Assembly (NCBI GenBank): GCA_021796275.1
Contig: JAJYOI010000006.1
Location: 1 to 61,697 of the forward strand
Origin: Bacteroidota bacterium
GTDB taxonomy: Bacteria; Bacteroidota; Ignavibacteria; UBA10030; UBA8401
Direction of reading: 5' to 3'
Length of the DNA stretch: 61,697 nucleotides
Numbering within the stretch: position 1 is the first letter of the stretch; every line of letters starts with the position of its first letter. This document shows, one piece after another, positions 1 to 61,697 of the stretch. The notes under the pieces are model-generated. The model searched no databases, was not told the origin of the DNA, and saw nothing but the letters and a program-made list of their open reading frames with translations. The position numbers and the translations under genes are program-made.

Positions 1-128
1 TGGTTTTCGACCACTCGCTGCACCGCCTGTTCAACCGTCAGCGTATCTTGAGCGTACGCCGCCCCGAAGGGGTTTTCAACTTGCAGGAAAAAGAAAAAAA
101 ACACTAAGAGCATTCGTTGTTGTTTCAT
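1..128 (-). CDS. TolC-family outer membrane efflux protein, N-terminal fragment
   Basis: The minus strand from the ATG at 126-128 runs off the window start and encodes 42 residues. It opens with a signal peptide (MKQQRMLLVFFFFL, likely cleaved after an A-x-A site near AAYA) and continues with DTLTVEQAVQRVVEN, the usual first helix of TolC-type outer membrane factors. It is too short for the ORF track. It lies 67 bp downstream of emrB in the same direction, so it probably supplies the outer membrane channel of the tripartite pump. Family assignment rests on this short N-terminus and on context. Confidence 0.7.
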   Translation of the reverse strand, partial: MKQQRMLLVFFFFFLQVENPFGAAYAQDTLTVEQAVQRVVEN

Positions 129-194
129 AATTCCGTCTAAAAAATTTAATTCGTTTGATTGAAATTCGCAGCGATGAGCTGTTGATAATTTTCC

Positions 195-1814
195 TCACTC
201 CATTGCGGCGATACGTTCGCCTTTTTTCTTCTTATGCGTGCGTAAAATGAAAATCGGAATCACGCCGACAAATGTAATGGCGGCGGCAATAAGAAAATCG
301 TCGTCGATCGCACGAACGAACGATTGCTGAACAATGTGCGATGCGAGAATCGCTTTTCCTCTTATCATCGCCGTGCTCAACGAACCGCCGACAGATTCCT
401 GTGCAAATCGCCCAAGCATATACACCGTGCGTTCAAATGCCGGAGAATTCTGGTCAATTGCCTGGCCGTACATCGCCGTATGATAAATCATTCGTTGAGT
501 AAGCAGCGTTCCCATAATTGCAATGCCGAAGCTTCCGCCGATTTGCCGGATCACGTTAAACAAACCGGATGCCTGCGCCATTTTATGTCTCGGAATTTCG
601 CTCAGCGCAAGCGTTGTCAACGGCGTAAAGAGCAATCCCATGGCAAAACCGCGGATGTACAACGGCAGCATAACGTCGTACGATTCAGAAAAAAGCGACA
701 ACGAACCGTTGAGGTAAAGGCTGAAGCCGAGCAGCACTAAGCCGATCACAGCCGGAATTTTCGGATTCACTTTATCCGACAAGATGCCTGCGACCGGCGA
801 CATCAATGCCTGAAGAATTCCGACTGGCAAAAACACAGCACCGGCTTGCAGTGCAGTGTACCCGAGAGAATTTTGAAGATAGAGCGGAAGTAAAAATGTG
901 CTGCCGAACATTCCCAAACCGAAAATAAAGAGAATCGCATTTGTGACGCCGAAGTTGAAATTTTTCAGCAACGAAAGTTCGATCAGCGGGTGTTCAACCG
1001 AGAGCTCCGTGACAAAAAAGACGATGAGAGAAATTGCTGAAAGGACAAAATTTGTAATAATGAACGGCGAGGTCCATCCGCCGGTATTCCACGACGCGTT
1101 GCCGTCAGACAGCGCAAGCAGAAGCGTGCTGAGAAACACCGACGCCGAAATAAAACCGACAAAGTCGAACGAGCGCACATGTTCCGTTTTGTATTCGCGC
1201 TGGATCACCAGCGTGGCAAACATCGCGACAATACCGACCGGCACGTTCACATCGAAGATTGCGTGCCAGCTAATATTGTCCACAAGATAACCGCCGATGA
1301 GAGGCCCAAGTGAAACAGATGCGGCAGCAGCGATAGACCAAAAACCCAATGCAATTCCGCGCTGTTCGGTCGGAAATTCACGAGTCACGATCGCCATACC
1401 GACGGGCATCATAAAGCCGGCGCCGGCGCCTTGAATGATGCGAAAAATAATCAACACATTTTCGTCCCAAGCGAGTCCGCACAAAAATGAGCCGAGTGTA
1501 AACAAAAGAAGCGCAGAAAAATAAGTGCGCTTGAATCCAAAATGATCTGCAACCCAACCGGAGGTCGGCAGCATTACGGCAAACACAAGCAAGTACGCCG
1601 TCAGCACCCATTCAACTTTATCAATATCGGCGCCGAATGCTGCCATAATTTTCGGCAGAGCCACATTGACGATTGTTGCATCAAGCACCGCCATAAACGT
1701 TCCGAACATCACATTGAACAGCACCCACCACTTATACGATGCGTGTTCGTGATGCAGCGACGGAACGCGTCCGACAAAACCGCTCTTTAATTTATGACTT
1801 GAAAAGAGCGCCAT
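195..1814 (-). CDS. emrB: DHA2-family MFS drug efflux transporter, EmrB-like
   Basis: This 539-residue inner membrane protein is predicted to export drugs using the proton gradient. The length and hydrophobic pattern fit the 14-helix DHA2 family. The family signature LDATIVNVALP is at about residues 44-54, and the loop motif A (SGWVADHFGFKR) is near residue 85. The N-terminal 28 residues are cytoplasmic and histidine-rich. It starts 1 bp after the stop of the EmrA-like adaptor, so the two are translationally linked. The substrate cannot be read from sequence. Confidence 0.9.
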   Translation of the reverse strand: MALFSSHKLKSGFVGRVPSLHHEHASYKWWVLFNVMFGTFMAVLDATIVNVALPKIMAAFGADIDKVEWVLTAYLLVFAVMLPTSGWVADHFGFKRTYFSALLLFTLGSFLCGLAWDENVLIIFRIIQGAGAGFMMPVGMAIVTREFPTEQRGIALGFWSIAAAASVSLGPLIGGYLVDNISWHAIFDVNVPVGIVAMFATLVIQREYKTEHVRSFDFVGFISASVFLSTLLLALSDGNASWNTGGWTSPFIITNFVLSAISLIVFFVTELSVEHPLIELSLLKNFNFGVTNAILFIFGLGMFGSTFLLPLYLQNSLGYTALQAGAVFLPVGILQALMSPVAGILSDKVNPKIPAVIGLVLLGFSLYLNGSLSLFSESYDVMLPLYIRGFAMGLLFTPLTTLALSEIPRHKMAQASGLFNVIRQIGGSFGIAIMGTLLTQRMIYHTAMYGQAIDQNSPAFERTVYMLGRFAQESVGGSLSTAMIRGKAILASHIVQQSFVRAIDDDFLIAAAITFVGVIPIFILRTHKKKKGERIAAME

Positions 1815-1815
1815 A

Positions 1816-2838
1816 TTAATGAACCTTCACTTTTACTTCGGCGGACATTCCCGGCAGCAATTGCACCGGGTCTTGACTCTGATTCACTGCCTGATGAATG
1901 GAGATTTTCACCGGCACACGCTGCGTGACTTTTGTGAAATTACCTGAAGCATTATTCGGCGGAATCAGCGAGAATTGCGACGCCGTGTTCGAACCGATCT
2001 GGAACACTGTGCCGGTAAATTTCCGATCAGGATATGAATCAATGGAAACTTCTACGCTGTCGTTTTCGTGAAGCGCGGCGAGATTCGTTTCTTCAAGATT
2101 TGCCGTTATCCACAAATTGTCCAAATCGTAGATAGAAAAAATCGGCTGTCCCGGCTGCACTACATCGCCCGGCAGGATCCACCGCTTCGATATAACGCCG
2201 GACATCGGAGATTGGATAACGGAATTTTTCAATTGCGATTCAATCACGCCGAGTTGTGCCCGCGCCGCGCCAACCTGAGCGATGGCAATGTTATACCGCG
2301 CACGTGAAGATTCCAACTCGCTCTGCACGTTATCAAATTGTTCTTTCGGCACAATATTTTCTTTGAACTGTGTTGATGTCCGTTGAAAATCCGTTTGTGC
2401 TTTATCAACGCTCACCTTTGCCAGTGCAATATTTTCTTCCGCCAATGCCAGCGCAGCGCGAGACTGCGCTTCCTGAGCGCGAAGGTCGGTGTCATCAAGC
2501 TTCACAAGCGTTTCGCCTTCACGAACGGTGTCCCCTTCATCAGCCATTAAACTGTCAACGCGGCCAAGAATTTTTGCGCTTACTGAAACACGGTTGGCGT
2601 CAACATAAGCGTCATCCGTGGAAATATAATCGCGCATGCCGAGGTACCAATTCCATGAAACAATGGCAATGCCGACAACAACGATAAACAAAGGAATGAT
2701 GACCTTAAAATTTTTATACAGCGGCACCGATTCTACAGACTCTTCTTCCTCGCCGCCATTATTGCTTTGCGGCGGCGCGTTGTCCGCTCGGTGTGCTTTC
2801 TGAAACTCTTTTTCATTCTGCTGAATCTCCTCTTTCAT
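1816..2838 (-). CDS. emrA: HlyD/EmrA-family membrane fusion protein
   Basis: This 340-residue periplasmic adaptor links the EmrB-like pump to an outer membrane channel. An acidic cytoplasmic N-terminus is followed by one membrane helix (about residues 47-68, IIPLFIVVVGIAIVSW). A biotinyl-lipoyl-like half motif, a long coiled-coil hairpin (about 110-200) and the second half motif (SGVISKRWILPGDVV) come next, ending in a beta-barrel domain. The order is standard for EmrA. It sits between the TetR gene (24 bp upstream) and emrB (1 bp). Confidence 0.9.
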   Translation of the reverse strand: MKEEIQQNEKEFQKAHRADNAPPQSNNGGEEEESVESVPLYKNFKVIIPLFIVVVGIAIVSWNWYLGMRDYISTDDAYVDANRVSVSAKILGRVDSLMADEGDTVREGETLVKLDDTDLRAQEAQSRAALALAEENIALAKVSVDKAQTDFQRTSTQFKENIVPKEQFDNVQSELESSRARYNIAIAQVGAARAQLGVIESQLKNSVIQSPMSGVISKRWILPGDVVQPGQPIFSIYDLDNLWITANLEETNLAALHENDSVEVSIDSYPDRKFTGTVFQIGSNTASQFSLIPPNNASGNFTKVTQRVPVKISIHQAVNQSQDPVQLLPGMSAEVKVKVH

Positions 2839-2862
2839 GTACCGTGAATCCTTTCTTAATAA

Positions 2863-3492
2863 TTAATTACTGTTACGTTTGAGGATGCCATAAAGAAGAC
2901 TTTCGACAAACAATGTCGTCTCTTTTTCAAGATCATCATACGGGGGCTGCTGAATAGGCGGAGTTGTCGTTGCACGGAATAATCGCAAACGCAGTCCTTG
3001 CAAAACATGAAGTATCAGATGGGCAACTTTTTCCGGCGACGACACCTCAAATTCTCCCGCTTGTTTTCCTTCCCGAATAATATGCATCAAAAGCTTTTGT
3101 TCTTCGCCGGCAAAATTGTTGAAGAGATCTTTGAAGATCGGCTTCAAGTCCATCCATGATTGATGATTCAACGAGCTTAGATTGAATAACTGGCTCGAGT
3201 ATTTCAGACGCTGCAACATATACTTCCTGAGCTTATCGCTTACGGAAATCTGCTGATGCACCACATTCTGCATTTGTTCAAGAAACTCGCGCTGTTCCCG
3301 CTGAATAACACCGCGAAAAATATCTTCCTTCGTTGGGAAGTAATAATAGAGAGATGCTTTTCCCATGCCAACGTCCTCGGCGATTTCGTCCATGGTTACC
3401 TTGTTGAGGCCGTACAACGCGAATCGCTTTTGCGCAGCATTGAGAATGAGCGTTTCTTTTTCACGCGAGAGTTCCGGAACTTTTGTCCTCAT
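2863..3492 (-). CDS. TetR/AcrR-family transcriptional repressor of the efflux operon
   Basis: The protein has 209 residues from the ATG at 3490-3492. This start is preferred over the ORF-track start at 3537 because the extra residues do not resemble the family and AAAGG lies upstream. The N-terminal HTH is clear (FALYGLNKVTMDEIAEDVG, then KASLYYYFPTKEDIF). The rest is a ligand-binding helical domain. It is first in the tetR-emrA-emrB-tolC operon, so it probably represses that operon and itself. The prophage left end is about 120 bp upstream of its start codon. Confidence 0.88.
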   Translation of the reverse strand: MRTKVPELSREKETLILNAAQKRFALYGLNKVTMDEIAEDVGMGKASLYYYFPTKEDIFRGVIQREQREFLEQMQNVVHQQISVSDKLRKYMLQRLKYSSQLFNLSSLNHQSWMDLKPIFKDLFNNFAGEEQKLLMHIIREGKQAGEFEVSSPEKVAHLILHVLQGLRLRLFRATTTPPIQQPPYDDLEKETTLFVESLLYGILKRNSN

Positions 3493-3500
3493 GACTGACC

Positions 3501-3529
3501 TTTCGACTATATCAGTTGAACAGTCGAAA
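3501..3529. promoter_or_regulatory. candidate TetR operator (inverted repeat)
   Basis: TTTCGACT (3501-3508) and AGTCGAAA (3522-3529) are perfect 8-bp inverted arms separated by 13 bp. They begin 9 bp upstream of the tetR start codon. Position and symmetry fit an autoregulatory operator, but no binding data exist. Confidence 0.5.
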
Positions 3530-3611
3530 TATAGCAAAAAGTTCCGATCAAGACAAATCTATCGCGCTACCCCACTGAAACATACTGAATACAACCTTTG
3601 TTTCAGCGCCG

Positions 3612-3615
3612 ATAA
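3612..3615. repeat. ATAA, possible left target-site duplication
   Basis: ATAA immediately precedes the proposed left terminal TG of the prophage at 3616. The same four bases directly follow the right terminal CA, at 31369-31372. Mu-family elements normally duplicate 5 or 6 bp, and here the fifth base differs. Confidence 0.45.
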
Positions 3616-3620
3616 TGAAA

Positions 3621-3814
3621 GACGCCACATAAATGAGACGAAACGCGAGATAGAATACAACAACAACGCGCACGGTTGCTTAACGACAACCGCTTTAATT
3701 TTGCGGAGTTGTAGGGATGTTTACAAAGTAAATTAACGCGAGCGCGCCGGTGCAATTACCATGTAATTGAGAGAAAAAAGATGCTCGCAGAGGAAATTTA
3801 CCACATATTTGAGA
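3621..3814 (+). repeat. left-end transposase binding sites L1, L2, L3
   Basis: Three directly repeated 18-bp sites lie at 3621-3638 (GACGCCACATAAATGAGA), 3755-3772 (ATTACCATGTAATTGAGA) and 3797-3814 (TTTACCACATATTTGAGA). They match the consensus at 12, 14 and 18 of 18 positions. Spacing is 134 bp and then 42 bp. One wide and one narrow interval is also the Mu L1-L2-L3 layout. L1 also shares CGA(T/A)A(T/C)GCG downstream of the core with L3. Confidence 0.7.
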
Positions 3815-3868
3815 CGATATGCGTGGAAACGGAAAGATTTAACTAAGTGAAGGTCTTACACACACCCA

Positions 3869-3963
3869 CTTTGGTACATGTCTAAGAGCAAAAACAGTTA
3901 AAGCGGTAAAAATAAGGCACGCTTTGGTACATGTCTTTGGTACATTATATGCCTTTGGTACAT
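3869..3963. repeat. four copies of CTTTGGTACAT
   Basis: Identical 11-mers begin at 3869, 3922, 3935 and 3953. They lie between the left-end sites and the stop codon of the leftward immunity operon. All four have the same orientation, so they are candidate binding sites for a phage or host regulator. They share a TTxGGTAC core with the palindrome at 20271. No known site of this sequence is recognised. Confidence 0.6.
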
Positions 3964-4307
3964 TAACGAGCAAGCAGTAAGAGTATGATTATTGACAAAA
4001 CAAGGAAGATAGATAGTGATGTAAAAACCATCATTTTCTTTATTTTTAATCTTTCAGGATTGATTTCAATTCGAGTTTTTTGCGATTGAAGATATTTCTG
4101 TTTTTCTTCGTCTCTGAGTTTTAAAAGTTCAGAGACTTTTTCTTTGTCGGGGGACATAACAAGAACAATGACAATTCCGATGACGGGAGTTAGAAGTAGA
4201 GAAGAAACAAAGCCAACCGCAAATCCACGCCCCTTGTTTTGAGATATAGAACCAATAATCAAGGAAAAAATCAATGCAAAAACAGCGTAGAAAAATAGAT
4301 ATTCCAT
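3963..4307 (-). CDS. small phage membrane protein in the immunity operon
   Basis: This 114-residue protein has three hydrophobic segments: residues about 4-20, about 30-52 (FVSSLLLTPVIGIVIVLVM) and about 92-112. A charged cytoplasmic loop separates the last two. The GRGFAVGF...SPD pattern is common in small membrane proteins of Bacteroidota. It is the last gene of the leftward operon behind the repressor and the ImmA-like gene. By position it could be a superinfection-exclusion factor, but that is only a guess from context. Confidence 0.6.
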   Translation of the reverse strand: MEYLFFYAVFALIFSLIIGSISQNKGRGFAVGFVSSLLLTPVIGIVIVLVMSPDKEKVSELLKLRDEEKQKYLQSQKTRIEINPERLKIKKMMVFTSLSIFLVLSIIILLLLAR

Positions 4308-4318
4308 ATAATCTCCGA

Positions 4319-4741
4319 CTATAAGTTCCTTTTAATTTCGCATTCTATTCTAACTTTTGCAAGCCATTTAGAAACATTATAATGTTCACACAGAGAGTCT
4401 ATAGTTTCCCCTTCTCTTACTACCGGTGCGCGACACAGAGATGCGAAGAGATTTGCCTTCTTGTCTTCCTTGGCCGAATAATGATGATCGCTTCGATAAG
4501 GAGATTTAAGTGCATGCCAAAGTTCGTGAAATGCCCAATCCCGCCGTTCAAAAAAAGAAATGGCTTCATTGAGCACAATCACTTTATAACTGCCGTTGGA
4601 AATAAAGAAACCATTCAACCCTTCAGGCAGCTTCCCTTTTACCGAGAGAATCTTTTCATCGGCACAAATCTTGTTGTAATTAATAGTTCCATCGTATTTC
4701 TGTAAAAGCTCGTTGTAAAAATCAAAAACGGAGCGCATCAT
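4319..4741 (-). CDS. ImmA/IrrE-like zinc metallopeptidase
   Basis: The 140-residue protein carries the HExxH zinc motif as HELWH at residues 72-76. A downstream KEDKKANLFASL segment resembles the third-ligand helix of ImmA/IrrE peptidases. In ICEBs1 and many phages such enzymes cleave the XRE repressor to induce the element. Its start overlaps the stop of the XRE repressor gene by 4 bp, which supports a partnership in lysis-lysogeny control. The substrate is inferred. Confidence 0.78.
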   Translation of the reverse strand: MMRSVFDFYNELLQKYDGTINYNKICADEKILSVKGKLPEGLNGFFISNGSYKVIVLNEAISFFERRDWAFHELWHALKSPYRSDHHYSAKEDKKANLFASLCRAPVVREGETIDSLCEHYNVSKWLAKVRIECEIKRNL

Positions 4742-5160
4742 AGTTGTTTTTTCTTCCTTCCCTTCTTCAGAATTACGCGCGCAACATCTATAGCCTCTTC
4801 CGCCTTTTCTTTCGATTCATTCATTTCTTTAATCAACTCATTAATGAACCGATTCAAATCTTTTCGTTCTTTCTCGGTGAAGTGAGATGTCCGTGATTCC
4901 CAATAAGTTATTCCTTCAAAATTTGGTTTATTGTCGGAGACTATTCCCTCATCCCTTCCTCCGTGCTTAATCCATTCAATATCCTCTCCCGACTCATACA
5001 AGGGAAGGAGTAAGTTTTCCGGATTGAGTTTTCCCGTCAAATAACTGTTCACGTTTTGCTTGGCAATCTTGCACACGCGAGCGAGATCGGCTTTTGACCA
5101 CTGCCGCTTTTCCATCAACCTCTTTATACCCTGAACAATCAACCCTTGAAGATAATCCAT
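4738..5160 (-). CDS. XRE-family phage repressor
   Basis: This 140-residue protein has an N-terminal helix-turn-helix (WSKADLARVCKIAKQNVNSYLTG, about residues 21-44). A charged C-terminal half with a predicted coiled coil follows. No LexA-type serine protease motif is seen, so induction probably depends on the downstream ImmA-like peptidase. It is divergent from the early operon across an 80-bp promoter region, as expected of a c-type repressor. Confidence 0.8.
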   Translation of the reverse strand: MDYLQGLIVQGIKRLMEKRQWSKADLARVCKIAKQNVNSYLTGKLNPENLLLPLYESGEDIEWIKHGGRDEGIVSDNKPNFEGITYWESRTSHFTEKERKDLNRFINELIKEMNESKEKAEEAIDVARVILKKGRKKKQL

Positions 5161-5185
5161 AGGAATAAAATTATTACTTTTTCTC

Positions 5186-5214
5186 TTGACAAGTAGTTCT
5201 AAATTTATTATCTT
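5186..5214 (+). promoter_or_regulatory. predicted early promoter, with nearby TTCTAA repeats
   Basis: TTGACA (5186-5191) and TATCTT (5209-5214) are separated by 17 bp and lie 27 bp before the Cro/Ner-like start codon. They fit a sigma70-type rightward early promoter. TTCTAA occurs at 5197-5202 and 5217-5222, 20 bp apart, flanking and overlapping the promoter. These are candidate operator half-sites for the repressor or the Ner-like protein. Confidence 0.6.
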
Positions 5215-5240
5215 GCTTCTAACTTGAAACTCGGAAAAAT

Positions 5241-5432
5241 ATGAGAAAAAGACATCCCAAAATCAAATCAATAATCAACAAATCTGAAATTGCGCGGCGA
5301 TTGAAGCTGACGCCGCAGTATGTGGGGCAGTTATTGTCAGGGAAACGTACGAATGCAATGAGGTTAAAGCAAATCAGCGAAGTTGTGAACAGCGAACTGC
5401 ATCGGTTCAGTATCTCACATAAAAAATTTTGA
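5241..5432 (+). CDS. small HTH regulator, Ner/Cro-like
   Basis: This 63-residue basic protein is almost entirely one helix-turn-helix domain (KSEIARRLKLTPQYVGQLLSG). It is the first gene of the rightward early operon, opposite the repressor and 3 bp before the transposase. That is the position of ner in Mu. It probably limits early transcription and blocks the repressor promoter. The exact family (Ner or Cro) is not certain. Confidence 0.75.
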   Translation: MRKRHPKIKSIINKSEIARRLKLTPQYVGQLLSGKRTNAMRLKQISEVVNSELHRFSISHKKF

Positions 5433-5435
5433 ACT

Positions 5436-7349
5436 ATGGAAAGATGGATTTCTTTAAATGAATTTGCAGCACTGACGAACCGGCAATATATCGCGGCGCG
5501 CGTATATGTCAATCGAAACACCTTCCTCGAAACACGCTACGAAATAATTCCAACCGGCAGACAGCTTCAAATTTCTCTCCCCTCTCTGCTCTCCCACTCC
5601 ATCTTGACTCCCGCGCAAGCAGAAAAATTTCTCTTGACACAAAAACTTTCGCTTGCCAATTCCGACGGTAACCGGCTTCTCGCGGCGGCGATTGTGGCGA
5701 AGAAGTTTGAAAATCTCACCGAGAGCGAGCTTGAGCTGCTCAACGCGCTTGGCAACTGGCGCGCGAAAAAAAAGGAAGAGATCATCGAGATTTTTGTTTC
5801 ATCGTTCGGGAGATCGCGCGCATGGTTTTATCGGAATCATGCGACAGATAAACGAAAAGAGAAAGACGGAATTCTTGAATCACTGACGACCGAGCAGCTT
5901 GAATCGGCGAAAAAATATCTATTACAATCCCGATCCATTCAATCGTTCGCGGTGAAGTGTATCAATGACGAAAATCTCCCGGACGTTTCGACAAGCACAT
6001 GGCGCCGGCTGCACGCCGATCTGTCGGTTGAAATGTGCAACGAGCTCGACCTGATGAAAGAGGGCCGGCTGCAAATGCGCAACCGGCTCGCGCCGATTCT
6101 GCGCGACAAAACAACACTGAAAGTGATGGAAGCGGCAACGTCAGATTTCTGGCGGATAGACTTCGTCGTGAAATGGCTCGACGGTTCGCTCGCGCGGCCG
6201 AGCGCATGCTTCATTGAAGATTGGCGGACAGGGAAAATTGTCGGACGCGCGATCACTCGCTTTCCGAATTCGCTCGGCGTGAAGACGGCTCTCTTCGACT
6301 GCTTTTTGCATCATGGAATTATGAAGCAGTTCAACATTGATAATGGAAAAGAATTTGTAGCGCACAGAGTTGTCGGGACGAAGATCGAACAGCAGCTTGT
6401 GAAAATTGATTACAGCGATGTCGAAGATAAGCTGAAGGTTTTCGAAACGCGCGGGTTCCTTCCTTCACTCATTGTGAAAAGTCATCGCGCGTTGAAGCGC
6501 AACCCGATCTCGAAAACAATTGAACGCCGATTCGGGCGCGGCGGCCCGACGGATTGGGCGAAAGAATTCTCCAATTGGTCCGGAGCGAATTACTGGCAGA
6601 AGCGCGAAGTCGTTGCGCGCGCAGAACGGAAATTCCGCAAAGGCGAGCAAAAAGATTTTGTTGATGCGAACACCGGGGAGATCGTTCACTTCATGGAAAT
6701 TGATGAGCTGATTTCGGCGATAGATGAATTTGTGAACCGACACAATAACCGCCCGTCGTCTGGTTTCGGCATGGACGGAAAAACGCCGAATCAATTATGG
6801 GATGAGCTTGTGAAGCTCGATCCGCCGCGGCGCGCGCCGGTCGAAAAAATTGCTTTCAGCTTTTTGGAAGGCCCGGAGAAGCCGCGCCGCATTCGGATGA
6901 GCGGCTACATAGAATTGAAAAAACATTTCTTCTTCGCGTCCGACGTGACGCTGAGAATGCGCGGTCGTTGGGTGTTCCTGCGCTGGAATCCGATAGACGG
7001 TTTCTGGTGGCATCGCGGAGACGACATGCAGTTTGAGTTTCTGCCGAACAACATTTTTGTCTACGACGAGAATGGCGAGTATCTCACAACGGTAAAATTT
7101 GTTGACCGTCAGCATCCGCTTGAAGCCGGCGAAAACGTTTCTGCGCTCATGTCGCGCAAAATGAACTTGATAAAGGAAACTGAGGAAACGGTCAATCACC
7201 TGCTCACCGGGAAAGCGCCGGTCGTGGACGTGAAGACGGTGCCGGATGAAATCGTAGCGGCGGCGGCGAAAAAACGCGCAGAAAAAAAAGCGGACGATGA
7301 AGATGCGCACAGAAAAGAAATTGCAAAAAAATATCCAACAATCATTTAA
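5436..7349 (+). CDS. MuA-like DDE transposase
   Basis: The 637-residue enzyme cuts and joins the phage ends during integration and replicative transposition. An N-terminal DNA-binding region is followed by a retroviral-integrase fold core. The apparent triad is D242 (WRIDFV), D302 (FNIDNGKEF) and E363 (SKTIERRFG). A C-terminal beta-rich domain (about 480-560) precedes a basic, lysine- and alanine-rich tail that would contact MuB. Length is close to MuA (663). It should recognise the 18-bp repeats at both prophage ends. Confidence 0.93.
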   Translation: MERWISLNEFAALTNRQYIAARVYVNRNTFLETRYEIIPTGRQLQISLPSLLSHSILTPAQAEKFLLTQKLSLANSDGNRLLAAAIVAKKFENLTESELELLNALGNWRAKKKEEIIEIFVSSFGRSRAWFYRNHATDKRKEKDGILESLTTEQLESAKKYLLQSRSIQSFAVKCINDENLPDVSTSTWRRLHADLSVEMCNELDLMKEGRLQMRNRLAPILRDKTTLKVMEAATSDFWRIDFVVKWLDGSLARPSACFIEDWRTGKIVGRAITRFPNSLGVKTALFDCFLHHGIMKQFNIDNGKEFVAHRVVGTKIEQQLVKIDYSDVEDKLKVFETRGFLPSLIVKSHRALKRNPISKTIERRFGRGGPTDWAKEFSNWSGANYWQKREVVARAERKFRKGEQKDFVDANTGEIVHFMEIDELISAIDEFVNRHNNRPSSGFGMDGKTPNQLWDELVKLDPPRRAPVEKIAFSFLEGPEKPRRIRMSGYIELKKHFFFASDVTLRMRGRWVFLRWNPIDGFWWHRGDDMQFEFLPNNIFVYDENGEYLTTVKFVDRQHPLEAGENVSALMSRKMNLIKETEETVNHLLTGKAPVVDVKTVPDEIVAAAAKKRAEKKADDEDAHRKEIAKKYPTII

Positions 7350-7359
7350 CGGAGGTGTC

Positions 7360-7623
7360 ATGCAAACAACAGACCGGAGATTCGCGGCAGGCTACCGCAC
7401 AATCCGCGACGGTTACAATAGTTTAGCCAACACAGTCAGCGGCGCATCTGCCGCCGACTTTGGAATTCCGGCAAACGAAGCGAAGCATTTTGAATCCATC
7501 AAAAACAGATTGATGGTCGTTCACGAGCAGCTCCTCGTTATCACAGACAAAATGGTCGCGCTCGGAATGCTGCAGACAGAAGAAGAAGTAACTGCCGCGC
7601 TCGATGACGGCCGTGAAAACTGA
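7360..7623 (+). CDS. hypothetical early phage protein
   Basis: The start at 7360 is chosen because GGAGGT lies 4 bp upstream. The ORF-track start at 7297 lies inside the transposase gene. The product has 87 residues and is helical, with FESIKNRLMVVHEQLLVITDKM in the middle. No family is recognised. It is placed between the transposase and another early regulator. Confidence 0.7.
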   Translation: MQTTDRRFAAGYRTIRDGYNSLANTVSGASAADFGIPANEAKHFESIKNRLMVVHEQLLVITDKMVALGMLQTEEEVTAALDDGREN

Positions 7624-7638
7624 TTTTTTTTGACCGTT

Positions 7639-7661
7639 CGGATTGTTAAATCAACAATCCG
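7639..7661. repeat. 9-bp perfect hairpin in the early operon
   Basis: CGGATTGTT and AACAATCCG are complementary around a 5-base loop, in the 79-bp gap after the gene ending at 7623. No T-run follows, so it is more likely an mRNA-processing or attenuation element than a strong terminator. Confidence 0.5.
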
Positions 7662-7702
7662 CAAAACAACAACGAACTATTTAACAGAAAGGAAAGTGCA
7701 GT

Positions 7703-8185
7703 ATGTCACACAACAGTAATTCTTTTCGGAGTCCCGGAACGCGGATGGACGAGGAGTTGATCGGTACGCTCACATACGTTTTCATAACTCAGCGCAAACA
7801 CGACATTGGCTGGCTCGCCTCGAAGCTCAATATGGAATACGGCGATCTCCACGCTTTTATTTCCGGACGGCGCACAATGCCGGTAACGCTGCTCAAACGG
7901 ATCACGGAGTTGACTGGCGACAGAATCTTTTTTGACACCGTCTTCGCCGGGTCGGACATCGTGTGGAATTTCAAGAAACAATATCACGCGCACACGAACG
8001 ACGCCTCGCAGGAAGCGCTTGAAGCGGTCGGCGCTGTCGGTGAATTGTGCGTTGAGATTAAAAATATCATGCACAACAAATTCCTGACCGAGGAAGAGCG
8101 CGCGAATCTGCGTTTGAAAATTTCTGTAGCGAAAACTGAGATCGAAGACCTGTTCGACGTGGTCAACGAAGGAAGGAAGGCATAA
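7703..8185 (+). CDS. phage regulatory protein with HTH-like N-terminus
   Basis: This 160-residue protein has a CII/XRE-like segment (IGWLASKLNMEYGDLHAFISGRRTMP, about residues 37-62). A helical C-terminal half ends in TEIEDLFDVVNEGRKA. It is preceded by GAAAGGAAAG and ends 1 bp before the MuB-like start. The arrangement suggests a DNA-binding regulator or a helper of transposition. Specific function is unknown. Confidence 0.65.
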   Translation: MSHNSNSFRSPGTRMDEELIGTLTYVFITQRKHDIGWLASKLNMEYGDLHAFISGRRTMPVTLLKRITELTGDRIFFDTVFAGSDIVWNFKKQYHAHTNDASQEALEAVGAVGELCVEIKNIMHNKFLTEEERANLRLKISVAKTEIEDLFDVVNEGRKA

Positions 8186-8186
8186 C

Positions 8187-9140
8187 ATGCAGCGCGAAAC
8201 AATTATTGATAAGGCGCTCGGCAAGGTCAGGGAACAGCGCGGCTGGCGAAAGCAAATTGCCCTGCGCGCCGCCGTTGAAGTTGCCGACGTGGACACGCTG
8301 ATGACCGGGCGCGATGACCGCATTGTTGAAGCGGCGCTTTCGCTTACCGGACTCGGCGGAAGCATCCGCGCCGTAGACACGAGCGTGAAACGCTTCATCG
8401 AAAAGATCGTTCGCGCTGCGGCGTGGGATAAAAGAATATACGCGGTGTTTGGTCCGACAGGCGCCGGAAAAACTTTCACTCTGAAGGCGATCATTCCGAC
8501 AATCGAAGAACCGGTCGCGCTCGTGCGGATCACGCAGCACAACAGGAACAGCATCGGCAGAATTACACAGGACATTCATCGAGCGCTGCACGTGCGCGTG
8601 AAGGGTTCGAATCCGACATCATCGTACATCGGGCAGAATTTTTTCGCGAAGCTGATGGACTTGGCTCAAACGCGGTGCGTCGTCATCATTGATGAAGCTC
8701 AGAAGCTCAGCGATAATTCGTTCGAACTTTTGCGCGACATTTATGACGAATCGCAGGCGTCGCTCGTGCTCATCGGCTCGACCGTGTTTGCCGAACGGCT
8801 TGCGAAAAAAAGAATTTCCGACGAAGTATTCGGGCAATTTCTGCGCCGCGTTGACGACCGGTACGAACTGCCGCACGCAACTCCCGGCGACGTAAAATTA
8901 TTCCTGAACGCGTACGGAATCGAAATCGATAAAACCGACACGCGTGCAATTGCCCGGAAGATCGGTAACTACGGCGACATTGATACACTTGCACGCGCAA
9001 TGCGCATTATTGCCGGAAGTGTTGAAGAAGGTGAATTGTCATGGAAAAAAGTCGGCAGCGGACAAATTATTGACGCTATCGAACGGATCACCATGCTGAT
9101 GACCGTTGAGGAAGAAGATGGAACCGAAGCTCAATCGTAA
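8187..9140 (+). CDS. MuB-like AAA+ transposition ATPase
   Basis: The 317-residue protein has an N-terminal HTH-like segment (about 20-52). An AAA+ core follows, with Walker A GPTGAGKT at 89-96 and Walker B VVIIDEA at 165-171. MuB binds target DNA as ATP filaments, delivers it to MuA and gives target immunity. The order transposase, two small genes, ATPase resembles Mu A-B. The overlap with the next gene indicates a shared transcript. Confidence 0.9.
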   Translation: MQRETIIDKALGKVREQRGWRKQIALRAAVEVADVDTLMTGRDDRIVEAALSLTGLGGSIRAVDTSVKRFIEKIVRAAAWDKRIYAVFGPTGAGKTFTLKAIIPTIEEPVALVRITQHNRNSIGRITQDIHRALHVRVKGSNPTSSYIGQNFFAKLMDLAQTRCVVIIDEAQKLSDNSFELLRDIYDESQASLVLIGSTVFAERLAKKRISDEVFGQFLRRVDDRYELPHATPGDVKLFLNAYGIEIDKTDTRAIARKIGNYGDIDTLARAMRIIAGSVEEGELSWKKVGSGQIIDAIERITMLMTVEEEDGTEAQS

Positions 9141-9561
9141 ACTGCACGCTTTAGCGAACGGCATTGCGCCGGGCCAAGCACACGACTTTTTGAAACGCGA
9201 AGCCGAGGAACAATTCAAGGTCGGCTACGGAGAATTGACCGAAGCGCAGGCACGACAGCTTGCGCTTCGGCTTCGCGCAGTGAAAGAGCGCGTCCGGACA
9301 GAAATATTCCGCGCGCTCAACGGAGCGGAAGGTTCGCCAATTTCGGAAGAGCATCTCTCACAAATACGGCAGTACCGGAAGCTGCTCGGCTGGAGCGATG
9401 GATATTTCACAGAAATGGTCCGCGCGCGGTACGGTGAGCAATCGCTCGAAACTCTGCCGCGCTGGAAAGGTGTGCGGTTGGTGCTGTACTTGCAAAAACG
9501 ATGGCATCAGAAAAAGTTAAAAGTGAAAAATGAAAAAATAAAGACTGGAGATGCGGCATAA
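9118..9561 (+). CDS. Mu gp16/GemA-like regulatory protein
   Basis: The start at 9118 is preferred because GAGGAAG precedes it. The product has 147 residues. The C-terminal part (ISEEHLSQIRQYRKLLGWSD, then LYLQKRWH) resembles the gp16/GemA family seen in the early region of Mu-like phages. The last codons lie in an AT-rich stretch (AAAAGTTAAAAGTGAAAAAT) that looks like an inserted host repeat and gives a lysine-rich tail. The family call is moderate. Confidence 0.6.
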   Translation: MEPKLNRKLHALANGIAPGQAHDFLKREAEEQFKVGYGELTEAQARQLALRLRAVKERVRTEIFRALNGAEGSPISEEHLSQIRQYRKLLGWSDGYFTEMVRARYGEQSLETLPRWKGVRLVLYLQKRWHQKKLKVKNEKIKTGDAA

Positions 9562-9764
9562 TGGGCACTGAGGCGAAGTGGAAAATAGAAATTTGCGACA
9601 GATGTGCAGGGTGTGGCTGGAAACGGATAGAGAAAAGAATTTCCGGTTCGGAATGGGAGTGGATAAGAGTGAAGTGTTCTGAATGCCGTGGCACGGGGCG
9701 ATTAACTGTTTCGACAACGATTAAAAAATCAGCCTTTTCCGACGAGGAAAACAATGAAGCATAA
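9561..9764 (+). CDS. small zinc-ribbon protein (DnaJ-type CxxCxG pairs)
   Basis: The 67-residue protein contains CDRCAGCGW and CSECRGTGR, two CxxCxGxG-like knuckles that probably bind one zinc. The start overlaps the previous stop as TAATG. Such small zinc proteins are frequent in phage early operons. No specific function can be assigned. Confidence 0.7.
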   Translation: MGTEAKWKIEICDRCAGCGWKRIEKRISGSEWEWIRVKCSECRGTGRLTVSTTIKKSAFSDEENNEA

Positions 9765-10020
9765 CCGGGTGATCACGATTTCAGAACATTCAATAGACCG
9801 TTTTATTGAGCGCTTCAATTTCGCAGGGAAAAATTCTTCGGTGCTTTCGCATGTGCGGATCGCGGCAGAAAAAGCGATTGTGGAAATCTGGCACAACGCC
9901 AGCTACATCAGTGACAATGCTGACGGCGTGTTGTTCCGCAGCCGGGATTACCAAGTCGACTTCATCGTGAAAGACCGGCAGATCACAACACTGTTCCCGA
10001 CAAAAATAAAACAAGGATAA
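9754..10020 (+). CDS. hypothetical protein, possibly DUF4258-like
   Basis: The 88-residue product begins with ITISEHSIDRFIERF and ends with a beta strand pair (VDFIVKDRQITTLFPT). This recalls small DUF4258/RelE-like folds, but the match is weak. It overlaps the previous gene by 11 bp, which supports translation from the same mRNA. Confidence 0.55.
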   Translation: MKHNRVITISEHSIDRFIERFNFAGKNSSVLSHVRIAAEKAIVEIWHNASYISDNADGVLFRSRDYQVDFIVKDRQITTLFPTKIKQG

Positions 10021-10024
10021 CCGT

Positions 10025-10189
10025 ATGCTCATCGTCGTTCAGGCGGTAGGTTTTTTGATGCTCCAATTCAAGGTGATAGAATCATCGCACAGAAATTTCA
10101 CGGTCGGCGATTCGGTTGATTCAGGTAAAATACTTCTCGCCGTCCGTCAGGGTTACGCCGTAACAATTCTTCCACCGGAGAAAATTTAA
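10025..10189 (+). CDS. 54-residue hypothetical protein (below ORF-track limit)
   Basis: ATG at 10025 opens a 54-codon frame ending in TAA at 10187-10189. That stop overlaps the next ATG (TAATG), as for several neighbours. The start lies 4 bp after the preceding stop. The product is hydrophobic at the N-terminus (MLIVVQAVGFLML) and then beta-rich. Tight packing on both sides is the main evidence that it is real. Confidence 0.6.
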   Translation: MLIVVQAVGFLMLQFKVIESSHRNFTVGDSVDSGKILLAVRQGYAVTILPPEKI

Positions 10190-10482
10190 TGACACACAAC
10201 GAACGCATTTATCATCAGGCGAGATTTTCGACAAATATTCAAACATGTAAGGGCTGCGGCGCGCGCATACTTTGGATGAAAACCCTGCGCGGGAAAAATA
10301 TTCCCGTTGATCCGCAGCTCATTCACGTCCCGCGCGAGCGCGAAGGAACGCTGCTCGACAAAGACGGCATAATTCACCGCTCTCTCGCCGCCGGACAAAC
10401 GGGTTGGACTCCGCATTGGGTTACGTGCCCGAAGGCGGAACAATTTCATCAATCAACAAATCCGAAAGGAGTTTTGCAATGA
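10189..10482 (+). CDS. phage zinc-ribbon protein
   Basis: The 97-residue protein has CKGCGARILWM near residue 20, then RGKNIPVDP, then GWTPHWVTCPKAEQF. This order is common in small phage proteins with one zinc site (CxxC plus a distal H/C). It sits in the early operon with 4-bp overlaps on both sides. Its biochemical role is unknown. Confidence 0.7.
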   Translation: MTHNERIYHQARFSTNIQTCKGCGARILWMKTLRGKNIPVDPQLIHVPREREGTLLDKDGIIHRSLAAGQTGWTPHWVTCPKAEQFHQSTNPKGVLQ

Positions 10483-10838
10483 CAGAAGAAATTCTTCGAC
10501 AGGTTATGCTCGCCGTTGGTTCGGCCGCGCTTTTTATTTTCATCACGGGCTGGATTATCAAGGTCCTCCGCGCCGCGCATGATTTTGACGAGTCGATGAG
10601 AATGGCAATGCTGCGCGACGAAGCACGGAAGAAAAATCCGAATTGCTCACTCATCGCCGCACTTTCATTGCTGCGGAGAGATAAGTACGACGAGATTATG
10701 AACACGGCAACCAGTGCGGAGAAAGTTTCCGACCTTATGCGCGATTACTTAATTCTTAACGATGAAATCAACAGGCTCGCTGAATTGATGTCAGACCAAA
10801 CAAGCTCGTTCCGCAAAACCGGAACGTTCGCCGTTTAA
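10479..10838 (+). CDS. phage protein with one membrane helix
   Basis: The start at 10479 follows AAAGGAG and overlaps the previous stop (ATGA). The ORF-track start at 10404 is inside the upstream gene. The 119-residue product has a transmembrane segment at about residues 8-28 (VMLAVGSAALFIFITGWIIK). A charged helical domain follows. No family is recognised. Confidence 0.65.
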   Translation: MTEEILRQVMLAVGSAALFIFITGWIIKVLRAAHDFDESMRMAMLRDEARKKNPNCSLIAALSLLRRDKYDEIMNTATSAEKVSDLMRDYLILNDEINRLAELMSDQTSSFRKTGTFAV

Positions 10839-10854
10839 GAAAGGAATTTGGAAC

Positions 10855-11130
10855 ATGCAGACACATGAGCTTCAACCTATTTTCGAGAAGAAACAAAGCG
10901 AGCTGAGCGAATTACAGAAAGCAATCGCTTTGATAGAAAAACAATGCTCCGCGCTTAAATCCACGGTGCATGAATACAACGAGTTGATGCAGGAACGAAA
11001 GAAGCTGCGGAAAAGCGCGGCACAGATGCAGAAAGAAATGAAGATTGTCGCCTCGTTCTTCGAAGGCACGACAATTTTTGACGAACGATTTCCACTATTT
11101 TCTCAACCACAAAATCAGGAGCCAGCATGA
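10855..11130 (+). CDS. coiled-coil early phage protein
   Basis: The 91-residue product is mostly one predicted coiled coil (about residues 8-65, rich in E, K, L and Q heptads). It overlaps the Gam gene start by 4 bp (ATGA). By position it may act with Gam, but no motif shows this. Confidence 0.6.
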   Translation: MQTHELQPIFEKKQSELSELQKAIALIEKQCSALKSTVHEYNELMQERKKLRKSAAQMQKEMKIVASFFEGTTIFDERFPLFSQPQNQEPA

Positions 11131-11648
11131 AAACAAACACGGTCGGCAGCTTCAGCGATGCCGATGAGCTTCTACTCGAGTACGCGGGCAACGAAGCCAC
11201 GCGCGCGAAGGAAGAGGCAAAGATGAACGAACGCATCCAAAGCATTCGCGATGATTTCAACGCGCGGACGCGCGACATGCTTCAGCGGAACGCAGAGATC
11301 GAGAAAGCGATCGAAGCATTCTGCATTCAGCATAAGGATGAGTTTGAAAAAACAAAGTCGCGCGAATTGCTGCACGGACAGATCGGCTTTCGCACTAATC
11401 CGCCGAAGGTCTCTCTGCTCAACCGGAAGTATAATCTGAAAACAGTACTCGAGCTGACGCGCCGGATTTTCAAAGGCGGCTACCTTCGAAAGACTGAAGA
11501 AATCGACAAGGAAAAAATCCTTGCTGATTACAGCGCAAAAAGTCTCACCGATGCAGAGCTTGCGGCGGTTGGTTTGCGCGTTGACCAGCAGGAACAAGCC
11601 GGAATCCTTTCGATCAAGTGGGAATCCATCGAGCAGAGCGCGGCATGA
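11127..11648 (+). CDS. Mu Gam-like host nuclease inhibitor
   Basis: The 173-residue protein has an N-terminal helical coiled coil and the Gam hallmark LHGQIGFRTNPPKVSLLN in the centre. Mu Gam is a Ku-like dimer that binds double-strand ends and shields them from host exonucleases such as RecBCD. The length matches Mu Gam (174). Both flanking genes overlap by 4 bp, consistent with one early operon. Confidence 0.87.
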   Translation: MKTNTVGSFSDADELLLEYAGNEATRAKEEAKMNERIQSIRDDFNARTRDMLQRNAEIEKAIEAFCIQHKDEFEKTKSRELLHGQIGFRTNPPKVSLLNRKYNLKTVLELTRRIFKGGYLRKTEEIDKEKILADYSAKSLTDAELAAVGLRVDQQEQAGILSIKWESIEQSAA

Positions 11649-11995
11649 CAAGCGAACCGACATTGTTCGACGCAAAAGAAAATCGCAATGCGGTTTTCGC
11701 GCAGATTCAAGATCGCCTTTCGGCGTCACGTATGCGCGTCTTCAATGCACTGTTCGAACTCGGCCGCGCAACCGACCAGCAGATCAAAGAAAAATTGGGC
11801 GTCGAGATCAACATTGTTACCGGCCGTCGCCGAGAATTGTGCGAGATGAAACTTGTGAAGAATGTCGGCGAAGAAATCGGACCATACAGGCAGCCGCGCA
11901 CCGTTTGGGAAATTGATTACACGCAACTCACTTATTTTCTCAACCAAATTAAAAGAGGCACACATGACAAAAAACTCAGCGTCAGCGAAGGCTGA
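11645..11995 (+). CDS. winged-helix DNA-binding protein
   Basis: From the ATG at 11645 (overlapping the Gam stop) the product has 116 residues. The N-terminal half resembles a winged helix (MRVFNALFELGRATDQQIKEKLG, then INIVTGRRRELCEMKLVK). A beta wing (YRQPRTVWEI) follows. It is probably a phage transcription regulator. The target is unknown. Confidence 0.65.
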   Translation: MTSEPTLFDAKENRNAVFAQIQDRLSASRMRVFNALFELGRATDQQIKEKLGVEINIVTGRRRELCEMKLVKNVGEEIGPYRQPRTVWEIDYTQLTYFLNQIKRGTHDKKLSVSEG

Positions 11996-12305
11996 CAAAG
12001 CTGCTCAGGCGTTAGTGGATGCAGGACAAGCTCTTGCAGCAGATCAAGGCGCGACACCGCAAACGTCACCGGATAAACCGGAAGCGCCGCAGGCGCCGGC
12101 ACCGGAAAAACCAAAGAATCCGTCTTTCGATTTTAAGTTTGATTTCGTGAAAGATGACAAGGTCGTGCGGACGGAAAATATTTCCGTCCAAGCCGAGACA
12201 CGCGAATATGCGTGGCGCGCCGCAGTGATCATCGCGAAAGAAAACGCAAAGCCCGGCGAGCGTGCACAATACGTTCATCTGCCGAAAAAAGAAGTGAAGA
12301 AATAA
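11964..12305 (+). CDS. proline/alanine-rich phage protein
   Basis: The start at 11964 follows AAAAGAGG. The ORF-track start at 11862 overlaps the upstream gene and is not preferred. The 113-residue product has a low-complexity A/P/Q/K-rich first half. A compact second half (FDFKFDFVKDDKVVRTENIS) follows. Nothing in it identifies a function. Confidence 0.6.
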   Translation: MTKNSASAKADKAAQALVDAGQALAADQGATPQTSPDKPEAPQAPAPEKPKNPSFDFKFDFVKDDKVVRTENISVQAETREYAWRAAVIIAKENAKPGERAQYVHLPKKEVKK

Positions 12306-12315
12306 TGCGTTGGAT

Positions 12316-12391
12316 GCTGCAAAGTTTTCTATGGGAAAACACCAGCGCGATGAGCATGGAGATGGCAGGTTCGAATCCTGCCTTAGCCTCA
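12316..12391 (+). other. structured non-coding segment with a tRNA-like T-arm
   Basis: The gap 12306-12423 holds two hairpins. The first is GTTTTC-TATGG-GAAAAC enclosed by GCTG/CAGC (12316-12346). The second is GGCAGG-TTCGAAT-CCTGCC (12364-12382), which is a perfect tRNA T-stem-loop, followed by TTAGCCTCA. No matching 5' acceptor strand or anticodon arm is present, so it is not a normal tRNA. Confidence 0.45.
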
Positions 12392-12423
12392 ATTCTGAAC
12401 TTTACATTTTGACTTTTGAATTA

Positions 12424-12645
12424 ATGATCTGTCCGTTTTGCAAATACGATTATCGAGATGTCGAAGAAGACGAGATGCCGGGCGGTGTTGTCCGCGTGGA
12501 CGATCATTTTTATAAGACGTACCGCCGCCTCGGACGCCGCTGTCCTCATTGCGGAAAAGTCGCGGAGTTCATCGAGCGTCCGACCGGCAGCTTGTATTTT
12601 AAACGGTTTGAACAGAAATCACAAAAGAGGAAAAGAAGCAAATGA
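12424..12645 (+). CDS. small zinc-finger phage protein
   Basis: From ATG at 12424 the product has 73 residues with CPFCKYDY and CPHCGKV, a two-CxxC zinc ribbon. A basic tail (KSQKRKRSK) follows. The upstream part of the ORF-track entry (from 12310) crosses the tRNA-like hairpins and is unlikely to be coding. There is no good ribosome site; the start is preceded by an AT-rich repeat-like stretch. Confidence 0.6.
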   Translation: MICPFCKYDYRDVEEDEMPGGVVRVDDHFYKTYRRLGRRCPHCGKVAEFIERPTGSLYFKRFEQKSQKRKRSK

Positions 12646-13040
12646 AAATCGGAAATTTTTGTTCACGGTCGCTTCATCAAATTGCACTGCTGAGATTCCT
12701 TTCGCAACGCCGTCGCGCAACGCGGAAAGAATTGTTTGAAGCATTTCCGGCGCGGTTCAATAATTCTCTGCGGTGCAACTTCTCCGCCGTTGTGCGCGCA
12801 CTTGCCGGCAGGGGAATGATTGAAATCCAAACGAGCAACGGCGGCGAACAAGGCGCGCGGATTGAAGGCGTTGCGCTTTCAGAATTCGGCTGGATGGAGC
12901 TCAACGCCGAACCGCCGAAAGCAGAATCAGTCGCGCTGAATAACGTGCCCTGCGGGCGCATTATGAACGGCTGCTATCATGCACACCAATGTCATCTTGC
13001 GCCGCGCTGTGCGGCAGCGCAGAGGATGAAAAATGAATGA
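12642..13040 (+). CDS. winged-helix-like protein with Cys/His-rich tail
   Basis: The 132-residue product overlaps the preceding gene by 4 bp. An HTH-like region (ATRKELFEAFPARFNNSLRC, then VVRALAGRGMIEIQTSN) is followed by a cysteine- and histidine-rich end (CGRIMNGCYHAHQCHLAPRC). The tail may bind zinc. It directly precedes the methyltransferase, whose first ATG lies inside its last codons. Confidence 0.6.
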   Translation: MKIGNFCSRSLHQIALLRFLSQRRRATRKELFEAFPARFNNSLRCNFSAVVRALAGRGMIEIQTSNGGEQGARIEGVALSEFGWMELNAEPPKAESVALNNVPCGRIMNGCYHAHQCHLAPRCAAAQRMKNE

Positions 13041-13801
13041 ATTGTCACTGTTCACGGGGGGGGATGGGTTTACTTGGAACAAAATTACTCGGTTGGTCCA
13101 CCGTAGGTTACGTGGAAAAAGATGATTATTGCCAAAGAATTATTGCTCAAAGGATCAAAGACGGAGTTATCAATAATGCACCAATTTTCAGCGATGTCAA
13201 AACATTCATTAGTGACGGGTACGCCGGAAGCTATAAAAACATGGTTGATGTCATCACGGCAGGATTCCCATGCCAGCCATTCAGCCGCGCTTATCCCGGA
13301 AGACAAAATGAGCACGATGAACGGAACCTGTGGCCGCAAACAATCGAGACTATCAGAATCGTCAAACCGCGTTTTTTCGTTCTCGAAAATGTTGAAGCTC
13401 TCACGACGACAACATATTTCAGGAACACGATCCTCACAAGCATCGTGGAAAGCGGGTATGATTGTCAATGGGATTGTTTACCTGCGCATCTCTTCGGCGC
13501 CGCGAGCATACGCAGCAGATTGTTTCTTGTGGCCCACGCCGACGGCGAGCGATGCAATGCGTTTAAATTTCACGGTGCAGCAGTTAGCCACAGCACGATC
13601 GAAAAAACTGCAAGCGAAGAAGCTTTTTCGTTTTACTTCGGGAAATTTGAACGAGGTAATGGCGGAAGAGTTTTCAGAAAGCCTGACGCCGGAATTCTCG
13701 GAATGGTTAATGATGATCCCGATAGGTTGGACAGGCTTAAAGCCGTTGGAAACGGACAGGTTCCGGCTGTGGTTAAATTTGTTTGTGAAAGAATAAAATG
13801 A
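13033..13801 (+). CDS. phage C5 DNA cytosine methyltransferase, frame-interrupted at a G8 tract
   Basis: The frame starting at 13037 shows the C5-methyltransferase motifs in order: PCQPFS (IV), LENVEAL (VI), SIRSRLFLV (VIII) and AVGNGQVP (X). Motif I is missing from that frame. The ATG at 13033 instead reads MNELSLFTG, the expected motif I start, but in another frame. The two frames meet in GGGGGGGG (13056-13063). With 7 or 10 Gs they would join. As written the enzyme is probably off or poorly active unless a shift occurs. The gene would methylate phage or host DNA, perhaps for anti-restriction. Confidence 0.8.
13056..13063. repeat. G8 homopolymer in methyltransferase motif I
   Basis: Eight consecutive Gs lie at codons 8-11 of the methyltransferase, where the coding frame changes. 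Such tracts are typical slipped-strand phase-variation sites, and also typical sequencing errors. Confidence 0.6.
13122..13796 (+). CDS. second open frame overprinted on the methyltransferase
   Basis: This 224-codon frame, one base out of phase with the methyltransferase body, is open for almost the whole gene. It reads like a recurrent phage protein: RQDSHASHSA early, WKAGMIVNGIVYL, then LWPTPTASDAM, then SLTPEFSEWLMMIPIGWT near the end. I recall this motif order from phage proteins often annotated as DNA methylases, but could not search. It may be a true overlapping gene, a frameshift product, or a family created by misread methyltransferase genes. Confidence 0.45.
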   Translation: MIIAKELLLKGSKTELSIMHQFSAMSKHSLVTGTPEAIKTWLMSSRQDSHASHSAALIPEDKMSTMNGTCGRKQSRLSESSNRVFSFSKMLKLSRRQHISGTRSSQASWKAGMIVNGIVYLRISSAPRAYAADCFLWPTPTASDAMRLNFTVQQLATARSKKLQAKKLFRFTSGNLNEVMAEEFSESLTPEFSEWLMMIPIGWTGLKPLETDRFRLWLNLFVKE

Positions 13802-14520
13802 ACCCGCGCTCACAGATAGAACAGATCAAAGCCGAGCTTGCAGCATCGCTCGCAAATAATTCTCCGCGTTTCAATCGCGCAGTTTCGCGCGAGCTGATGC
13901 GTCTCTTCGCTCAAACGAAGAACGACAATCTCTCGCTCGACGATTTCATCGCTATCATCGAAAATAAATTTCAGATTCCGGCGGCGGCAAAAGGAGCGAT
14001 CATTCTCGATCTGCGTCAGGCGCAAAAACAGATCGGCAAAGTGTGGCAGACGTATTTCAGCGAGCAGTTGCCGGTGAACAGCAATCAGTTGTCGGAGCGT
14101 GACATCACCAATCTGCTTGCGCTTTATCAGGTTGACTTTTCCCAAATCCGTACGGCAGCAAAAGATATTATCATTGACGAGCTTCGGCGTACCGCGCGCG
14201 CCGGAAGCGGTATTGAAGTCCTCCGTTCGCGTCTGCTCAGGCGCGGGCTTGCCGCCGGTGAAGCGCGCACGCTGGCAAATACCGGACTGGCACAGTTTGA
14301 CAACGCAAGCATGTTCGAGATGGCGCAGCAAGCGGGCGTGAAAAAGTTTATATACGACGGAGTTCTGCATCCGAACTCGCGTCTTTTCTGCCGCGAACAT
14401 CTCGGCAAAAAATATACAATAACTCAAATTACAAAAATGAATAACGGACAGGGCTTGCCGGTGCTGACAAGCTGCGGCGGCTACAACTGCACGCACTGGT
14501 GGACGCCAGTGGTCGAATGA
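13798..14520 (+). CDS. phage minor head protein, Mu gpF/SPP1 gp7-like
   Basis: The 240-residue protein ends with a conserved block: SRLFCREHLGKKYT, then MNNGQGLPV, then SCGGYNCTHWW. This is the hallmark of the phage head morphogenesis (Mu F / SPP1 gp7) family, which binds the portal and helps capsid assembly. The first 150 residues are helical. It overlaps the methyltransferase stop by 4 bp. It is unusual that it sits at the end of the rightward early operon while the portal and terminase genes run leftward. Confidence 0.8.
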   Translation: MNPRSQIEQIKAELAASLANNSPRFNRAVSRELMRLFAQTKNDNLSLDDFIAIIENKFQIPAAAKGAIILDLRQAQKQIGKVWQTYFSEQLPVNSNQLSERDITNLLALYQVDFSQIRTAAKDIIIDELRRTARAGSGIEVLRSRLLRRGLAAGEARTLANTGLAQFDNASMFEMAQQAGVKKFIYDGVLHPNSRLFCREHLGKKYTITQITKMNNGQGLPVLTSCGGYNCTHWWTPVVE

Positions 14521-14560
14521 ACTGCAACAAAAACAATTTTCAAACACAGAAGGAAACAAC

Positions 14561-14857
14561 ATGGAAGCATTAAGAAAACTCACGATTGCATATTTGGAAA
14601 AAGAAAATTCGCTCTCGCAGAATGAAACCGCGCGGCGTGCGGGAATTCCGACATCCACATTCTCAAAATTTTTGGCGGAAAAGTTTGCGAAAATAACATG
14701 CGAGCAGGAATCCGCGCTGCTTGCAATCATCAAACCGGAATATTCCGACGTGGATGTGATTGCCGGGAGAATCAAGCAGATCGTGTTGCGGAAATATCCG
14801 CGCCTCATTGCCGAGAGCGCAATTATCAGGCTGGCAGAAAATCTGCAAAAACCGTGA
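14561..14857 (+). CDS. XRE-like HTH protein, last gene of the rightward early operon
   Basis: The 98-residue product has a helix-turn-helix at about residues 18-40 (LSQNETARRAGIPTSTFSKFL). A helical tail (ARKYP-like, then SAIIRLAENLQKP) follows. AGGAAACAAC lies upstream of the start. In Mu this position is occupied by the activators Mor and C. This protein is not a clear Mor homologue, but a role in late-gene control is plausible. Confidence 0.65.
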   Translation: MEALRKLTIAYLEKENSLSQNETARRAGIPTSTFSKFLAEKFAKITCEQESALLAIIKPEYSDVDVIAGRIKQIVLRKYPRLIAESAIIRLAENLQKP

Positions 14858-14922
14858 AAACCGAATTTGCCCGCCGTGAGCGAAAAAGGCTCAGGATTCC
14901 CCGATATTCGGGCGGCACAGTG

Positions 14923-14950
14923 GAAACGATTAGAAACGATTTGAAACGGT
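14923..14950. repeat. three 10-bp phased GAAACGAT iterons
   Basis: GAAACGAT at 14923, GAAACGAT at 14933 and GAAACGGT at 14943 are spaced exactly 10 bp apart in the non-coding gap after the HTH gene. One helical turn per unit suggests a protein-binding site, possibly for the adjacent HTH protein. Confidence 0.45.
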
Positions 14951-14988
14951 AAAGAACCTGCGATAGAGATGTTCCAACTTCACCTCAG

Positions 14989-15012
14989 GCGGCTTAAAAA
15001 GCCGCTTTTTTT
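14989..15012 (+). terminator. intrinsic terminator of the rightward early operon
   Basis: GCGGCTT (14989-14995) and AAGCCGC (14999-15005) form a 7-bp stem with a 3-base loop, followed by seven Ts. It lies between the convergent early operon and the leftward packaging operon. Confidence 0.85.
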
Positions 15013-15048
15013 ATTCTACGCAATTCCCCGTCTGTGCGAAGTCCGCAG

Positions 15049-15624
15049 TTACCCGATCATCGCTTTAATTTTTTTCATCACTTCTTCGCCGACAAGCTTC
15101 TTTAGCCGCACCTGTTCGTCGGCCGTGAAGCCGATGAACTTGTGAAGGCGCCGGCTTTTGCCCGCGCCTGAAACCTGATGGTATGTGGCGAGCTTCTTCA
15201 TGTCGGCGTCTTTTTCGGAGATAACTGCGCCTGTGTCGTCGGCGCTGATAATTCCCAAGTTGCGAAGCATTCTGCCCGTCCATGTGAGCGACACGTGGGA
15301 CGAATCTTTTCCGGCAAGCTCGCGGAATCTTTTGTAGCCGCCGGCAACGACAATCCATGTTGACTTATTTTTCGACGTGAAAATTTCCGAGCCGGATGCG
15401 AGCAGCGCCTTTGTCGTGTTGCGTGTCAATCCGCCGAGGGGCCGCGCGAACGGCTTCGCCGAATATTGTTCCGCGCCCGCCGATGAACCTTCTAAAAATT
15501 TTCCCGAAGTCGTTCTCTCGCGGATGATTGCCACGCCGGCGTTCGCCGCGCGCATCACCATCATGCGGTCTACGACGCTGTTCTGTAGTGTGGAAATTTT
15601 TTGTCGAAGTTCGTCGGGCGTCAT
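15049..15624 (-). CDS. phage virion morphogenesis protein, Mu gpG-like
   Basis: The 191-residue protein resembles the virion morphogenesis/tail completion family (Mu gpG). Features are an N-terminal helix, TRNTTKALLASG, a WTGRMLRNLG block, and the YHQVSGAGKSRRLHKFIGFT motif near the end. In Mu, gpG affects head-tail joining or tail length. It is the last gene of the leftward packaging operon, 6 bp after the DUF6527-like gene. Confidence 0.78.
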   Translation of the reverse strand: MTPDELRQKISTLQNSVVDRMMVMRAANAGVAIIRERTTSGKFLEGSSAGAEQYSAKPFARPLGGLTRNTTKALLASGSEIFTSKNKSTWIVVAGGYKRFRELAGKDSSHVSLTWTGRMLRNLGIISADDTGAVISEKDADMKKLATYHQVSGAGKSRRLHKFIGFTADEQVRLKKLVGEEVMKKIKAMIG

Positions 15625-15630
15625 TTTAAT

Positions 15631-15927
15631 TTATGAATTCCAATCCTCTGATATTTCGGGAAGATCAATAGTCTGTCCGCGAAGTTCATGCGCACAGTCG
15701 GATAGGAATTGAATCTTTCCGTTAGCTACAAAGCTATGGCAAACTATTTGTCTTTTTGGATCTCCAACTTCAATCCAAGATTTCATGCTTGGACTAAACG
15801 TAGGCATTTCTAAATTTCCATTGAACGACCAGCGCGAATCAAATAAATGATAATAGCCGCAACCCGGACATTTGATTGCCCAAGAATGATGAGCGCCATT
15901 TGAATCTTTAATTTCTTTTACCTTCAT
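15631..15927 (-). CDS. DUF6527-like phage protein
   Basis: The 98-residue protein has CPGCGYYHLF, FNGNLEMPTFSPS, a CHSFV segment and FLSDCAHELRGQTIDLP. This is the pattern of DUF6527 proteins, which are frequent among phage structural genes. The cysteines and histidines suggest a metal site. It overlaps the portal stop by 4 bp. Its role is not known. Confidence 0.75.
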   Translation of the reverse strand: MKVKEIKDSNGAHHSWAIKCPGCGYYHLFDSRWSFNGNLEMPTFSPSMKSWIEVGDPKRQIVCHSFVANGKIQFLSDCAHELRGQTIDLPEISEDWNS

Positions 15928-17129
15928 ACCGTCACATCTCCTTCTTGCGGCGGAGTGAAATTTATTTTTCTGTAAAATTCGTCGCGCTTGAATTTGAAGT
16001 TCGCATCAGCAGATTTCGTTTCCGCAAAAATCCGTGCGTTCGCTTCGGTGTCTTCCGTTTCATCGGTGTGGAAACGGAGAACGGGAAACGCATTTTTCGG
16101 CTCGCCGTAATTTTTTTGGAAATCCTGAACGCAATATTGATCAGAGATAATTTCCTGAAGCGCAAGCAAGTCCGACCACATAATGTCTGAACGAACTAAA
16201 TTATGAACCGATGCCGCCGCCTTGCTTCCTTTGTTCTGCAAGTCGGTCGTCAGCGTTTGTCCGAGAATGGAAATTGCCTGCTCGCTTTTAATTGTTTCCA
16301 CCAATTCCTTGTGCGCGCTCATACTTCCGCTGCGCTGAGCTTCGAGGAGCTGCAGTTTCACGTCGTCCGAGAAAGCGGCGCGCGCATCGGTGCCCAATTG
16401 TTCCAGTCCGGCGATCACAGCATTCACTTCCGTGTCCTGCGATCCCTTCCTATAGCTCGCCCAAATCATCGGATCGGCAAATTTTTCATTTGCCTTCGCC
16501 CAGTTCCAGTAATCGTAATATTTGATCCAGCTCAGGATCATGTTTGTTCGCATGAGCGAGCCGATATAATTTTTTTCAATTCCGTCAAGCGGCGAATAGC
16601 GTACGACGATGTGTGTCTCCGGGTCAATCGGCGACTGCGTCAGCAATCCGTTGTTTGTGTTCGTGTTCAGATAGATCAGTCCGTCATCGTTGAGCACATC
16701 AAAGTCCAGTTCGGTCAGATCGTATTTTTGCTTTTTTACAACAGCCGTTCCGTTCGCGGTGTTTCCCCACACAAGGCGGACCGCACTCGCGCCGAACAAT
16801 CTTCCGATCATCACAGTGCGAAGCAGCGCGCGCATTTTCGATGTGCGAAAACGGTTATTCATTTCTACGAGCTGCTGCTGTTCCGCCGTATCCGGCGCGT
16901 AGCCGTCAGGCATAGTGATTGACGACTCAAAGCCGAGCACGGCATCGAGCCGCGTGCCGACAAGTCCGAGTAAGTTCAGGTCAACCTGCATCAGGCGCTG
17001 CAATGTAGACATCAGCGGCCGCGGATCGCGGTACTGCTGCGTTGTATTGTTTGCGCGCTGGATGTACCGCTGCATCTGCACGATCGTCGGCAGCAACGAA
17101 TTATAAAGATCACCGTTTTTGTATGCCAT
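15924..17129 (-). CDS. portal protein, Mu gp29-like (DUF935)
   Basis: The 401-residue protein forms the dodecameric ring at the head vertex. It shows gp29-type features: an N-terminal helical region, the IYLNTNTNNGLLT and HIVVRYSPLDG strands, an aromatic helix (WIKYYDYWNWAKANEKFADP), and the conserved SEQAISILGQTLTTD followed by GSKAAASVHNLVRSD. Mu gp29 is longer (about 510), so the C-terminal part is reduced here. It follows the terminase by 25 bp. Confidence 0.82.
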   Translation of the reverse strand: MAYKNGDLYNSLLPTIVQMQRYIQRANNTTQQYRDPRPLMSTLQRLMQVDLNLLGLVGTRLDAVLGFESSITMPDGYAPDTAEQQQLVEMNNRFRTSKMRALLRTVMIGRLFGASAVRLVWGNTANGTAVVKKQKYDLTELDFDVLNDDGLIYLNTNTNNGLLTQSPIDPETHIVVRYSPLDGIEKNYIGSLMRTNMILSWIKYYDYWNWAKANEKFADPMIWASYRKGSQDTEVNAVIAGLEQLGTDARAAFSDDVKLQLLEAQRSGSMSAHKELVETIKSEQAISILGQTLTTDLQNKGSKAAASVHNLVRSDIMWSDLLALQEIISDQYCVQDFQKNYGEPKNAFPVLRFHTDETEDTEANARIFAETKSADANFKFKRDEFYRKINFTPPQEGDVTV

Positions 17130-17154
17130 TGTTTTGCCTTTTAGATTTTAGCAA

Positions 17155-18849
17155 TTAAAGTGCGCGCGCAATTCGTTTTTTTGTGACGCTGTGAAATTCC
17201 GGCTTCGTCCCGGCAAATAAATTCAAATGATATTCCTGCATCAGCTCGAGCGCACTGATCAACGTGTCGGGCGCATCATCCTTTTTCGCCGCTTTCTTCG
17301 TCTTAAATTTGAAGAGCTGCTCGGTGTACCGTTTGCCCTCTTCGGTCCGGCGGAATCCCGGCGGGAAAAGAAATCTTCCTGCTTTCCATTCGTTTTCTGT
17401 CACCGATGCAAGCTCATCAACTTTATATTTTTTAAATTCGATGAACGGCAGCGGCATTTTGTGGAGCTGCGAAAAGTTCAGCAGGAAATTAAACCACGTG
17501 GATTCCTGCGCGACGTTCCCGTCGAATGCCTGAGCGATCACATTGACGCCGCGTATTTTTTCTGCAGCGCGCAGAACGAGAAAATCGGAAATCAAATCAT
17601 TCGCGCTTGAATAACTTTTGCAACGCGCAGAAGTGATGAAATATTTTTGATGCGTCGCGGAAAATGCAAGACATGTAACTGCCGTTGTATCTCCCTTCCC
17701 TTTCAGCGAGCAGTTCGGATCGGTGTAGATGACGGCGCGAAGATCGTCCGGCAGATACTGCCATTCGCGGTAGAATGTGTCGGGAAAAATATCACCGGAT
17801 TTTTCTTTTGGCGAACCCTGAAAATTTCCTGCCCAATCATAATCATCCATCGGCTTGCACATTTGTTTCATTTCACTTTCCGTTTTCGCCGGGAAGCGTT
17901 CGTGCCAGATGGAAGCAGTTTGTGTGTGGGAACGACGAACTTTTTTTATTCCGTTCTTTCGCGTTTCGTCCCATGCCGGAAATTTGTGGAGAATGAATTC
18001 TTCAGAAAGAATTCCGCGCTCCTGCTCGAGGAATAAATAATTCATCGCGCAGTCAACGGAAAAATTATTTCCTTCCCAGAATAAAACTCCCTTGCTCGAA
18101 AGCGACGTGCGCATTTCATTGATGCGCGTGATCCGTTTTTCCACCGCCTCACTCGTCAGCGACGAGGAGTTGCTTTCAAGGTCGGTGAGATAGATGAGAT
18201 CGGGACGCAGAAAGAATGCGCGCTGCCTTCCGCGCGATGAGCGGCCTTCCGACAACGCGCCGATGTATGCGCCCGCCGGATTTGTGATTGACCGCGCAAA
18301 AAGATTTTCGGACGAAGCTTCATGCCACTGCAATTGATAATCATGTTTCAGCCGCTCATTCGATTCAAGGACATAGAGCATGTCAACAATTGCGGATTGC
18401 GCCGGCGCGAGCGTTTCGGAGCCGATGAGCTGGTAGTGGCGCTTGCCGTGGAGAAAATTGTAGAGAAATTTTTTCTTTGCGAACGCAGTTTTTGCGCTGT
18501 CGCGCGGACCGTGCAGCACGTGCGCTTTTTTATCGTGCAAATCCATCAGGCGGATAATTTCCCTGTGGAACCAACCCGGCGCCGAATAGTCGTCGTATAG
18601 ATCAGGCGGGAAATATGTTGCATCCCAGAAAAAGAAATCTTCTCCGGCTTTTTTCAGTCGCGTTTTAATCGCGTCCGGTTTTCGTTCGCTTTCCGAGAAC
18701 GGAACGATGACGCGCATCTGCGCTTCAATTTCAGCGCGGAGCGCGCGCTGCTGCTCTTCGCCGGCACGCTCAAGATCGGTTTGCCGCTGGCGTTCGAGAT
18801 GTTCAAGGAGAATTTCTGATGTCGAAAATAATTTCATTTTTTTTATCAA
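17155..18849 (-). CDS. terminase large subunit, Mu gp28-like
   Basis: The 564-residue packaging motor has a Walker A variant GPRDSAKT at 114-121. A Walker B-like LIYLTDLES follows, and then a C-terminal RNase H-fold nuclease beginning at VIYTDPNCSLKGKGDTTAV. Replicating transposable phages package by the headful from integrated copies, so this nuclease cuts host flanking DNA. Its start overlaps the upstream gene by 4 bp. Confidence 0.87.
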   Translation of the reverse strand: MIKKMKLFSTSEILLEHLERQRQTDLERAGEEQQRALRAEIEAQMRVIVPFSESERKPDAIKTRLKKAGEDFFFWDATYFPPDLYDDYSAPGWFHREIIRLMDLHDKKAHVLHGPRDSAKTAFAKKKFLYNFLHGKRHYQLIGSETLAPAQSAIVDMLYVLESNERLKHDYQLQWHEASSENLFARSITNPAGAYIGALSEGRSSRGRQRAFFLRPDLIYLTDLESNSSSLTSEAVEKRITRINEMRTSLSSKGVLFWEGNNFSVDCAMNYLFLEQERGILSEEFILHKFPAWDETRKNGIKKVRRSHTQTASIWHERFPAKTESEMKQMCKPMDDYDWAGNFQGSPKEKSGDIFPDTFYREWQYLPDDLRAVIYTDPNCSLKGKGDTTAVTCLAFSATHQKYFITSARCKSYSSANDLISDFLVLRAAEKIRGVNVIAQAFDGNVAQESTWFNFLLNFSQLHKMPLPFIEFKKYKVDELASVTENEWKAGRFLFPPGFRRTEEGKRYTEQLFKFKTKKAAKKDDAPDTLISALELMQEYHLNLFAGTKPEFHSVTKKRIARAL

Positions 18850-19364
18850 GATTCTTCCGCCTGAAGCTTCGCTTCTTCTTCTTTCACGATGCGGATGATG
18901 TCATCGTTTGAAAGATTTGCGTCGAAGCGGCGCATGAGCCGCGAGATCAGCATCGCGTCTGCTCTGCCGATATGCTTTTCTAATTTTAATTTTTGCAAAC
19001 GCGTTCGGATTGTTACGATCTCCTTTACATGCTTCAGCCGGTCGTCAATGTTCAGTGTTGAATGATTCACCTCATCGGCAAGCACGCCGGTTTGATATTC
19101 CAAGAACTCCTCGACGTCGTCGAACTTATACAAGTCAACTTCATATTTCTTTTTTGCATCGTCGTTATACTTCCGCGACTTACCCTTGTCGGGACGGTAG
19201 GAATATTTTGTTTTCACGCGCCGCTTCACGACGTTATAATATTTGAAGTACGTGATCTCCGGATATTTCTTCTGAAAATCTTCGAGCGCGTCGGTGATCG
19301 AAAGGAACTGATCGGTCTCCCAGTGCGCGAGGATTTTCTTTCGCATAGTGATCGAGGTTTGCAT
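18846..19364 (-). CDS. possible terminase small subunit (Mu gp27 position)
   Basis: The 172-residue protein is charged and helical, with an HTH-like first third (FLSITDALEDFQKKYPEI) and a DRLKHVKEIVTIRTRLQKLKLE coiled segment. It precedes the large terminase with a 4-bp overlap, the place of the small subunit (gp27) in Mu. Sequence evidence alone is weak. Confidence 0.55.
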   Translation of the reverse strand: MQTSITMRKKILAHWETDQFLSITDALEDFQKKYPEITYFKYYNVVKRRVKTKYSYRPDKGKSRKYNDDAKKKYEVDLYKFDDVEEFLEYQTGVLADEVNHSTLNIDDRLKHVKEIVTIRTRLQKLKLEKHIGRADAMLISRLMRRFDANLSNDDIIRIVKEEEAKLQAEES

Positions 19365-19822
19365 TAGTCCGCTCCTGCCGTGTCAATTTCGTAATATAAA
19401 TTCGCCTGCACGATCGTTTGGTCGGCAGTGTTTTTCAAAATCTCAAACGGCTTTTTTCGCACGTGGATTTCAACCTGATACGCAACGCTGTCAATGGTCA
19501 CGCTGATTGGTCCGCGCAACAGATTGATGACTGAATTTGCGATGCGGAACGATTCCGCAAACGACAACGCGGCGCTTTTGTTGTCTTTTGACGAGCACAG
19601 AATTTTTATTTCCACCGGAATATGCAGCGGCATATCTTCGCCGGTGCTTTGCTCTGAATCAAGCTCAAAGTTTGCGTACGCCGCGCAGTACGGCGGCTGC
19701 AATTCTTTATCTTCAGCGTCTTCCGAGATAGCAACGGCTTTTTTTACGCCGATAGAAACTTTATTGTCGGTAATCACTTGGACGAGTGCGTCAACGACAT
19801 AATTCGGTGCGATAGCGTTCAT
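19364..19822 (-). CDS. head-tail/tail terminator protein, Mu gp37-like (DUF1834)
   Basis: The 152-residue product has the mixed alpha/beta layout of small head-tail joining proteins: an N-terminal helix, PPYCAAYANFELD, PVEIKILCSS, a helix with FRIANSVINLLRG, and a final QANLYYEID strand. Its overlap with the gp36-like gene supports the pairing seen in Mu. The family name is tentative. Confidence 0.55.
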   Translation of the reverse strand: MNAIAPNYVVDALVQVITDNKVSIGVKKAVAISEDAEDKELQPPYCAAYANFELDSEQSTGEDMPLHIPVEIKILCSSKDNKSAALSFAESFRIANSVINLLRGPISVTIDSVAYQVEIHVRKKPFEILKNTADQTIVQANLYYEIDTAGAD

Positions 19823-20220
19823 AGCACATCCGTGAATCGTTGAGTGGAGTCGAAATATGTTGCAGGCATTGGCGGATCGGAAATAACCGCGCCGGTCGAA
19901 TCAACAATCTCTTCTCCTGACTGAATTTTATCAAGCATCGCAGACGCGTCTTCATACATCTGTCTGCACCGCTTCTGCTCGTTCTCGGAAACATTTTTGC
20001 GCATTCCGAGCGTCGTCCACTGCAAAAGACAATTTGCGATCCATCTCAGGATTGCCGGAGCTGATGTCGGAGCGGCAGGCGCCGCGATGCCGGTTTTCTG
20101 AAAAATTAAATCATCAACTTGCAGCACCGCTTCGTCGAAGCCCGTCGGCGAAGTGTCCTCGGTGAGGAATGAGGAATCGCTGATGAATGACTGAAGAATT
20201 GTTTTTGATGTAAAGCTCAT
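19819..20220 (-). CDS. head-tail connector, Mu gp36-like (DUF1320)
   Basis: The 133-residue protein is mostly helical. It has AVLQVDDLIFQKTG, then ILRWIANCLLQWTT, then QMYEDASAMLDKIQSGE, which matches the DUF1320 head-completion pattern. It is the first gene of the leftward structural operon, starting 51 bp from the divergent palindrome. Confidence 0.68.
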   Translation of the reverse strand: MSFTSKTILQSFISDSSFLTEDTSPTGFDEAVLQVDDLIFQKTGIAAPAAPTSAPAILRWIANCLLQWTTLGMRKNVSENEQKRCRQMYEDASAMLDKIQSGEEIVDSTGAVISDPPMPATYFDSTQRFTDVL

Positions 20221-20270
20221 ATATGCCTTTCGCTTAGTTGAAAGAAGATATGCGTTGCCCGGAAATAAAT

Positions 20271-20294
20271 TTGGGTACCCGCACGGGTACCCAA
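20271..20294. promoter_or_regulatory. 24-bp palindrome between divergent late operons
   Basis: TTGGGTACCCG and CGGGTACCCAA are perfect 11-bp arms around CA. The element lies midway between the start of the leftward packaging operon (20220) and the rightward capsid operon (20374). A single activator or repressor bound here could control both. It shares TTxGGTAC with the four repeats near the left end. Confidence 0.6.
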
Positions 20295-20373
20295 CTTTAT
20301 TTTAATGCCAAGTGTAACTTGAGAATGAAAATTGAAAAGACATTGTCCACAAAAAAATACAAGGAGCGCAAAA

Positions 20374-20952
20374 TTGAAAACGAAGTTGCTCGATCTTCTT
20401 AAAAAGTTAGGCGTTCTCACCGACGACAAGCTTGAGTCGGTCAGCAAAGAGCTTGACGCGCTCGAGCTGGATAAAAAGCCTGAGACGCGAATTGACGCGT
20501 CGCGCGTTGCCGATCCGCAGATGAAAGAGCTTATCGAGATGATCCAAAACCAGAACGCGGTTTTGGCTGAACAAGTGAAATCGCTCACACATTCTCTCGC
20601 AGAAGAAAAAACGCAGCGGGACAATGCAATGAAAATTCAGCAAACAGAAGCGAAGAAGGCGCAGGATGCGAAGAACGCCGAGTTGGTGGCGCGCGCGCTG
20701 AAAGAAGGAAAAATTGTCAAGGCGGGCGAAGAGCAATTCAAGTCATTCGTTGAAAAAGATTTCGGCTTCGCGGAAAACTGGCTGAAGACTGCGCCGGTTG
20801 ATAAATCGTTCAAGCCGGAAGCAAAGGCGAATGACCGCGGAGAACCCGCGGCGCCGGGCGCGGCGAAGCCGGCGAACATGAAGGCATACATGGACAATCG
20901 TGCCGAAACAACGCAGGAATTAGTTGCGGCGTTATCGCCAAGCAAAAATTAG
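20374..20952 (+). CDS. putative capsid scaffolding protein
   Basis: TTG at 20374 is chosen as the start because AAGGAG lies 7 bp upstream; the ORF-track start at 20332 is also TTG but lacks a ribosome site. The 192-residue product is a highly charged coiled-coil protein with an A/P/G-rich linker and a short C-terminal helix. Scaffolds encoded directly before the capsid gene look like this. No protease domain is seen, so a Mu-type protease (gpI) seems absent or elsewhere. Confidence 0.55.
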   Translation: MKTKLLDLLKKLGVLTDDKLESVSKELDALELDKKPETRIDASRVADPQMKELIEMIQNQNAVLAEQVKSLTHSLAEEKTQRDNAMKIQQTEAKKAQDAKNAELVARALKEGKIVKAGEEQFKSFVEKDFGFAENWLKTAPVDKSFKPEAKANDRGEPAAPGAAKPANMKAYMDNRAETTQELVAALSPSKN

Positions 20953-20976
20953 ATTCCCGCCTTTGCGGGAATGACG
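20953..20976. repeat. TTCCCGC hairpin repeat (host-type)
   Basis: ATTCCCGC-CTTT-GCGGGAAT followed by GACG sits between the scaffold stop and the capsid gene. The same sequence with a CTTC loop occurs in the host region at 58979-59002. It looks like a dispersed intergenic repeat. Confidence 0.7.
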
Positions 20977-21011
20977 AAATAAATTTTCATCATTAAAAAA
21001 GGAATATTGCT

Positions 21012-21962
21012 ATGAAACTTTTCGAACTTGGCGGTCAAGACGGACAGAGCGTTGCCAATGCGGCGCTGCGAAATGAAGTGGTCAATCAGATGCGGCTCGA
21101 AACGCGCATCTTCGAATTTTTAGAGTGGTATCAGATGTCCGGTTCGGCTGACACGCCGAAAAAGGCGTCAACGGAAACGGGCGGCGACGAGCGGACAATC
21201 AACGCGGACTTTGCCGGAGTAACCGGCGCGCCTGCGCTCGGCAGCGTTGCGCTGAAAATTCTCGGCGACAAGATCGTCACCGACAAAGCGTACGAACGCC
21301 GGTACATCTCCATCGGCAGCGAACGTCTTTCCGAGCTGCGCTCCTTCTCGCGCGGACTTGCGCGGCACTTCGTCAACCGTTTTGTCAACGGCGATACCGT
21401 TGACGCGAAACAATTTGACGGGCTGAAGAAACGCTGCACCGGAGTTCGGCTGACAAGCGTTGACGGCGGCGCGGATGGTTTCCAAGTTGTGCTCGGAAAT
21501 TCCGACACGGCGGTGAAATCACAGCAGAAATTCATCAAGGCACTCGGTTCGATGATCAACCGCGTGAATCCGACGATCCTCGTCATGAACGGCGACGTGA
21601 TAGCTTATATCGAGGAAATCGAAAAGCAGTTCGTCCGCCTCGATAACATTGACGGCGTGACGGAACTGGCGCTGACGCGCTACAAAAACATTCCCGTCAT
21701 CAACGCCGGGCGCGCGAAAGACGACGCGACGCTGGTTATCGGGTTGAACGAAACGAAAGGCGCAAACGTGGATTGCACGTCCATCTACGCCGTGAAGACC
21801 GGTGAGCGGCTGGACACCACGCTTGCAACGAACGTCGGGCTTGTGGTAGACGATCTCGGATTGGTCGGAACCCAATACATCACGAACGTCGAACTTGACG
21901 TTGACATGGAAATTCTCAGCGCATACGGCGCGCAGCGAATGGAAGGCGTGCGGTTAGCATAA
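21012..21962 (+). CDS. major capsid protein (HK97-fold type)
   Basis: The 316-residue protein is preceded by AAGGAA. It shows the capsid arrangement: an N-terminal arm, a spine helix (ERLSELRSFSRGLARHFVNRFVNGD), the KQFDGLKKR segment common in this family, the P-domain ILVMNGDVIAYIEEIEKQ helix, and late strands (KNIPVINAGRAKDD). No cleavable long N-terminal scaffold domain is present, which fits the separate scaffold gene upstream. Confidence 0.85.
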   Translation: MKLFELGGQDGQSVANAALRNEVVNQMRLETRIFEFLEWYQMSGSADTPKKASTETGGDERTINADFAGVTGAPALGSVALKILGDKIVTDKAYERRYISIGSERLSELRSFSRGLARHFVNRFVNGDTVDAKQFDGLKKRCTGVRLTSVDGGADGFQVVLGNSDTAVKSQQKFIKALGSMINRVNPTILVMNGDVIAYIEEIEKQFVRLDNIDGVTELALTRYKNIPVINAGRAKDDATLVIGLNETKGANVDCTSIYAVKTGERLDTTLATNVGLVVDDLGLVGTQYITNVELDVDMEILSAYGAQRMEGVRLA

Positions 21963-21977
21963 GGACTCGCACTTGAT

Positions 21978-22000
21978 CCCCTCTCCTTTTAGGAGAGGGG
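21978..22000 (+). terminator. 9-bp hairpin after the capsid gene
   Basis: CCCCTCTCC-TTTTA-GGAGAGGGG is a perfect stem 15 bp after the capsid stop, followed by AATTCTTT. It could reduce read-through or protect the capsid mRNA 3' end. It also resembles a common dispersed repeat. Confidence 0.55.
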
Positions 22001-22032
22001 AATTCTTTAAACAAAATTATCGGAGAAAAAAA

Positions 22033-22521
22033 ATGAAACGAATTTTAATTGGATTGATTGCCGCGCTGACAATCGCTTTCAGCGCACAGGCGCAAGTAAC
22101 GTGGACGCGCGACGCGGCTGTGAGTTACAGCGACCTGTATTCCGGAGAGATCGTCTCGTTCACCGGCACAGTTGATTCCGTTTGCACCGATACGAGCGCG
22201 GTTTTTACTTTCGCCGGGTATCAGGGCGATGCGTTTTCGTTAAATCCAATTCAGTACACAAAAAAATTGGCATCGGCAGCGGCGAAGCCGTGCGTGAAAA
22301 TTATTTTCCAGGGACAACTCAGCGACGGCAACTGGACAAATGTTGACACACTCGGGACCGCCGACTCTCTTGAAACAGTGCAGCGCGGAACGATTGACTT
22401 TAACAATTTAAAATCTGTGCAATACCGGATGATCCTTTCCGGCACGACAAGCGGTACGCTGACGAATGCAACCGATGCGACATTCTCACTCTATTTATTT
22501 TTACCGCGAAAAGATAATTGA
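22033..22521 (+). CDS. phage-encoded exported protein of unknown function
   Basis: From ATG at 22033 (CGGAGAAA upstream) the product has 162 residues. It begins with a clear Sec signal peptide (MKRILIGLIAALTIAFSAQA, cut before QVTW). The mature part is beta-rich and rich in T, S and D, with two cysteine-containing strands. It lies between the capsid and lysis genes. A signal peptide is unexpected for a virion protein, so a periplasmic or cell-surface role during lysogeny or lysis is possible. Confidence 0.65.
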   Translation: MKRILIGLIAALTIAFSAQAQVTWTRDAAVSYSDLYSGEIVSFTGTVDSVCTDTSAVFTFAGYQGDAFSLNPIQYTKKLASAAAKPCVKIIFQGQLSDGNWTNVDTLGTADSLETVQRGTIDFNNLKSVQYRMILSGTTSGTLTNATDATFSLYLFLPRKDN

Positions 22522-22596
22522 TGCAGTTTAATTATGCGGCGGCGTGAGCTGCCGCATAGTTCAAAACATTTTACGCAGCGACCGGAAAAAATAAAT

Positions 22597-22800
22597 ATGT
22601 ACACCATGGATACCGTAGGACTGATAGTTGCCGGATTAACAATGATCGGATGTTTGATTGTCGTCTTAAAATTTGTAAGCGACAGACCGAAGCGCGAAGA
22701 AGTGCAGCAGATGATTAGTTTGAATGTCAAGCCAATCGCCGAGGATGTGAGATATATCCGCCAGCGAATTGACGAAATGCCGGTGAGAAAACCGAAATGA
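22597..22800 (+). CDS. small membrane protein, possible holin or lysis accessory
   Basis: The preferred start at 22597 gives 67 residues. One transmembrane helix (TVGLIVAGLTMIGCLIVVLKFV) is followed by a charged cytoplasmic or periplasmic helix (EEVQQMISLNVKPIAEDV). It overlaps the endolysin start by 4 bp, the usual position of a holin or spanin-like protein. The role is inferred from context. Confidence 0.6.
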   Translation: MYTMDTVGLIVAGLTMIGCLIVVLKFVSDRPKREEVQQMISLNVKPIAEDVRYIRQRIDEMPVRKPK

Positions 22801-23270
22801 AAGCAATTGCAGAAAATATTATCCGCCGTACGATCAACCTTGAAGGCGGTTATGTGAACGATCCGGTTGACGCCGGCGGTGAAACAAAGTTTGGAATTTC
22901 GAAGCGATCGTACCCCGGTGTTGATATTGCCGCGCTCACGAAAGAAGAGGCAATTGCTATTTATGCGCGCGATTTTTGGGACGGCATGAATCTTGACCTT
23001 ATCAATTCTCCTGCCGTGGCGGCAAAAATTTTTGACGTAGCGGTAAACATTGGACAGAGTTTGGCTGCAAAAATGGTGCAGGAAATTGTTGCGGTTGATG
23101 CCGACGGTATTATCGGTCCGCACACGGCGAACGCAGTGAATGCCGAGAATGAAGACTGGATGATCGCGCAATTAAGAAAAAAACAGTTACTGCATTATGC
23201 GGCGATTGTGGAAAAAAATCCTGCGCAAATAAAGTTTTTCGTCGGCTGGATCAACCGGGTGTTTGCGTGA
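22797..23270 (+). CDS. endolysin, glycoside hydrolase family 108
   Basis: The 157-residue protein should cleave peptidoglycan glycan strands. The GH108 catalytic glutamate is E16 in LEGGYVNDPVDAGGETKFGIS. The AIYARDFWDGMNLD helix and the C-terminal peptidoglycan-binding-like region (VAVNIGQSLAAKMVQ, VDADGIIGPHT) are also typical. There is no signal peptide, so export depends on a holin such as the adjacent membrane proteins. Confidence 0.88.
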   Translation: MKAIAENIIRRTINLEGGYVNDPVDAGGETKFGISKRSYPGVDIAALTKEEAIAIYARDFWDGMNLDLINSPAVAAKIFDVAVNIGQSLAAKMVQEIVAVDADGIIGPHTANAVNAENEDWMIAQLRKKQLLHYAAIVEKNPAQIKFFVGWINRVFA

Positions 23271-23309
23271 AAAAAAATAATCTACGAAGGGCACGAAGAG
23301 ATACAAAGA

Positions 23310-23669
23310 ATGGAAACGAAAGGATTGATGCAAATTCCGGCGCGGCGCGGAAAAGAAGAAGTTGAGAAGGTGAAAGAAGTTGAACCGCCGCAGATTGATG
23401 ATGATGTTAATTGGTTCGACTTGCTGAAACTTTGGATCAGAGAAAATTTAATTAATGATGTTGTGAATTCAAAAAACGGAGTGATTATGGAATCGAAAGC
23501 ATGGTACGCATCGAAAACTTTGTGGGTCAATTTAATCACGCTCGCATGGACATTTGTCGGCCCGATGGTCGGAATTCCGACGCTTGATCCGGCAACGCTG
23601 GCGATTGTGCTCGGCGTTGTCAATATCGTTTTGCGGGCGGTGACGAAGCAGCCGGTTTCATTCAGTTAA
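23310..23669 (+). CDS. holin-like membrane protein with an internal start
   Basis: The C-terminal 60 residues (ESKAWYASKTLWVNLITL onward) with two hydrophobic helices match a common small phage holin-like family. That part has its own ATG at 23487 behind CGGAGTG. The longer frame from 23310 adds a charged N-terminal arm of 59 residues. Either two products are made, or only the short one is real. The upstream start lies next to a host-type CGAAGGGCACGAAG repeat. Confidence 0.6.
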   Translation: METKGLMQIPARRGKEEVEKVKEVEPPQIDDDVNWFDLLKLWIRENLINDVVNSKNGVIMESKAWYASKTLWVNLITLAWTFVGPMVGIPTLDPATLAIVLGVVNIVLRAVTKQPVSFS

Positions 23670-23725
23670 AAAAAAATCAACGCGGAGACGCGAAGGCGCA
23701 GAGATTATTTTAAGGAGTAACGATC

Positions 23726-24193
23726 ATGGCAAAAAATATTGCAAAAATTCTGAAGCAAACTTCGGATAAAATTTATATCAAAGCGTCCGGCGCGGCAGGC
23801 GCGGAACCGTCGTGGGTTGCTGCCGACGAGATCGGTTACACCGACGAAGCCTCTTTGACGGTTGAGGCGAAAAAGGTAACGGTCGCCGAAGGCGGCGGCG
23901 CTGCCATTCAAGCTAACAGCGATTACACGATCAAGATCAATGCGCTGCAAGTGCTTGATAGCGCGACGATTCTCGCACTGAAAAATACGCTTTGCTGGAT
24001 TATGGTAAAACCGACCGGCACGGTGAGCGCAACGAACCAAGAGATCAAAATTAAAAACGTCATCATCAATGTCGAGACGAAAATTGATGCCTCGAAAAAT
24101 CAGAAGAGCGCGCTGATGATCTCTGCGCAGAAGAGCGAATACGATGAGACGCAGGTATACACGTTCGTGTCCACGAGCACAACGGTAAGCTGA
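23726..24193 (+). CDS. probable tail tube protein 1
   Basis: This 155-residue protein follows AAGGAG. It is beta-rich, with IGYTDEASLTVEAKKVTVAEGGG near residue 40. A matching block (VDEQSIQSDEKKVSITEGGG) is found in the next gene, so the two share an N-terminal domain. The position before chaperone and tape measure genes fits a major tail tube protein. Confidence 0.6.
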   Translation: MAKNIAKILKQTSDKIYIKASGAAGAEPSWVAADEIGYTDEASLTVEAKKVTVAEGGGAAIQANSDYTIKINALQVLDSATILALKNTLCWIMVKPTGTVSATNQEIKIKNVIINVETKIDASKNQKSALMISAQKSEYDETQVYTFVSTSTTVS

Positions 24194-24205
24194 CCCCCTC
24201 TTTAA

Positions 24206-24229
24206 TTCTCCCCCTATAAAGGGGGAGAA
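24206..24229 (+). terminator. 9-bp hairpin between tail tube paralogues
   Basis: TTCTCCCCC and GGGGGAGAA pair around TATAAA, followed by AATTTTATT. It lies 13 bp after the first tail tube gene and may act as a partial terminator. It also looks like a dispersed repeat. Confidence 0.55.
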
Positions 24230-24247
24230 AATTTTATTGAGAAGATT

Positions 24248-25447
24248 ATGTCCAAAGACGTCAATAAACTTTTAACCGGCGCGCGAGATGTGGTACTTGC
24301 GGCGGTGGATCAAGCGGGCAATGCGAATCCCGCCGGTGTCGGCGACACGTTCCCGCTGCTCCATCTCGATTATGTGGATGAGCAGTCAATTCAAAGCGAT
24401 GAGAAAAAAGTAAGCATCACGGAAGGCGGCGGCAATGTTTTGCAAGCCGGCTCGATCGCAAGCGTGAACGTAAAATCGCTGTGCGGCGCCGGCGCGGCGG
24501 TGCAGTCTGCGCAGAAATTTAAAAACGCGAATTGCAATATTTACGGCTTTGGCGCATGGCAATCGCACAAGCTGACGAATTTTTTAATGAATTTGGAAAC
24601 GCCGATTGAAGGGAAAAAGGGCGGCAAAGAACTTCTTGCTTTTTCATCCGAGAAAATGATTCGCCCGGACGAAACACTTGGCAACTTAGGACAAGCGGCG
24701 GATGCATACGCGGCGGACGTCGCATACAGACTAAACAATATCGTCAAAAATATCCGGCAGGAAAATTTAGTTTTTGCCGTCTATCCGTATCTCGGTAATT
24801 TTGCGCAGGCGGCGAAATTATATGATGCAAGTGACAACCGTTTTCTCGGCACACTATACAATGGGCCCATATGGAATGCCGCACCGCTGGCTGGATACAA
24901 TGTGTTGACGTTTGACGGCGTGAATGATTATGCAGATTTTGGCGACATATTAAACGGAGACGGTTTAAGCGATCGCATAATAGAGGTATGGGTGACAATA
25001 AAGGGGGCTGACGGAACTAATATTATCGTTTTGGAAAAAATTCAAAATTTGGCAACCGGGAATCCGGGTTTTTTCATAAATAGGCAGCCTGACAATAAAT
25101 TATATTTTTGTTTAAACGACAGCGCAACTTCTGCAGGGGTAGGTCTGGGCGCGCCGGTTTTACAAGGCACCACAGTGCACATGTTCATTGCTATTGACCG
25201 CGACACAAAAACATCTATTTACTTTAACGGAAGCACTGTGGGAAGCTCAGTTGCGACATCAGGAATAGGCTCGGATGCCAACGCCAATTCACTTTTAATT
25301 GGGAAAGTCCAATCTATTTATGGCAATTTTAACTTAGGAGCCCTCCGTATTTATAACTTTGCATCGGGCAATTTGCCGAACGATGCCGCCCTCGCAGCAA
25401 TGGCGGCGAGGCATTACAACGCCGAGAAAGCGATTTTTGGATTATGA
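24248..25447 (+). CDS. tail tube paralogue with C-terminal LamG-like domain
   Basis: The 399-residue protein has an N-terminal domain (about 1-170) related to the preceding gene. A concanavalin/LamG-type domain (about 210-385) follows: VLTFDGVNDYADFGD, then IIEVWVTIKG, then TSIYFNGSTVG and LGALRIYNFA. LamG domains bind glycans, so this may decorate the tail and help adsorb to the host surface. The LamG part is more AT-rich than its surroundings, suggesting recent acquisition. Confidence 0.72.
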   Translation: MSKDVNKLLTGARDVVLAAVDQAGNANPAGVGDTFPLLHLDYVDEQSIQSDEKKVSITEGGGNVLQAGSIASVNVKSLCGAGAAVQSAQKFKNANCNIYGFGAWQSHKLTNFLMNLETPIEGKKGGKELLAFSSEKMIRPDETLGNLGQAADAYAADVAYRLNNIVKNIRQENLVFAVYPYLGNFAQAAKLYDASDNRFLGTLYNGPIWNAAPLAGYNVLTFDGVNDYADFGDILNGDGLSDRIIEVWVTIKGADGTNIIVLEKIQNLATGNPGFFINRQPDNKLYFCLNDSATSAGVGLGAPVLQGTTVHMFIAIDRDTKTSIYFNGSTVGSSVATSGIGSDANANSLLIGKVQSIYGNFNLGALRIYNFASGNLPNDAALAAMAARHYNAEKAIFGL

Positions 25448-25668
25448 CATATTTTATTGGCTCGCTCGAAACTTTGCAGCAATTTTTTCCTGCGTATGAC
25501 TGGGAACATGCGCGGAAATCGCTTGACGGCGGTCAGGCGGTTATTGAAAAAGAAATCACAGCAGAACTTGAGGCGCAACTCACGGCTGAGAATGTTTTTA
25601 TCTTCACGTATGAGCAAGCGCTTGACTTTTTGAATGACCCGGTGCAGGCGGGCGTGTGGTTTGAGTAG
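25444..25668 (+). CDS. small hypothetical tail-region protein
   Basis: The 74-residue product overlaps the previous gene by 4 bp (ATGA). It is acidic and helical (ARKSLDGGQAVIEKEITAELEAQL) with a hydrophobic, aromatic C-terminus. It is not recognised. Coupled translation with the LamG protein suggests a partner or chaperone. Confidence 0.6.
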   Translation: MTYFIGSLETLQQFFPAYDWEHARKSLDGGQAVIEKEITAELEAQLTAENVFIFTYEQALDFLNDPVQAGVWFE

Positions 25669-25670
25669 CT

Positions 25671-25702
25671 AATTATGAATTATGAATTGTGAATTGTGAA
25701 TT
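25671..25702. repeat. AATTATGAATTGTGAATT repeat before the tail chaperone gene
   Basis: Four near-identical 8-mers (TGAATTAT or TGAATTGT) run directly into the next start codon, and no ribosome site is visible. It resembles AT-rich intergenic repeats rather than phage leader DNA. Confidence 0.6.
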
Positions 25703-26041
25703 ATGGAATACCTTTACGAGATAAACGGAGAGCAGGTAAAACTGGCGGAGAAGGCAACGCCGAAACGGATCACAGAGTTCTGCCGGATTTTCGGGAAGAC
25801 AAATATGTCCGAACTTCTTGTTCCGAAGGATTCTATTGACGGCTCCGCAAAAAAGATGAGCGGACTTCTCCTTGACGCAATCGGCGACAGTTCGCTCACA
25901 CAAAGAATTCTTAACTGTTGCACAGAAAAAACCTTCACCATAGAAGAAGCCGGAGAAGCTGACGCTGAAATTACCGGCAGGATCGCGACCGATTTTTTTT
26001 TGCAATTGATTGTGAAATTCTTCAGGCAGCAGAAATTGTAA
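25703..26041 (+). CDS. tail assembly chaperone, short (G-type) product
   Basis: This 112-residue protein is the zero-frame product of a gene pair in front of the tape measure gene. It starts MEYLYEINGEQVKLAEKATP and is alpha/beta, as are tail chaperones. A run of nine Ts (25993-26001) near its end allows a -1 shift into the next frame. In lambda-like phages the G and GT products coat the tape measure protein during tail assembly. Confidence 0.7.
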   Translation: MEYLYEINGEQVKLAEKATPKRITEFCRIFGKTNMSELLVPKDSIDGSAKKMSGLLLDAIGDSSLTQRILNCCTEKTFTIEEAGEADAEITGRIATDFFLQLIVKFFRQQKL

Positions 26042-26316
26042 AAGCATTCTCTCCTTCCTCTCCCAGCTCGACTCCCGGCGAGGCTGACGAAGATTTTGGC
26101 ACTTATCTTCGCAGCCTCGTTTTTTTTGGGAGCGGAAGGAATCCGGCGGCGTGGCGGGAGATGTGGCAGCGCTGGAGTTACAGTGAGGTTGTTGAGTTTA
26201 GTCTCCAAAAAATTGCAGACCTGAAAGAGGATTACGACGAGATTGGCGACGCAGATGTTGAATATACGGAACAGTTACAGACACTGCTGACGATGAAAAT
26301 ACTGGAAAGAATTTAA
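25999..26316 (+). CDS. frameshift extension (T-type) of the tail assembly chaperone
   Basis: The -1 frame entered at the T9 tract continues for 105 codons to TAA at 26314. Its translation runs on smoothly (AIDCEILQAAEIVKAF, then DFGTYLRSLVFFGSG, then AAWREMWQRW). It has no good start codon near its beginning, which is why the ORF track misses it. The predicted fusion is about 204 residues. This is the classical tail chaperone frameshift arrangement. Confidence 0.72.
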   Translation, partial: FAIDCEILQAAEIVKAFSPSSPSSTPGEADEDFGTYLRSLVFFGSGRNPAAWREMWQRWSYSEVVEFSLQKIADLKEDYDEIGDADVEYTEQLQTLLTMKILERI

Positions 26317-26337
26317 CCGCAAAGACGGAATGACGCG

Positions 26338-29193
26338 ATGAATAACACCATTGAAATACGGCTTGTTATCAACGGGCAGGAAGCGATCACAACGCTCCAA
26401 TTGACCGATGAAAATGTGCAGAAGATGGCCGAGCATTTGAACACGCTCGGTGCGAGCGGCGTAAACTCCATCGCTTCGATCCGCGAAAAATATCAGGGGC
26501 TTGTGCAGATCATGGAACAAACCCCGTTGGGGTCAAAAGAATTTGACGACCTGAGCATGATGACAGAAAAAGCGCGTGTGGAATTACAGGGCGCTGAAGC
26601 GCAAATGCAAAAAGCCGCCGGCACAACCGGCAGCGCGCGTATGGCGGTAACCTCATTCTCGCAGACACTGAGCGATTCCACGATGTTTCAAAATTCGTTT
26701 CGCATGGGCATGATGAGCATCGGGAATAACCTCGACCAGCTCGTTTATAATTTAACAAATGTCAAAACGCAGGCGGAAGCAATGGGGACGACAATGAGCA
26801 AAACATTAATGGGCGCGCTCACCGGTCCCGCAGGTATTATGATCGGATTTACCGCGGTGATTGCGTTATTGCAGATTTTGCCGGGGTTATTCGGGAAAAG
26901 CGAACAGAAGATTGAAGATGTCACGCTGAAGACAATTACGCTCACGTCAAAATTTTCAGACTTGCAGACAGCGATCGAAAAAATCGAGAAAGAATTTAAA
27001 GACCTCAGTGTTTCAGAAATAAAAGAAAAGCTGGCAGAAGTTGAAGTGCAGATAGAAAGCGCGATGAAGAAAAGCGAGAAGAGCGCTTCTTCATTTTTTG
27101 GCCAACTCAAATCTTTTCTTAATGAACGGTATGGATTTCAATTCGATGTGAGCGGCGAAGGCGAGCATCTCGCGCTTCTTGATCAGACAAAAAAAACAGG
27201 TGAAAATGAACTCGCAAACCGCAGCCGTGTGAAAGTTTTGGATGGAGAAATTTCCGACCTCCGTGATGCGCAGGCAAAAAAAGGAACAGACATACAGGCA
27301 AATGTTGATGTGATCGCACAAAAAGAACTTGAGCGGACGAATATTTTAAAGACGACAAATCAGCGGATGGATGAGCAGGCGGCAACAGTTATCAAGTTGC
27401 AGCGCGCGCAGGTTGATGTGATGGGAGAGGGCTATGAAAAGCAGAAAGCGGCGGCGAATGCCGCGTTCGCCGAGGCGAAGAACGAGCTCGACCAGGAATT
27501 GCGCGACAAGAAAATTTCGCAGGAACAATACACGGAATTTTTGACGATTGAAAGCACGAAAAGGAAAAATGATCTACAAAAAGCAGAGCGGGAAAAGGAT
27601 GACTTTTCCATCGCCACGCGCAGCGATGCGCTGAAAAGAATGGCGGGGATGGAATCCGCCGACGCGCTGACGAAAATAAATCTTGACGAGAAAATAGCGC
27701 AGAGCGAAGCTGCACAAACCGGGGCAACAGAAGAAAAGAAATTAGAGATCACGCGGGACTTTGCGCTGAAGCGCGTGCAGGCAGAAAGCGATGCGCAGCT
27801 TCAGATTCTCACCATCGAACGGAATGCGCTCGAAGAACGGAAAAAAGAATCTGGATTATCGGAAAAAGAAAAGCAGCAGATCGAAGTTGACTTGAAAGTG
27901 AACGATGACGCGGTGAAGAAAACGCTCGACGATCTGAAAAATAAAAAAGCAGAGATTGCTGTTGATTTTAAGGTGAGCACCGGCGCGCTTCCGGCGATGG
28001 GTACGATTGCGGCGAAAGAAGCGGAGATTTCCGAACTTCAAAAAGAATATTCAAAAGCGACGACAGACTCGCAGCGCGCCGATCTCCAAAAACGAATTGA
28101 CACACATCAGGCGGCGCTCACAAAAATGAGTTATAGTGAAAAACAATTCGGGCAAGATGTGTACGCCGGGATGAAGTCGCTGTATCAAAACATCGCTCAA
28201 CTCATCAATCAAGGCGCACAGAACCAGCTCAACCGGACGCTGAAGCAAGTCAACACAGAAAAAGACGCCGCGGAAAAAAAGATTGAGGACCAGCACAGCA
28301 CGGCTGCCGATCAACTCGAGCAGGACAAAGAGACGCAGCTCTCCTACGCAACGACACAGGCACAAAAAGATGCCATTAACAAAAAATATGCAGCGGACAA
28401 AAAAGCACTTGACAAAAAAGCCGACGCCGACAAAGCAAAGATCGACGCCGACGCCGCTGCGCGAACGAAAGAAGCGCAACTCGAGGCGTTTACCGTGCAG
28501 AAAAATCTTTCGTACGTTACGGCAATTATTAATGTTGCTGAGGCTGTAACAAAAGCTTTGGCTTCTGCGCCGCTGCCGTACAGCTTAATTCTTGCAGGCA
28601 TTGCAGCTGCTGCCGGCGCAGTGCAGGTCGCAACAATCGCAAGCTCAGAACCGCCGGGAATGGCGGAAGGCGGAATTTTTAAAGATACCGGAAAAGTTTC
28701 CGGACCCGGCGGGCCAAAAGACGACAAGGTGAATGCGCGTCTTTCGAACGGCGAATTTGTCGTCAACGCCGATGCCGCAGCGAAAAACATTGATGAGCTC
28801 ATTGAACTGAATCAGAAAAATTATTCCATCGCGGACAGAATTAAAATAACGACACGGTTTCTCGCAGATCGGCAGATCGAGAGCGCATCGAAATATGATT
28901 CTATGGTGCTTCCGTTCGCGCGCGGCGGACAGATGCAGCTAAGCGCGATTGGCAAATTAAAACCCAGTGATTATCAGGTTGCGATTCCGAAGGTTGTATT
29001 GCCGAGCGCAACCCAGGCATTGCTGCGCGTAGAGACACAGCAACCGGTTTTAGATACCGCCAAATTGGAGAACAAAGTTGATAAACTTGCAAATGCGATC
29101 GCGGAACAGCCGCTCGTGTTGGAGTTGGACGGCGAAAGAATTACGCAGACGGTAGAGAAGCAACAGCGTCTGAACAAACTTAAAAAATACTAA
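26338..29193 (+). CDS. tail tape measure protein
   Basis: The 951-residue protein sets tail length. It is mostly coiled coil, with a hydrophobic segment at about 160-180 (GPAGIMIGFTAVIALLQILP) and a second at about 735-765. The typical tape-measure end follows (PPGMAEGGIFKDTG, then LSNGEFVVNADAA). At roughly 1.5 angstrom per residue the tail would be about 140 nm long. The size and absence of sheath genes point to a siphovirus. Confidence 0.88.
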   Translation: MNNTIEIRLVINGQEAITTLQLTDENVQKMAEHLNTLGASGVNSIASIREKYQGLVQIMEQTPLGSKEFDDLSMMTEKARVELQGAEAQMQKAAGTTGSARMAVTSFSQTLSDSTMFQNSFRMGMMSIGNNLDQLVYNLTNVKTQAEAMGTTMSKTLMGALTGPAGIMIGFTAVIALLQILPGLFGKSEQKIEDVTLKTITLTSKFSDLQTAIEKIEKEFKDLSVSEIKEKLAEVEVQIESAMKKSEKSASSFFGQLKSFLNERYGFQFDVSGEGEHLALLDQTKKTGENELANRSRVKVLDGEISDLRDAQAKKGTDIQANVDVIAQKELERTNILKTTNQRMDEQAATVIKLQRAQVDVMGEGYEKQKAAANAAFAEAKNELDQELRDKKISQEQYTEFLTIESTKRKNDLQKAEREKDDFSIATRSDALKRMAGMESADALTKINLDEKIAQSEAAQTGATEEKKLEITRDFALKRVQAESDAQLQILTIERNALEERKKESGLSEKEKQQIEVDLKVNDDAVKKTLDDLKNKKAEIAVDFKVSTGALPAMGTIAAKEAEISELQKEYSKATTDSQRADLQKRIDTHQAALTKMSYSEKQFGQDVYAGMKSLYQNIAQLINQGAQNQLNRTLKQVNTEKDAAEKKIEDQHSTAADQLEQDKETQLSYATTQAQKDAINKKYAADKKALDKKADADKAKIDADAAARTKEAQLEAFTVQKNLSYVTAIINVAEAVTKALASAPLPYSLILAGIAAAAGAVQVATIASSEPPGMAEGGIFKDTGKVSGPGGPKDDKVNARLSNGEFVVNADAAAKNIDELIELNQKNYSIADRIKITTRFLADRQIESASKYDSMVLPFARGGQMQLSAIGKLKPSDYQVAIPKVVLPSATQALLRVETQQPVLDTAKLENKVDKLANAIAEQPLVLELDGERITQTVEKQQRLNKLKKY

Positions 29194-29221
29194 TTTTGAG
29201 TTTTAAATTGTGAATTGAGCG

Positions 29222-30661
29222 ATGGCGATAGTATCAAAAGACATGGGCAGTATTGTTGTTGCGGCGGGAACGCTGAAAGTGACGCTGTTCTACGACAATA
29301 CAGTGATTGATAATGCCGCGAAAATTCCGAGCGCAGCGGATTCCTTTATGAATTTCGGCGATGTGGTGGAAAAATTAGACGACTCAGCAGGGATTATTCA
29401 AATCGGTGAGATGAGTTTTGCGCTGCGCGAAGACTATACGAACTATATTGCCGGAGTTTGGTACACACTGTTTGTCAATGGCAGCGAAACACAATTCAGA
29501 TTTTATCTTGACGAGGGTGCGGGCGACACGTTTCTTTTTTGGGGTTACGTCCCGAAACAAAAAGGCGCCGTGACGGCGAAAGAATTGTACGTCGCCAATC
29601 CCGGAGCGAGCGGCACATATATTCGGCGGCTGACGGTGAAGCTGCTCAGCTTGCAGCGGAAGATTTTAGATGCGAGTGTGAGCGATTTTGAAGCATCGGT
29701 GAAGGCTGCGAATTATGAATCTTATAACTCCAGCACAGACACATACAATCTTTCGTTTCGGCGATTTTTTACAAGCTTTATAAAAACCGCATTTGGATCG
29801 AGCGGGTATGATCAGGACGCATCGGTTGATTTTCCGACTTCGGGGAATGCTGTGATTCAATTGTGGGATGCGCTTGCCAACAACTGGAAATCTTTTGCCG
29901 ATTGTCTTATTTTTCAAAAAACCGGATCAACGTTTAATTTATTCTTCAACGGCCTAAGCACAGTCACATGGTCAAAAAAGTATTCAACGTGCAAGGAAAT
30001 TTTAAAAGTTTTATGTTTCCAGTTCGGTGTAGTCCCAACATATAATTATGATATAGTTAATAACCGGCATGTTTTAATCTTGCGCCAGCGCGGTAGAGAT
30101 GGTAATTTTTTAATTTTCAATAATACCGAACATCGCCCGGCTGAATGGCAACTGATTAACGATATTAATATCGATCGAGCAAAAGCCTTCCGCGCGACTG
30201 ATGAAACTTTTTATTCAGCAGACATTCCAAGCGCGGATTCATACGACACCAGCCTTCCAGTTTTTTTTCTTAATGCATCGAGTGTAGGTGTTTTTAATTG
30301 GTATGAACAGTTTACGCTTTATGACCCTGCCAGCCTTGCATATCCAAGCAAAATGCGTTATTACAACAAATCTTCGGCGGCAATGATAGAGGGCGAAGGA
30401 ACCGCAACTGATCATAATGATTTAATTAACATTTATAAATATTATCAATCGCAATTTTCCACTTTCGGGATATTTTGTTCGCGCTCATATCGCGGCATAA
30501 AGGCATCGGACGACGGCGGTTCGACATACAAACATACGGTCGTTTATCCCGGCTGCCGGACGCAAATTCATGACGGCATCTCGAATAAAAATTTCTATGC
30601 AAACGAAGTGAAAAAGAACGTCTCGAAAAACGAAATGAAAATCACATGGGTGCAGGAATAA
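29222..30661 (+). CDS. tail tip/distal tail structural protein
   Basis: The 479-residue protein lies after the tape measure, where distal tail and hub proteins are encoded. It has an N-terminal beta-rich domain (about 1-140, FALREDYTNYIAGVWYTLF), a helical stretch and a long beta-rich, aromatic C-terminal region. No known family is recognised. The C-terminal third is AT-rich compared with the start, a sign of mosaic exchange. Confidence 0.6.
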   Translation: MAIVSKDMGSIVVAAGTLKVTLFYDNTVIDNAAKIPSAADSFMNFGDVVEKLDDSAGIIQIGEMSFALREDYTNYIAGVWYTLFVNGSETQFRFYLDEGAGDTFLFWGYVPKQKGAVTAKELYVANPGASGTYIRRLTVKLLSLQRKILDASVSDFEASVKAANYESYNSSTDTYNLSFRRFFTSFIKTAFGSSGYDQDASVDFPTSGNAVIQLWDALANNWKSFADCLIFQKTGSTFNLFFNGLSTVTWSKKYSTCKEILKVLCFQFGVVPTYNYDIVNNRHVLILRQRGRDGNFLIFNNTEHRPAEWQLINDINIDRAKAFRATDETFYSADIPSADSYDTSLPVFFLNASSVGVFNWYEQFTLYDPASLAYPSKMRYYNKSSAAMIEGEGTATDHNDLINIYKYYQSQFSTFGIFCSRSYRGIKASDDGGSTYKHTVVYPGCRTQIHDGISNKNFYANEVKKNVSKNEMKITWVQE

Positions 30662-30662
30662 T

Positions 30663-31319
30663 ATGGCAAATCTCATTTTAGGATGGAGCGATTCAAATTC
30701 AATGCCCGCGTCAACCGATCCACTGCATTATCGGTCGTTTGCCGCGACATCTCTTGATGACCGGGAGATCGTTGAGGCGTCGGTCGTTGACGACGCTATG
30801 CTTGATTGGTCAAAACAAAAGACCGTTTTGGGAATCTATCGAAAGCTGAAAGCACACCTGAAAACCGCGGACATCGTTGGAAACAGGGATTTTTTTGAAG
30901 CGTTCTGCAATTCACAATACCGCTGGGCGCTGGTCAATGCAGGCGGGTATTATTTTAACGAGGGAAATTATAGCTCTCCCTCGGCGGTACCCGTGCAATT
31001 TGAAAACGCGGATACACAGAAGTTTGACGTGCCAAATCTCATTGAGAACGGACTGCAATTTGTAACAAAAAAAATCTATCAACGCTCCGCGAAGCCAACT
31101 GGATCGGCAGAGATAGGTGGAACAATTTATATCCACCTTACAAGCACTATGGCTTTAAAATGCAATGTGTTTGGTGGTCCGATTGGTGGTCCCTATATCT
31201 ATCTTGGTTATTTTGTCTCAGGCTATTTTAGCGACGCAATTGGGCACGCTGCTTATAAATTAACGGTCGTGGGGATGGGTGGAGAGAGTGAAATGTCGGA
31301 TGAATTCCAGCCGACATAA
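30663..31319 (+). CDS. terminal tail protein, last gene of the prophage
   Basis: The 218-residue product starts 1 bp after the previous stop. It is mainly beta, with a glycine-rich end (FGGPIGGPYIYLGYFVSGYF). Its stop is only 4 bp before the inner right-end site, so no fibre, invertase or mom genes follow. It may be the receptor-binding or tail-tip protein by position alone. Confidence 0.6.
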   Translation: MANLILGWSDSNSMPASTDPLHYRSFAATSLDDREIVEASVVDDAMLDWSKQKTVLGIYRKLKAHLKTADIVGNRDFFEAFCNSQYRWALVNAGGYYFNEGNYSSPSAVPVQFENADTQKFDVPNLIENGLQFVTKKIYQRSAKPTGSAEIGGTIYIHLTSTMALKCNVFGGPIGGPYIYLGYFVSGYFSDAIGHAAYKLTVVGMGGESEMSDEFQPT

Positions 31320-31323
31320 AAAA

Positions 31324-31368
31324 TCTCAAGTATGTGGTAAAAAAATCTCAAATTGGTGGAAAATTACA
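31324..31368 (-). repeat. right-end transposase binding sites R2 and R1, and right terminus
   Basis: TCTCAAGTATGTGGTAAA (31324-31341) and TCTCAAATTGGTGGAAAA (31346-31363) are direct repeats 22 bp apart. They are inverted relative to the left sites and match the consensus at 17 and 15 of 18 positions. Five bases later the sequence ends in CA at 31367-31368. R1 and R2 of Mu are also 22 bp apart. Confidence 0.72.
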
Positions 31369-31372
31369 ATAA
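31369..31372. repeat. ATAA, possible right target-site duplication
   Basis: This ATAA directly follows the terminal CA and equals the ATAA directly before the left terminal TG. Confidence 0.45.
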
Positions 31373-31439
31373 AAAAAACTTGGGGAATTCAAAGACGCCT
31401 CTTCCCCATCTTAAACAGAAGCATAAGAAGACGAGTCTC

Positions 31440-32033
31440 TCACTCCAGTTCTTTCCGCCGAAAACATTTAACCAGATGATCGTTCACCATACCAACGGCT
31501 TGCATGAACGAATAACAAATTGTCGAACCGACAAATGTAAAGCCGCGCTTTTTCAGATCTTTGCTCATCGCATCGGATTCCGGCGTGGTAGGCGGGACAT
31601 TGCTCATGTTCGCACGGGAATTTTGCTTTGGTTTCCCGCCGACAAACTTCCAAATGTAGGTATCAAAGCTGCCGAACTCTTTTTGAATTGCGAGGAAAGC
31701 CTGTGCATTGCGTATCGCGGCAGAAATTTTCAACTTGTTTCGCACGATCCCTTTGTCCGCAAGAAGCTGTTCCACTTTTCGTTTGTCATAGCGCGCAATT
31801 TTTTTCGCGGCAAAATTGTCAAAGGCTTTGCGGTACGCTTCGCGTTTACGGAGAATTGTGATCCAGCTTAATCCGGCTTGTGCGCCTTCAAGAATAATCA
31901 TCTCAAACAACTTCCTGTCATCATGCACAGGCACACCCCATTCTTCATCATGATATTTCTTATACAGCGAATCGTTGTTGCCCCAAGGGCATCGAATTTT
32001 CTCTGTCGCCTGCGGCGCCATCTTCGATTTCAT
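31440..32033 (-). CDS. tag: DNA-3-methyladenine glycosylase I
   Basis: The 197-residue enzyme removes 3-methyladenine from DNA. It has the Tag signature RCPWG...[18 protein letters not shown] at the N-terminus, [14 protein letters not shown], and the C-terminal zinc ligands in VNDHLVKCF. Its start overlaps the ridA stop by 4 bp, so the two form an operon. The prophage sits about 70 bp downstream of its stop. Confidence 0.95.
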
Positions 32034-32425
32034 GTGTTCTCCGTTTCGATCACAGCATCCGCTTCAATTTCTACGAGCATCTCCGGCGCAATCAGACGGC
32101 TCACTTGCACCATTGTCGTTGCAGGAAGAATCTTCTTAAAAAATTCACGATGCGCTTTCCCGATCTGTTCCCATTGGCTGATATCCGTGACAAAGATGCG
32201 AGTGCGGACAACATCGCGGAGTGCTGCGCCGGCTTTTTTTAGTGCAGCGTCAATATTTTTTATCACCTGAACTGTTTGCATATACGGATCACCAATTCCG
32301 ACGATGCTGCCGTTCGCGTCGGTTGCCGTTGTTCCGGTGACGTAAACGGTATTCCCCATGCGCACAGCGCGGGAATAGCCGACAATCGGCTCCCACGGCG
32401 TTCCGCTCGAAATGTTTTGCCTCAT
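32030..32425 (-). CDS. ridA: RidA-family enamine/imine deaminase
   Basis: The 131-residue protein belongs to the YjgF/YER057c/UK114 family, which hydrolyses reactive enamines from PLP enzymes. Motifs are [18 protein letters not shown] with the substrate-binding arginine, and VEIEADAV at the end. It is the upstream partner of tag in a two-gene leftward operon. The subgroup is uncertain, so activity on 2-aminoacrylate is not assured. Confidence 0.88.
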
Positions 32426-32599
32426 TGGAATTCTCCTTATTATGTGCTAAAAAGCTAAGAAAAAAAATTTGGAGAACAAATTGATGCATTCTCATGTTAT
32501 ACATATTAACCGTTTGCGCTGCTTTAGGCAATTCACGATATTAACACGTCACTTCATCATTTCAGCGAAAAATGACTTTTCAAAAAGCTGTACCGTGTA

Positions 32600-33610
32600 G
32601 TGACAAGGCGATTCGCTTTCAAATTCCAAAAACAAATTAGTGACGCTGTGAAATATTCCTGCATTCTTGTGCGGTTTGTAGCTGTTACTGCATTTTCAAT
32701 GCTAATTAGTTACAGTGCTGCCGCATTTTCCAACAATCCGGTTGCAACGCCGGCAATGGCTTCATTCTCGAGCGGCGAAACACAATCCACTTCACACGAT
32801 TCGCTCCATCTTGCAGGAGAGAATCCAACGACGCTTCATTGGTACGATATGATCGCGAATGTTCCCGGCAATTGGGTCCGGTATAGCAAAGAAACTTTTC
32901 GCACAGAAAAAATTCCTGAGTATGCCGCCGTCGCGGCGGCAACCACTGCATTAGTATTTACCGATAACGGCACATGGCGCACTGCTGATAAATGGTACCG
33001 CAGTTCGTCATCTGTGAAATGGGCGAGCGATTTTTTTACCGAAATGGGAGACGGGCGTTCGCAATTCGGATTGGCAGGAGCGTTTGCAGCGTACGGATTG
33101 ATTGCCGGAGATAATCGTGCGGTTCGAACGGGCAGTGAAATTGTTGAAGCTGTGCTTGCTTCCGGCGGAGTTGTGCAGATATTAAAACACATCACCGGAA
33201 GAGAAAGCCCGTTTGTTTCTACTCAACCGACAGGCATTTGGCGATTCTTTCCGAATCAAATCAAGTATCATAAACAAGTGCCGCATTATGATGCCTTTCC
33301 GTCGGGTCATCTTACAACATCGCTCGTCACGGTCATTGTTGTTGCCGACAATTATCCGGAGCTGACATGGATCCGGCCTGTGGGCTATGCGCTGTGCGGA
33401 CTTATTAGCGTGAGTATGGTGAATACCGGTATTCATTGGTACAGCGACTATCCGCTGGCAATTGCGCTTGGTTCTGCATTCGGAGAAATTGTCGCGCATC
33501 CCGAAGGTGAAACGGTTGCACATCTCGGCGCACAGAAAAAAATTCCCGTATCCATCGGTCCCTTTTTAAATGGATCAGAAGTTGGTGTAGATGTCACACT
33601 TGCATTATAA
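32600..33610 (+). CDS. PAP2-family phosphatase, exported or membrane associated
   Basis: The frame begins with GTG at 32600; GTG at 32648 is also possible because a hydrophobic signal (ILVRFVAVTAFSMLISYSAAA) follows. PAP2 motifs are visible as KHITGRESP, PSGHLTTS and NTGIHWYSDYP. The product is 336 residues. Such enzymes dephosphorylate lipid phosphates such as phosphatidic acid or undecaprenyl pyrophosphate. The next gene is a paralogue, so this is a tandem duplication. Confidence 0.85.
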   Translation: MTRRFAFKFQKQISDAVKYSCILVRFVAVTAFSMLISYSAAAFSNNPVATPAMASFSSGETQSTSHDSLHLAGENPTTLHWYDMIANVPGNWVRYSKETFRTEKIPEYAAVAAATTALVFTDNGTWRTADKWYRSSSSVKWASDFFTEMGDGRSQFGLAGAFAAYGLIAGDNRAVRTGSEIVEAVLASGGVVQILKHITGRESPFVSTQPTGIWRFFPNQIKYHKQVPHYDAFPSGHLTTSLVTVIVVADNYPELTWIRPVGYALCGLISVSMVNTGIHWYSDYPLAIALGSAFGEIVAHPEGETVAHLGAQKKIPVSIGPFLNGSEVGVDVTLAL

Positions 33611-33615
33611 TCATT

Positions 33616-34620
33616 ATGAGGCGCACAACTATGGCTGGATTCACGTGGTTGAAATATTCTGCCGCATTTTCCGGATTTCTTTTTGCCGCCTTTATTTCCG
33701 AAACTGTTGACGCAGCACAGCTTGGAAACGGACAAGTCGGGACAATGGCTAAGGATTCTCTGGGCACTTTTGTTATGTCGGCATCCGTGTCTGATGTTCC
33801 GATCAATCAGAACGTCACGGTTCAAACTCAGAGCACCGTGCGATGGTATACGATGATCACCAAGCTTCCCCGCGACTGGAACAACTTCGGCAATGAACTA
33901 TTTGATACGCACACTATACCGGTGGTCGCAGGGCTTGGTGTAACGACGATCGCCTTTATGATCTTCGATCATAAGACTTATGCACAAACAAGAAGTTTCT
34001 TCAGCAACTCCTCGTTCTTACAACACACGCGCGATGATATTGTTAACGCCGGCGACGGAAAATATCATCTCATTGCAATCGGCGGTTTCGCCGCCATCGG
34101 CTTGGCAACGAGCGATAATCGCTTGCTGCGGACTTCGAGCGAAATGGTGGAGGCATTTCTTGCAAGCGGAATGGTGGTGCAAATTTTAAAACATACAACA
34201 GGAAGAGAAAGCCCTAGTGCCGCAATGCCTGATTACGACGGAGATTGGCGATTATTTCCGAACCAGAAACAATATCAACTGCACCAGCCGCGGTATTATT
34301 CATTTCCGTCGGGGCATCTCGCAACGATGGTTGGCTCACTTACCGTGCTTAACGAGAACTATCCGGAATATCGTGTATGGCTCAGACCAGCAAGCTACCT
34401 GCTGACCGGAATGTTGGGAGTAAGTTTAGTGGGAAAAGGAATGCACTGGTACAGCGATTTACCTCTCGGCATTGCGCTGGGATATTCCTTTGGGGAAATT
34501 GTCTCATACCGCAATGGCATCAATGTTAGCCGTTCACTCGGAGAAAATTTCCCGCAGATCAATCTCTCTCCGTCTTTTACGATGTACGGCGGAGGTGTAG
34601 GCTTGAATGTTGAGTGGTAA
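33616..34620 (+). CDS. PAP2-family phosphatase, tandem paralogue
   Basis: The 334-residue protein has a signal peptide (WLKYSAAFSGFLFAAFISETVDA) and the same motif set: KHTTGRESP, PSGHLATM and GKGMHWYSDLP. The overall layout matches the upstream gene, including the shared WYxMI...P segment. The start could be M1 or M6. It follows the first copy by 5 bp, so both are probably co-transcribed. Confidence 0.85.
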   Translation: MRRTTMAGFTWLKYSAAFSGFLFAAFISETVDAAQLGNGQVGTMAKDSLGTFVMSASVSDVPINQNVTVQTQSTVRWYTMITKLPRDWNNFGNELFDTHTIPVVAGLGVTTIAFMIFDHKTYAQTRSFFSNSSFLQHTRDDIVNAGDGKYHLIAIGGFAAIGLATSDNRLLRTSSEMVEAFLASGMVVQILKHTTGRESPSAAMPDYDGDWRLFPNQKQYQLHQPRYYSFPSGHLATMVGSLTVLNENYPEYRVWLRPASYLLTGMLGVSLVGKGMHWYSDLPLGIALGYSFGEIVSYRNGINVSRSLGENFPQINLSPSFTMYGGGVGLNVEW

Positions 34621-34642
34621 AGCCTTCACCAAAAATATGTTT

Positions 34643-35713
34643 TTACACCGGAAGCGTGAAATGAAATTTTGCGCCGCTTCCCGGTTTTGATTCCGCCCAA
34701 ATTTTTCCATTGTGAGCTTCAACAATCTTTTTGCAGATCGCTAAGCCAAGTCCGGTTGCTCTCTCTTTAGATTTTTTTCCAACTACGTGCTTGTATTTGT
34801 CAAACAGGTGCGGCATATTTTCGTCTGAAATTCCACTGCCGGTATCCACAACTGAAATTTGCACCGCTGATGGCTTCGCATTGGAGATAACGCTAATGGT
34901 TCCGCCTTTCGAAGTGAACCGCAGCGCGTTATTAAGAAGATTCTCCAGCACTTGCTCAATGCGCTCGGCATCAACACTGACCGCCGGAAAATGATCAGCT
35001 TCCTGCCACTGCAGCACAATACCGACACTGCGCGCCTGCACTTCAAACCGCCGGCAGACGCTGCCAATCAAATTCTGCAGATCAACAGAATTCTTCGCCA
35101 AAGAAATCTTCCCAGCCTCAAGCTTTGTCACATCAATCATATCATCCAATATTGATTGCATGTGTTCTGAGGAATCGTTGAGGTAGTGAAGCAATTGCTC
35201 CTGTTCCGGTGTTACGGGACCTGCCCAGCCCTTCATAAAATATCCGACTGATGTGCGCATACCATTCAACGGAGTGCGGAGGTCGAGCAACAATGTTGTT
35301 GTGTACTGAGTTTCAAGATTGCGCAGGCGTTCTTCAGCTTCCCGCGCGCGCATAATGGAATGTATTTTGAACAACAGGCTTTCGGCATCAACCGGTTTCA
35401 CCATGAATTCGCTGGCGCCAAGTTTCATGCAGTCGACGGCAATACGAATATCATCAACGCCGGTAAGAACAATGATGTCCACATTAACGGCCTGCTCCTT
35501 GCAGAATTTCAACACTTCAATTCCGTCCTTTCCCGGCATGCGCAGATCCAGCAACATGATATCGAACAATTTCTCTTTCACTTTGCGGATTGCTTCATCG
35601 CCATCAACAGCAGTTTCAACCGGAAAGCCTTCTTCGGCAAGAATGTCTTTCAGCAGCATTCGAAATGTTTCTTCATCATCCACAACCAGCATTTTAGCTT
35701 TTATATTGTCCAT
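34643..35713 (-). CDS. REC-histidine kinase hybrid lacking the phosphoacceptor His
   Basis: The start at 35713 gives 356 residues; the ORF-track start adds 50 unlikely residues. An N-terminal receiver domain (phospho-acceptor D56 in MLLDLRMP, K in MVKPVD) is followed by a DHp-like helix. There, LLDLRTPLNG replaces the usual SHELRTPLN, so the histidine position is L143. The ATP domain looks intact (NLLNNALRF, DTGSGI, GLGLAI). It may act as a sensor or as a kinase for another DHp protein, for example the one at 37654. Confidence 0.82.
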   Translation of the reverse strand: MDNIKAKMLVVDDEETFRMLLKDILAEEGFPVETAVDGDEAIRKVKEKLFDIMLLDLRMPGKDGIEVLKFCKEQAVNVDIIVLTGVDDIRIAVDCMKLGASEFMVKPVDAESLLFKIHSIMRAREAEERLRNLETQYTTTLLLDLRTPLNGMRTSVGYFMKGWAGPVTPEQEQLLHYLNDSSEHMQSILDDMIDVTKLEAGKISLAKNSVDLQNLIGSVCRRFEVQARSVGIVLQWQEADHFPAVSVDAERIEQVLENLLNNALRFTSKGGTISVISNAKPSAVQISVVDTGSGISDENMPHLFDKYKHVVGKKSKERATGLGLAICKKIVEAHNGKIWAESKPGSGAKFHFTLPV

Positions 35714-35735
35714 AGCAAAAACCCTTTTGAAGTGT

Positions 35736-36512
35736 CTATCCTTGTTTTCGATGAACGAGCGAGATGGAAGCTTGTGCCGTCGGCATGAGAATGATTTCCT
35801 GTATATTGACATGCGGTGAACGGGTCGCACAATAGAGCACGGCGTCTGCAATATCATCTGCATTTAACGGCGTCATGCCGGCATAGGTTGCATCGGCGCG
35901 CTGCACATCACCGTGAAACCGCACAATACTGAATTCCGTTTCTACTAAACCGGGGTCAATTGTCGAAACGCGCAGCGGCGTTCCAAGCAAATCCATGCGC
36001 AACCCTTCCGTCAGTGCAGCCACGGCATGTTTCGTTGCGCAATAAACATTTCCTTTCGGGTACACCCAATGTCCCGCCGCCGATCCGATATTAATGATAT
36101 GACCTTCGCCGCGATCAATCATTCCGGGAATTACACCGCGGCTGACGTAGAGCAATCCTTTAATATTCGTATCAATCATTTCCTCCCAATCGTCAACGCG
36201 CCCTTGCTGCAAAGGCTCCATGCCGCGGGCAAGTCCCGCATTGTTTAACAGAACAGAAATATTTTTCCATTCTTGCGGAAGCTCGTTCAGGGCGGCTTCC
36301 ACTTCAGAAAATTTCCGCACGTCAAGTTTAACGGTATGGACCTTGACTTGGTATTTATTGCGAAGCTTTTGCGCATAATCTTCAAGCCTGTCCATCCGCC
36401 GCGCGGCGAGCAAAAGATCGGCGCCGTGCTGCGCGAACTGATGTGCACATGCAGCGCCAATTCCGCTTGATGCGCCGGTAACAAAAACAATTTTTTTCTT
36501 CAATGAATACAT
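35736..36512 (-). CDS. short-chain dehydrogenase, YdfG-like
   Basis: The start at 36512 (MYSLKKKIVFVTG) gives 258 residues; upstream in-frame residues are not family-like. It has the NADP site TGASSGIGAA, NNAG, catalytic S in NIGSAAG, and YxxxK as YCATK. The end (DPGLVETEFSIVRF, HVNIQEIILMPTAQ) resembles YdfG/3-hydroxy acid dehydrogenases. It lies within the five-gene leftward cluster, 22 bp before the REC-kinase. Confidence 0.88.
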   Translation of the reverse strand: MYSLKKKIVFVTGASSGIGAACAHQFAQHGADLLLAARRMDRLEDYAQKLRNKYQVKVHTVKLDVRKFSEVEAALNELPQEWKNISVLLNNAGLARGMEPLQQGRVDDWEEMIDTNIKGLLYVSRGVIPGMIDRGEGHIINIGSAAGHWVYPKGNVYCATKHAVAALTEGLRMDLLGTPLRVSTIDPGLVETEFSIVRFHGDVQRADATYAGMTPLNADDIADAVLYCATRSPHVNIQEIILMPTAQASISLVHRKQG

Positions 36513-36550
36513 AAATAATGCCTTGTCATCGTGCCATGAATTTTTCGTGT

Positions 36551-37657
36551 TTACTTTTCGCTTCGGTATGCAATGCCAAATGGTACATATCGCACCGTAA
36601 GTCCCGCAATGTACTGATTTCCCATTCCCATGCTGCAAAAAACCCCCAGCGAAATTCCGGCAAGGTTCAGAACTCCCGGGTAGATATTGACCTTTACTTT
36701 TTCGTTGATCTTATCGGAGAGAATTAATGACGCAAGCAATGAATTATCGCGGTCGTAAAAGACGCCGGCGATCCAGCCGAGCTCAGCAGTGATGGTGCGC
36801 GTTCCGTTGCGCGAATCAACTTCGCGCAATTCTTTCGACACAAACCCGCCGCTGACTGTAATGCTGCGTCCATTCCCGCGCTCAAAAGAAAGTCCGAGCA
36901 TTCCGTTATCGCCGAAGTAGTAGAACAAACTTGTGCGCGCAAAAAAAGGAAGCGGGTATTTCATAACAAAATTCTGCCCTTGATTTTCCACCGTACCGAA
37001 TGTCGGGTTATACGACGGCTGTCCATCCCACTCTGTTAAATGAAGTGTACGGCTGAAAAATTCGCACACGCTCTCTGAAGTGAACAAGGCAACACCGCCA
37101 ATATCGAAAATCCAGATATCGGCAATCGGATCAACATTCGGTCCGACAAACGCGCCGTTCTCAACCGCTTCATTCACGAAATGGTACGCCGCAATGGTAA
37201 CGCCCGTCCACAGGCTCGGATACGGTACATCGTGATACCGAAACCACTCAAGCGTCGCGCGCGATGTCATGCCGCCGCCGATAAGATGCAGCGTATAATT
37301 AGGCCAGTACTGCGCCTTCGTGATGGACAAACTCGTTGGGAAAACTTCCTGCCCCAAAAATCTGCCCCAGCCAAATTTTGTAATTTGCGGAATTGGATTG
37401 GCGATATTGCGCCAGACGTTCGCTGCTCCCACATCCATTGAAAGCGACGAAAGAGTGCGCGAATGCGCGCTCACCTGCAACACATCAAAGCCGCCGTTGA
37501 TGACGAGCGATAACGGATTGTAGGTCGCTTCGGAACCATACTCGCGTCCATGATAAAAATATGCAGGCGATGTTTGGCTGAAAGAAACAACATTGCCACA
37601 GCAAAATAAAATGATCACCAAAAGAATTTTCCGCTTGATCTGAGACTGCCGGTTCAT
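36551..37657 (-). CDS. exported protein, probably outer membrane
   Basis: The 368-residue product has a signal peptide (KILLVIILFCCGNVVSFSQ). A beta-rich, aromatic body with alternating hydrophobic strands follows and it ends with RYVPFGIAYRSEK. GGAGA precedes the start, which overlaps the upstream stop by 4 bp. An outer membrane barrel is likely, but no named family is recognised with confidence. It sits between the two signalling proteins. Confidence 0.65.
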   Translation of the reverse strand: MNRQSQIKRKILLVIILFCCGNVVSFSQTSPAYFYHGREYGSEATYNPLSLVINGGFDVLQVSAHSRTLSSLSMDVGAANVWRNIANPIPQITKFGWGRFLGQEVFPTSLSITKAQYWPNYTLHLIGGGMTSRATLEWFRYHDVPYPSLWTGVTIAAYHFVNEAVENGAFVGPNVDPIADIWIFDIGGVALFTSESVCEFFSRTLHLTEWDGQPSYNPTFGTVENQGQNFVMKYPLPFFARTSLFYYFGDNGMLGLSFERGNGRSITVSGGFVSKELREVDSRNGTRTITAELGWIAGVFYDRDNSLLASLILSDKINEKVKVNIYPGVLNLAGISLGVFCSMGMGNQYIAGLTVRYVPFGIAYRSEK

Positions 37658-38340
37658 TGCTCTCCTGATTGTGAATCCCCTTGGGAAAGATCAAGCATGT
37701 CCATATCGGAATTTTTCAAATAGGGGATAAGATGCGGGTCCTCAAGGCGCGAAAGGCGTTTGACAATTTCAGCAACGCGCTTTCCATTGTGAATGCAGAT
37801 CTCCAATTCCTTTCGCACATCGGCGATAGGTTGATTATCGCCTTTCCGCTGGATCACTTGCAGCGTCAGCATCATAATGCCGAGAGGATTATTGATTTCG
37901 TGGCCAAGAGTAACAGCAAGCTCAGTGATCGCCTTTTGATGCTGAAGTGCCACCAATTCTTTTTGCAGGGCGTTGATACGCAAACCGGCTTTAATACGTG
38001 TAAGCAAATCTTTGTCGTTGAACGGTTTTGTTAAATAATCATCCGCGCCGGTTTCAATTCCTTCAATGCGGTCATCTTGAGTATCTTTTGCTGTGAGGAG
38101 AATGAAATAGGCGTAGCGCAATTGCTCGTCATTTTTGACTTTTTTGCAAAATTCCAGTCCGTCCATTTTCGGCATCATCCAATCCGATACAATAAGATCG
38201 GGCATTTCGGATTTTGCTTTTTGCCAGCCGTCTTCACCGTGCTCTGCAAGAATAACCTCATATCCGTGCGTGGTTAATCGCTTTTGCAGAATGATCCGGA
38301 TATAATTATCATCATCAACGACAAGAATTTTTTCTGCCAT
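37654..38340 (-). CDS. response regulator with a DHp domain but no ATPase domain
   Basis: The 228-residue protein has a receiver domain (D53 in VSDWMMPKMD, K in LTKPFND). A histidine-kinase-type dimerisation helix (LGHEINNPLGIM, His147) follows. The protein then ends after about 80 residues, with no N, G1 or G2 ATP-binding boxes. It could therefore be phosphorylated on His by a kinase in trans or serve as a phosphotransfer protein. The degenerate kinase at 34643 is in the same operon. Confidence 0.85.
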   Translation of the reverse strand: MAEKILVVDDDNYIRIILQKRLTTHGYEVILAEHGEDGWQKAKSEMPDLIVSDWMMPKMDGLEFCKKVKNDEQLRYAYFILLTAKDTQDDRIEGIETGADDYLTKPFNDKDLLTRIKAGLRINALQKELVALQHQKAITELAVTLGHEINNPLGIMMLTLQVIQRKGDNQPIADVRKELEICIHNGKRVAEIVKRLSRLEDPHLIPYLKNSDMDMLDLSQGDSQSGEQ

Positions 38341-38354
38341 GAGATTCTCTTTTG

Positions 38355-40052
38355 TTAGCGGAGTTCACGTGGGAGTTTCGGTTCAGCAAAAATTACTTTT
38401 TCACGTTCCATTGTAACGGTTCCGGCGGGCGCACCGCGCGGTTTACGCACAAATTTTTTTTCCGCCATTGCCACCGGAACCATCGAAGCATTTTTCATCT
38501 TGCTGTAGTACGCGGCGATTGATGCCGCCTGCTGAATTGCCGTTTTGGAGATTTCACCGTGCCCGGTTCCTGCGCGCAACACAACATGCGAGCCGCTTGA
38601 GCCGCGGCAGTGAAACCACAGATCGTTCGGCTTCGCATATTTCATTGTGAGCAAATCATTGTTCTCGCTGCTTTTTCCTGCGAGCACTTGAAAACCGCCG
38701 TCCACAGTAAATATCCGAAACGGCGGCAGCGGCTCGCTAGCTTTCTCCGTCATTCCGATGATCTCTTTCAAATCCGCAGCATGTGCATGCGTAAATTGCT
38801 TTAGTAATTCTTTTGATTGAATCTCTTCCACTTCAGCAAGAAGCGATCGCACAAGCGCGGCGTGGCGAAGAAGATACTTCAGCCGTTGATCGGCTTCTTC
38901 GTTTGCTGCGCGCGCTTTTTTTGCTTTGTCGAAATAATGTTCCGCGTTGCGAACCGGCGAAAGCGACGGATCAAGAATAATCTTCATTTCTCCGGAGCGA
39001 GTAATTGAATCATCGAGGGTGATTTCCTTCGCTCCTTTTCGAATTGCAGTCAAATGCAACATTAACAATTTCCCGAACAATTCATAATCCGAAGCGCGGT
39101 CGTGAGCATCATGCTCTTCTTTAATTTTTTCAAGAATGCGTTCAGATTTCTTTAACTCGTTCTCAAGGCGGGAAACAAGTCCGGCCTTTTCCTTCAAAAG
39201 CGATACCGCGCGGTTTGATTCGCTCACAAATCTTCGGATCGCTTCGTTCAAATCATCAAATGGCCGAACATCATAATTTTCAAACGACCGGAGCGGAATC
39301 AGCGACAAACATACCGGTGTTCCGTCTTCGTAATACACACGCGGATGCACCTCGTCCGAAAATGTTGTCAATGTGCGAAGTAGGATTCCGGTCGTCGTTA
39401 TCAATTTTTTCAACTCACGGTCGGTAACGATATCCATCGAAACCGAAGGAAGCAGTTCGGTTCGAAACAGCGCTTCTTTTGCAAGCAGCGTTCCAAGCGT
39501 GGGAACGGTTTTCTTCAGTGCGGAAAGAATTGTGGTTTCACCGCTTGAGCGCATCGCATCCAAAAATCGTGTTTCTTCATATCTCGCGCTGTGATCTTCG
39601 CCGGAAAGAAATTTATAAAATTGCGGGCGTGTCGTTCCGATACTTTCCTTCTTTCTCAAAAACGCATCGACTACTCGCGCCTCGCCGCCGTCTGTTCGGG
39701 CGCAAAGAACTGCATTCGCGCGTGCGCCAAACATATCGATGAACAACTCGCAGCCATCGTCAATCGCAATGTTCACAATTCTGTCCGAAGCATGGCAAGA
39801 AATTTCCTTCAGACTTTTTCCTATCATCGCGGGAAAAAGGTTCACCGTGTTCTTTTTAGCACGGCTGAATTTTCTCTCAACATAAAAAAAGTTTTGTGCG
39901 GGCTCACAGGAAATTACAAACGTGGAATCGTTGTCGATTTCCACGCACAATTGATTCCGCTGCTGGGAATACACCTGCGTAATTTTTTTTCCTGCACATA
40001 GTTCGTTGAGAGCGCTGGCGATGTGGAGTAGCGTGTAGTAGTTGGAAAGCAT
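38355..40052 (-). CDS. rqcH: NFACT family protein, RqcH/Rqc2 homologue
   Basis: The 565-residue protein has an NFACT-N domain, a long central coiled coil (about 290-450) and a C-terminal NFACT-R domain (KPNDLWFHCRGSSGSHVVL). RqcH binds stalled 50S subunits carrying peptidyl-tRNA and adds C-terminal alanine tails that mark nascent chains for degradation. It is the first gene of the leftward cluster and starts next to a DnaA-box-like TTATCCACA. Confidence 0.9.
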   Translation of the reverse strand: MLSNYYTLLHIASALNELCAGKKITQVYSQQRNQLCVEIDNDSTFVISCEPAQNFFYVERKFSRAKKNTVNLFPAMIGKSLKEISCHASDRIVNIAIDDGCELFIDMFGARANAVLCARTDGGEARVVDAFLRKKESIGTTRPQFYKFLSGEDHSARYEETRFLDAMRSSGETTILSALKKTVPTLGTLLAKEALFRTELLPSVSMDIVTDRELKKLITTTGILLRTLTTFSDEVHPRVYYEDGTPVCLSLIPLRSFENYDVRPFDDLNEAIRRFVSESNRAVSLLKEKAGLVSRLENELKKSERILEKIKEEHDAHDRASDYELFGKLLMLHLTAIRKGAKEITLDDSITRSGEMKIILDPSLSPVRNAEHYFDKAKKARAANEEADQRLKYLLRHAALVRSLLAEVEEIQSKELLKQFTHAHAADLKEIIGMTEKASEPLPPFRIFTVDGGFQVLAGKSSENNDLLTMKYAKPNDLWFHCRGSSGSHVVLRAGTGHGEISKTAIQQAASIAAYYSKMKNASMVPVAMAEKKFVRKPRGAPAGTVTMEREKVIFAEPKLPRELR

Positions 40053-40055
40053 GAT

Positions 40056-40142
40056 TTATCCACATTCTTTGCAAAAAGATACCAAAAAGCGGTGTAAAAT
40101 CAAACTTCTGCCTGTATAAGATGTGAATAACCCGGTGAATAA
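40056..40142. promoter_or_regulatory. cluster of three DnaA-box-like 9-mers
   Basis: TTATCCACA (40056-40064), TGTGAATAA (40122-40130) and GGTGAATAA (40134-40142) lie in the 220-bp gap between divergent rqcH and yicC. The first two match TTATNCACA on one or the other strand; the third has one change. DnaA-linked regulation is possible. Confidence 0.4.
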
Positions 40143-40215
40143 CGGGTCAAGAAGTTTTCCTTGCCTCACCAAGCGTTTTTTCGTATTTTAAATAGAAATC
40201 GCAGAAGTTTAAGAA

Positions 40216-40246
40216 GATGGACTCCGCCTCGGAGGTGGAGTCCATC
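40216..40246 (+). promoter_or_regulatory. long hairpin in the yicC operon leader
   Basis: GATGGACTCC and GGAGTCCATC are perfect 10-bp arms around an inner GCCTCGGAGGT that can pair further. It ends 26 bp before the yicC start codon. No T-run follows, so it may affect mRNA stability or translation rather than terminate. Confidence 0.5.
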
Positions 40247-40272
40247 TCTCTTGTTATGGAAGAGTAAAAACA

Positions 40273-41154
40273 ATGATTCAAAGCATGACCGGTTATGGCC
40301 GCGGCGAAGCAAGCGTTGACGGTATCAGTGCCGTGGTCGAACTCCGGAGTGTCAACAGCCGTTTTTTGGAGGTGGCAACACGGCTTCCGCGGTCGCTTTC
40401 GCTCCGGGAAAACGAAATCCGGGAATTGGTCCGGTCAAAAATTCTTCGCGGAAAAATTACGCTGGCGGCAAACATGCTGGGCGATGCTTCTGCAAAGGTT
40501 CCGCTGTCGATCAATAAGGAAGCGGCAAAATCGTATTATAAACTTCTGCGCGAATTGCGCGCTGTTGTCAAGCTTCGGGAAACCGTGAAGCTTGAACACT
40601 TGCTGAGCTTCTCCGATATTTTTGAAAGTCAGGACGCAAGCGAAAGCGATGCTGCCGAGTGGAACGCGTTCACGAAAGCGCTTGCTCTTGCGATTGACAA
40701 CCTTCGTACGATGCGTGAAAAAGAAGGACATGAACTTGCAAACGATTTGGTGGCGCGCATCAACGGTATGCAAAAAAGACTTGATGTCATTGAAAAACTG
40801 TCGAAAGAACGCATCCCGGAAGAACGAACGCGGCTGCAAGAGCGCATTACCGCACTGCTCGGCGACAACTCGACGGTGAATGCCGACCGACTGGAACTTG
40901 AAATTGCCCTGCTTGCCGACAAATTGGATGTCACGGAAGAATGCGTTCGGTTTCGCAGCCACAACAAGTTTTTCCTTGAAGCACTCGAAAAAGAAGAGGG
41001 TGCAGGGCGAAAACTGAATTTTCTTATTCAGGAAATGAACCGCGAAGCGAACACCATCGGCTCAAAGTCGAACGATACAGCCATTGCGCATTCTGTGGTC
41101 GCCATTAAAGAAGAGCTGGAAAAAATCCGGGAACAAATTCAGAATATCGAATAG
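40273..41154 (+). CDS. yicC: YicC-family endoribonuclease
   Basis: The 293-residue protein begins MIQSMTGYGRGEA, the YicC N-terminal signature, and includes VELRSVNSRFLEV. It ends with the conserved block GRKLNFLIQEMNREANTIGSKSND and KEELEKIREQIQNIE. Family members form an oligomeric RNase. It opens a cluster with gmk and rpoZ, an order also seen in many other bacteria. Confidence 0.95.
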   Translation: MIQSMTGYGRGEASVDGISAVVELRSVNSRFLEVATRLPRSLSLRENEIRELVRSKILRGKITLAANMLGDASAKVPLSINKEAAKSYYKLLRELRAVVKLRETVKLEHLLSFSDIFESQDASESDAAEWNAFTKALALAIDNLRTMREKEGHELANDLVARINGMQKRLDVIEKLSKERIPEERTRLQERITALLGDNSTVNADRLELEIALLADKLDVTEECVRFRSHNKFFLEALEKEEGAGRKLNFLIQEMNREANTIGSKSNDTAIAHSVVAIKEELEKIREQIQNIE

Positions 41155-41178
41155 AAAGCAGGCTCGCCTCCACACGTT

Positions 41179-41745
41179 ATGAGCCGTCCAAAACTGATCG
41201 TCATTTCTGCGCCAAGCGGCGGAGGAAAAACAACAATTGTCAAAGAGATTCTCACGCGTCATCCTGAATTTCAATTTTCAGTGTCGGGAACAACGCGGCC
41301 GATGCGTACCGGCGAAGTTGACGGCGTTGATTATTTCTTCCTGACAAAAGAAGAGTTCGAGCGTTTGATTCAACGCGGCGAATTGGCCGAACATGAATTG
41401 ATCTACGGAAATTATTACGGGACGCTGAAACGCGAAGTTGACCGTGCCTTGCTCGGCAACAAAACGATGGTGTTCGATGTTGATGTGAAAGGCGGACTTT
41501 CTATCAAGCGGTTATATAACAACAGCGCCGTTCTGATTTTTATCGAACCGCCGAGCATCACGGTTCTGGAGCAGCGGCTGCGGAACCGGAAGACAGAAGA
41601 CGAAGAAACATTTCGTAAACGGATGGAACGCGTGGCGCTGGAGCTGGAAACAGGAAAGCGGTTTGATTTTCGCGTTGTCAACAATACGTTGCCGCGCGCA
41701 ACTGACGAAGTTGATGAAATTATAAAAAAACAAATTCAATCATAA
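41179..41745 (+). CDS. gmk: guanylate kinase
   Basis: The 188-residue enzyme converts GMP to GDP with ATP. It has the P-loop SAPSGGGKTTI, the GMP-binding SVSGTTRPMRTGEVDGVDYFF, and the ELIYGNYYGTLK loop. Length is normal for a bacterial Gmk. It lies 24 bp after yicC and 11 bp before rpoZ, so the three are one operon. Confidence 0.96.
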   Translation: MSRPKLIVISAPSGGGKTTIVKEILTRHPEFQFSVSGTTRPMRTGEVDGVDYFFLTKEEFERLIQRGELAEHELIYGNYYGTLKREVDRALLGNKTMVFDVDVKGGLSIKRLYNNSAVLIFIEPPSITVLEQRLRNRKTEDEETFRKRMERVALELETGKRFDFRVVNNTLPRATDEVDEIIKKQIQS

Positions 41746-41756
41746 ACGAGGCACGC

Positions 41757-42074
41757 ATGGCAATCAAGTCACTTGAAATAACGACGCTTGAATCTAAAGC
41801 GGCAAATGTGTACGAGGCAATTGTTGTCTTGTCAAAACGGGCGCGTCAAATTAACGAGGAAATCAAGTTGGAGTTCAACCAACGCCTCGAGACTATCGTG
41901 ACGCTTCCTGTCGAAAGCACGAACGAAGACGAAGAGACGGAGATGAATCCGGATCAACTGCGCATCAGCTTGGAATTCGAGAAGCATCCGAAGCCGACCG
42001 AAACTGCCATTGACGAGCTGTTGAACGACAAGCTCGAATTCCGTTACAAAGAACCGGAAGATGAAAAAGAGTAG
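41757..42074 (+). CDS. rpoZ: RNA polymerase omega subunit
   Basis: The 105-residue protein matches the omega fold: SKAANVYEAIVVLSKRARQINEE is the conserved helix pair that clamps beta-prime. The C-terminal half is acidic and variable, with the FEKHPKPTETAIDELLNDKLEF end seen in Bacteroidota/Chlorobi-type omega proteins. Omega supports RNA polymerase assembly. It is the third gene of the yicC operon and is followed by a strong hairpin. Confidence 0.85.
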   Translation: MAIKSLEITTLESKAANVYEAIVVLSKRARQINEEIKLEFNQRLETIVTLPVESTNEDEETEMNPDQLRISLEFEKHPKPTETAIDELLNDKLEFRYKEPEDEKE

Positions 42075-42122
42075 TTCCCCGTAACTTCTCATCATTCCTT
42101 CACACTATATTTTTCAAACAGT

Positions 42123-42153
42123 AACCCTGCATGCCGAACGGCGTTGCAGGGTT
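42123..42153 (+). terminator. hairpin between rpoZ and coaBC
   Basis: AACCCTGCA and TGCAGGGTT are 9-bp arms, and an inner GCCG-AA-CGGC extends the stem. Only a weak T-rich stretch (CTTCATC) follows. It overlaps the ORF-track extension of coaBC, supporting the later coaBC start. Confidence 0.65.
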
Positions 42154-42208
42154 CTTCATCATTGAATATTCGCCGCAGCACAAACGGCATAATATTCTGG
42201 AAGTGAAC

Positions 42209-43459
42209 ATGGCGCAGAAGACGACAGAAAGAAAAATACTCGTGGGAATCAGCGGGGGAATTTCTGTTTACAAAATGTGCACTGTGGTGCGCCTGTTAAA
42301 AAAATCGGGGGCTCGCGTGCGCGTTGTGATGACACGCTCTGCAACACAGTTTGTCACCCCGCTCACTTTTTCAACCCTTTCACAAGAAGAAGTAAGTGTG
42401 TCGCTCTGGCCCGGCGATGCACATTCTTCTACCGATCTCGGCGTCAAACACATTGATCTCGGCTTATGGGCTGACGCGATGGTGATCGCGCCTGCAACGG
42501 CAAATACCATCTCAAAAATTGCCTACGGTATGGCTGACGACATTCTTACGTCCACGGTTCTCGCTCTGCGATGCCCGCTTATTATTGCACCGGCAATGGA
42601 TGTTGATATGTATCTGAATTCTGCTACGCAGAAAAATTTGTCAGCACTGCGCGAACGCGGATATTTCATTCTCCCGCCGGACGAAGGGGAATTAGCGAGC
42701 GGACTTGTCGGACCGGGGCGGCTTCCCGAGCCGGAAAAAATAGTTTCGTTTGTCGAAGAAGTGTTGAAGAAAATTCCGCGCGATTTAACTGAAAAAAAAA
42801 TTCTTATTACAGCCGGACCGACATACGAACCGATTGACCCGGTACGATTCATCGGAAACCGTTCATCCGGCAAAATGGGATTTGCGCTCGCAAACGCGGC
42901 CGCATTGCGCGGCGCAGAAGTTACACTGATTGCCGGACCTGTTTCTTTGCAAACGCCGAAAAATGTCAATCGCATCAATGTAGAAACCGCAGAAGAAATG
43001 AAGCGCGCTGTACTCTCTCATTCGAAAAAAGCCGACGCCGTCATTATGGCAGCTGCAATTGCCGATTATACGCCCGCACATCCGGCAGCTCAGAAAATCA
43101 AAAAAAGCGGTGAGGCACAAAAAGGTTTGACGCTTGAAATGAAAGAAACGACAGATATTTTGAAAGAACTCGGAGCGCAACACAACGGCGCCCTGCTTGT
43201 CGGCTTTGCATTAGAAACGAATAACGAAATAAAAAATGCTATGGAGAAACTTCGCTCAAAAAATCTCGACTATATTGTTCTCAACAGCACACGGAATGAA
43301 GGCGCAGCGTTCGGCAGCGACACAAATATTGTGACGATCATCGGAAAAAACGGAGCGAAAGAAAAGCTGCCCAAAATGCCGAAGTTCGATGTTGCAACGG
43401 AAATTTTGCATCGCATCAGTAAAAAACTTGCGGCGAAATCAAAGAAGACAGCACGGTAA
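42209..43459 (+). CDS. coaBC: bifunctional phosphopantothenoylcysteine decarboxylase/synthetase
   Basis: The start at 42209 follows GGAAGTG; the ORF-track start at 42131 lies in the terminator hairpin. The 416-residue enzyme makes 4'-phosphopantetheine for coenzyme A. The N-terminal flavoprotein domain has GISGGISVYK, KHIDLGLWADAMVIAPATAN and PAMDVDMY. The C-terminal synthetase domain begins ILITAGPTYEPIDPVRFIGN and contains GFALETNNEI. Both halves look complete. Confidence 0.95.
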   Translation: MAQKTTERKILVGISGGISVYKMCTVVRLLKKSGARVRVVMTRSATQFVTPLTFSTLSQEEVSVSLWPGDAHSSTDLGVKHIDLGLWADAMVIAPATANTISKIAYGMADDILTSTVLALRCPLIIAPAMDVDMYLNSATQKNLSALRERGYFILPPDEGELASGLVGPGRLPEPEKIVSFVEEVLKKIPRDLTEKKILITAGPTYEPIDPVRFIGNRSSGKMGFALANAAALRGAEVTLIAGPVSLQTPKNVNRINVETAEEMKRAVLSHSKKADAVIMAAAIADYTPAHPAAQKIKKSGEAQKGLTLEMKETTDILKELGAQHNGALLVGFALETNNEIKNAMEKLRSKNLDYIVLNSTRNEGAAFGSDTNIVTIIGKNGAKEKLPKMPKFDVATEILHRISKKLAAKSKKTAR

Positions 43460-43473
43460 AAATTTCAGCATTC

Positions 43474-44205
43474 ATGTCCGATCAGAAAAGTTCAGAAGTT
43501 TACCAAGTTCTTTCTAACATTCAGAAATTCTTTATGCAGGAAACAGATCTTTTCGGCAACGTCATTTATCCTTCAGAATCGGGAAAAGGAAAAAAGACAA
43601 GCGAACCATCGGGCGCGGAATATCCGAATGAACCATGGACGTCTGCAGGAACACTTGACAATTTGAATGCCCAGATTTGTGAATGCCAGAAATGTCCACT
43701 GGGAGCAACACGCACGAAATTTGTTTTCGGCGTCGGCAATCCTCACGCCGATATCGTTCTAATCGGAGAAGCACCGGGCGCTGACGAAGATGCGCAAGGC
43801 GAGCCGTTCGTCGGCAGAGCCGGCCAACTGCTGAACAAAATTCTTGAAGCGATTCACTTTAAGCGCGAAGAAGTATTTATCTGCAATATCCTCAAATGCC
43901 GTCCGCCGAATAACCGCGACCCGCAGCCGGAAGAAGTCGAACAATGCGAGCCATATCTGTGGAAACAGCTTGAGATCATCAAACCGAAAATAATTTTGTG
44001 CCTCGGCAGAATTTCTGCGCAGACATTATTGAAAACGACCGATTCACTGACAAAGCTTCGTGAAAGAGTTCACGACTACCGCGGCATTCCGTTGATGGTA
44101 ACGTTCCATCCGGCGGCTCTTTTGAGAAATCCGAACTGGAAACGACCGACGTGGGAAGACGTGCAGAAACTGAGAAAGATGTACGACGAGATGAAAGCGC
44201 AATGA
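43474..44205 (+). CDS. udg: uracil-DNA glycosylase, family 4 (4Fe-4S)
   Basis: The 243-residue enzyme removes uracil from DNA. It carries [11 protein letters not shown] with two cluster cysteines, the active-site GEAPGADED and FVGRAGQLL. Further cysteines are in [18 protein letters not shown], and the HPAALLRNP motif follows. The first 60 residues are a variable extension. It starts 14 bp after coaBC and overlaps the radical SAM gene by 4 bp. Confidence 0.93.
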
Positions 44206-45671
44206 GCAATTACGGCACACACACCAACGATGAATTCGATGTTGTTCTTGCTTATCCGGCAGAGCGGAACAATTTATTCGATCAAATGCTTCCCCTCGGA
44301 CTTGCCAGCATTGCTGCAGTGGCGGAACAACATGACTATCGTGTTAAAATTCTTGATTTCCAATTTTACAAAAACGATTTTCAGCACGACCTTCTGCGGT
44401 GGAATCCAAAAATCATCGGCATTGGCGGAACAACTCCGACCAGAAAAGAAAGCTTTCGCATTGCGAACGCGGCGAAAAATGTATTGCCTGAAGTCCCTGT
44501 TGTGTACGGCGGTGTTCACGCAACGTTTACTGCGGAAGATACTCTGCGCCATGTTTCATCTATTGACTATGTTGTTCAAGGTGAAGGCGAATACACGTTC
44601 CTTTCATTATGCCACAAGTTCGTCCGCAATACCAACCTCGACCTTACGACTCTCAACGGTCTCGCATTTCGCAGCGACGAAACAATAATCAGTAATGCGC
44701 CGGAACGCATTGATGATTTGGATGCTCTGCCAATGCCCGCACGCCATTTGTTCGAAAATGATTACAAGATGTCAATTGATTTTTTAGGACTTGACGCAGA
44801 TTTCCTGATGACGTCGCGCGGCTGCCCTGTGATGTGCACCTTTTGTTCCGCATCGCGGATGTTTCCCGGCGGCGTCCGGCTGAGGAGTATGAAGCTTGTT
44901 CAGGAAGAATTGGAATATGTACTTTCCAGAAAGCCGATACGCGCACTTAAAATTTTTGACAGCACCTTTACCGCGAACCGCGAACATGTGCTTGAATTCT
45001 GTGCAATGATCAAGCCATACAATCTTTTGTGGGAATGCGAAGTTCGCGCCGATACCGTTGACCGCGAATTACTCGCCATTATGAAAGATGCCGGCTGCTT
45101 CTATGTGGATATCGGAATGGAAACGTCGAACGAACGATTGCTGAAGAGCATCGCCAAAAAAATCACTGTGCCCCAAGTGGAAAATGTTCTGCGCTGGTGC
45201 CGGGAATTGGGAATACGAACCAAATTGTTCTTTATCTACGGACATCTCGGCGAAACATATGAAGAATGCAAGAATGACATGACATACGTGAAGAAGCACA
45301 GAAAAGAAATTAATGTGTTTGCAAATTCGGTCGGGCTGCGCGTCTATCCCGGCACATCGCTGGAGAAGAGAATGAAATCTGCGGGAATGCTTCCTGCAAA
45401 ATTCTCATGGGCGCAATTCACGCGGCCAAAAAGAAATCTTCTCTTGATGGAAATGGGGGATGTTCTTATTTTGGAACAACAGCACCTGTCGATCATCAGA
45501 CTTCTTGGCATTTCATTGCGTCTCGATTTGCAACTAACAAATCTGTCGACGGAATATGTGCGGCGCTTTTTTGTCAATCTTGTGAAAACATTGTACCGGT
45601 CAACCGTACAGCCGCTGCGCTGGGTGCGTCAGACCGCCGTACGAAGTTTTTCTACGATCCGGGTCTTTTAA
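44202..45671 (+). CDS. cobalamin-binding radical SAM protein
   Basis: The start at 44202 (ATGA overlap with udg) gives 489 residues. A B12-binding-like N-terminal domain (FDVVLAYPAERNN, VVYGGVHATFTAED) is followed by the radical SAM site TSRGCPVMCTFCSA, a CxxxCxxC triad. The rest contains VDIGMETSNERLLKSI and a C-terminal helical region. The reaction is unknown; relatives act in tRNA, lipid or antibiotic chemistry. Confidence 0.88.
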   Translation: MSNYGTHTNDEFDVVLAYPAERNNLFDQMLPLGLASIAAVAEQHDYRVKILDFQFYKNDFQHDLLRWNPKIIGIGGTTPTRKESFRIANAAKNVLPEVPVVYGGVHATFTAEDTLRHVSSIDYVVQGEGEYTFLSLCHKFVRNTNLDLTTLNGLAFRSDETIISNAPERIDDLDALPMPARHLFENDYKMSIDFLGLDADFLMTSRGCPVMCTFCSASRMFPGGVRLRSMKLVQEELEYVLSRKPIRALKIFDSTFTANREHVLEFCAMIKPYNLLWECEVRADTVDRELLAIMKDAGCFYVDIGMETSNERLLKSIAKKITVPQVENVLRWCRELGIRTKLFFIYGHLGETYEECKNDMTYVKKHRKEINVFANSVGLRVYPGTSLEKRMKSAGMLPAKFSWAQFTRPKRNLLLMEMGDVLILEQQHLSIIRLLGISLRLDLQLTNLSTEYVRRFFVNLVKTLYRSTVQPLRWVRQTAVRSFSTIRVF

Positions 45672-45685
45672 AATCTGAGTTGCGT

Positions 45686-47113
45686 ATGGCAGAAACATCA
45701 CGAAATACAAACGGTAATTTTATAGCAACAGGCGAAGGCCGCGTTCCACCGCAGGCGGTGGATATTGAAATGGCAGTGCTTGGCGCAATGCTGTTGGAAA
45801 AAGAAGCGATTTCCAAAACGGTGGAAATTCTGGACGATACCGCATTTTATAAACCCGCGCATCAGGAAATTTTTCAGGGAATGATAGCACTGTTCGAACG
45901 CAATGAAGCCGTTGATTCCATCACGCTTGTTGAAGAGCTTCGCCGCCGTGGAAAGCTCGATCAGGTCGGCGGACCGGTGTACATTTCCGAGCTCACAATG
46001 CGCGTAGCGTCTGCTGCCAATGTGGAATACCATGCAAAGATCATTCTCGAAAAAGCTCTTCTGCGCGGACTTATCACTGCAAGCACTGAAGTAAGCAGCC
46101 GCGCGTACAACGATGCCGAAGATGCGCTCGATTTATTGGATGAAGCCGAGCAAAAAATTTTCCAGATTTCGGAGAAGCGGCTGAAGAAAAGTTTCGTTGC
46201 CATGGGCGACGCGGTGTTTACTACAATGGAAATGCTCGAAAGCATCCACGGCAAACACAGCGGCGTTACCGGCGCTCCTTCGGGATTTTCTTCTCTTGAT
46301 AATTTGACCGGCGGATTTCAACCTTCCGATCTTATTATTGTTGCCGGGCGGCCAAGCATGGGAAAAACCGCGTTCGTTCTTTCGGTCGCACGAAATGCGG
46401 CAATTGACCACGAAGTTCCTGTCGGATTTTTCAGCCTTGAAATGTCTGCACAACAATTGGTTCTTCGCTTGATTTGCGCGGAAGCGCGCGTTGATGCACA
46501 GAGCGTTCGCACGGGCCGCTTGCCGGAAGGCCAATGGAGGCAGCTCAGCACGCGCATCGGAAAATTGCATGCGGCGAAAATTTTTATTGACGATACACCC
46601 GCCCTTGGCATTCTTGAACTTCGTGCGAAAGCGCGCCGGCTGAAAGTTGAGCACAATGTCGGCATGATCATCGTTGATTATTTACAGTTAATGCAAGGGC
46701 CAAAATCTGCACAGAGCCGCGAGCAGGAAATTTCACAAATCTCGCGTTCGTTAAAAGCGCTCGCAAAGGAATTGAACATTCCGGTGCTTGCGCTGTCACA
46801 GTTGAATCGTGCTGTTGAAGCGCGCGGCGACAAAGTGCCGATGCTCGCCGACTTGCGCGAGTCCGGCGCAATCGAGCAGGATGCCGACGTGGTACTCTTC
46901 GTTCATCGTCCGGAAAAATATAATATTCTGGAAAAAGGAGGAAAATCAACCGAAGGTATCGCTGAAATTATTGTCGGCAAACAACGCAACGGGCCAACCG
47001 GCGACTTGCAGCTTGCATTCGTCAAGGAATATGCGCGATTCGAAAATCTTGCCATGCCGACATTCGACGAATATGCGCCGCCGGCTTCAACGCCAACGGA
47101 CGTGCCTTTCTAA
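45686..47113 (+). CDS. dnaB: replicative DNA helicase DnaB
   Basis: The start at 45686 gives 475 residues; the ORF-track start overlaps the radical SAM gene. The N-terminal DnaB domain begins VPPQAVDIEMAVLGAMLLEKEA. The RecA-like ATPase has Walker A GRPSMGKTAF and IIVDYLQLM. The arginine-rich loops and QLNRAVEARGDKVPMLADLRESGAIEQDAD complete the core. No intein is present. It unwinds DNA at the fork. Confidence 0.96.
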   Translation: MAETSRNTNGNFIATGEGRVPPQAVDIEMAVLGAMLLEKEAISKTVEILDDTAFYKPAHQEIFQGMIALFERNEAVDSITLVEELRRRGKLDQVGGPVYISELTMRVASAANVEYHAKIILEKALLRGLITASTEVSSRAYNDAEDALDLLDEAEQKIFQISEKRLKKSFVAMGDAVFTTMEMLESIHGKHSGVTGAPSGFSSLDNLTGGFQPSDLIIVAGRPSMGKTAFVLSVARNAAIDHEVPVGFFSLEMSAQQLVLRLICAEARVDAQSVRTGRLPEGQWRQLSTRIGKLHAAKIFIDDTPALGILELRAKARRLKVEHNVGMIIVDYLQLMQGPKSAQSREQEISQISRSLKALAKELNIPVLALSQLNRAVEARGDKVPMLADLRESGAIEQDADVVLFVHRPEKYNILEKGGKSTEGIAEIIVGKQRNGPTGDLQLAFVKEYARFENLAMPTFDEYAPPASTPTDVPF

Positions 47114-47134
47114 AATGAAATAACAAAAGTAAAA

Positions 47135-47163
47135 ACTAGTCCGCCAGAAGGCGGCGGACTAGT
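47135..47163 (+). terminator. 11-bp hairpin after dnaB
   Basis: ACTAGTCCGCC and GGCGGACTAGT are perfect arms around AGAAGGC. No clear T-run follows, so termination efficiency is uncertain. Confidence 0.6.
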
Positions 47164-47197
47164 ACACACAACCGAAAAAACTCTTGAAAGGAAAATT

Positions 47198-48103
47198 ATG
47201 AACCGCCGGGATTTCATTAACAAAACAGCGCTTTCCGCATTTGTGCCGCTGCTTCCATTTATGCGGAAAGGATCTCCGATTAAAAAATTTCTCACTCTTG
47301 GTGACGATGCAGATGAAGAAATCTGCAAGCAAAAATTTGACCTTGCGGTTTCGGAAGAGTTGGTGGACAAACCGATCAATGAGGTCATTGTGGCGATGGG
47401 AAAATCCTTCATCGGCACCGAGTACGGCGCGCATGTGCTCGAAGAACCGGGACCGGAACACCTTGTCATCAATATGCGCGCATTGGACTGTGTTTCGTTC
47501 TACGAAAATTCCCTCGTACTCGCACGCTGCATTAAAATGAAAAAATTCACCTTCGACGATTACAAGGCGCAGCTTCAGTTTATTCGTTACCGCCACGGCA
47601 TCATCAACGGCTACACGAGCCGATTGCACTACACGACCGATTACTGGTACGACAATGAGAAAAAAGGCGTGCTGAAAATTGCGACGGAAAATTTATTCGG
47701 GAAAGAAAATCTCGAACCGATTCCAAAACCGATCAATTTCATGACAACTCACCGCGATCTGTACAAACAATTAGCGAACGATCAGTTCTATGAAATTATC
47801 AAGAAGCAGGAAGACGCCATTAATTCGCGCGACATGTATTTCATGCCGAAAGGAAATCTTCACATGTTCGAAGACAAAATTCCCACGGGAAGCCTCATCG
47901 GCATTGCAACAAATATTCCCGGCATGGATATTAAACACACGGGCATTGCCGTGCGAATGGATGACGGCACACTGCACTTCATGCACGCGCCGAATGTCGG
48001 CTATAAAGTGCAAATCACTGAAGGACCACTGCATGAGTATCTCGAAAAGTTTTCGAACGATACCGGCATTATTGTTGCAGAAGCGCTGGAGCCGAAGAAG
48101 TAA
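47198..48103 (+). CDS. DUF1460 protein, amidase/NlpC-P60-like
   Basis: The 301-residue protein has a twin-arginine-like start (MNRRDFINKTALSAFVPLL). The DUF1460 blocks ALDCVSFYENSLVLAR with the likely catalytic cysteine, TSRLHYTTDYWYDN and PTGSLIGIATNIPGMDIKHTGIAV with the likely histidine follow. Family members hydrolyse peptidoglycan fragments in the periplasm. AAAGGAAAA precedes the start. Confidence 0.82.
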   Translation: MNRRDFINKTALSAFVPLLPFMRKGSPIKKFLTLGDDADEEICKQKFDLAVSEELVDKPINEVIVAMGKSFIGTEYGAHVLEEPGPEHLVINMRALDCVSFYENSLVLARCIKMKKFTFDDYKAQLQFIRYRHGIINGYTSRLHYTTDYWYDNEKKGVLKIATENLFGKENLEPIPKPINFMTTHRDLYKQLANDQFYEIIKKQEDAINSRDMYFMPKGNLHMFEDKIPTGSLIGIATNIPGMDIKHTGIAVRMDDGTLHFMHAPNVGYKVQITEGPLHEYLEKFSNDTGIIVAEALEPKK

Positions 48104-48131
48104 TCCGCACATTTCAAATCAATCTCACAGT

Positions 48132-48156
48132 GGCGGCATTATGCCGCCGCTTTTTT
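48132..48156 (+). terminator. intrinsic terminator after the DUF1460 gene
   Basis: GGCGGCAT-T-ATGCCGCC followed by GC and six Ts lies between the convergent DUF1460 gene and nfo. Confidence 0.82.
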
Positions 48157-48157
48157 A

Positions 48158-49024
48158 TCACTTGGTAATCAATCCTTTCAGCACATTCATATTTTCCACA
48201 TCTTCGTGAAGGTCTTCGCTCTTCGGCGTTTCAAGAATTTTAGGAATAGCGGCAAACCGCTGATCATTCATTAACAATCCAAATCCCGTCAATCCGATCA
48301 TTCCTTTGCCGATGTGTTCGTGGCGGTCCACATGTGAACCGAGTCCTTTCTTCGAATCGTTGACATGGAAAGCGGCAATCCTGTTCAACCCGACAATCTC
48401 ATCAAATTCCTGAAATGTTTTTTCATATCCCTCGCCGGTTCCGATGTTATAGCCGGCGGCAAAAATATGGCAGGTGTCAATGCAGACCGCCATGCGCTGC
48501 GGTTCGTCAACACCGCGGATAATTTCTGCAAGATGTTCAAATTTGTAACCGACTGCCGTTCCCTGTCCTGCAGTCGCTTCGACAACGCTGAGCGTGTGAA
48601 ATCCTTTTGTCTTTTCATGTGCGATATTCAGGCTCTCGATAATTTTTTTGATGCCGTCACTTTCACCAGCGCCGCCGTGCGCACCGGGATGAAAATTGAG
48701 AAGCTGAATTCCTAACTGCTCACAGCGGTTGAGTTCATCAATGAATGCTTCACGGGATTTTTTTAGAATTTCGGAATTGACGGCGCAGAGATTGATGAGA
48801 TATGAATCGTGTGCAACTACCGGCGCAATCCTTGCTTCGGAAATTTTCCTTTTGTAGCTTTGAATGTCATTGCTGTCAAGCGGCTTTGCGCGCCACTGAT
48901 TGTTGTTCTTCGTGAATACTTGCAGTGCCGTGCATCCGATTGATGTTGCGCGGTCAACTGCCGTGTGCACACCGCCGCTGATAGACATGTGGGCACCGAG
49001 CAAAATTGTAGTATCTGTATTCAT
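48158..49024 (-). CDS. nfo: deoxyribonuclease IV (AP endonuclease)
   Basis: The 288-residue enzyme cuts DNA 5' to abasic sites. It carries the trinuclear zinc motifs of the Nfo TIM barrel: LGAHMSISGG, NFHPGAHGGAGES, VVEATAGQG, CIDTCHIFAAGYN, HVNDSKKGLGSHVDRHEHIG and ILETPKSE. Together with tag and udg it makes this window rich in base-excision repair genes. Confidence 0.95.
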   Translation of the reverse strand: MNTDTTILLGAHMSISGGVHTAVDRATSIGCTALQVFTKNNNQWRAKPLDSNDIQSYKRKISEARIAPVVAHDSYLINLCAVNSEILKKSREAFIDELNRCEQLGIQLLNFHPGAHGGAGESDGIKKIIESLNIAHEKTKGFHTLSVVEATAGQGTAVGYKFEHLAEIIRGVDEPQRMAVCIDTCHIFAAGYNIGTGEGYEKTFQEFDEIVGLNRIAAFHVNDSKKGLGSHVDRHEHIGKGMIGLTGFGLLMNDQRFAAIPKILETPKSEDLHEDVENMNVLKGLITK

Positions 49025-49105
49025 GGTGACTGCTGAAGTTAAAGATTAAAAATGAAAAAGTAAAAATTGTAACACACCTGTTTGTTTTTCTGTCGCAAAT
49101 TTCTC

Positions 49106-50287
49106 ATGCAGCCGCTTATTCCTCTGATAAAGAAAAAAAAGAAGCTCGTCGTCGGTTTGATGTCCGGTACATCAGCGGATTCGATTGATGCTGTGCTGGT
49201 GGACATCTCCGGCGCAGGAATATCAACACGATTCAGGCAGCGGGCGTTCGCTTCATTTCCTTATCCGAAAGGATTCCGGGAATTTGTCCTGCACAATTCG
49301 CTTCCCGGTTCCGGCAGCGTCGAAACGATTTCCACGCTGAACATTCTTCTCGCACAATTTTTTGCCGACGCGGTCAAAGCCGTTGCAAAGAAAGCACATC
49401 TTTCTCTTTCAAAGATTGATCTCATCGGTTCGCACGGACAAACGGTGCATCACCTTCCTTCGCCGCAGAGGCTCTTCGGCAAAAAAGTCCGCTCAACATT
49501 GCAGCTCGGCGATCCTTCAACAATTGCCAAACTGACAGGCATCGTCACCGTCGGCGATTTCCGCACTGCCGACATGGCGCTCGGCGGACAAGGCGCGCCG
49601 CTGGTTCCCTATTTTGATTTCGTGGCATTTCGTTCCGCGGCGAAACATCGTGCGCTTTTGAACATCGGTGGTATTGCTAACATCACCGTCCTTCCGAAGA
49701 ATTGCACGGTGCACGATGTGCGCGCGTTCGATACCGGTCCCGGCAATATGCTTGTTGATGCGCTGATGAAAAAATTGTACAACAAAGAGTTTGACCGCGG
49801 CGGCGGCATCGCGCTCAGAGGGGAAATTTTGCCGGAGCTTATTACTGCAATGTTCCGCGACCCGTACTTTGCGGTGAAACCGCCGAAGTCAACAGGACGC
49901 GAACTGTTCGGCGAAAAATTTATCGAAAAAATCCTGAAAAATTCCCGTGGCGCACGCACACGGGACATCATTGCAACGGTGACGGAATTTACGCCGTTGT
50001 CGGTGTACCAACAATACATGCGTTTTCTTCACAAGAAATTTTCCATTGATGAGTTAATCGTCAGCGGAGGAGGAGCGCATAATGCATTCATGATGGAAGC
50101 GCTGAAGCGCTATTTCGCACCGGCACACGTCATGACAAGCGGCGCGCTCGGCATTTCTTCCGATGCAAAAGAAGCGATCTGCTTTGCGCTTCTTGCCAAC
50201 GAAACAATTGCCGGTAACCCCTCAAACATTCCCGCGGTGACCGGAGCTTCGCATCCGGCAGTGTTGGGAAAAATTTGTTTGCCATGA
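49106..50287 (+). CDS. anmK: anhydro-N-acetylmuramic acid kinase
   Basis: From the ATG at 49106 the enzyme has 393 residues; the track start at 49082 is less likely and no strong ribosome site is seen. It phosphorylates anhydroMurNAc during cell-wall recycling. Motifs are VVGLMSGTSADSIDAV, IGSHGQTVHH, VGDFRTADMALGGQGAPLVPYFD, LNIGGIANIT, FDTGPGNMLVDA and VSGGGAHN. Confidence 0.94.
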   Translation: MQPLIPLIKKKKKLVVGLMSGTSADSIDAVLVDISGAGISTRFRQRAFASFPYPKGFREFVLHNSLPGSGSVETISTLNILLAQFFADAVKAVAKKAHLSLSKIDLIGSHGQTVHHLPSPQRLFGKKVRSTLQLGDPSTIAKLTGIVTVGDFRTADMALGGQGAPLVPYFDFVAFRSAAKHRALLNIGGIANITVLPKNCTVHDVRAFDTGPGNMLVDALMKKLYNKEFDRGGGIALRGEILPELITAMFRDPYFAVKPPKSTGRELFGEKFIEKILKNSRGARTRDIIATVTEFTPLSVYQQYMRFLHKKFSIDELIVSGGGAHNAFMMEALKRYFAPAHVMTSGALGISSDAKEAICFALLANETIAGNPSNIPAVTGASHPAVLGKICLP

Positions 50288-50318
50288 AATCTTGACAAGG
50301 TTGGGAGAGAAAAACATT

Positions 50319-50783
50319 ATGAACATCACAATTCGCCCAGCACAAATTCCCGATAAAATTATTATCGCGGATTTCAATGCGGCAATCGGACGGGAAACTG
50401 AGCACATTGAACTCAACCGCGAACAGCTTGCCGCCGGCGTTGAAGCGCTGCTTTCCGATCCGTCAAAAGGGTTTTACGTTCTCGCAGAAGACGGCGGCCG
50501 TGTTGTTGGCCAAACAATGGTCACGTATGAATGGAGCGATTGGCGCAACGGAACATTCTGGTGGATTCAAAGCGTGTATGTTCATCCGGAATTCCGCAAG
50601 AGCGGAGTCTTCACCGAATTGTTCCGGCACATCGAGCGCGAAGCAAAAAAGCGCGGCGATGTTTGCGGTTTGCGCTTGTATGTTGAACGCCACAACACGC
50701 GCGCGCAGCAAATCTATGAACGGCTCGGCATGAAGAAAACAATCTACGACCAGTATGAAACCGATTTCGTGCTGCGCCGCTGA
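50319..50783 (+). CDS. GNAT-family acetyltransferase
   Basis: The start at 50319 follows GGGAGAG and gives 154 residues. The GNAT fold is visible: a beta4-alpha3 motif FWWIQSVYVHPEFRKSGVFTELF with the acetyl-CoA loop, then GLRLYVERHNTRAQQIYERLGMKKT. The substrate cannot be inferred. It follows anmK by about 30 bp, but a functional link is unproven. Confidence 0.88.
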   Translation: MNITIRPAQIPDKIIIADFNAAIGRETEHIELNREQLAAGVEALLSDPSKGFYVLAEDGGRVVGQTMVTYEWSDWRNGTFWWIQSVYVHPEFRKSGVFTELFRHIEREAKKRGDVCGLRLYVERHNTRAQQIYERLGMKKTIYDQYETDFVLRR

Positions 50784-50848
50784 AACGAGACCATTGCCTT
50801 TTCTTTTGCCTTCTTGTACTTTATCCCAGGAATAATTTTGCGGTGTGT

Positions 50849-51568
50849 ATGCGCATTCTCATTGTTGAAGACGAAAAAAAAGTTGGGAAGTTTCTTGCAA
50901 AGGGATTTCAGGCGGAATCATACGCTGTTGACATGGCAACAGACGGCGAAGAAGGTTCGCGCCTTGCATTAACAGAGCCGTACGACGCAATCATTCTTGA
51001 TGTTATGCTGCCGAAAAAGGACGGCTTTCATATTCTCAAAGAAATCCGCGAGGCAAAGATTTCAACGCCGGTGCTGATGCTGACATCGAAGGGCGACGTC
51101 GAGGACCGTGTTGAAGGATTGAACCTGGGCGCCGACGATTACCTGCCAAAGCCGTTCGCGTTTTCAGAAGTGCTGGCGCGAATCCGCGCAATTGTGCGGC
51201 GTTCATCGGCCGATATTCAATCATCGATGCTTGCGGTCGGCGACCTCACGATTGATTTGCTCAGTCGCAGGGTAACGCGCGCTTCAGTTGAAAACCCGCT
51301 CCAACGGAAAGAAATTCTTCTCACAAACAAAGAATTTCAACTGCTGGAATATCTTGTGCGCAATAAAGGCCGTGTTCTCTCCCGTATCATCCTCACCGAG
51401 CATGTATGGGACATGAACTTCGACAGCGAAACGAATATTGTTGATGTCATCATCAATCGCCTTCGCCGGAAAATTGACGACGACTTCACGTCAAAACTGA
51501 TTCATACCGTACGCGGTGTAGGATATGTTTTGAAAGAATCCGCAGATGGCACTCTCGAAGAAAATTAG
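50849..51568 (+). CDS. OmpR/CusR-type response regulator
   Basis: From ATG at 50849 the product has 239 residues. The receiver domain has ILIVEDE, the phospho-acceptor in IILDVMLPKKDG, LTSKG and DYLPKPFA. The C-terminal winged helix (LLTNKEFQLLEYLVRNKGRVLSR, VHTVRGVGYVL-like end) is of the OmpR type. It overlaps the kinase gene by 23 bp. A role in envelope or metal stress is likely given degP downstream. Confidence 0.92.
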   Translation: MRILIVEDEKKVGKFLAKGFQAESYAVDMATDGEEGSRLALTEPYDAIILDVMLPKKDGFHILKEIREAKISTPVLMLTSKGDVEDRVEGLNLGADDYLPKPFAFSEVLARIRAIVRRSSADIQSSMLAVGDLTIDLLSRRVTRASVENPLQRKEILLTNKEFQLLEYLVRNKGRVLSRIILTEHVWDMNFDSETNIVDVIINRLRRKIDDDFTSKLIHTVRGVGYVLKESADGTLEEN

Positions 51569-52973
51569 ATCCGTCCGCTTCGTTCTTGCATTTTGGTATT
51601 CACTGATCGTGCTGATCGCTTTCACGCTGTTCGGCGGAAGCGTGTATCTCTATCTTCAACATCAGCTTGACAAAGAACTCGAACAGAATCTTGTTGAAGA
51701 GGTGGATTGGATTTATCGTCTCATTCAGGTGAACAGCGAAGGAATGATTCCGTCGGACGTTGTTCCCTCGCTGTCGCAGGACGCAGAGCAGCGCATTATC
51801 GAACACTTCAACACAGCGCCGCAAAATTACATCGTGCTGCTGACGTCAACCGAAGGAACGATTCTGTACAAATCCGGCACCAACGGACAGCAATTTCTCC
51901 TCGAAACGAACATCCCTTCAGACAAAACGCTTCTGCAATCATTGCAGAATTCAGCGAACGGATCATTGCGCGTCGCGGCGCGGCGTGTCGGGCCGTTGAT
52001 CATTCAAGTCGCGTATTCCGAAGATCCGACACACAGCGTCATGTCGCATTTGCTGGCGATCTTCGGCGTTATTGTGCCTGTCGTTTTGTTCGTCGCATTT
52101 TCTGCCGGCTGGCTGATGTCTGGAATGATCCTGAGGCCGATCAGCACAATTTCCACGATGGCGAACAGGATTACGGCGCAGAACCTGAGCGAGCGGATTC
52201 CGGCGCGCGACGTGGACGACGAATTGGGAACGCTCATTCATACGATGAACGGTATGATTGCGCGCTTGCAAGCCTCGTTCGAAGAGATGAAACAGTTTTC
52301 AATGAATGTTGCGCACGAATTGAAAACACCGCTCACCATTCTCAAGGGCGAATCGGAGCTGGCGTTGAATAAATCGCTTGCGCCGCAGGAAGCGGAAGAC
52401 CTTGCGACAACATATCTCGAAGAAACCGTCCGCATGTCGCGCATTGTTGACGATCTGCTCACGCTTGCAAAAGCCGATGCCGGACAGCTTACCATCGCGC
52501 ACGACGAAATCCGAATTGACGAACTGATCCAGGAGTTATACGAAGATACCGTTATTCTCTCGTTGAAGAAAAATATTGCGGTGGAACTGACGGGGAATCA
52601 GTCTGCGACCGTTCTTGGCGACCGTTCACGATTACGGCAGCTCTTCCGCGCGCTGATCATGAACGCAGTGCACTATACAGAGCCGGGTGGAACAATTCGG
52701 ATTGCGTGCTCGTGCACGACAAGCACCGTCGCGGTCGCCATCCAAGACACCGGCATCGGAATTCCGGAAGAAAGCCTGCCGAAAATCTTTCAGCGTTTCT
52801 ACCGCGTTGATCAGGCACGGTCGCGCGTGAGCGGCGGCAGCGGGCTTGGACTTTCCATCGCAAAATGGATTGTGGAATCTCATAACGGGGCAATCGCTGT
52901 TCAAAGCAGTGTCGGAAAAGGGAGCACCTTTACCGTGACGCTGCCTCTTCTTCGCTCTCATTCCTCAAAGTAA
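51546..52973 (+). CDS. sensor histidine kinase, CusS/BaeS-like
   Basis: The 475-residue membrane kinase has two transmembrane helices (about 14-34 and about 165-190) flanking a periplasmic sensor domain. A HAMP domain follows, then a DHp helix with NVAHELKTPLTILKGE. The ATPase domain has DTGIGIPEE and GGSGLGLSIAKWIVESHNG. All catalytic boxes are present. It pairs with the upstream regulator. The signal is unknown. Confidence 0.93.
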   Translation: MALSKKIRSVRFVLAFWYSLIVLIAFTLFGGSVYLYLQHQLDKELEQNLVEEVDWIYRLIQVNSEGMIPSDVVPSLSQDAEQRIIEHFNTAPQNYIVLLTSTEGTILYKSGTNGQQFLLETNIPSDKTLLQSLQNSANGSLRVAARRVGPLIIQVAYSEDPTHSVMSHLLAIFGVIVPVVLFVAFSAGWLMSGMILRPISTISTMANRITAQNLSERIPARDVDDELGTLIHTMNGMIARLQASFEEMKQFSMNVAHELKTPLTILKGESELALNKSLAPQEAEDLATTYLEETVRMSRIVDDLLTLAKADAGQLTIAHDEIRIDELIQELYEDTVILSLKKNIAVELTGNQSATVLGDRSRLRQLFRALIMNAVHYTEPGGTIRIACSCTTSTVAVAIQDTGIGIPEESLPKIFQRFYRVDQARSRVSGGSGLGLSIAKWIVESHNGAIAVQSSVGKGSTFTVTLPLLRSHSSK

Positions 52974-53102
52974 CATTCATTCCCTTTCTCTTTTTTCCCG
53001 GCATCTATGAAGATGAACGTTTTGTCATTCTGCGTTTATGATGAGTTCATAGTGCATCCGTATCTTTGGTATGAAGGAAAGCATCACTGATGCGGAGAAG
53101 GT

Positions 53103-53246
53103 ATGAAAAACGAACACATCCATTCGGAAAAAAAAGACGACGGAGAGAAAGTCTCTCTCGTTGGCAAGGATACAATAATCAGCATTGCCATTATTCTAGG
53201 CGTTGCCGTGCTTCTTCTGCTCGCTATCCGCTTTCTTATTTTATGA
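53103..53246 (+). CDS. 47-residue single-pass membrane peptide
   Basis: ATG at 53103, preceded by GGAGAAGGT, opens a frame of 47 codons not in the ORF track. A charged N-terminal half is followed by one transmembrane helix (TIISIAIILGVAVLLLLAIRF). It sits between the two-component system and degP, so it may be a small regulator of the kinase or of the protease. The good ribosome site is the main evidence. Confidence 0.6.
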   Translation: MKNEHIHSEKKDDGEKVSLVGKDTIISIAIILGVAVLLLLAIRFLIL

Positions 53247-53309
53247 ACACGGAAGAGCTTCTATAAACTTCTGGTTATCAACGACGACGATATGAAAGGA
53301 GTAACAACG

Positions 53310-54794
53310 ATGAAAAAGATTCGCATCAACACCACGTGGCGGGCACTGCTGCTTGCCACCGGATTCTTCGCCGGTATTGCATTTGTTGCCGCGATGGGAT
53401 CGTCGCCGCACCGCGATGTGCAGTTCACGATGGGAACGCATCAAAGCCGCGCACTTCTTGATCAATTTAGTTCAGCATTCGAGGAAGCTTCAGCAAAGGT
53501 GAATAAGTCGGTCGTGACAATTTTCAGCGAACAGGTCACCAAAGTTGAAAATCCGTTTGCAGGACAGGATCCGTTCGGCGGAATGTTCGGCAACGATTTC
53601 TTTAAACATTTCTTCAATATGCCGCACGAACAAAAGCAAACGGTCCACGCTCTCGGCTCCGGCGTCATCATCTCGAAAGACGGATACATTCTCACCAACA
53701 ACCACGTCGTTGAGCATGCCGACAAATTAACCGTAACGTTGGAAAACAAAAAGAAGTACACTGCAAAAGTCATCGGCACCGATCCGCAAAGCGATATTGC
53801 CGTGATCAAAATTGATGCGAACGATCTGCCGGTTGCAACGCTGGCAAATTCGGACAGCGTGCGCGTCGGCCAGTGGGTGATCGCTGTCGGAAATCCGTTC
53901 GGCTTAATGCACACTGTTACCGCAGGAATCATCAGCGCGAAAGGGCGCTCGTCGGTCGGCATCACTACCTACGAAGATTTCATCCAAACCGATGCATCCA
54001 TCAATCCGGGAAACAGCGGCGGGGCGCTTGCTGACCTCGACGGCAATGTTGTCGGTATCAACACTGCGATTGCAAGCAACACGGGCAATAACGCCGGCGT
54101 CGGATTTGCCATTCCGATCAACATGGCAAAATCCATTATGAAAGAATTGGTAAAGAACGGCAAAGTCACTCGCGGCTACCTCGGCATTGCACTGCAGGAT
54201 ATTGACGATAACCTTGCCAAGGCATTGAAATTGAAAACCACCGAAGGCGCGCTTGTCGGCGATGTGACTCCCGGAACGCCGGCAGAGAAAGCGGGCGTGA
54301 AGCGGGGCGACATCATCACGGCATTCGACGGAACAAAAATTGACAACAGCCTGACGCTGCGCAATCTCGTCGCGGCAACCGAACCGGGAACCGATACAAA
54401 ACTTACCGTCATCCGAAACGGCAAAGAAACGACTCTTACCGTAACGCTTGGCGAGCGCCCGAAAAATCTCGGCATCGCCGCAAGCAGCTCCCCTGAGCAA
54501 TCAACAAGCAAAGATCTCGGATTAACGATCCAGAATTTGACCGATGATCTCGCACAACAACTCGGTTATAAAGGCGACCACGGCGTTGTTATTACGGATG
54601 TCAAAGCCGGAAGCCCGGCAGAAGATGCCGGCTTGCAAAAAAATGATCTCATCAAGCAGGTCAACCAAAAAGATGTGAACAATGTCGGCGAGTTCGAAAC
54701 TATCGTCAAAGATTTGAAGAAGGGCGACGTCGCCGCGCTTCTTGTGCGCCGAGGACAAAACACTTTCTTTGTTGCAATTCAATTGAATAAATAA
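53310..54794 (+). CDS. degP: periplasmic serine protease, DegP/HtrA family
   Basis: The start at 53310 follows AAAGGAG and gives 494 residues. An N-terminal membrane segment or signal (about 10-30) precedes a trypsin-like domain. The triad is H132 (NNHVVEH), D162 (SDIAVIK) and S236 (GNSGGA). Two PDZ domains follow (about 275-370 and 400-494). It degrades or refolds damaged envelope proteins and may be controlled by the upstream two-component system. Confidence 0.94.
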   Translation: MKKIRINTTWRALLLATGFFAGIAFVAAMGSSPHRDVQFTMGTHQSRALLDQFSSAFEEASAKVNKSVVTIFSEQVTKVENPFAGQDPFGGMFGNDFFKHFFNMPHEQKQTVHALGSGVIISKDGYILTNNHVVEHADKLTVTLENKKKYTAKVIGTDPQSDIAVIKIDANDLPVATLANSDSVRVGQWVIAVGNPFGLMHTVTAGIISAKGRSSVGITTYEDFIQTDASINPGNSGGALADLDGNVVGINTAIASNTGNNAGVGFAIPINMAKSIMKELVKNGKVTRGYLGIALQDIDDNLAKALKLKTTEGALVGDVTPGTPAEKAGVKRGDIITAFDGTKIDNSLTLRNLVAATEPGTDTKLTVIRNGKETTLTVTLGERPKNLGIAASSSPEQSTSKDLGLTIQNLTDDLAQQLGYKGDHGVVITDVKAGSPAEDAGLQKNDLIKQVNQKDVNNVGEFETIVKDLKKGDVAALLVRRGQNTFFVAIQLNK

Positions 54795-54835
54795 TATATG
54801 TCCCACACTGTTGTTGTCAATGGAGGCACGGCCAC

Positions 54836-55711
54836 ATGCCGAACGTGAGAAGATGGCATACTATAACGAGGCGAGGACTGTTCGCGTGTGCGCTCGTGCT
54901 TCCATTAATAATAACAGCCGGGAGAGCGGAGAATGGCCGGCGGCACATCGGAAAAACCATCCCTGTGGTCAAATCAGATAAGAACGCGTTCTTATCTGGT
55001 GGGAACGATTTGCTGCCGTCCGCTCCGTTTATGTACCGCTTCAAGCCAACACCTGCACTCCCTCCTGTTCGGCCGCATGTCGTTTCTCACGGCAATCTTT
55101 CTGAAAAAAAAATTGCGCTGACCTTCGATGCCTGTTCGACGCATGCGCCGAGCCATTATGACGAACGCATTACCAAAGTGCTGGTAGAAACACAGACGCC
55201 GGCAACAATTTTTCTCGGCGGGAAATGGATGGAAGACGAACCGGCGCAGACAAAATATCTTTCGTCCCTTCCGTTCATCGAACTGGAAAATCACACATTT
55301 TTTCATCCCCATCTCACAAAACTTTCCGACGAACAGATCAGGAACGAATTGCACCGCACGCAGGAAGCAATGTACACGCTTATTGGTCGTCAACCGACGC
55401 TGTATCGTCCGCCATATGGCGAATACAATGAACGAGTCGAAAAAATTGCCGCGAGCCTTGGTTTGACAACTGTGGAATACAGTCTTGCTTCGGGCGATCC
55501 CGATCCGCATTTTACAAAAGATGTGCTCATCAATTACGTTACAAAAATGGCGCGCAACGGCTCAATCATTGTCATGCATATTAACCGGCGAGGCTGGCAT
55601 ACCGCTGAAGCTTTACCGGAAATCATTGCCCGTTTGCGCGCGCGGGGATTTACCTTTGTCACTGTCAATGATTTGTTCCGCGGTGAAGAAAAACTCGCAC
55701 ATCGAAAATAA
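54836..55711 (+). CDS. NodB-type polysaccharide deacetylase
   Basis: The 291-residue protein follows GGAGG. A signal or anchor segment (RRGLFACALVLPLIITAGRA) precedes a carbohydrate esterase 4 domain. It has the TFDAC variant of motif 1, the metal histidines in ENHTFFHPHL, RPPYGEYN, and IIVMHINR. It probably removes N-acetyl groups from peptidoglycan or another surface glycan. Motif 1 lacks the second aspartate of the usual TFDDG. Confidence 0.85.
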   Translation: MPNVRRWHTITRRGLFACALVLPLIITAGRAENGRRHIGKTIPVVKSDKNAFLSGGNDLLPSAPFMYRFKPTPALPPVRPHVVSHGNLSEKKIALTFDACSTHAPSHYDERITKVLVETQTPATIFLGGKWMEDEPAQTKYLSSLPFIELENHTFFHPHLTKLSDEQIRNELHRTQEAMYTLIGRQPTLYRPPYGEYNERVEKIAASLGLTTVEYSLASGDPDPHFTKDVLINYVTKMARNGSIIVMHINRRGWHTAEALPEIIARLRARGFTFVTVNDLFRGEEKLAHRK

Positions 55712-55864
55712 TTACGCTCAATCCTCCTTTATGTTTCTCCGCTAACGACGAAGCAGGCGGATTTTTTATGGCAAACGATTTTTTTTCTCCGCATATTATA
55801 CTCAAGACTATCTTGCTTCGTTTCTCTAATACACATAGAAGCTTCCTTATAATTGCAGAGCCCC

Positions 55865-56701
55865 ATGAATTATCTTGAACTCACACTTATAATCGGCGGC
55901 GGTTCATTTGTCGCCGGATTGCTTGGAGCGCTTACCGGCCTCGGCGGAGGCGTCGTCATTGTTCCGCTGCTCACTCTTGCGCTCGGCGTCGATCTGCGGT
56001 ACGCCATCGGCGCTTCGCTGATTGCCGTCATTGCAACATCATCCGGTGCCGCTGCGGCGTACGTGAAAGAAGGATACTCGAATATCCGCATCGGGATGTT
56101 TCTCGAAATCGCCACGACGCTCGGCGCTCTTGGCGGCGCATTTCTTGCCGGAGTCCTTTCAACGCAAGTCATCGCGGTTATTTTCGGCCTCGTGCTGATC
56201 TACTCGGCATATCTTTCGAGCAAGCCGAAAGAAGATCACTCCAACGATATTCAACCCGATCCGCTGGCAGTCCGCCTGCGGATGAACAGCTCGTATCCAA
56301 CATCAGAGGGAATGAAACAGTACACCGTGCACAATGTCGGCACGGGTTTCGGGTTAATGGGACTTGCTGGCGTGCTTTCCGGTTTGCTGGGTATCGGCTC
56401 CGGCGCAGTGAAAGTACTGGCGATGGACCATGCGATGCGTTTGCCGTTCAAAGTTTCTACCACCACAAGTAATTTTATGATCGGCGTAACGGCGGCGGCA
56501 AGCGCCGGTGTCTATCTCAACCGCGGCTACATTGATCCGGGCCTTGCCATGCCGGTGATGTTAGGCGTTCTTGCGGGGTCGCTGCTCGGCGCGCGAGTGC
56601 TGATGGTCGCACAGGTAAAAGCTTTGCGTATTGTTTTCGGTATTGTTATTCTCGTGATGGGGATTGAAATGATTTACAACGGACTATCCGGGAGAATATG
56701 A
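55865..56701 (+). CDS. TauE/SafE-family membrane transporter
   Basis: The start at 55865 gives 278 residues with about eight membrane helices. Conserved repeats are LLGALTGLGGGVVIVPLL and a second half-copy GVLSGLLGIGSGAVKVLAMD. These proteins export sulfonates or other organic anions. It is followed after one base by a DUF1634 gene, a pairing common for this subgroup. Confidence 0.9.
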   Translation: MNYLELTLIIGGGSFVAGLLGALTGLGGGVVIVPLLTLALGVDLRYAIGASLIAVIATSSGAAAAYVKEGYSNIRIGMFLEIATTLGALGGAFLAGVLSTQVIAVIFGLVLIYSAYLSSKPKEDHSNDIQPDPLAVRLRMNSSYPTSEGMKQYTVHNVGTGFGLMGLAGVLSGLLGIGSGAVKVLAMDHAMRLPFKVSTTTSNFMIGVTAAASAGVYLNRGYIDPGLAMPVMLGVLAGSLLGARVLMVAQVKALRIVFGIVILVMGIEMIYNGLSGRI

Positions 56702-56702
56702 G

Positions 56703-57089
56703 ATGACACAGAAAACTTCATGGACGGATCAGCGTGTCGAAGTCATCATTGGTAATTTACTGAGGATGGGCGTCATCATTGCCGCTACGGTGGCATTTCT
56801 CGGTGGTGTCTTTTTTCTCATCAACCACGGCATTGAGAAACCCAACTATCATTTCTTCAACAGCGAGCCGTCGCCGTTGCGCACCGTCGGTGGGGTTATT
56901 TCCGAAGCAATTTCATTGCGCAGCACCGGAATCATTCAACTCGGATTGTTATTGCTTATTCTCACCCCCATCGCCCGCGTGGCATTCTCAATCTTCGCAT
57001 TCCTCGAAGAGAAAGATCATCTCTACGTCGTCGTCACCTTGATTGTGCTGACATTTTTGCTTTTTAGTCTTGCCGGCGGAAAACTATAG
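56703..57089 (+). CDS. DUF1634 membrane protein
   Basis: The 128-residue protein has three hydrophobic helices: about 17-38, about 70-93 and about 103-124. The pattern LLRMGVIIAATVAFLGGVFFL and IQLGLLLLILTPIARVAFSIFAF matches DUF1634. It is translationally linked with the TauE/SafE gene and is probably an accessory subunit of that transporter. Confidence 0.82.
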   Translation: MTQKTSWTDQRVEVIIGNLLRMGVIIAATVAFLGGVFFLINHGIEKPNYHFFNSEPSPLRTVGGVISEAISLRSTGIIQLGLLLLILTPIARVAFSIFAFLEEKDHLYVVVTLIVLTFLLFSLAGGKL

Positions 57090-57099
57090 AATGAGAAGT

Positions 57100-57126
57100 T
57101 CAATAGTCAATGTCAATAACTATTGA
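57100..57126 (+). terminator. 8-bp hairpin after the DUF1634 gene
   Basis: TCAATAGT and ACTATTGA pair around an 11-base loop that itself contains CAAT repeats. It lacks a T-run, so termination is uncertain. Confidence 0.4.
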
Positions 57127-57180
57127 CTACAATTCATTTTGGGCACACTCACTTTCCGATTCTTTTCAGCCAGAAGTTGA

Positions 57181-57693
57181 TCAGCCCTTGGCTGACATCA
57201 CTTCACGGCTTCGCACTTTTAACGCCGGCCCCATATAGGGAAGCATCTGCCCGATAATTGCGTGAAGCTCATTCTTCAAATCTGGTTCACGTTCTGAAAT
57301 TCTCTGAAGAATAGTCATTGCGTTTGCTTTCACGGCAATCGGACTTTCACCCGATGAAAGATAATCGAAGCAGAGCGTTGTAACAACGCCGAGCAGTTTT
57401 TCAGGGATTTCAATGCCTTCAAGAATGCGAAGCACGTTTCTCGGCACCGCATCGTGAACACCCGGTTCTTTCATTTTTTTGATCATTGGCGCCAGCCACG
57501 GTGCTATGAGCGCCGGATGCATATCTGCACAATGACTGACAATCCACGCGGCGCGTTGTGTAACGCGGTACTCGCCGTGGAGAAATAATTCCATCAACTG
57601 CGCGAAACGGTTTTTATCGCCCCCGATCCATCGCGCAATTCTCTGCGTGTGCGGTTTTGAGTGTTCTTTGAGAATTTCGGTTTGGAGGTTCAT
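57181..57693 (-). CDS. HEAT-repeat-like helical protein
   Basis: The 170-residue protein is all helical, with repeats typical of ARM/HEAT folds: YRVTQRAAWIVSHCADMHP, then VHDAVPRNVLRILEGIEIP, then AVKANAMTILQRISEREPDL. It resembles small uncharacterised proteins of Bacteroidota. It is downstream of rho in the same direction. It could be an adaptor; no enzymatic motif is present. Confidence 0.65.
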   Translation of the reverse strand: MNLQTEILKEHSKPHTQRIARWIGGDKNRFAQLMELFLHGEYRVTQRAAWIVSHCADMHPALIAPWLAPMIKKMKEPGVHDAVPRNVLRILEGIEIPEKLLGVVTTLCFDYLSSGESPIAVKANAMTILQRISEREPDLKNELHAIIGQMLPYMGPALKVRSREVMSAKG

Positions 57694-57757
57694 GTGAAAC
57701 TCAAGTTATATTAAGATCCTGCTGAACGTTGTTGCTGTAACTTTGCAGATAACTCTT

Positions 57758-58858
57758 TCACGAAGAAAATTTTTGCAGCAATTTTTCGTTTGTCGGATAT
57801 TGTTCCAGCAGCTTCATCGCGGCAACCATTGCGTCGCGCGGAGATTTTCTCGACAGCGAGCGGCGCAGATTCTGGTACGCCGGCGTCATCGAACCGAACA
57901 GTAACTCTTCGCGCCGTGTGCCGGATGCATTCAAATCAATGGCCGGAAAGATGCGCTCGTTGGCAAGATCGCGCGAGAGCACAAGTTCCATATTTCCGGT
58001 CCCTTTGAATTCCTGAAAGATCAATTCATCCATGCGCGAATTCGTTTCGATCAATGCCGTCGCAACAATGGTGAGCGAACCGCTGTGCTCGCATTTCCGC
58101 GCCGCGCCGAAAATCCGTTTCGGAATTTCGAGCGCGCGGATGTCAACGCCGCCGGACATTGTGCGCCCGCTGCTTTTCTGATGAATATTGAACGCGCGTC
58201 CGAGCCGCGTCAGCGAATCGAGCAGCAACACAACATCCTTTCCCGTTTCGACTTTCCGCTTCGCATATTCAAGCACAAGCTGCGCAAGCCGCACCTGACT
58301 GCCGCGCTCACTGTCGCTCGAGCTTGCAAAAACTTCTCCGTTGATCGAGCGCCGCATATCCGTCACTTCTTCCGGACGTTCATCCACCAGCAGCACAAGC
58401 ACAACGATCTCCGGATGATTCGCGCTGACGGCGTGTGCAAGCTGCTGCATCAACATCGTTTTGCCCGCTTTCGGCGGAGAAACAATCAGCGCGCGCTGTC
58501 CTTTGCCGACGGGGCAAAACAAATCAACGACGCGCATCGAACGATTGCTCTGCGGACTTTCTAGTTTAATCCATTCATTCGGCGAGATGACAGCGTGGCG
58601 GGAAAAATCTTTTACCGCTTTCCATTCATCAGGCGTAAGCCCGTTGATATGAGCGACAATTTTCACATCGGAGCTTTCGTTTTTCCCTTCAACTGCAGTT
58701 CCTTCTATGAAAACGCCGTCGCGCAATTTATACAGCGCTATGATGTGCGGAGCGATGCGCGTATCGCCGGGCTTGCGGAACAATCCGTGCGAAAGATCGC
58801 GCACAAAACCGGCGTGGCTTCGTTCATCAATTTCGAGTATTCCTGAAAAATCTTTCAT
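57758..58858 (-). CDS. rho: transcription termination factor Rho, short form
   Basis: The 366-residue helicase ends transcription in an RNA-dependent manner. A cold-shock-like RNA-binding domain (GILEIDERSHAGFVRD) is followed by Walker A VSPPKAGKTML, DERPEEVTDM, LLLDSLTRLGRAFN and the Q/R-loop motifs SGGVDIRALEIPKRIFGAARK. E. coli Rho has 419 residues; here the N-terminal helix bundle is absent and the protein starts at the RNA-binding domain. Confidence 0.93.
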   Translation of the reverse strand: MKDFSGILEIDERSHAGFVRDLSHGLFRKPGDTRIAPHIIALYKLRDGVFIEGTAVEGKNESSDVKIVAHINGLTPDEWKAVKDFSRHAVISPNEWIKLESPQSNRSMRVVDLFCPVGKGQRALIVSPPKAGKTMLMQQLAHAVSANHPEIVVLVLLVDERPEEVTDMRRSINGEVFASSSDSERGSQVRLAQLVLEYAKRKVETGKDVVLLLDSLTRLGRAFNIHQKSSGRTMSGGVDIRALEIPKRIFGAARKCEHSGSLTIVATALIETNSRMDELIFQEFKGTGNMELVLSRDLANERIFPAIDLNASGTRREELLFGSMTPAYQNLRRSLSRKSPRDAMVAAMKLLEQYPTNEKLLQKFSS

Positions 58859-58947
58859 CGTAAAATTATCTCTTGCTAAAACGCAAAGAATTCTCTTTAA
58901 TTCACGTTACTCATGAGAAAAATCCGCCTAAAAAGGTAAGTTCGTCA

Positions 58948-59002
58948 TGGTACGCTTTAGCGTACCATCCATACTTGGATTCCCGCCTTCGCGGGAATGA
59001 CG
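58948..59002. repeat. two intergenic hairpins upstream of rho
   Basis: TGGTACGC-TTTA-GCGTACCA (58948-58967) and ATTCCCGC-CTTC-GCGGGAAT (58979-58998, then GACG) lie in the 292-bp gap between rho and the aldo/keto reductase gene. The second matches the prophage copy at 20953. The rest of the gap is AT-rich with no gene seen. Confidence 0.65.
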
Positions 59003-59133
59003 TTACCCTGGTTTTAATTTTTAAAACAATCTTTTTGCGTAACATGACTCTTTAACTTTCTTAGCGGCGTTGCGTGAGTTGTAATTTTTTGAATTTTTCC
59101 AAGTTCTCTGAAACCTGAATCGTCCATGCCTTT

Positions 59134-59162
59134 GGCTTGGTTTTTCAACTTCACACCAAGCC
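59134..59162 (-). terminator. hairpin overlapping the end of the aldo/keto reductase gene
   Basis: On the minus strand GGCTTGGT and ACCAAGCC pair around 13 bases, spanning the stop codon. No T-run follows. Confidence 0.4.
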
Positions 59163-60068
59163 GACCCATCCTTTGTCGTGCTGTTGGAATGAAGACCGAA
59201 GATTTCCTATAAGATCGCCAGGAAGCGGACCGTTATTGACCAGCGCAATATTTTGGCGGAGATGTTCGATGCTGTTCGTGCCGACGATAGCAGAGTGAAC
59301 GCCCGGAGCAAACGCTGCAAACCGAAGTGCGAGTTCATGCCAACTAATTCCCGGCGTGTCAATGTTCATTGCTTTCCATCGAAGCCAGTACTGTTCACAA
59401 TAATGCCCTCGCGGCTGTTCGGAAAATCTCCACGGCGCATTTGCCGCCGGCCGTTTTGCAATCACGCCGAATCCTTTTTCGTGTGCGCGCTTCACCGCTC
59501 CGTCAAGTCCGCGCTGATCGCAGAAATTAACCGAGCATTGAATGCTTCCGAATTTGCCCGACGCAACGGCTTCATCAAGCGCATCGTTCTCCCCGGAATA
59601 CGCCGCGACGCGAACTTTTCCTGCTTCAACGCATCGCAAAAGCGCTTCAATAACTTCTCCGTGTTGAAAACCCCCTTGGGGCTGCAATGTTTCTTTCGGA
59701 CATGAATGAAGATGAACGATGTCAATGTGATCTGTCCTCAACAAACGCAGCGCTTCCTCAACGCCGGCGGTGATGCATGACGATGTCCAATCTTGATGAC
59801 CGGGAATTCCATAACCAACTTTCGTGGAAAGAACAATTTCATTCCTGCGGTGCGAGAGTTTGCCGAAGGCGGATCCGATACGTTCTTCAGAACGGCCGTA
59901 CGCACGGGCGGTATCGATGAGCGTAATTCCTTCGTCAACTGCCGTGTTGAGAAACGTTTCAGCTTCAGTGTCGCTCAAATCGTTCCCGCCGATTTCCCCT
60001 CCGCCAAGCCCGAGTGCAGAAACGGTCAGTCCCGTGTTTCCAAAAGATCGTTGAGGAATGGTAAGCAT
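59151..60068 (-). CDS. aldo/keto reductase
   Basis: The 305-residue TIM-barrel oxidoreductase uses NADPH to reduce carbonyls. The catalytic tetrad is visible as LIDTARAYG (D and Y), STKVGYG (K) and IVHLHS (H). The C-terminal cofactor site is IVGTNSIEHLRQNIA. The substrate is unknown. It is codirectional with typA upstream but separated by a repeat-rich gap. Confidence 0.9.
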   Translation of the reverse strand: MLTIPQRSFGNTGLTVSALGLGGGEIGGNDLSDTEAETFLNTAVDEGITLIDTARAYGRSEERIGSAFGKLSHRRNEIVLSTKVGYGIPGHQDWTSSCITAGVEEALRLLRTDHIDIVHLHSCPKETLQPQGGFQHGEVIEALLRCVEAGKVRVAAYSGENDALDEAVASGKFGSIQCSVNFCDQRGLDGAVKRAHEKGFGVIAKRPAANAPWRFSEQPRGHYCEQYWLRWKAMNIDTPGISWHELALRFAAFAPGVHSAIVGTNSIEHLRQNIALVNNGPLPGDLIGNLRSSFQQHDKGWVGLV

Positions 60069-60110
60069 GGCGTTAGAAGAACATCAGAGCACTTTTCAAT
60101 TAGGATTGAT

Positions 60111-60159
60111 GGATTTATGGATTACTGGAACCACATGGGTTTCATCAATCCATAAATCC
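60111..60159. repeat. 13-bp inverted repeat between typA and the reductase gene
   Basis: GGATTTATGGATT (60111-60123) and AATCCATAAATCC (60147-60159) are perfect arms 23 bp apart. They sit in a run of TGGATT/AATCC units that looks like a dispersed intergenic repeat and could form a hairpin after typA. Confidence 0.6.
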
Positions 60160-60201
60160 AATCATCCAATAATCCGGAGCGATAAACTTACGCATCTCGA
60201 T

Positions 60202-61697
60202 TTACTCGCTCGCTTCTATTTTCTTCTTCGAAGCGCGATTGCGTTCATTCGCACCGAGAATTTTTTTCCGAAGTCGAATGGATTTCGGCGTCACTTCAAC
60301 ATACTCGTCGTCGCCGATCCATTCAATCGCCTGTTCAAGCGTGAGAAGATGTGGCGGTTCGAGGCGCACCGCTTCATCGGAGCCTGATGCCCGCATGTTC
60401 GTCAGCTGTTTCGATTTGCAGACGTTGACCGTCATATCATGCTCGCGCGAATTTTCGCCGACCACCATGCCGGTGTACACGCGCGTGCCCGGTTCAATGA
60501 AAAACGTCGAGCGTTCCTGCAGTTTCCACATACCGTATGCGACGGCTTCACCGTCTTCCATCGCCACCAGCGCGCCGCGCGTGCGGTGCTGCAAGTCGCC
60601 TTTGTACGGCTCATAGCCGTGAAAATTATGATGAAGAATTCCTGTCCCTTTTGTTTGCGTCATAAACTCGCCGCGGAAACCGATCAGCCCGCGCGACGGG
60701 ACATAAAATTCCAGCCGCGTGTTGCCGTTCGAAGAGATCATGTTTCTCATTTCGCCTTTGCGCTTGCCAAGATTTTCAATCACCACGCCGGTGTATTCGT
60801 CCGGCACATCAATGATGACGTGTTCAATCGGTTCGCACATCACGTCGTCAATTTTTTTGTAGATGACTTCGGGACGCGAAACCTGCAATTCGTATCCTTC
60901 GCGGCGCATGTTTTCGATCAGCACGGAAAGATGCAGCTCGCCGCGTCCGCTGACGCGGAAAATATCGGGCGAATCGGTCAGTTCCACGCGCAGGCTGACA
61001 TTCGAACGCAGTTCACGTGTAAGCCGCTCGCCTAAATTCCGCGTCGTGACATATTTCCCTTCCTGCCCGGCAAATGGGGAATTGTTGACGACAAAATTCA
61101 TTGAGATCGTCGGTTCTTCAATGGAAACAAACAACAACGGCTGAGGATCGCGCGCATCGGCAATCGTCTCGCCGATGTCAACGTCTTCCATTCCGGCAAG
61201 CGCGATGATGTCGCCGACAGTCGCTTCGTCGGTTTCGATGCGTTTCAATCCTTCAAACGTATAAATTTTTGTCACACGCGCATCTTCCACCGTACCATCG
61301 CGGTGAATAACTTTCATCTGCGAACCGCGGTCCATTTTGCCGTGATAAATTTTTCCGATGCCAAGCCTGCCGAGATAATCGTTGTAATCAATTGTTGTCA
61401 CGAGAAGCTTGAATGGCTCGTCGAGATTTCCTTCCGGCGCCGGTACTTTATTGATGATCGCTTCAAATAACGGCTCAAGATTCGTGCTTGTATCTTCCAA
61501 TTCTTTTTTCGCAATTCCCTGTTTCGCGATTGCATACAGCGTTGGGAAATCAAGCTGCTTATTGGTCGCGCCAAGGGAAAGGAACAGCTCAAATACTTCA
61601 TCAAGCACTTCGTGGGCGCGCGCATCCTTGCGGTCAATTTTATTGATGACGACAATCGGTTGAAGATGGAGATCAAGCGACTTCTTCAAAACAAATT
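60202..61697 (-). CDS. typA: ribosome-binding GTPase TypA/BipA, N-terminus cut by the window
   Basis: The frame is open to the window end, so the true start lies outside. The 498 visible residues include the G4 motif VVINKIDR, the EF-G-like domains II and III, and the TypA-specific C-terminal domain (SRGLIGFRGEFMTQTKGTG). The gene ends with a basic tail (RKKILGANERNRASKKK). TypA aids 50S assembly and growth under stress or cold. The P-loop is not in the window. Confidence 0.95.
   Translation of the reverse strand, partial: FVLKKSLDLHLQPIVVINKIDRKDARAHEVLDEVFELFLSLGATNKQLDFPTLYAIAKQGIAKKELEDTSTNLEPLFEAIINKVPAPEGNLDEPFKLLVTTIDYNDYLGRLGIGKIYHGKMDRGSQMKVIHRDGTVEDARVTKIYTFEGLKRIETDEATVGDIIALAGMEDVDIGETIADARDPQPLLFVSIEEPTISMNFVVNNSPFAGQEGKYVTTRNLGERLTRELRSNVSLRVELTDSPDIFRVSGRGELHLSVLIENMRREGYELQVSRPEVIYKKIDDVMCEPIEHVIIDVPDEYTGVVIENLGKRKGEMRNMISSNGNTRLEFYVPSRGLIGFRGEFMTQTKGTGILHHNFHGYEPYKGDLQHRTRGALVAMEDGEAVAYGMWKLQERSTFFIEPGTRVYTGMVVGENSREHDMTVNVCKSKQLTNMRASGSDEAVRLEPPHLLTLEQAIEWIGDDEYVEVTPKSIRLRKKILGANERNRASKKKIEASE

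Follow-up and report, generated by a model that had tools for sequence, protein, structure and literature searches.

Does an open reading frame of 224 codons that lies wholly inside the gene for a C5 DNA methyltransferase (MTase) encode a protein of its own and, if so, what is the role of that protein? The question arose in a stretch of 61,697 nucleotides from a Bacteroidota bacterium (contig JAJYOI010000006.1; hereafter, the window), where a Mu-like prophage at positions 5436-18849 encodes a transposase, a transposition protein, a Mu Gam-like protein and, on the minus strand, a portal protein and a terminase. The nested frame (frame B, product beta; 13122-13796, plus strand, ATG start) is fully contained in the open reading frame of the MTase (frame A, product alpha; 13037-13801) and is in +1 relative to it. 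An earlier, sequence-only reading had considered a frame of this length unlikely to occur by chance and had suggested that the two frames form a conserved overlapping gene pair, or are joined by a frameshift, or that one of the two families is a database artefact. Frame B turned out to be real, but its length alone is weak evidence because there are other long unassigned open reading frames in the window, for example, an antisense one of 332 amino acids at 13810-14808.

Selection on the nested frame

As the null for the stop codon counts, synonymous codons were permuted such that protein A and its codon set were kept. None of 20,000 such shuffles of the window copy left 13122-13796 open (mean of 5.6 stops), so that the frame indeed exceeds chance expectation, and the phenomenon is larger in scope than the sequence-only reading assumed. 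Against a profile built from 97 other loci, with the window excluded, frame B of the window scores 141.8 bits (E=1.4e-42), compared to 100.3 bits for the best of 500 shuffles.

The two frames occur together irrespective of which of them is used for selection: among 160 loci picked by frame A alone, frame B is present at +1 in 80/80 viral and 80/80 genomic ones and, reciprocally, frame A is found at the corresponding offset in 79 of the 80 loci picked by frame B. Across the whole gene, the 80 viral loci selected by frame A contain 112 stops in the +1 frame versus 410 expected, without a deficit in the +2 frame (1117 observed versus 936 expected); in 78 of these loci, the B-HMM score is above those of all 200 synonymous shuffles. 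For 186 non-redundant loci, the +1 depletion starts at approximately A position 60 and stops at motif X, with ~6 stops observed versus ~607 expected at A positions 61-228, and again the +2 frame shows no depletion. In 29 ordinary C5 MTase genes from the same phylum, +1 stops are not depleted (699 observed versus 667 expected), similarity to frame B is absent in the 16 ordinary C5 MTases that were scored, and in the phylogenetic tree, a single, fully supported branch separates the overlap loci from the ordinary enzymes. Frame B is confirmed as a real, selected coding frame that is anciently conserved.

Substitution rates were estimated from close pairs of loci (<16% divergence), an earlier set of pairs being too diverged to read. 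Within the overlap, 41-44% of the changes fall on position 1 of the frame A codons, 13-18% on position 2 and 41-43% on position 3; in the N-terminal part outside the overlap, where the counts are small, 74-85% of the changes are at position 3. The rate at A position 3, which is position 2 of frame B, is 0.31 in the loop that follows motif IV and falls to 0.08-0.14 across motifs V-VIII. At A positions 161-220, the recognition region, the fastest site is position 1 of A, that is, position 3 of B (0.22-0.34), the pattern predicted for a stretch in which constraint on the protein acts through B; these data show that the recognition region is protein-constrained in frame B and not in A. Although not conserved, frame A is kept open through this region (0 stops versus 324 expected with B held fixed), which is consistent with a need to reach motif X. 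Free synonymous variation in the MTase frame had been named as the observation that would speak against an overlapping pair; when examined, the variation in frame A failed to refute the pair, which is strongly supported by the stop depletion, the selection on the start codon of frame B (see below), the two-frame substitution pattern and the conservation from Bacteroidota to Actinomycetota and an archaeal plasmid.

Start codons and the state of the window copy

Most of the loci have a double start: in 102 of the 186, an xTGAATGAG-like sequence is present, with frame B open from an ATG located 4 nt after the start of A, and in 63 of these 102, a recognisable Shine-Dalgarno sequence lies upstream. 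Of the 105 asparagine codons at position 2 of frame A, 103 are AAT, compared to 510 of 1212 (42%) elsewhere (p ~1e-33). The AAT at this position creates the ATG of frame B; the start codon of frame B is shown to be under selection. In E. coli, ambiguous AUGUG/GUGUG start sites, with two start codons in different frames and one ribosome-binding site, have been characterized experimentally (PMC9841429). The double starts described here are similar to these sites in that one ribosome-binding site would serve two frames, but differ in the 4-nt spacing of the start codons (xTGAATG) and in yielding two long, conserved products.

In the window copy, frame A does not truly begin at the ATG at 13037 that opens the mechanically called reading frame. 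The conserved start is the ATG at 13033, which reads MNELSLFTGG (the beginning of motif I), and together with the second ATG at 13037 it forms the double-start pattern ATGAATGAA. The conserved 5' end of frame A spans 13033-13063 on the plus strand, as judged from the sequence and from relatives (MRELSLFSGAGGGLLG), and terminates in a run of eight Gs (13056-13063), the sole run of at least seven Gs or Cs in the window, at which frame A shifts from reading frame 1 to reading frame 2. Motif I (F.G.GG) does not share a reading frame with the remainder of frame A; thus, alpha may be switched off by the length of a variable tract, may have decayed or may appear disrupted through misassembly. A relative, L174, has nine Gs at the same position and motif I in frame. 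In the branch that includes the window copy, the N-terminal stretch of B is not open, and B begins within A, in the window probably at the ATG at 13122, with a weak upstream GGA as the only candidate for ribosome binding. Matches in the close relatives of the source genome are no more than partial and resemble ordinary MTases; the MTase gene of the window therefore probably arrived with the phage.

Products of the two frames

Beyond the G run, frame A (13064-13801, plus strand) encodes the catalytic domain of a C5 MTase, with part of motif I, the motifs through VIII, and motif X. It matches PF00145 (E=1e-27) and phrog_363 (3.7e-44), the latter through to the C-terminus, and carries the PC of motif IV with the catalytic cysteine (GFPCQPFS, 13262-13285), the ENV of motif VI (13385-13393; invariant in alignments of relatives), the R.R of motif VIII (RSRLFLVA, 13511-13534) and the GN of motif X (RLKAVGNGQVPAV, 13733-13771), all on the plus strand. 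By sequence, frame A aligns to residues 15-183 of HhaI, with a second, sub-threshold match to residues 297-314 (motif X). The AF2 model of alpha (pTM 0.73) includes a catalytic core with pLDDT >90 and a helix at motif X, and Foldseek searches started from this model retrieve DNMT1, HaeIII and HhaI. From motif VIII to the short stretch preceding motif X, the alignment of frame A lacks any conserved residue, and residues 174-228 of the model, where the small domain is expected, mostly have pLDDT <50. The alignment, the AF2 model and the substitution constraint all indicate that the frame A chain has neither a target recognition domain (TRD) of its own nor motif IX.

Frame B has no match in Pfam or NCBIfam but does match phrog_1008 (named DNA methyltransferase) and, at its C-terminus, short families. 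Single-sequence searches with it recovered almost nothing, so alignments were required. In phage records, it is found in Stenotrophomonas phage SOVA965, over 97% of the length with 32% identity. The only match of B to the PDB by sequence, a 19-bit repeat match, was rejected as spurious. The order of conserved elements in B is D/S...A.TS, YDP..SWKT.Q.SL, TWP.WG.MR.G, WPTP modules and LNP.WVEWLMGWPIGWT. All motifs that had been listed in the sequence-only reading (RQDSHASHSA, GMIVNGIVYL, WPTPTASDA and LTPEFSEWLMMIPIGWT) are present in frame B, and the bases for MTase motifs VIII and X are, as stated there, shared between the frames. The bases that encode motif IV of alpha fall within RQDSHASHSA of beta, WPTPTASDA (13530-13556, plus strand) begins the TRD-like region, with the WPTP conserved in alignments and with constraint in frame B, and motif X of alpha is overprinted by TGLKPLETDRFRLW. 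Between the latter two, LTPEFSEWLMMIPIGWT (13683-13733, plus strand) is the best window for a motif IX PSSM within B of the window, with a weak score. More generally, the end of B resembles motif IX ((R)KLTPRECARLQGFPD), with a weak PSSM match, and in hhalign comparisons of B with ordinary MTases, the motif IX columns are paired with motif IX, at a non-significant score. AF2 gave a poor model of B by itself (pLDDT 61.7, pTM 0.24), and Foldseek detected no PDB match for it, so that we infer, rather than observe, the fold of the small domain of C5 MTases for beta.

Several loci depart from the common organization. In L097, L100, L108, L148 and L216, WPTP-type modules are repeated within the recognition region of frame B, which, by analogy with multispecific Bacillus phage MTases, suggests multi-specific or exchangeable recognition units. 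No stop separates frame B of L169 (551 aa) from a downstream DNA-methyltransferase-like reading frame with a TSPPYW motif, into which it continues. In L058, a single frame has a B-like start (MSWLFSQ), followed by A and then by a B-like end without motif X, which may be a natural fusion or a product of assembly indels.

In addition to the commoner type 1 loci, where alpha itself has motif X, we identified a rarer type 2 (L094, L095, L108, L112, L168, L216, L236, L246 and L250), in which A terminates downstream of motif VIII, and the motif IX-like stretch and motif X follow one another in B; for example, B of L094, L112, L168 and L236 contains LNPDWVEWLMGWPIGW...RLKAIGNGQVP.

A putative two-subunit methyltransferase

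We consider it likely that the locus encodes a two-polypeptide C5 MTase within one stretch of DNA, with A as the catalytic and B as the target-recognition subunit; judging from the sequences, frame B is very probably a separate DNA-recognition partner of the frame A enzyme. Alpha would provide the large domain (SAM binding, the motif IV cysteine, and motifs VI, VIII and X), with an unstructured linker in place of the small domain. Beta, translated independently at +1 and, in most relatives, presumably from the ATG 4 nt after the alpha start via a shared ribosome-binding site, would have a conserved N-terminal part that overlaps motifs IV-VIII of alpha, followed by a variable WPTP-type recognition region and the motif IX-like stretch, which together would make up the small domain. 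Beta is predicted to bind alpha and to supply target recognition, and the assembled pair could function as an orphan phage methyltransferase that shields the phage DNA from restriction; no restriction partner was seen in the neighbourhoods viewed.

A comparable gene arrangement exists in EcoHK31I, in which the small-subunit gene is nested in the large-subunit gene in another frame. As described in PMC3404938, M.EcoHK31I (YGGCCR; Lee, Kam and Shaw 1995) carries motifs I-VIII and X on its large chain and motif IX on its small chain. This is the division seen in the window, where alpha has motifs I-VIII and X, and beta has the (statistically weak) motif IX-like stretch. The large subunit is reported to hold the predicted TRD of M.EcoHK31I (PMC3404938); in the loci studied here, by contrast, it is frame B that is constrained across the TRD-like region. 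Further differences are the double start and the occurrence in phages, prophages and phage-like plasmids. The likeness described concerns the division of motifs, and we claim no membership in an EcoHK31I family; when plasmids and E. coli genomes were searched, the copies recovered were of the phage type, and none was identifiable as EcoHK31I.

In M.AquI (CYCGRG), another split C5 MTase, motifs I-VIII are in the first polypeptide and motifs IX-X in the second (PMC3404938). The type-2 loci split the enzyme in the same manner, and the window copy, with motif X in A, does not, but, unlike in M.AquI, the second reading frame here reaches back through the first one at +1 for >100 codons. The single-chain enzymes M.HhaI, M.HaeIII and Dcm, to which frame A is clearly homologous in the large domain, hold the TRD and motifs IX and X in one frame, without +1 conservation. 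A parallel for a hidden gene within a phage methylase gene is the ShiLan-domain case, an out-of-frame HNH endonuclease gene (PMC11855218). That gene is a mobile insertion coding for an endonuclease, whereas in the present loci dual coding is a property of the methylase sequence. We found no earlier report, in the open-access papers searched, of a nested frame in phage MTases, and the scale of the phenomenon, the double start and the evidence that places the recognition region in the hidden frame appear to be new.

An improbable alternative is that B, although a real overprinted gene, is an unrelated phage accessory protein rather than an MTase subunit. Such an interpretation would fit the lack of Pfam, NCBIfam and fold matches and the statistical weakness of the motif IX homology, but it does not account for the observations that the protein constraint on B coincides exactly with the place of the recognition domain missing from alpha, that B of the type-2 loci has the very motif X that is missing from alpha, that A and B stay together in 160/160 loci selected by A and 79/80 selected by B, and that M.EcoHK31I and M.AquI, as described in PMC3404938, divide the motifs likewise. 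The programmed +1 ribosomal frameshift that had been proposed to join the frames, fusing A to B into one long methyltransferase, is very improbable. It draws on the type-2 loci, where A ends soon after motif VIII, and the remainder of the enzyme is in B; however, B is conserved and open for some 100 codons upstream of the type-2 junction (>100 upstream of any useful one) and has its own start codon under selection, the ends of A vary, with no obvious common slip site on inspection, and alpha of the commoner type 1 is kept open to reach a motif X of its own. The notion that B is a shadow, read out of frame and owing its apparent conservation entirely to that of protein A, is hardly credible: the resemblance is partly passive, given that the B profile still assigns ~50 bits to synonymous shuffles and 38 bits to an ordinary Listeria MTase that lacks stop depletion, but the stop depletion, which ordinary MTases lack, the start-codon bias, the B-HMM scores above those of the shuffles and the fastest rate at B position 3 in the recognition region all contradict it.

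Returning to the two-subunit enzyme, the pair is kept from Bacteroidota to Actinomycetota, across many bacterial phyla and on one archaeal plasmid, and is found in phages, prophages and phage-like plasmids; the phage hosts include Mycobacterium, Lactobacillus, Salmonella, Pseudomonas and Stenotrophomonas. To our knowledge, long same-strand coding in two frames across nearly an entire enzyme domain is rare and mostly limited to a few viruses; here it recurs across many bacterial phyla and an archaeal plasmid. It is more likely than not that these loci represent a very large, previously unannotated class in phages and mobile elements, in which the same bases, read in two frames, specify the catalytic and the recognition subunits of C5 MTases, which are co-translated from a double start, with WPTP modules of the hidden subunit varying the specificity, and that M.EcoHK31I is one characterised member of this class.

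The suspicion that one of the families is a database artefact is refuted by the signal in the DNA, yet it was half right with respect to annotation: the records list one frame only, sometimes A and sometimes B, labelled as methyltransferase or hypothetical. Because gene callers annotate a single frame, half of each such enzyme is absent from the databases, and assays of orphan MTases from the annotated reading frame alone, with the partner lacking or broken, could falsely read as inactive. The analysis places the recognition domain of such phage MTases in an unannotated protein, which would make specificity prediction and experiments directly possible. The product annotated as 'DNA-cytosine methyltransferase' in the SOVA965 record corresponds to frame B, and in the record of the related phage S72, frame A is annotated, as hypothetical. 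In an E. coli PCP07014 prophage (L281, CDS 1502-2263), the gene is a RefSeq pseudogene, with stops in A and B a few bases apart. On the P. aeruginosa plasmid NZ_CP124656.1 (L289), frame B is annotated (WP_232060884.1, hypothetical protein), and frame A is not; this protein starts with MSYHSS at the double start.
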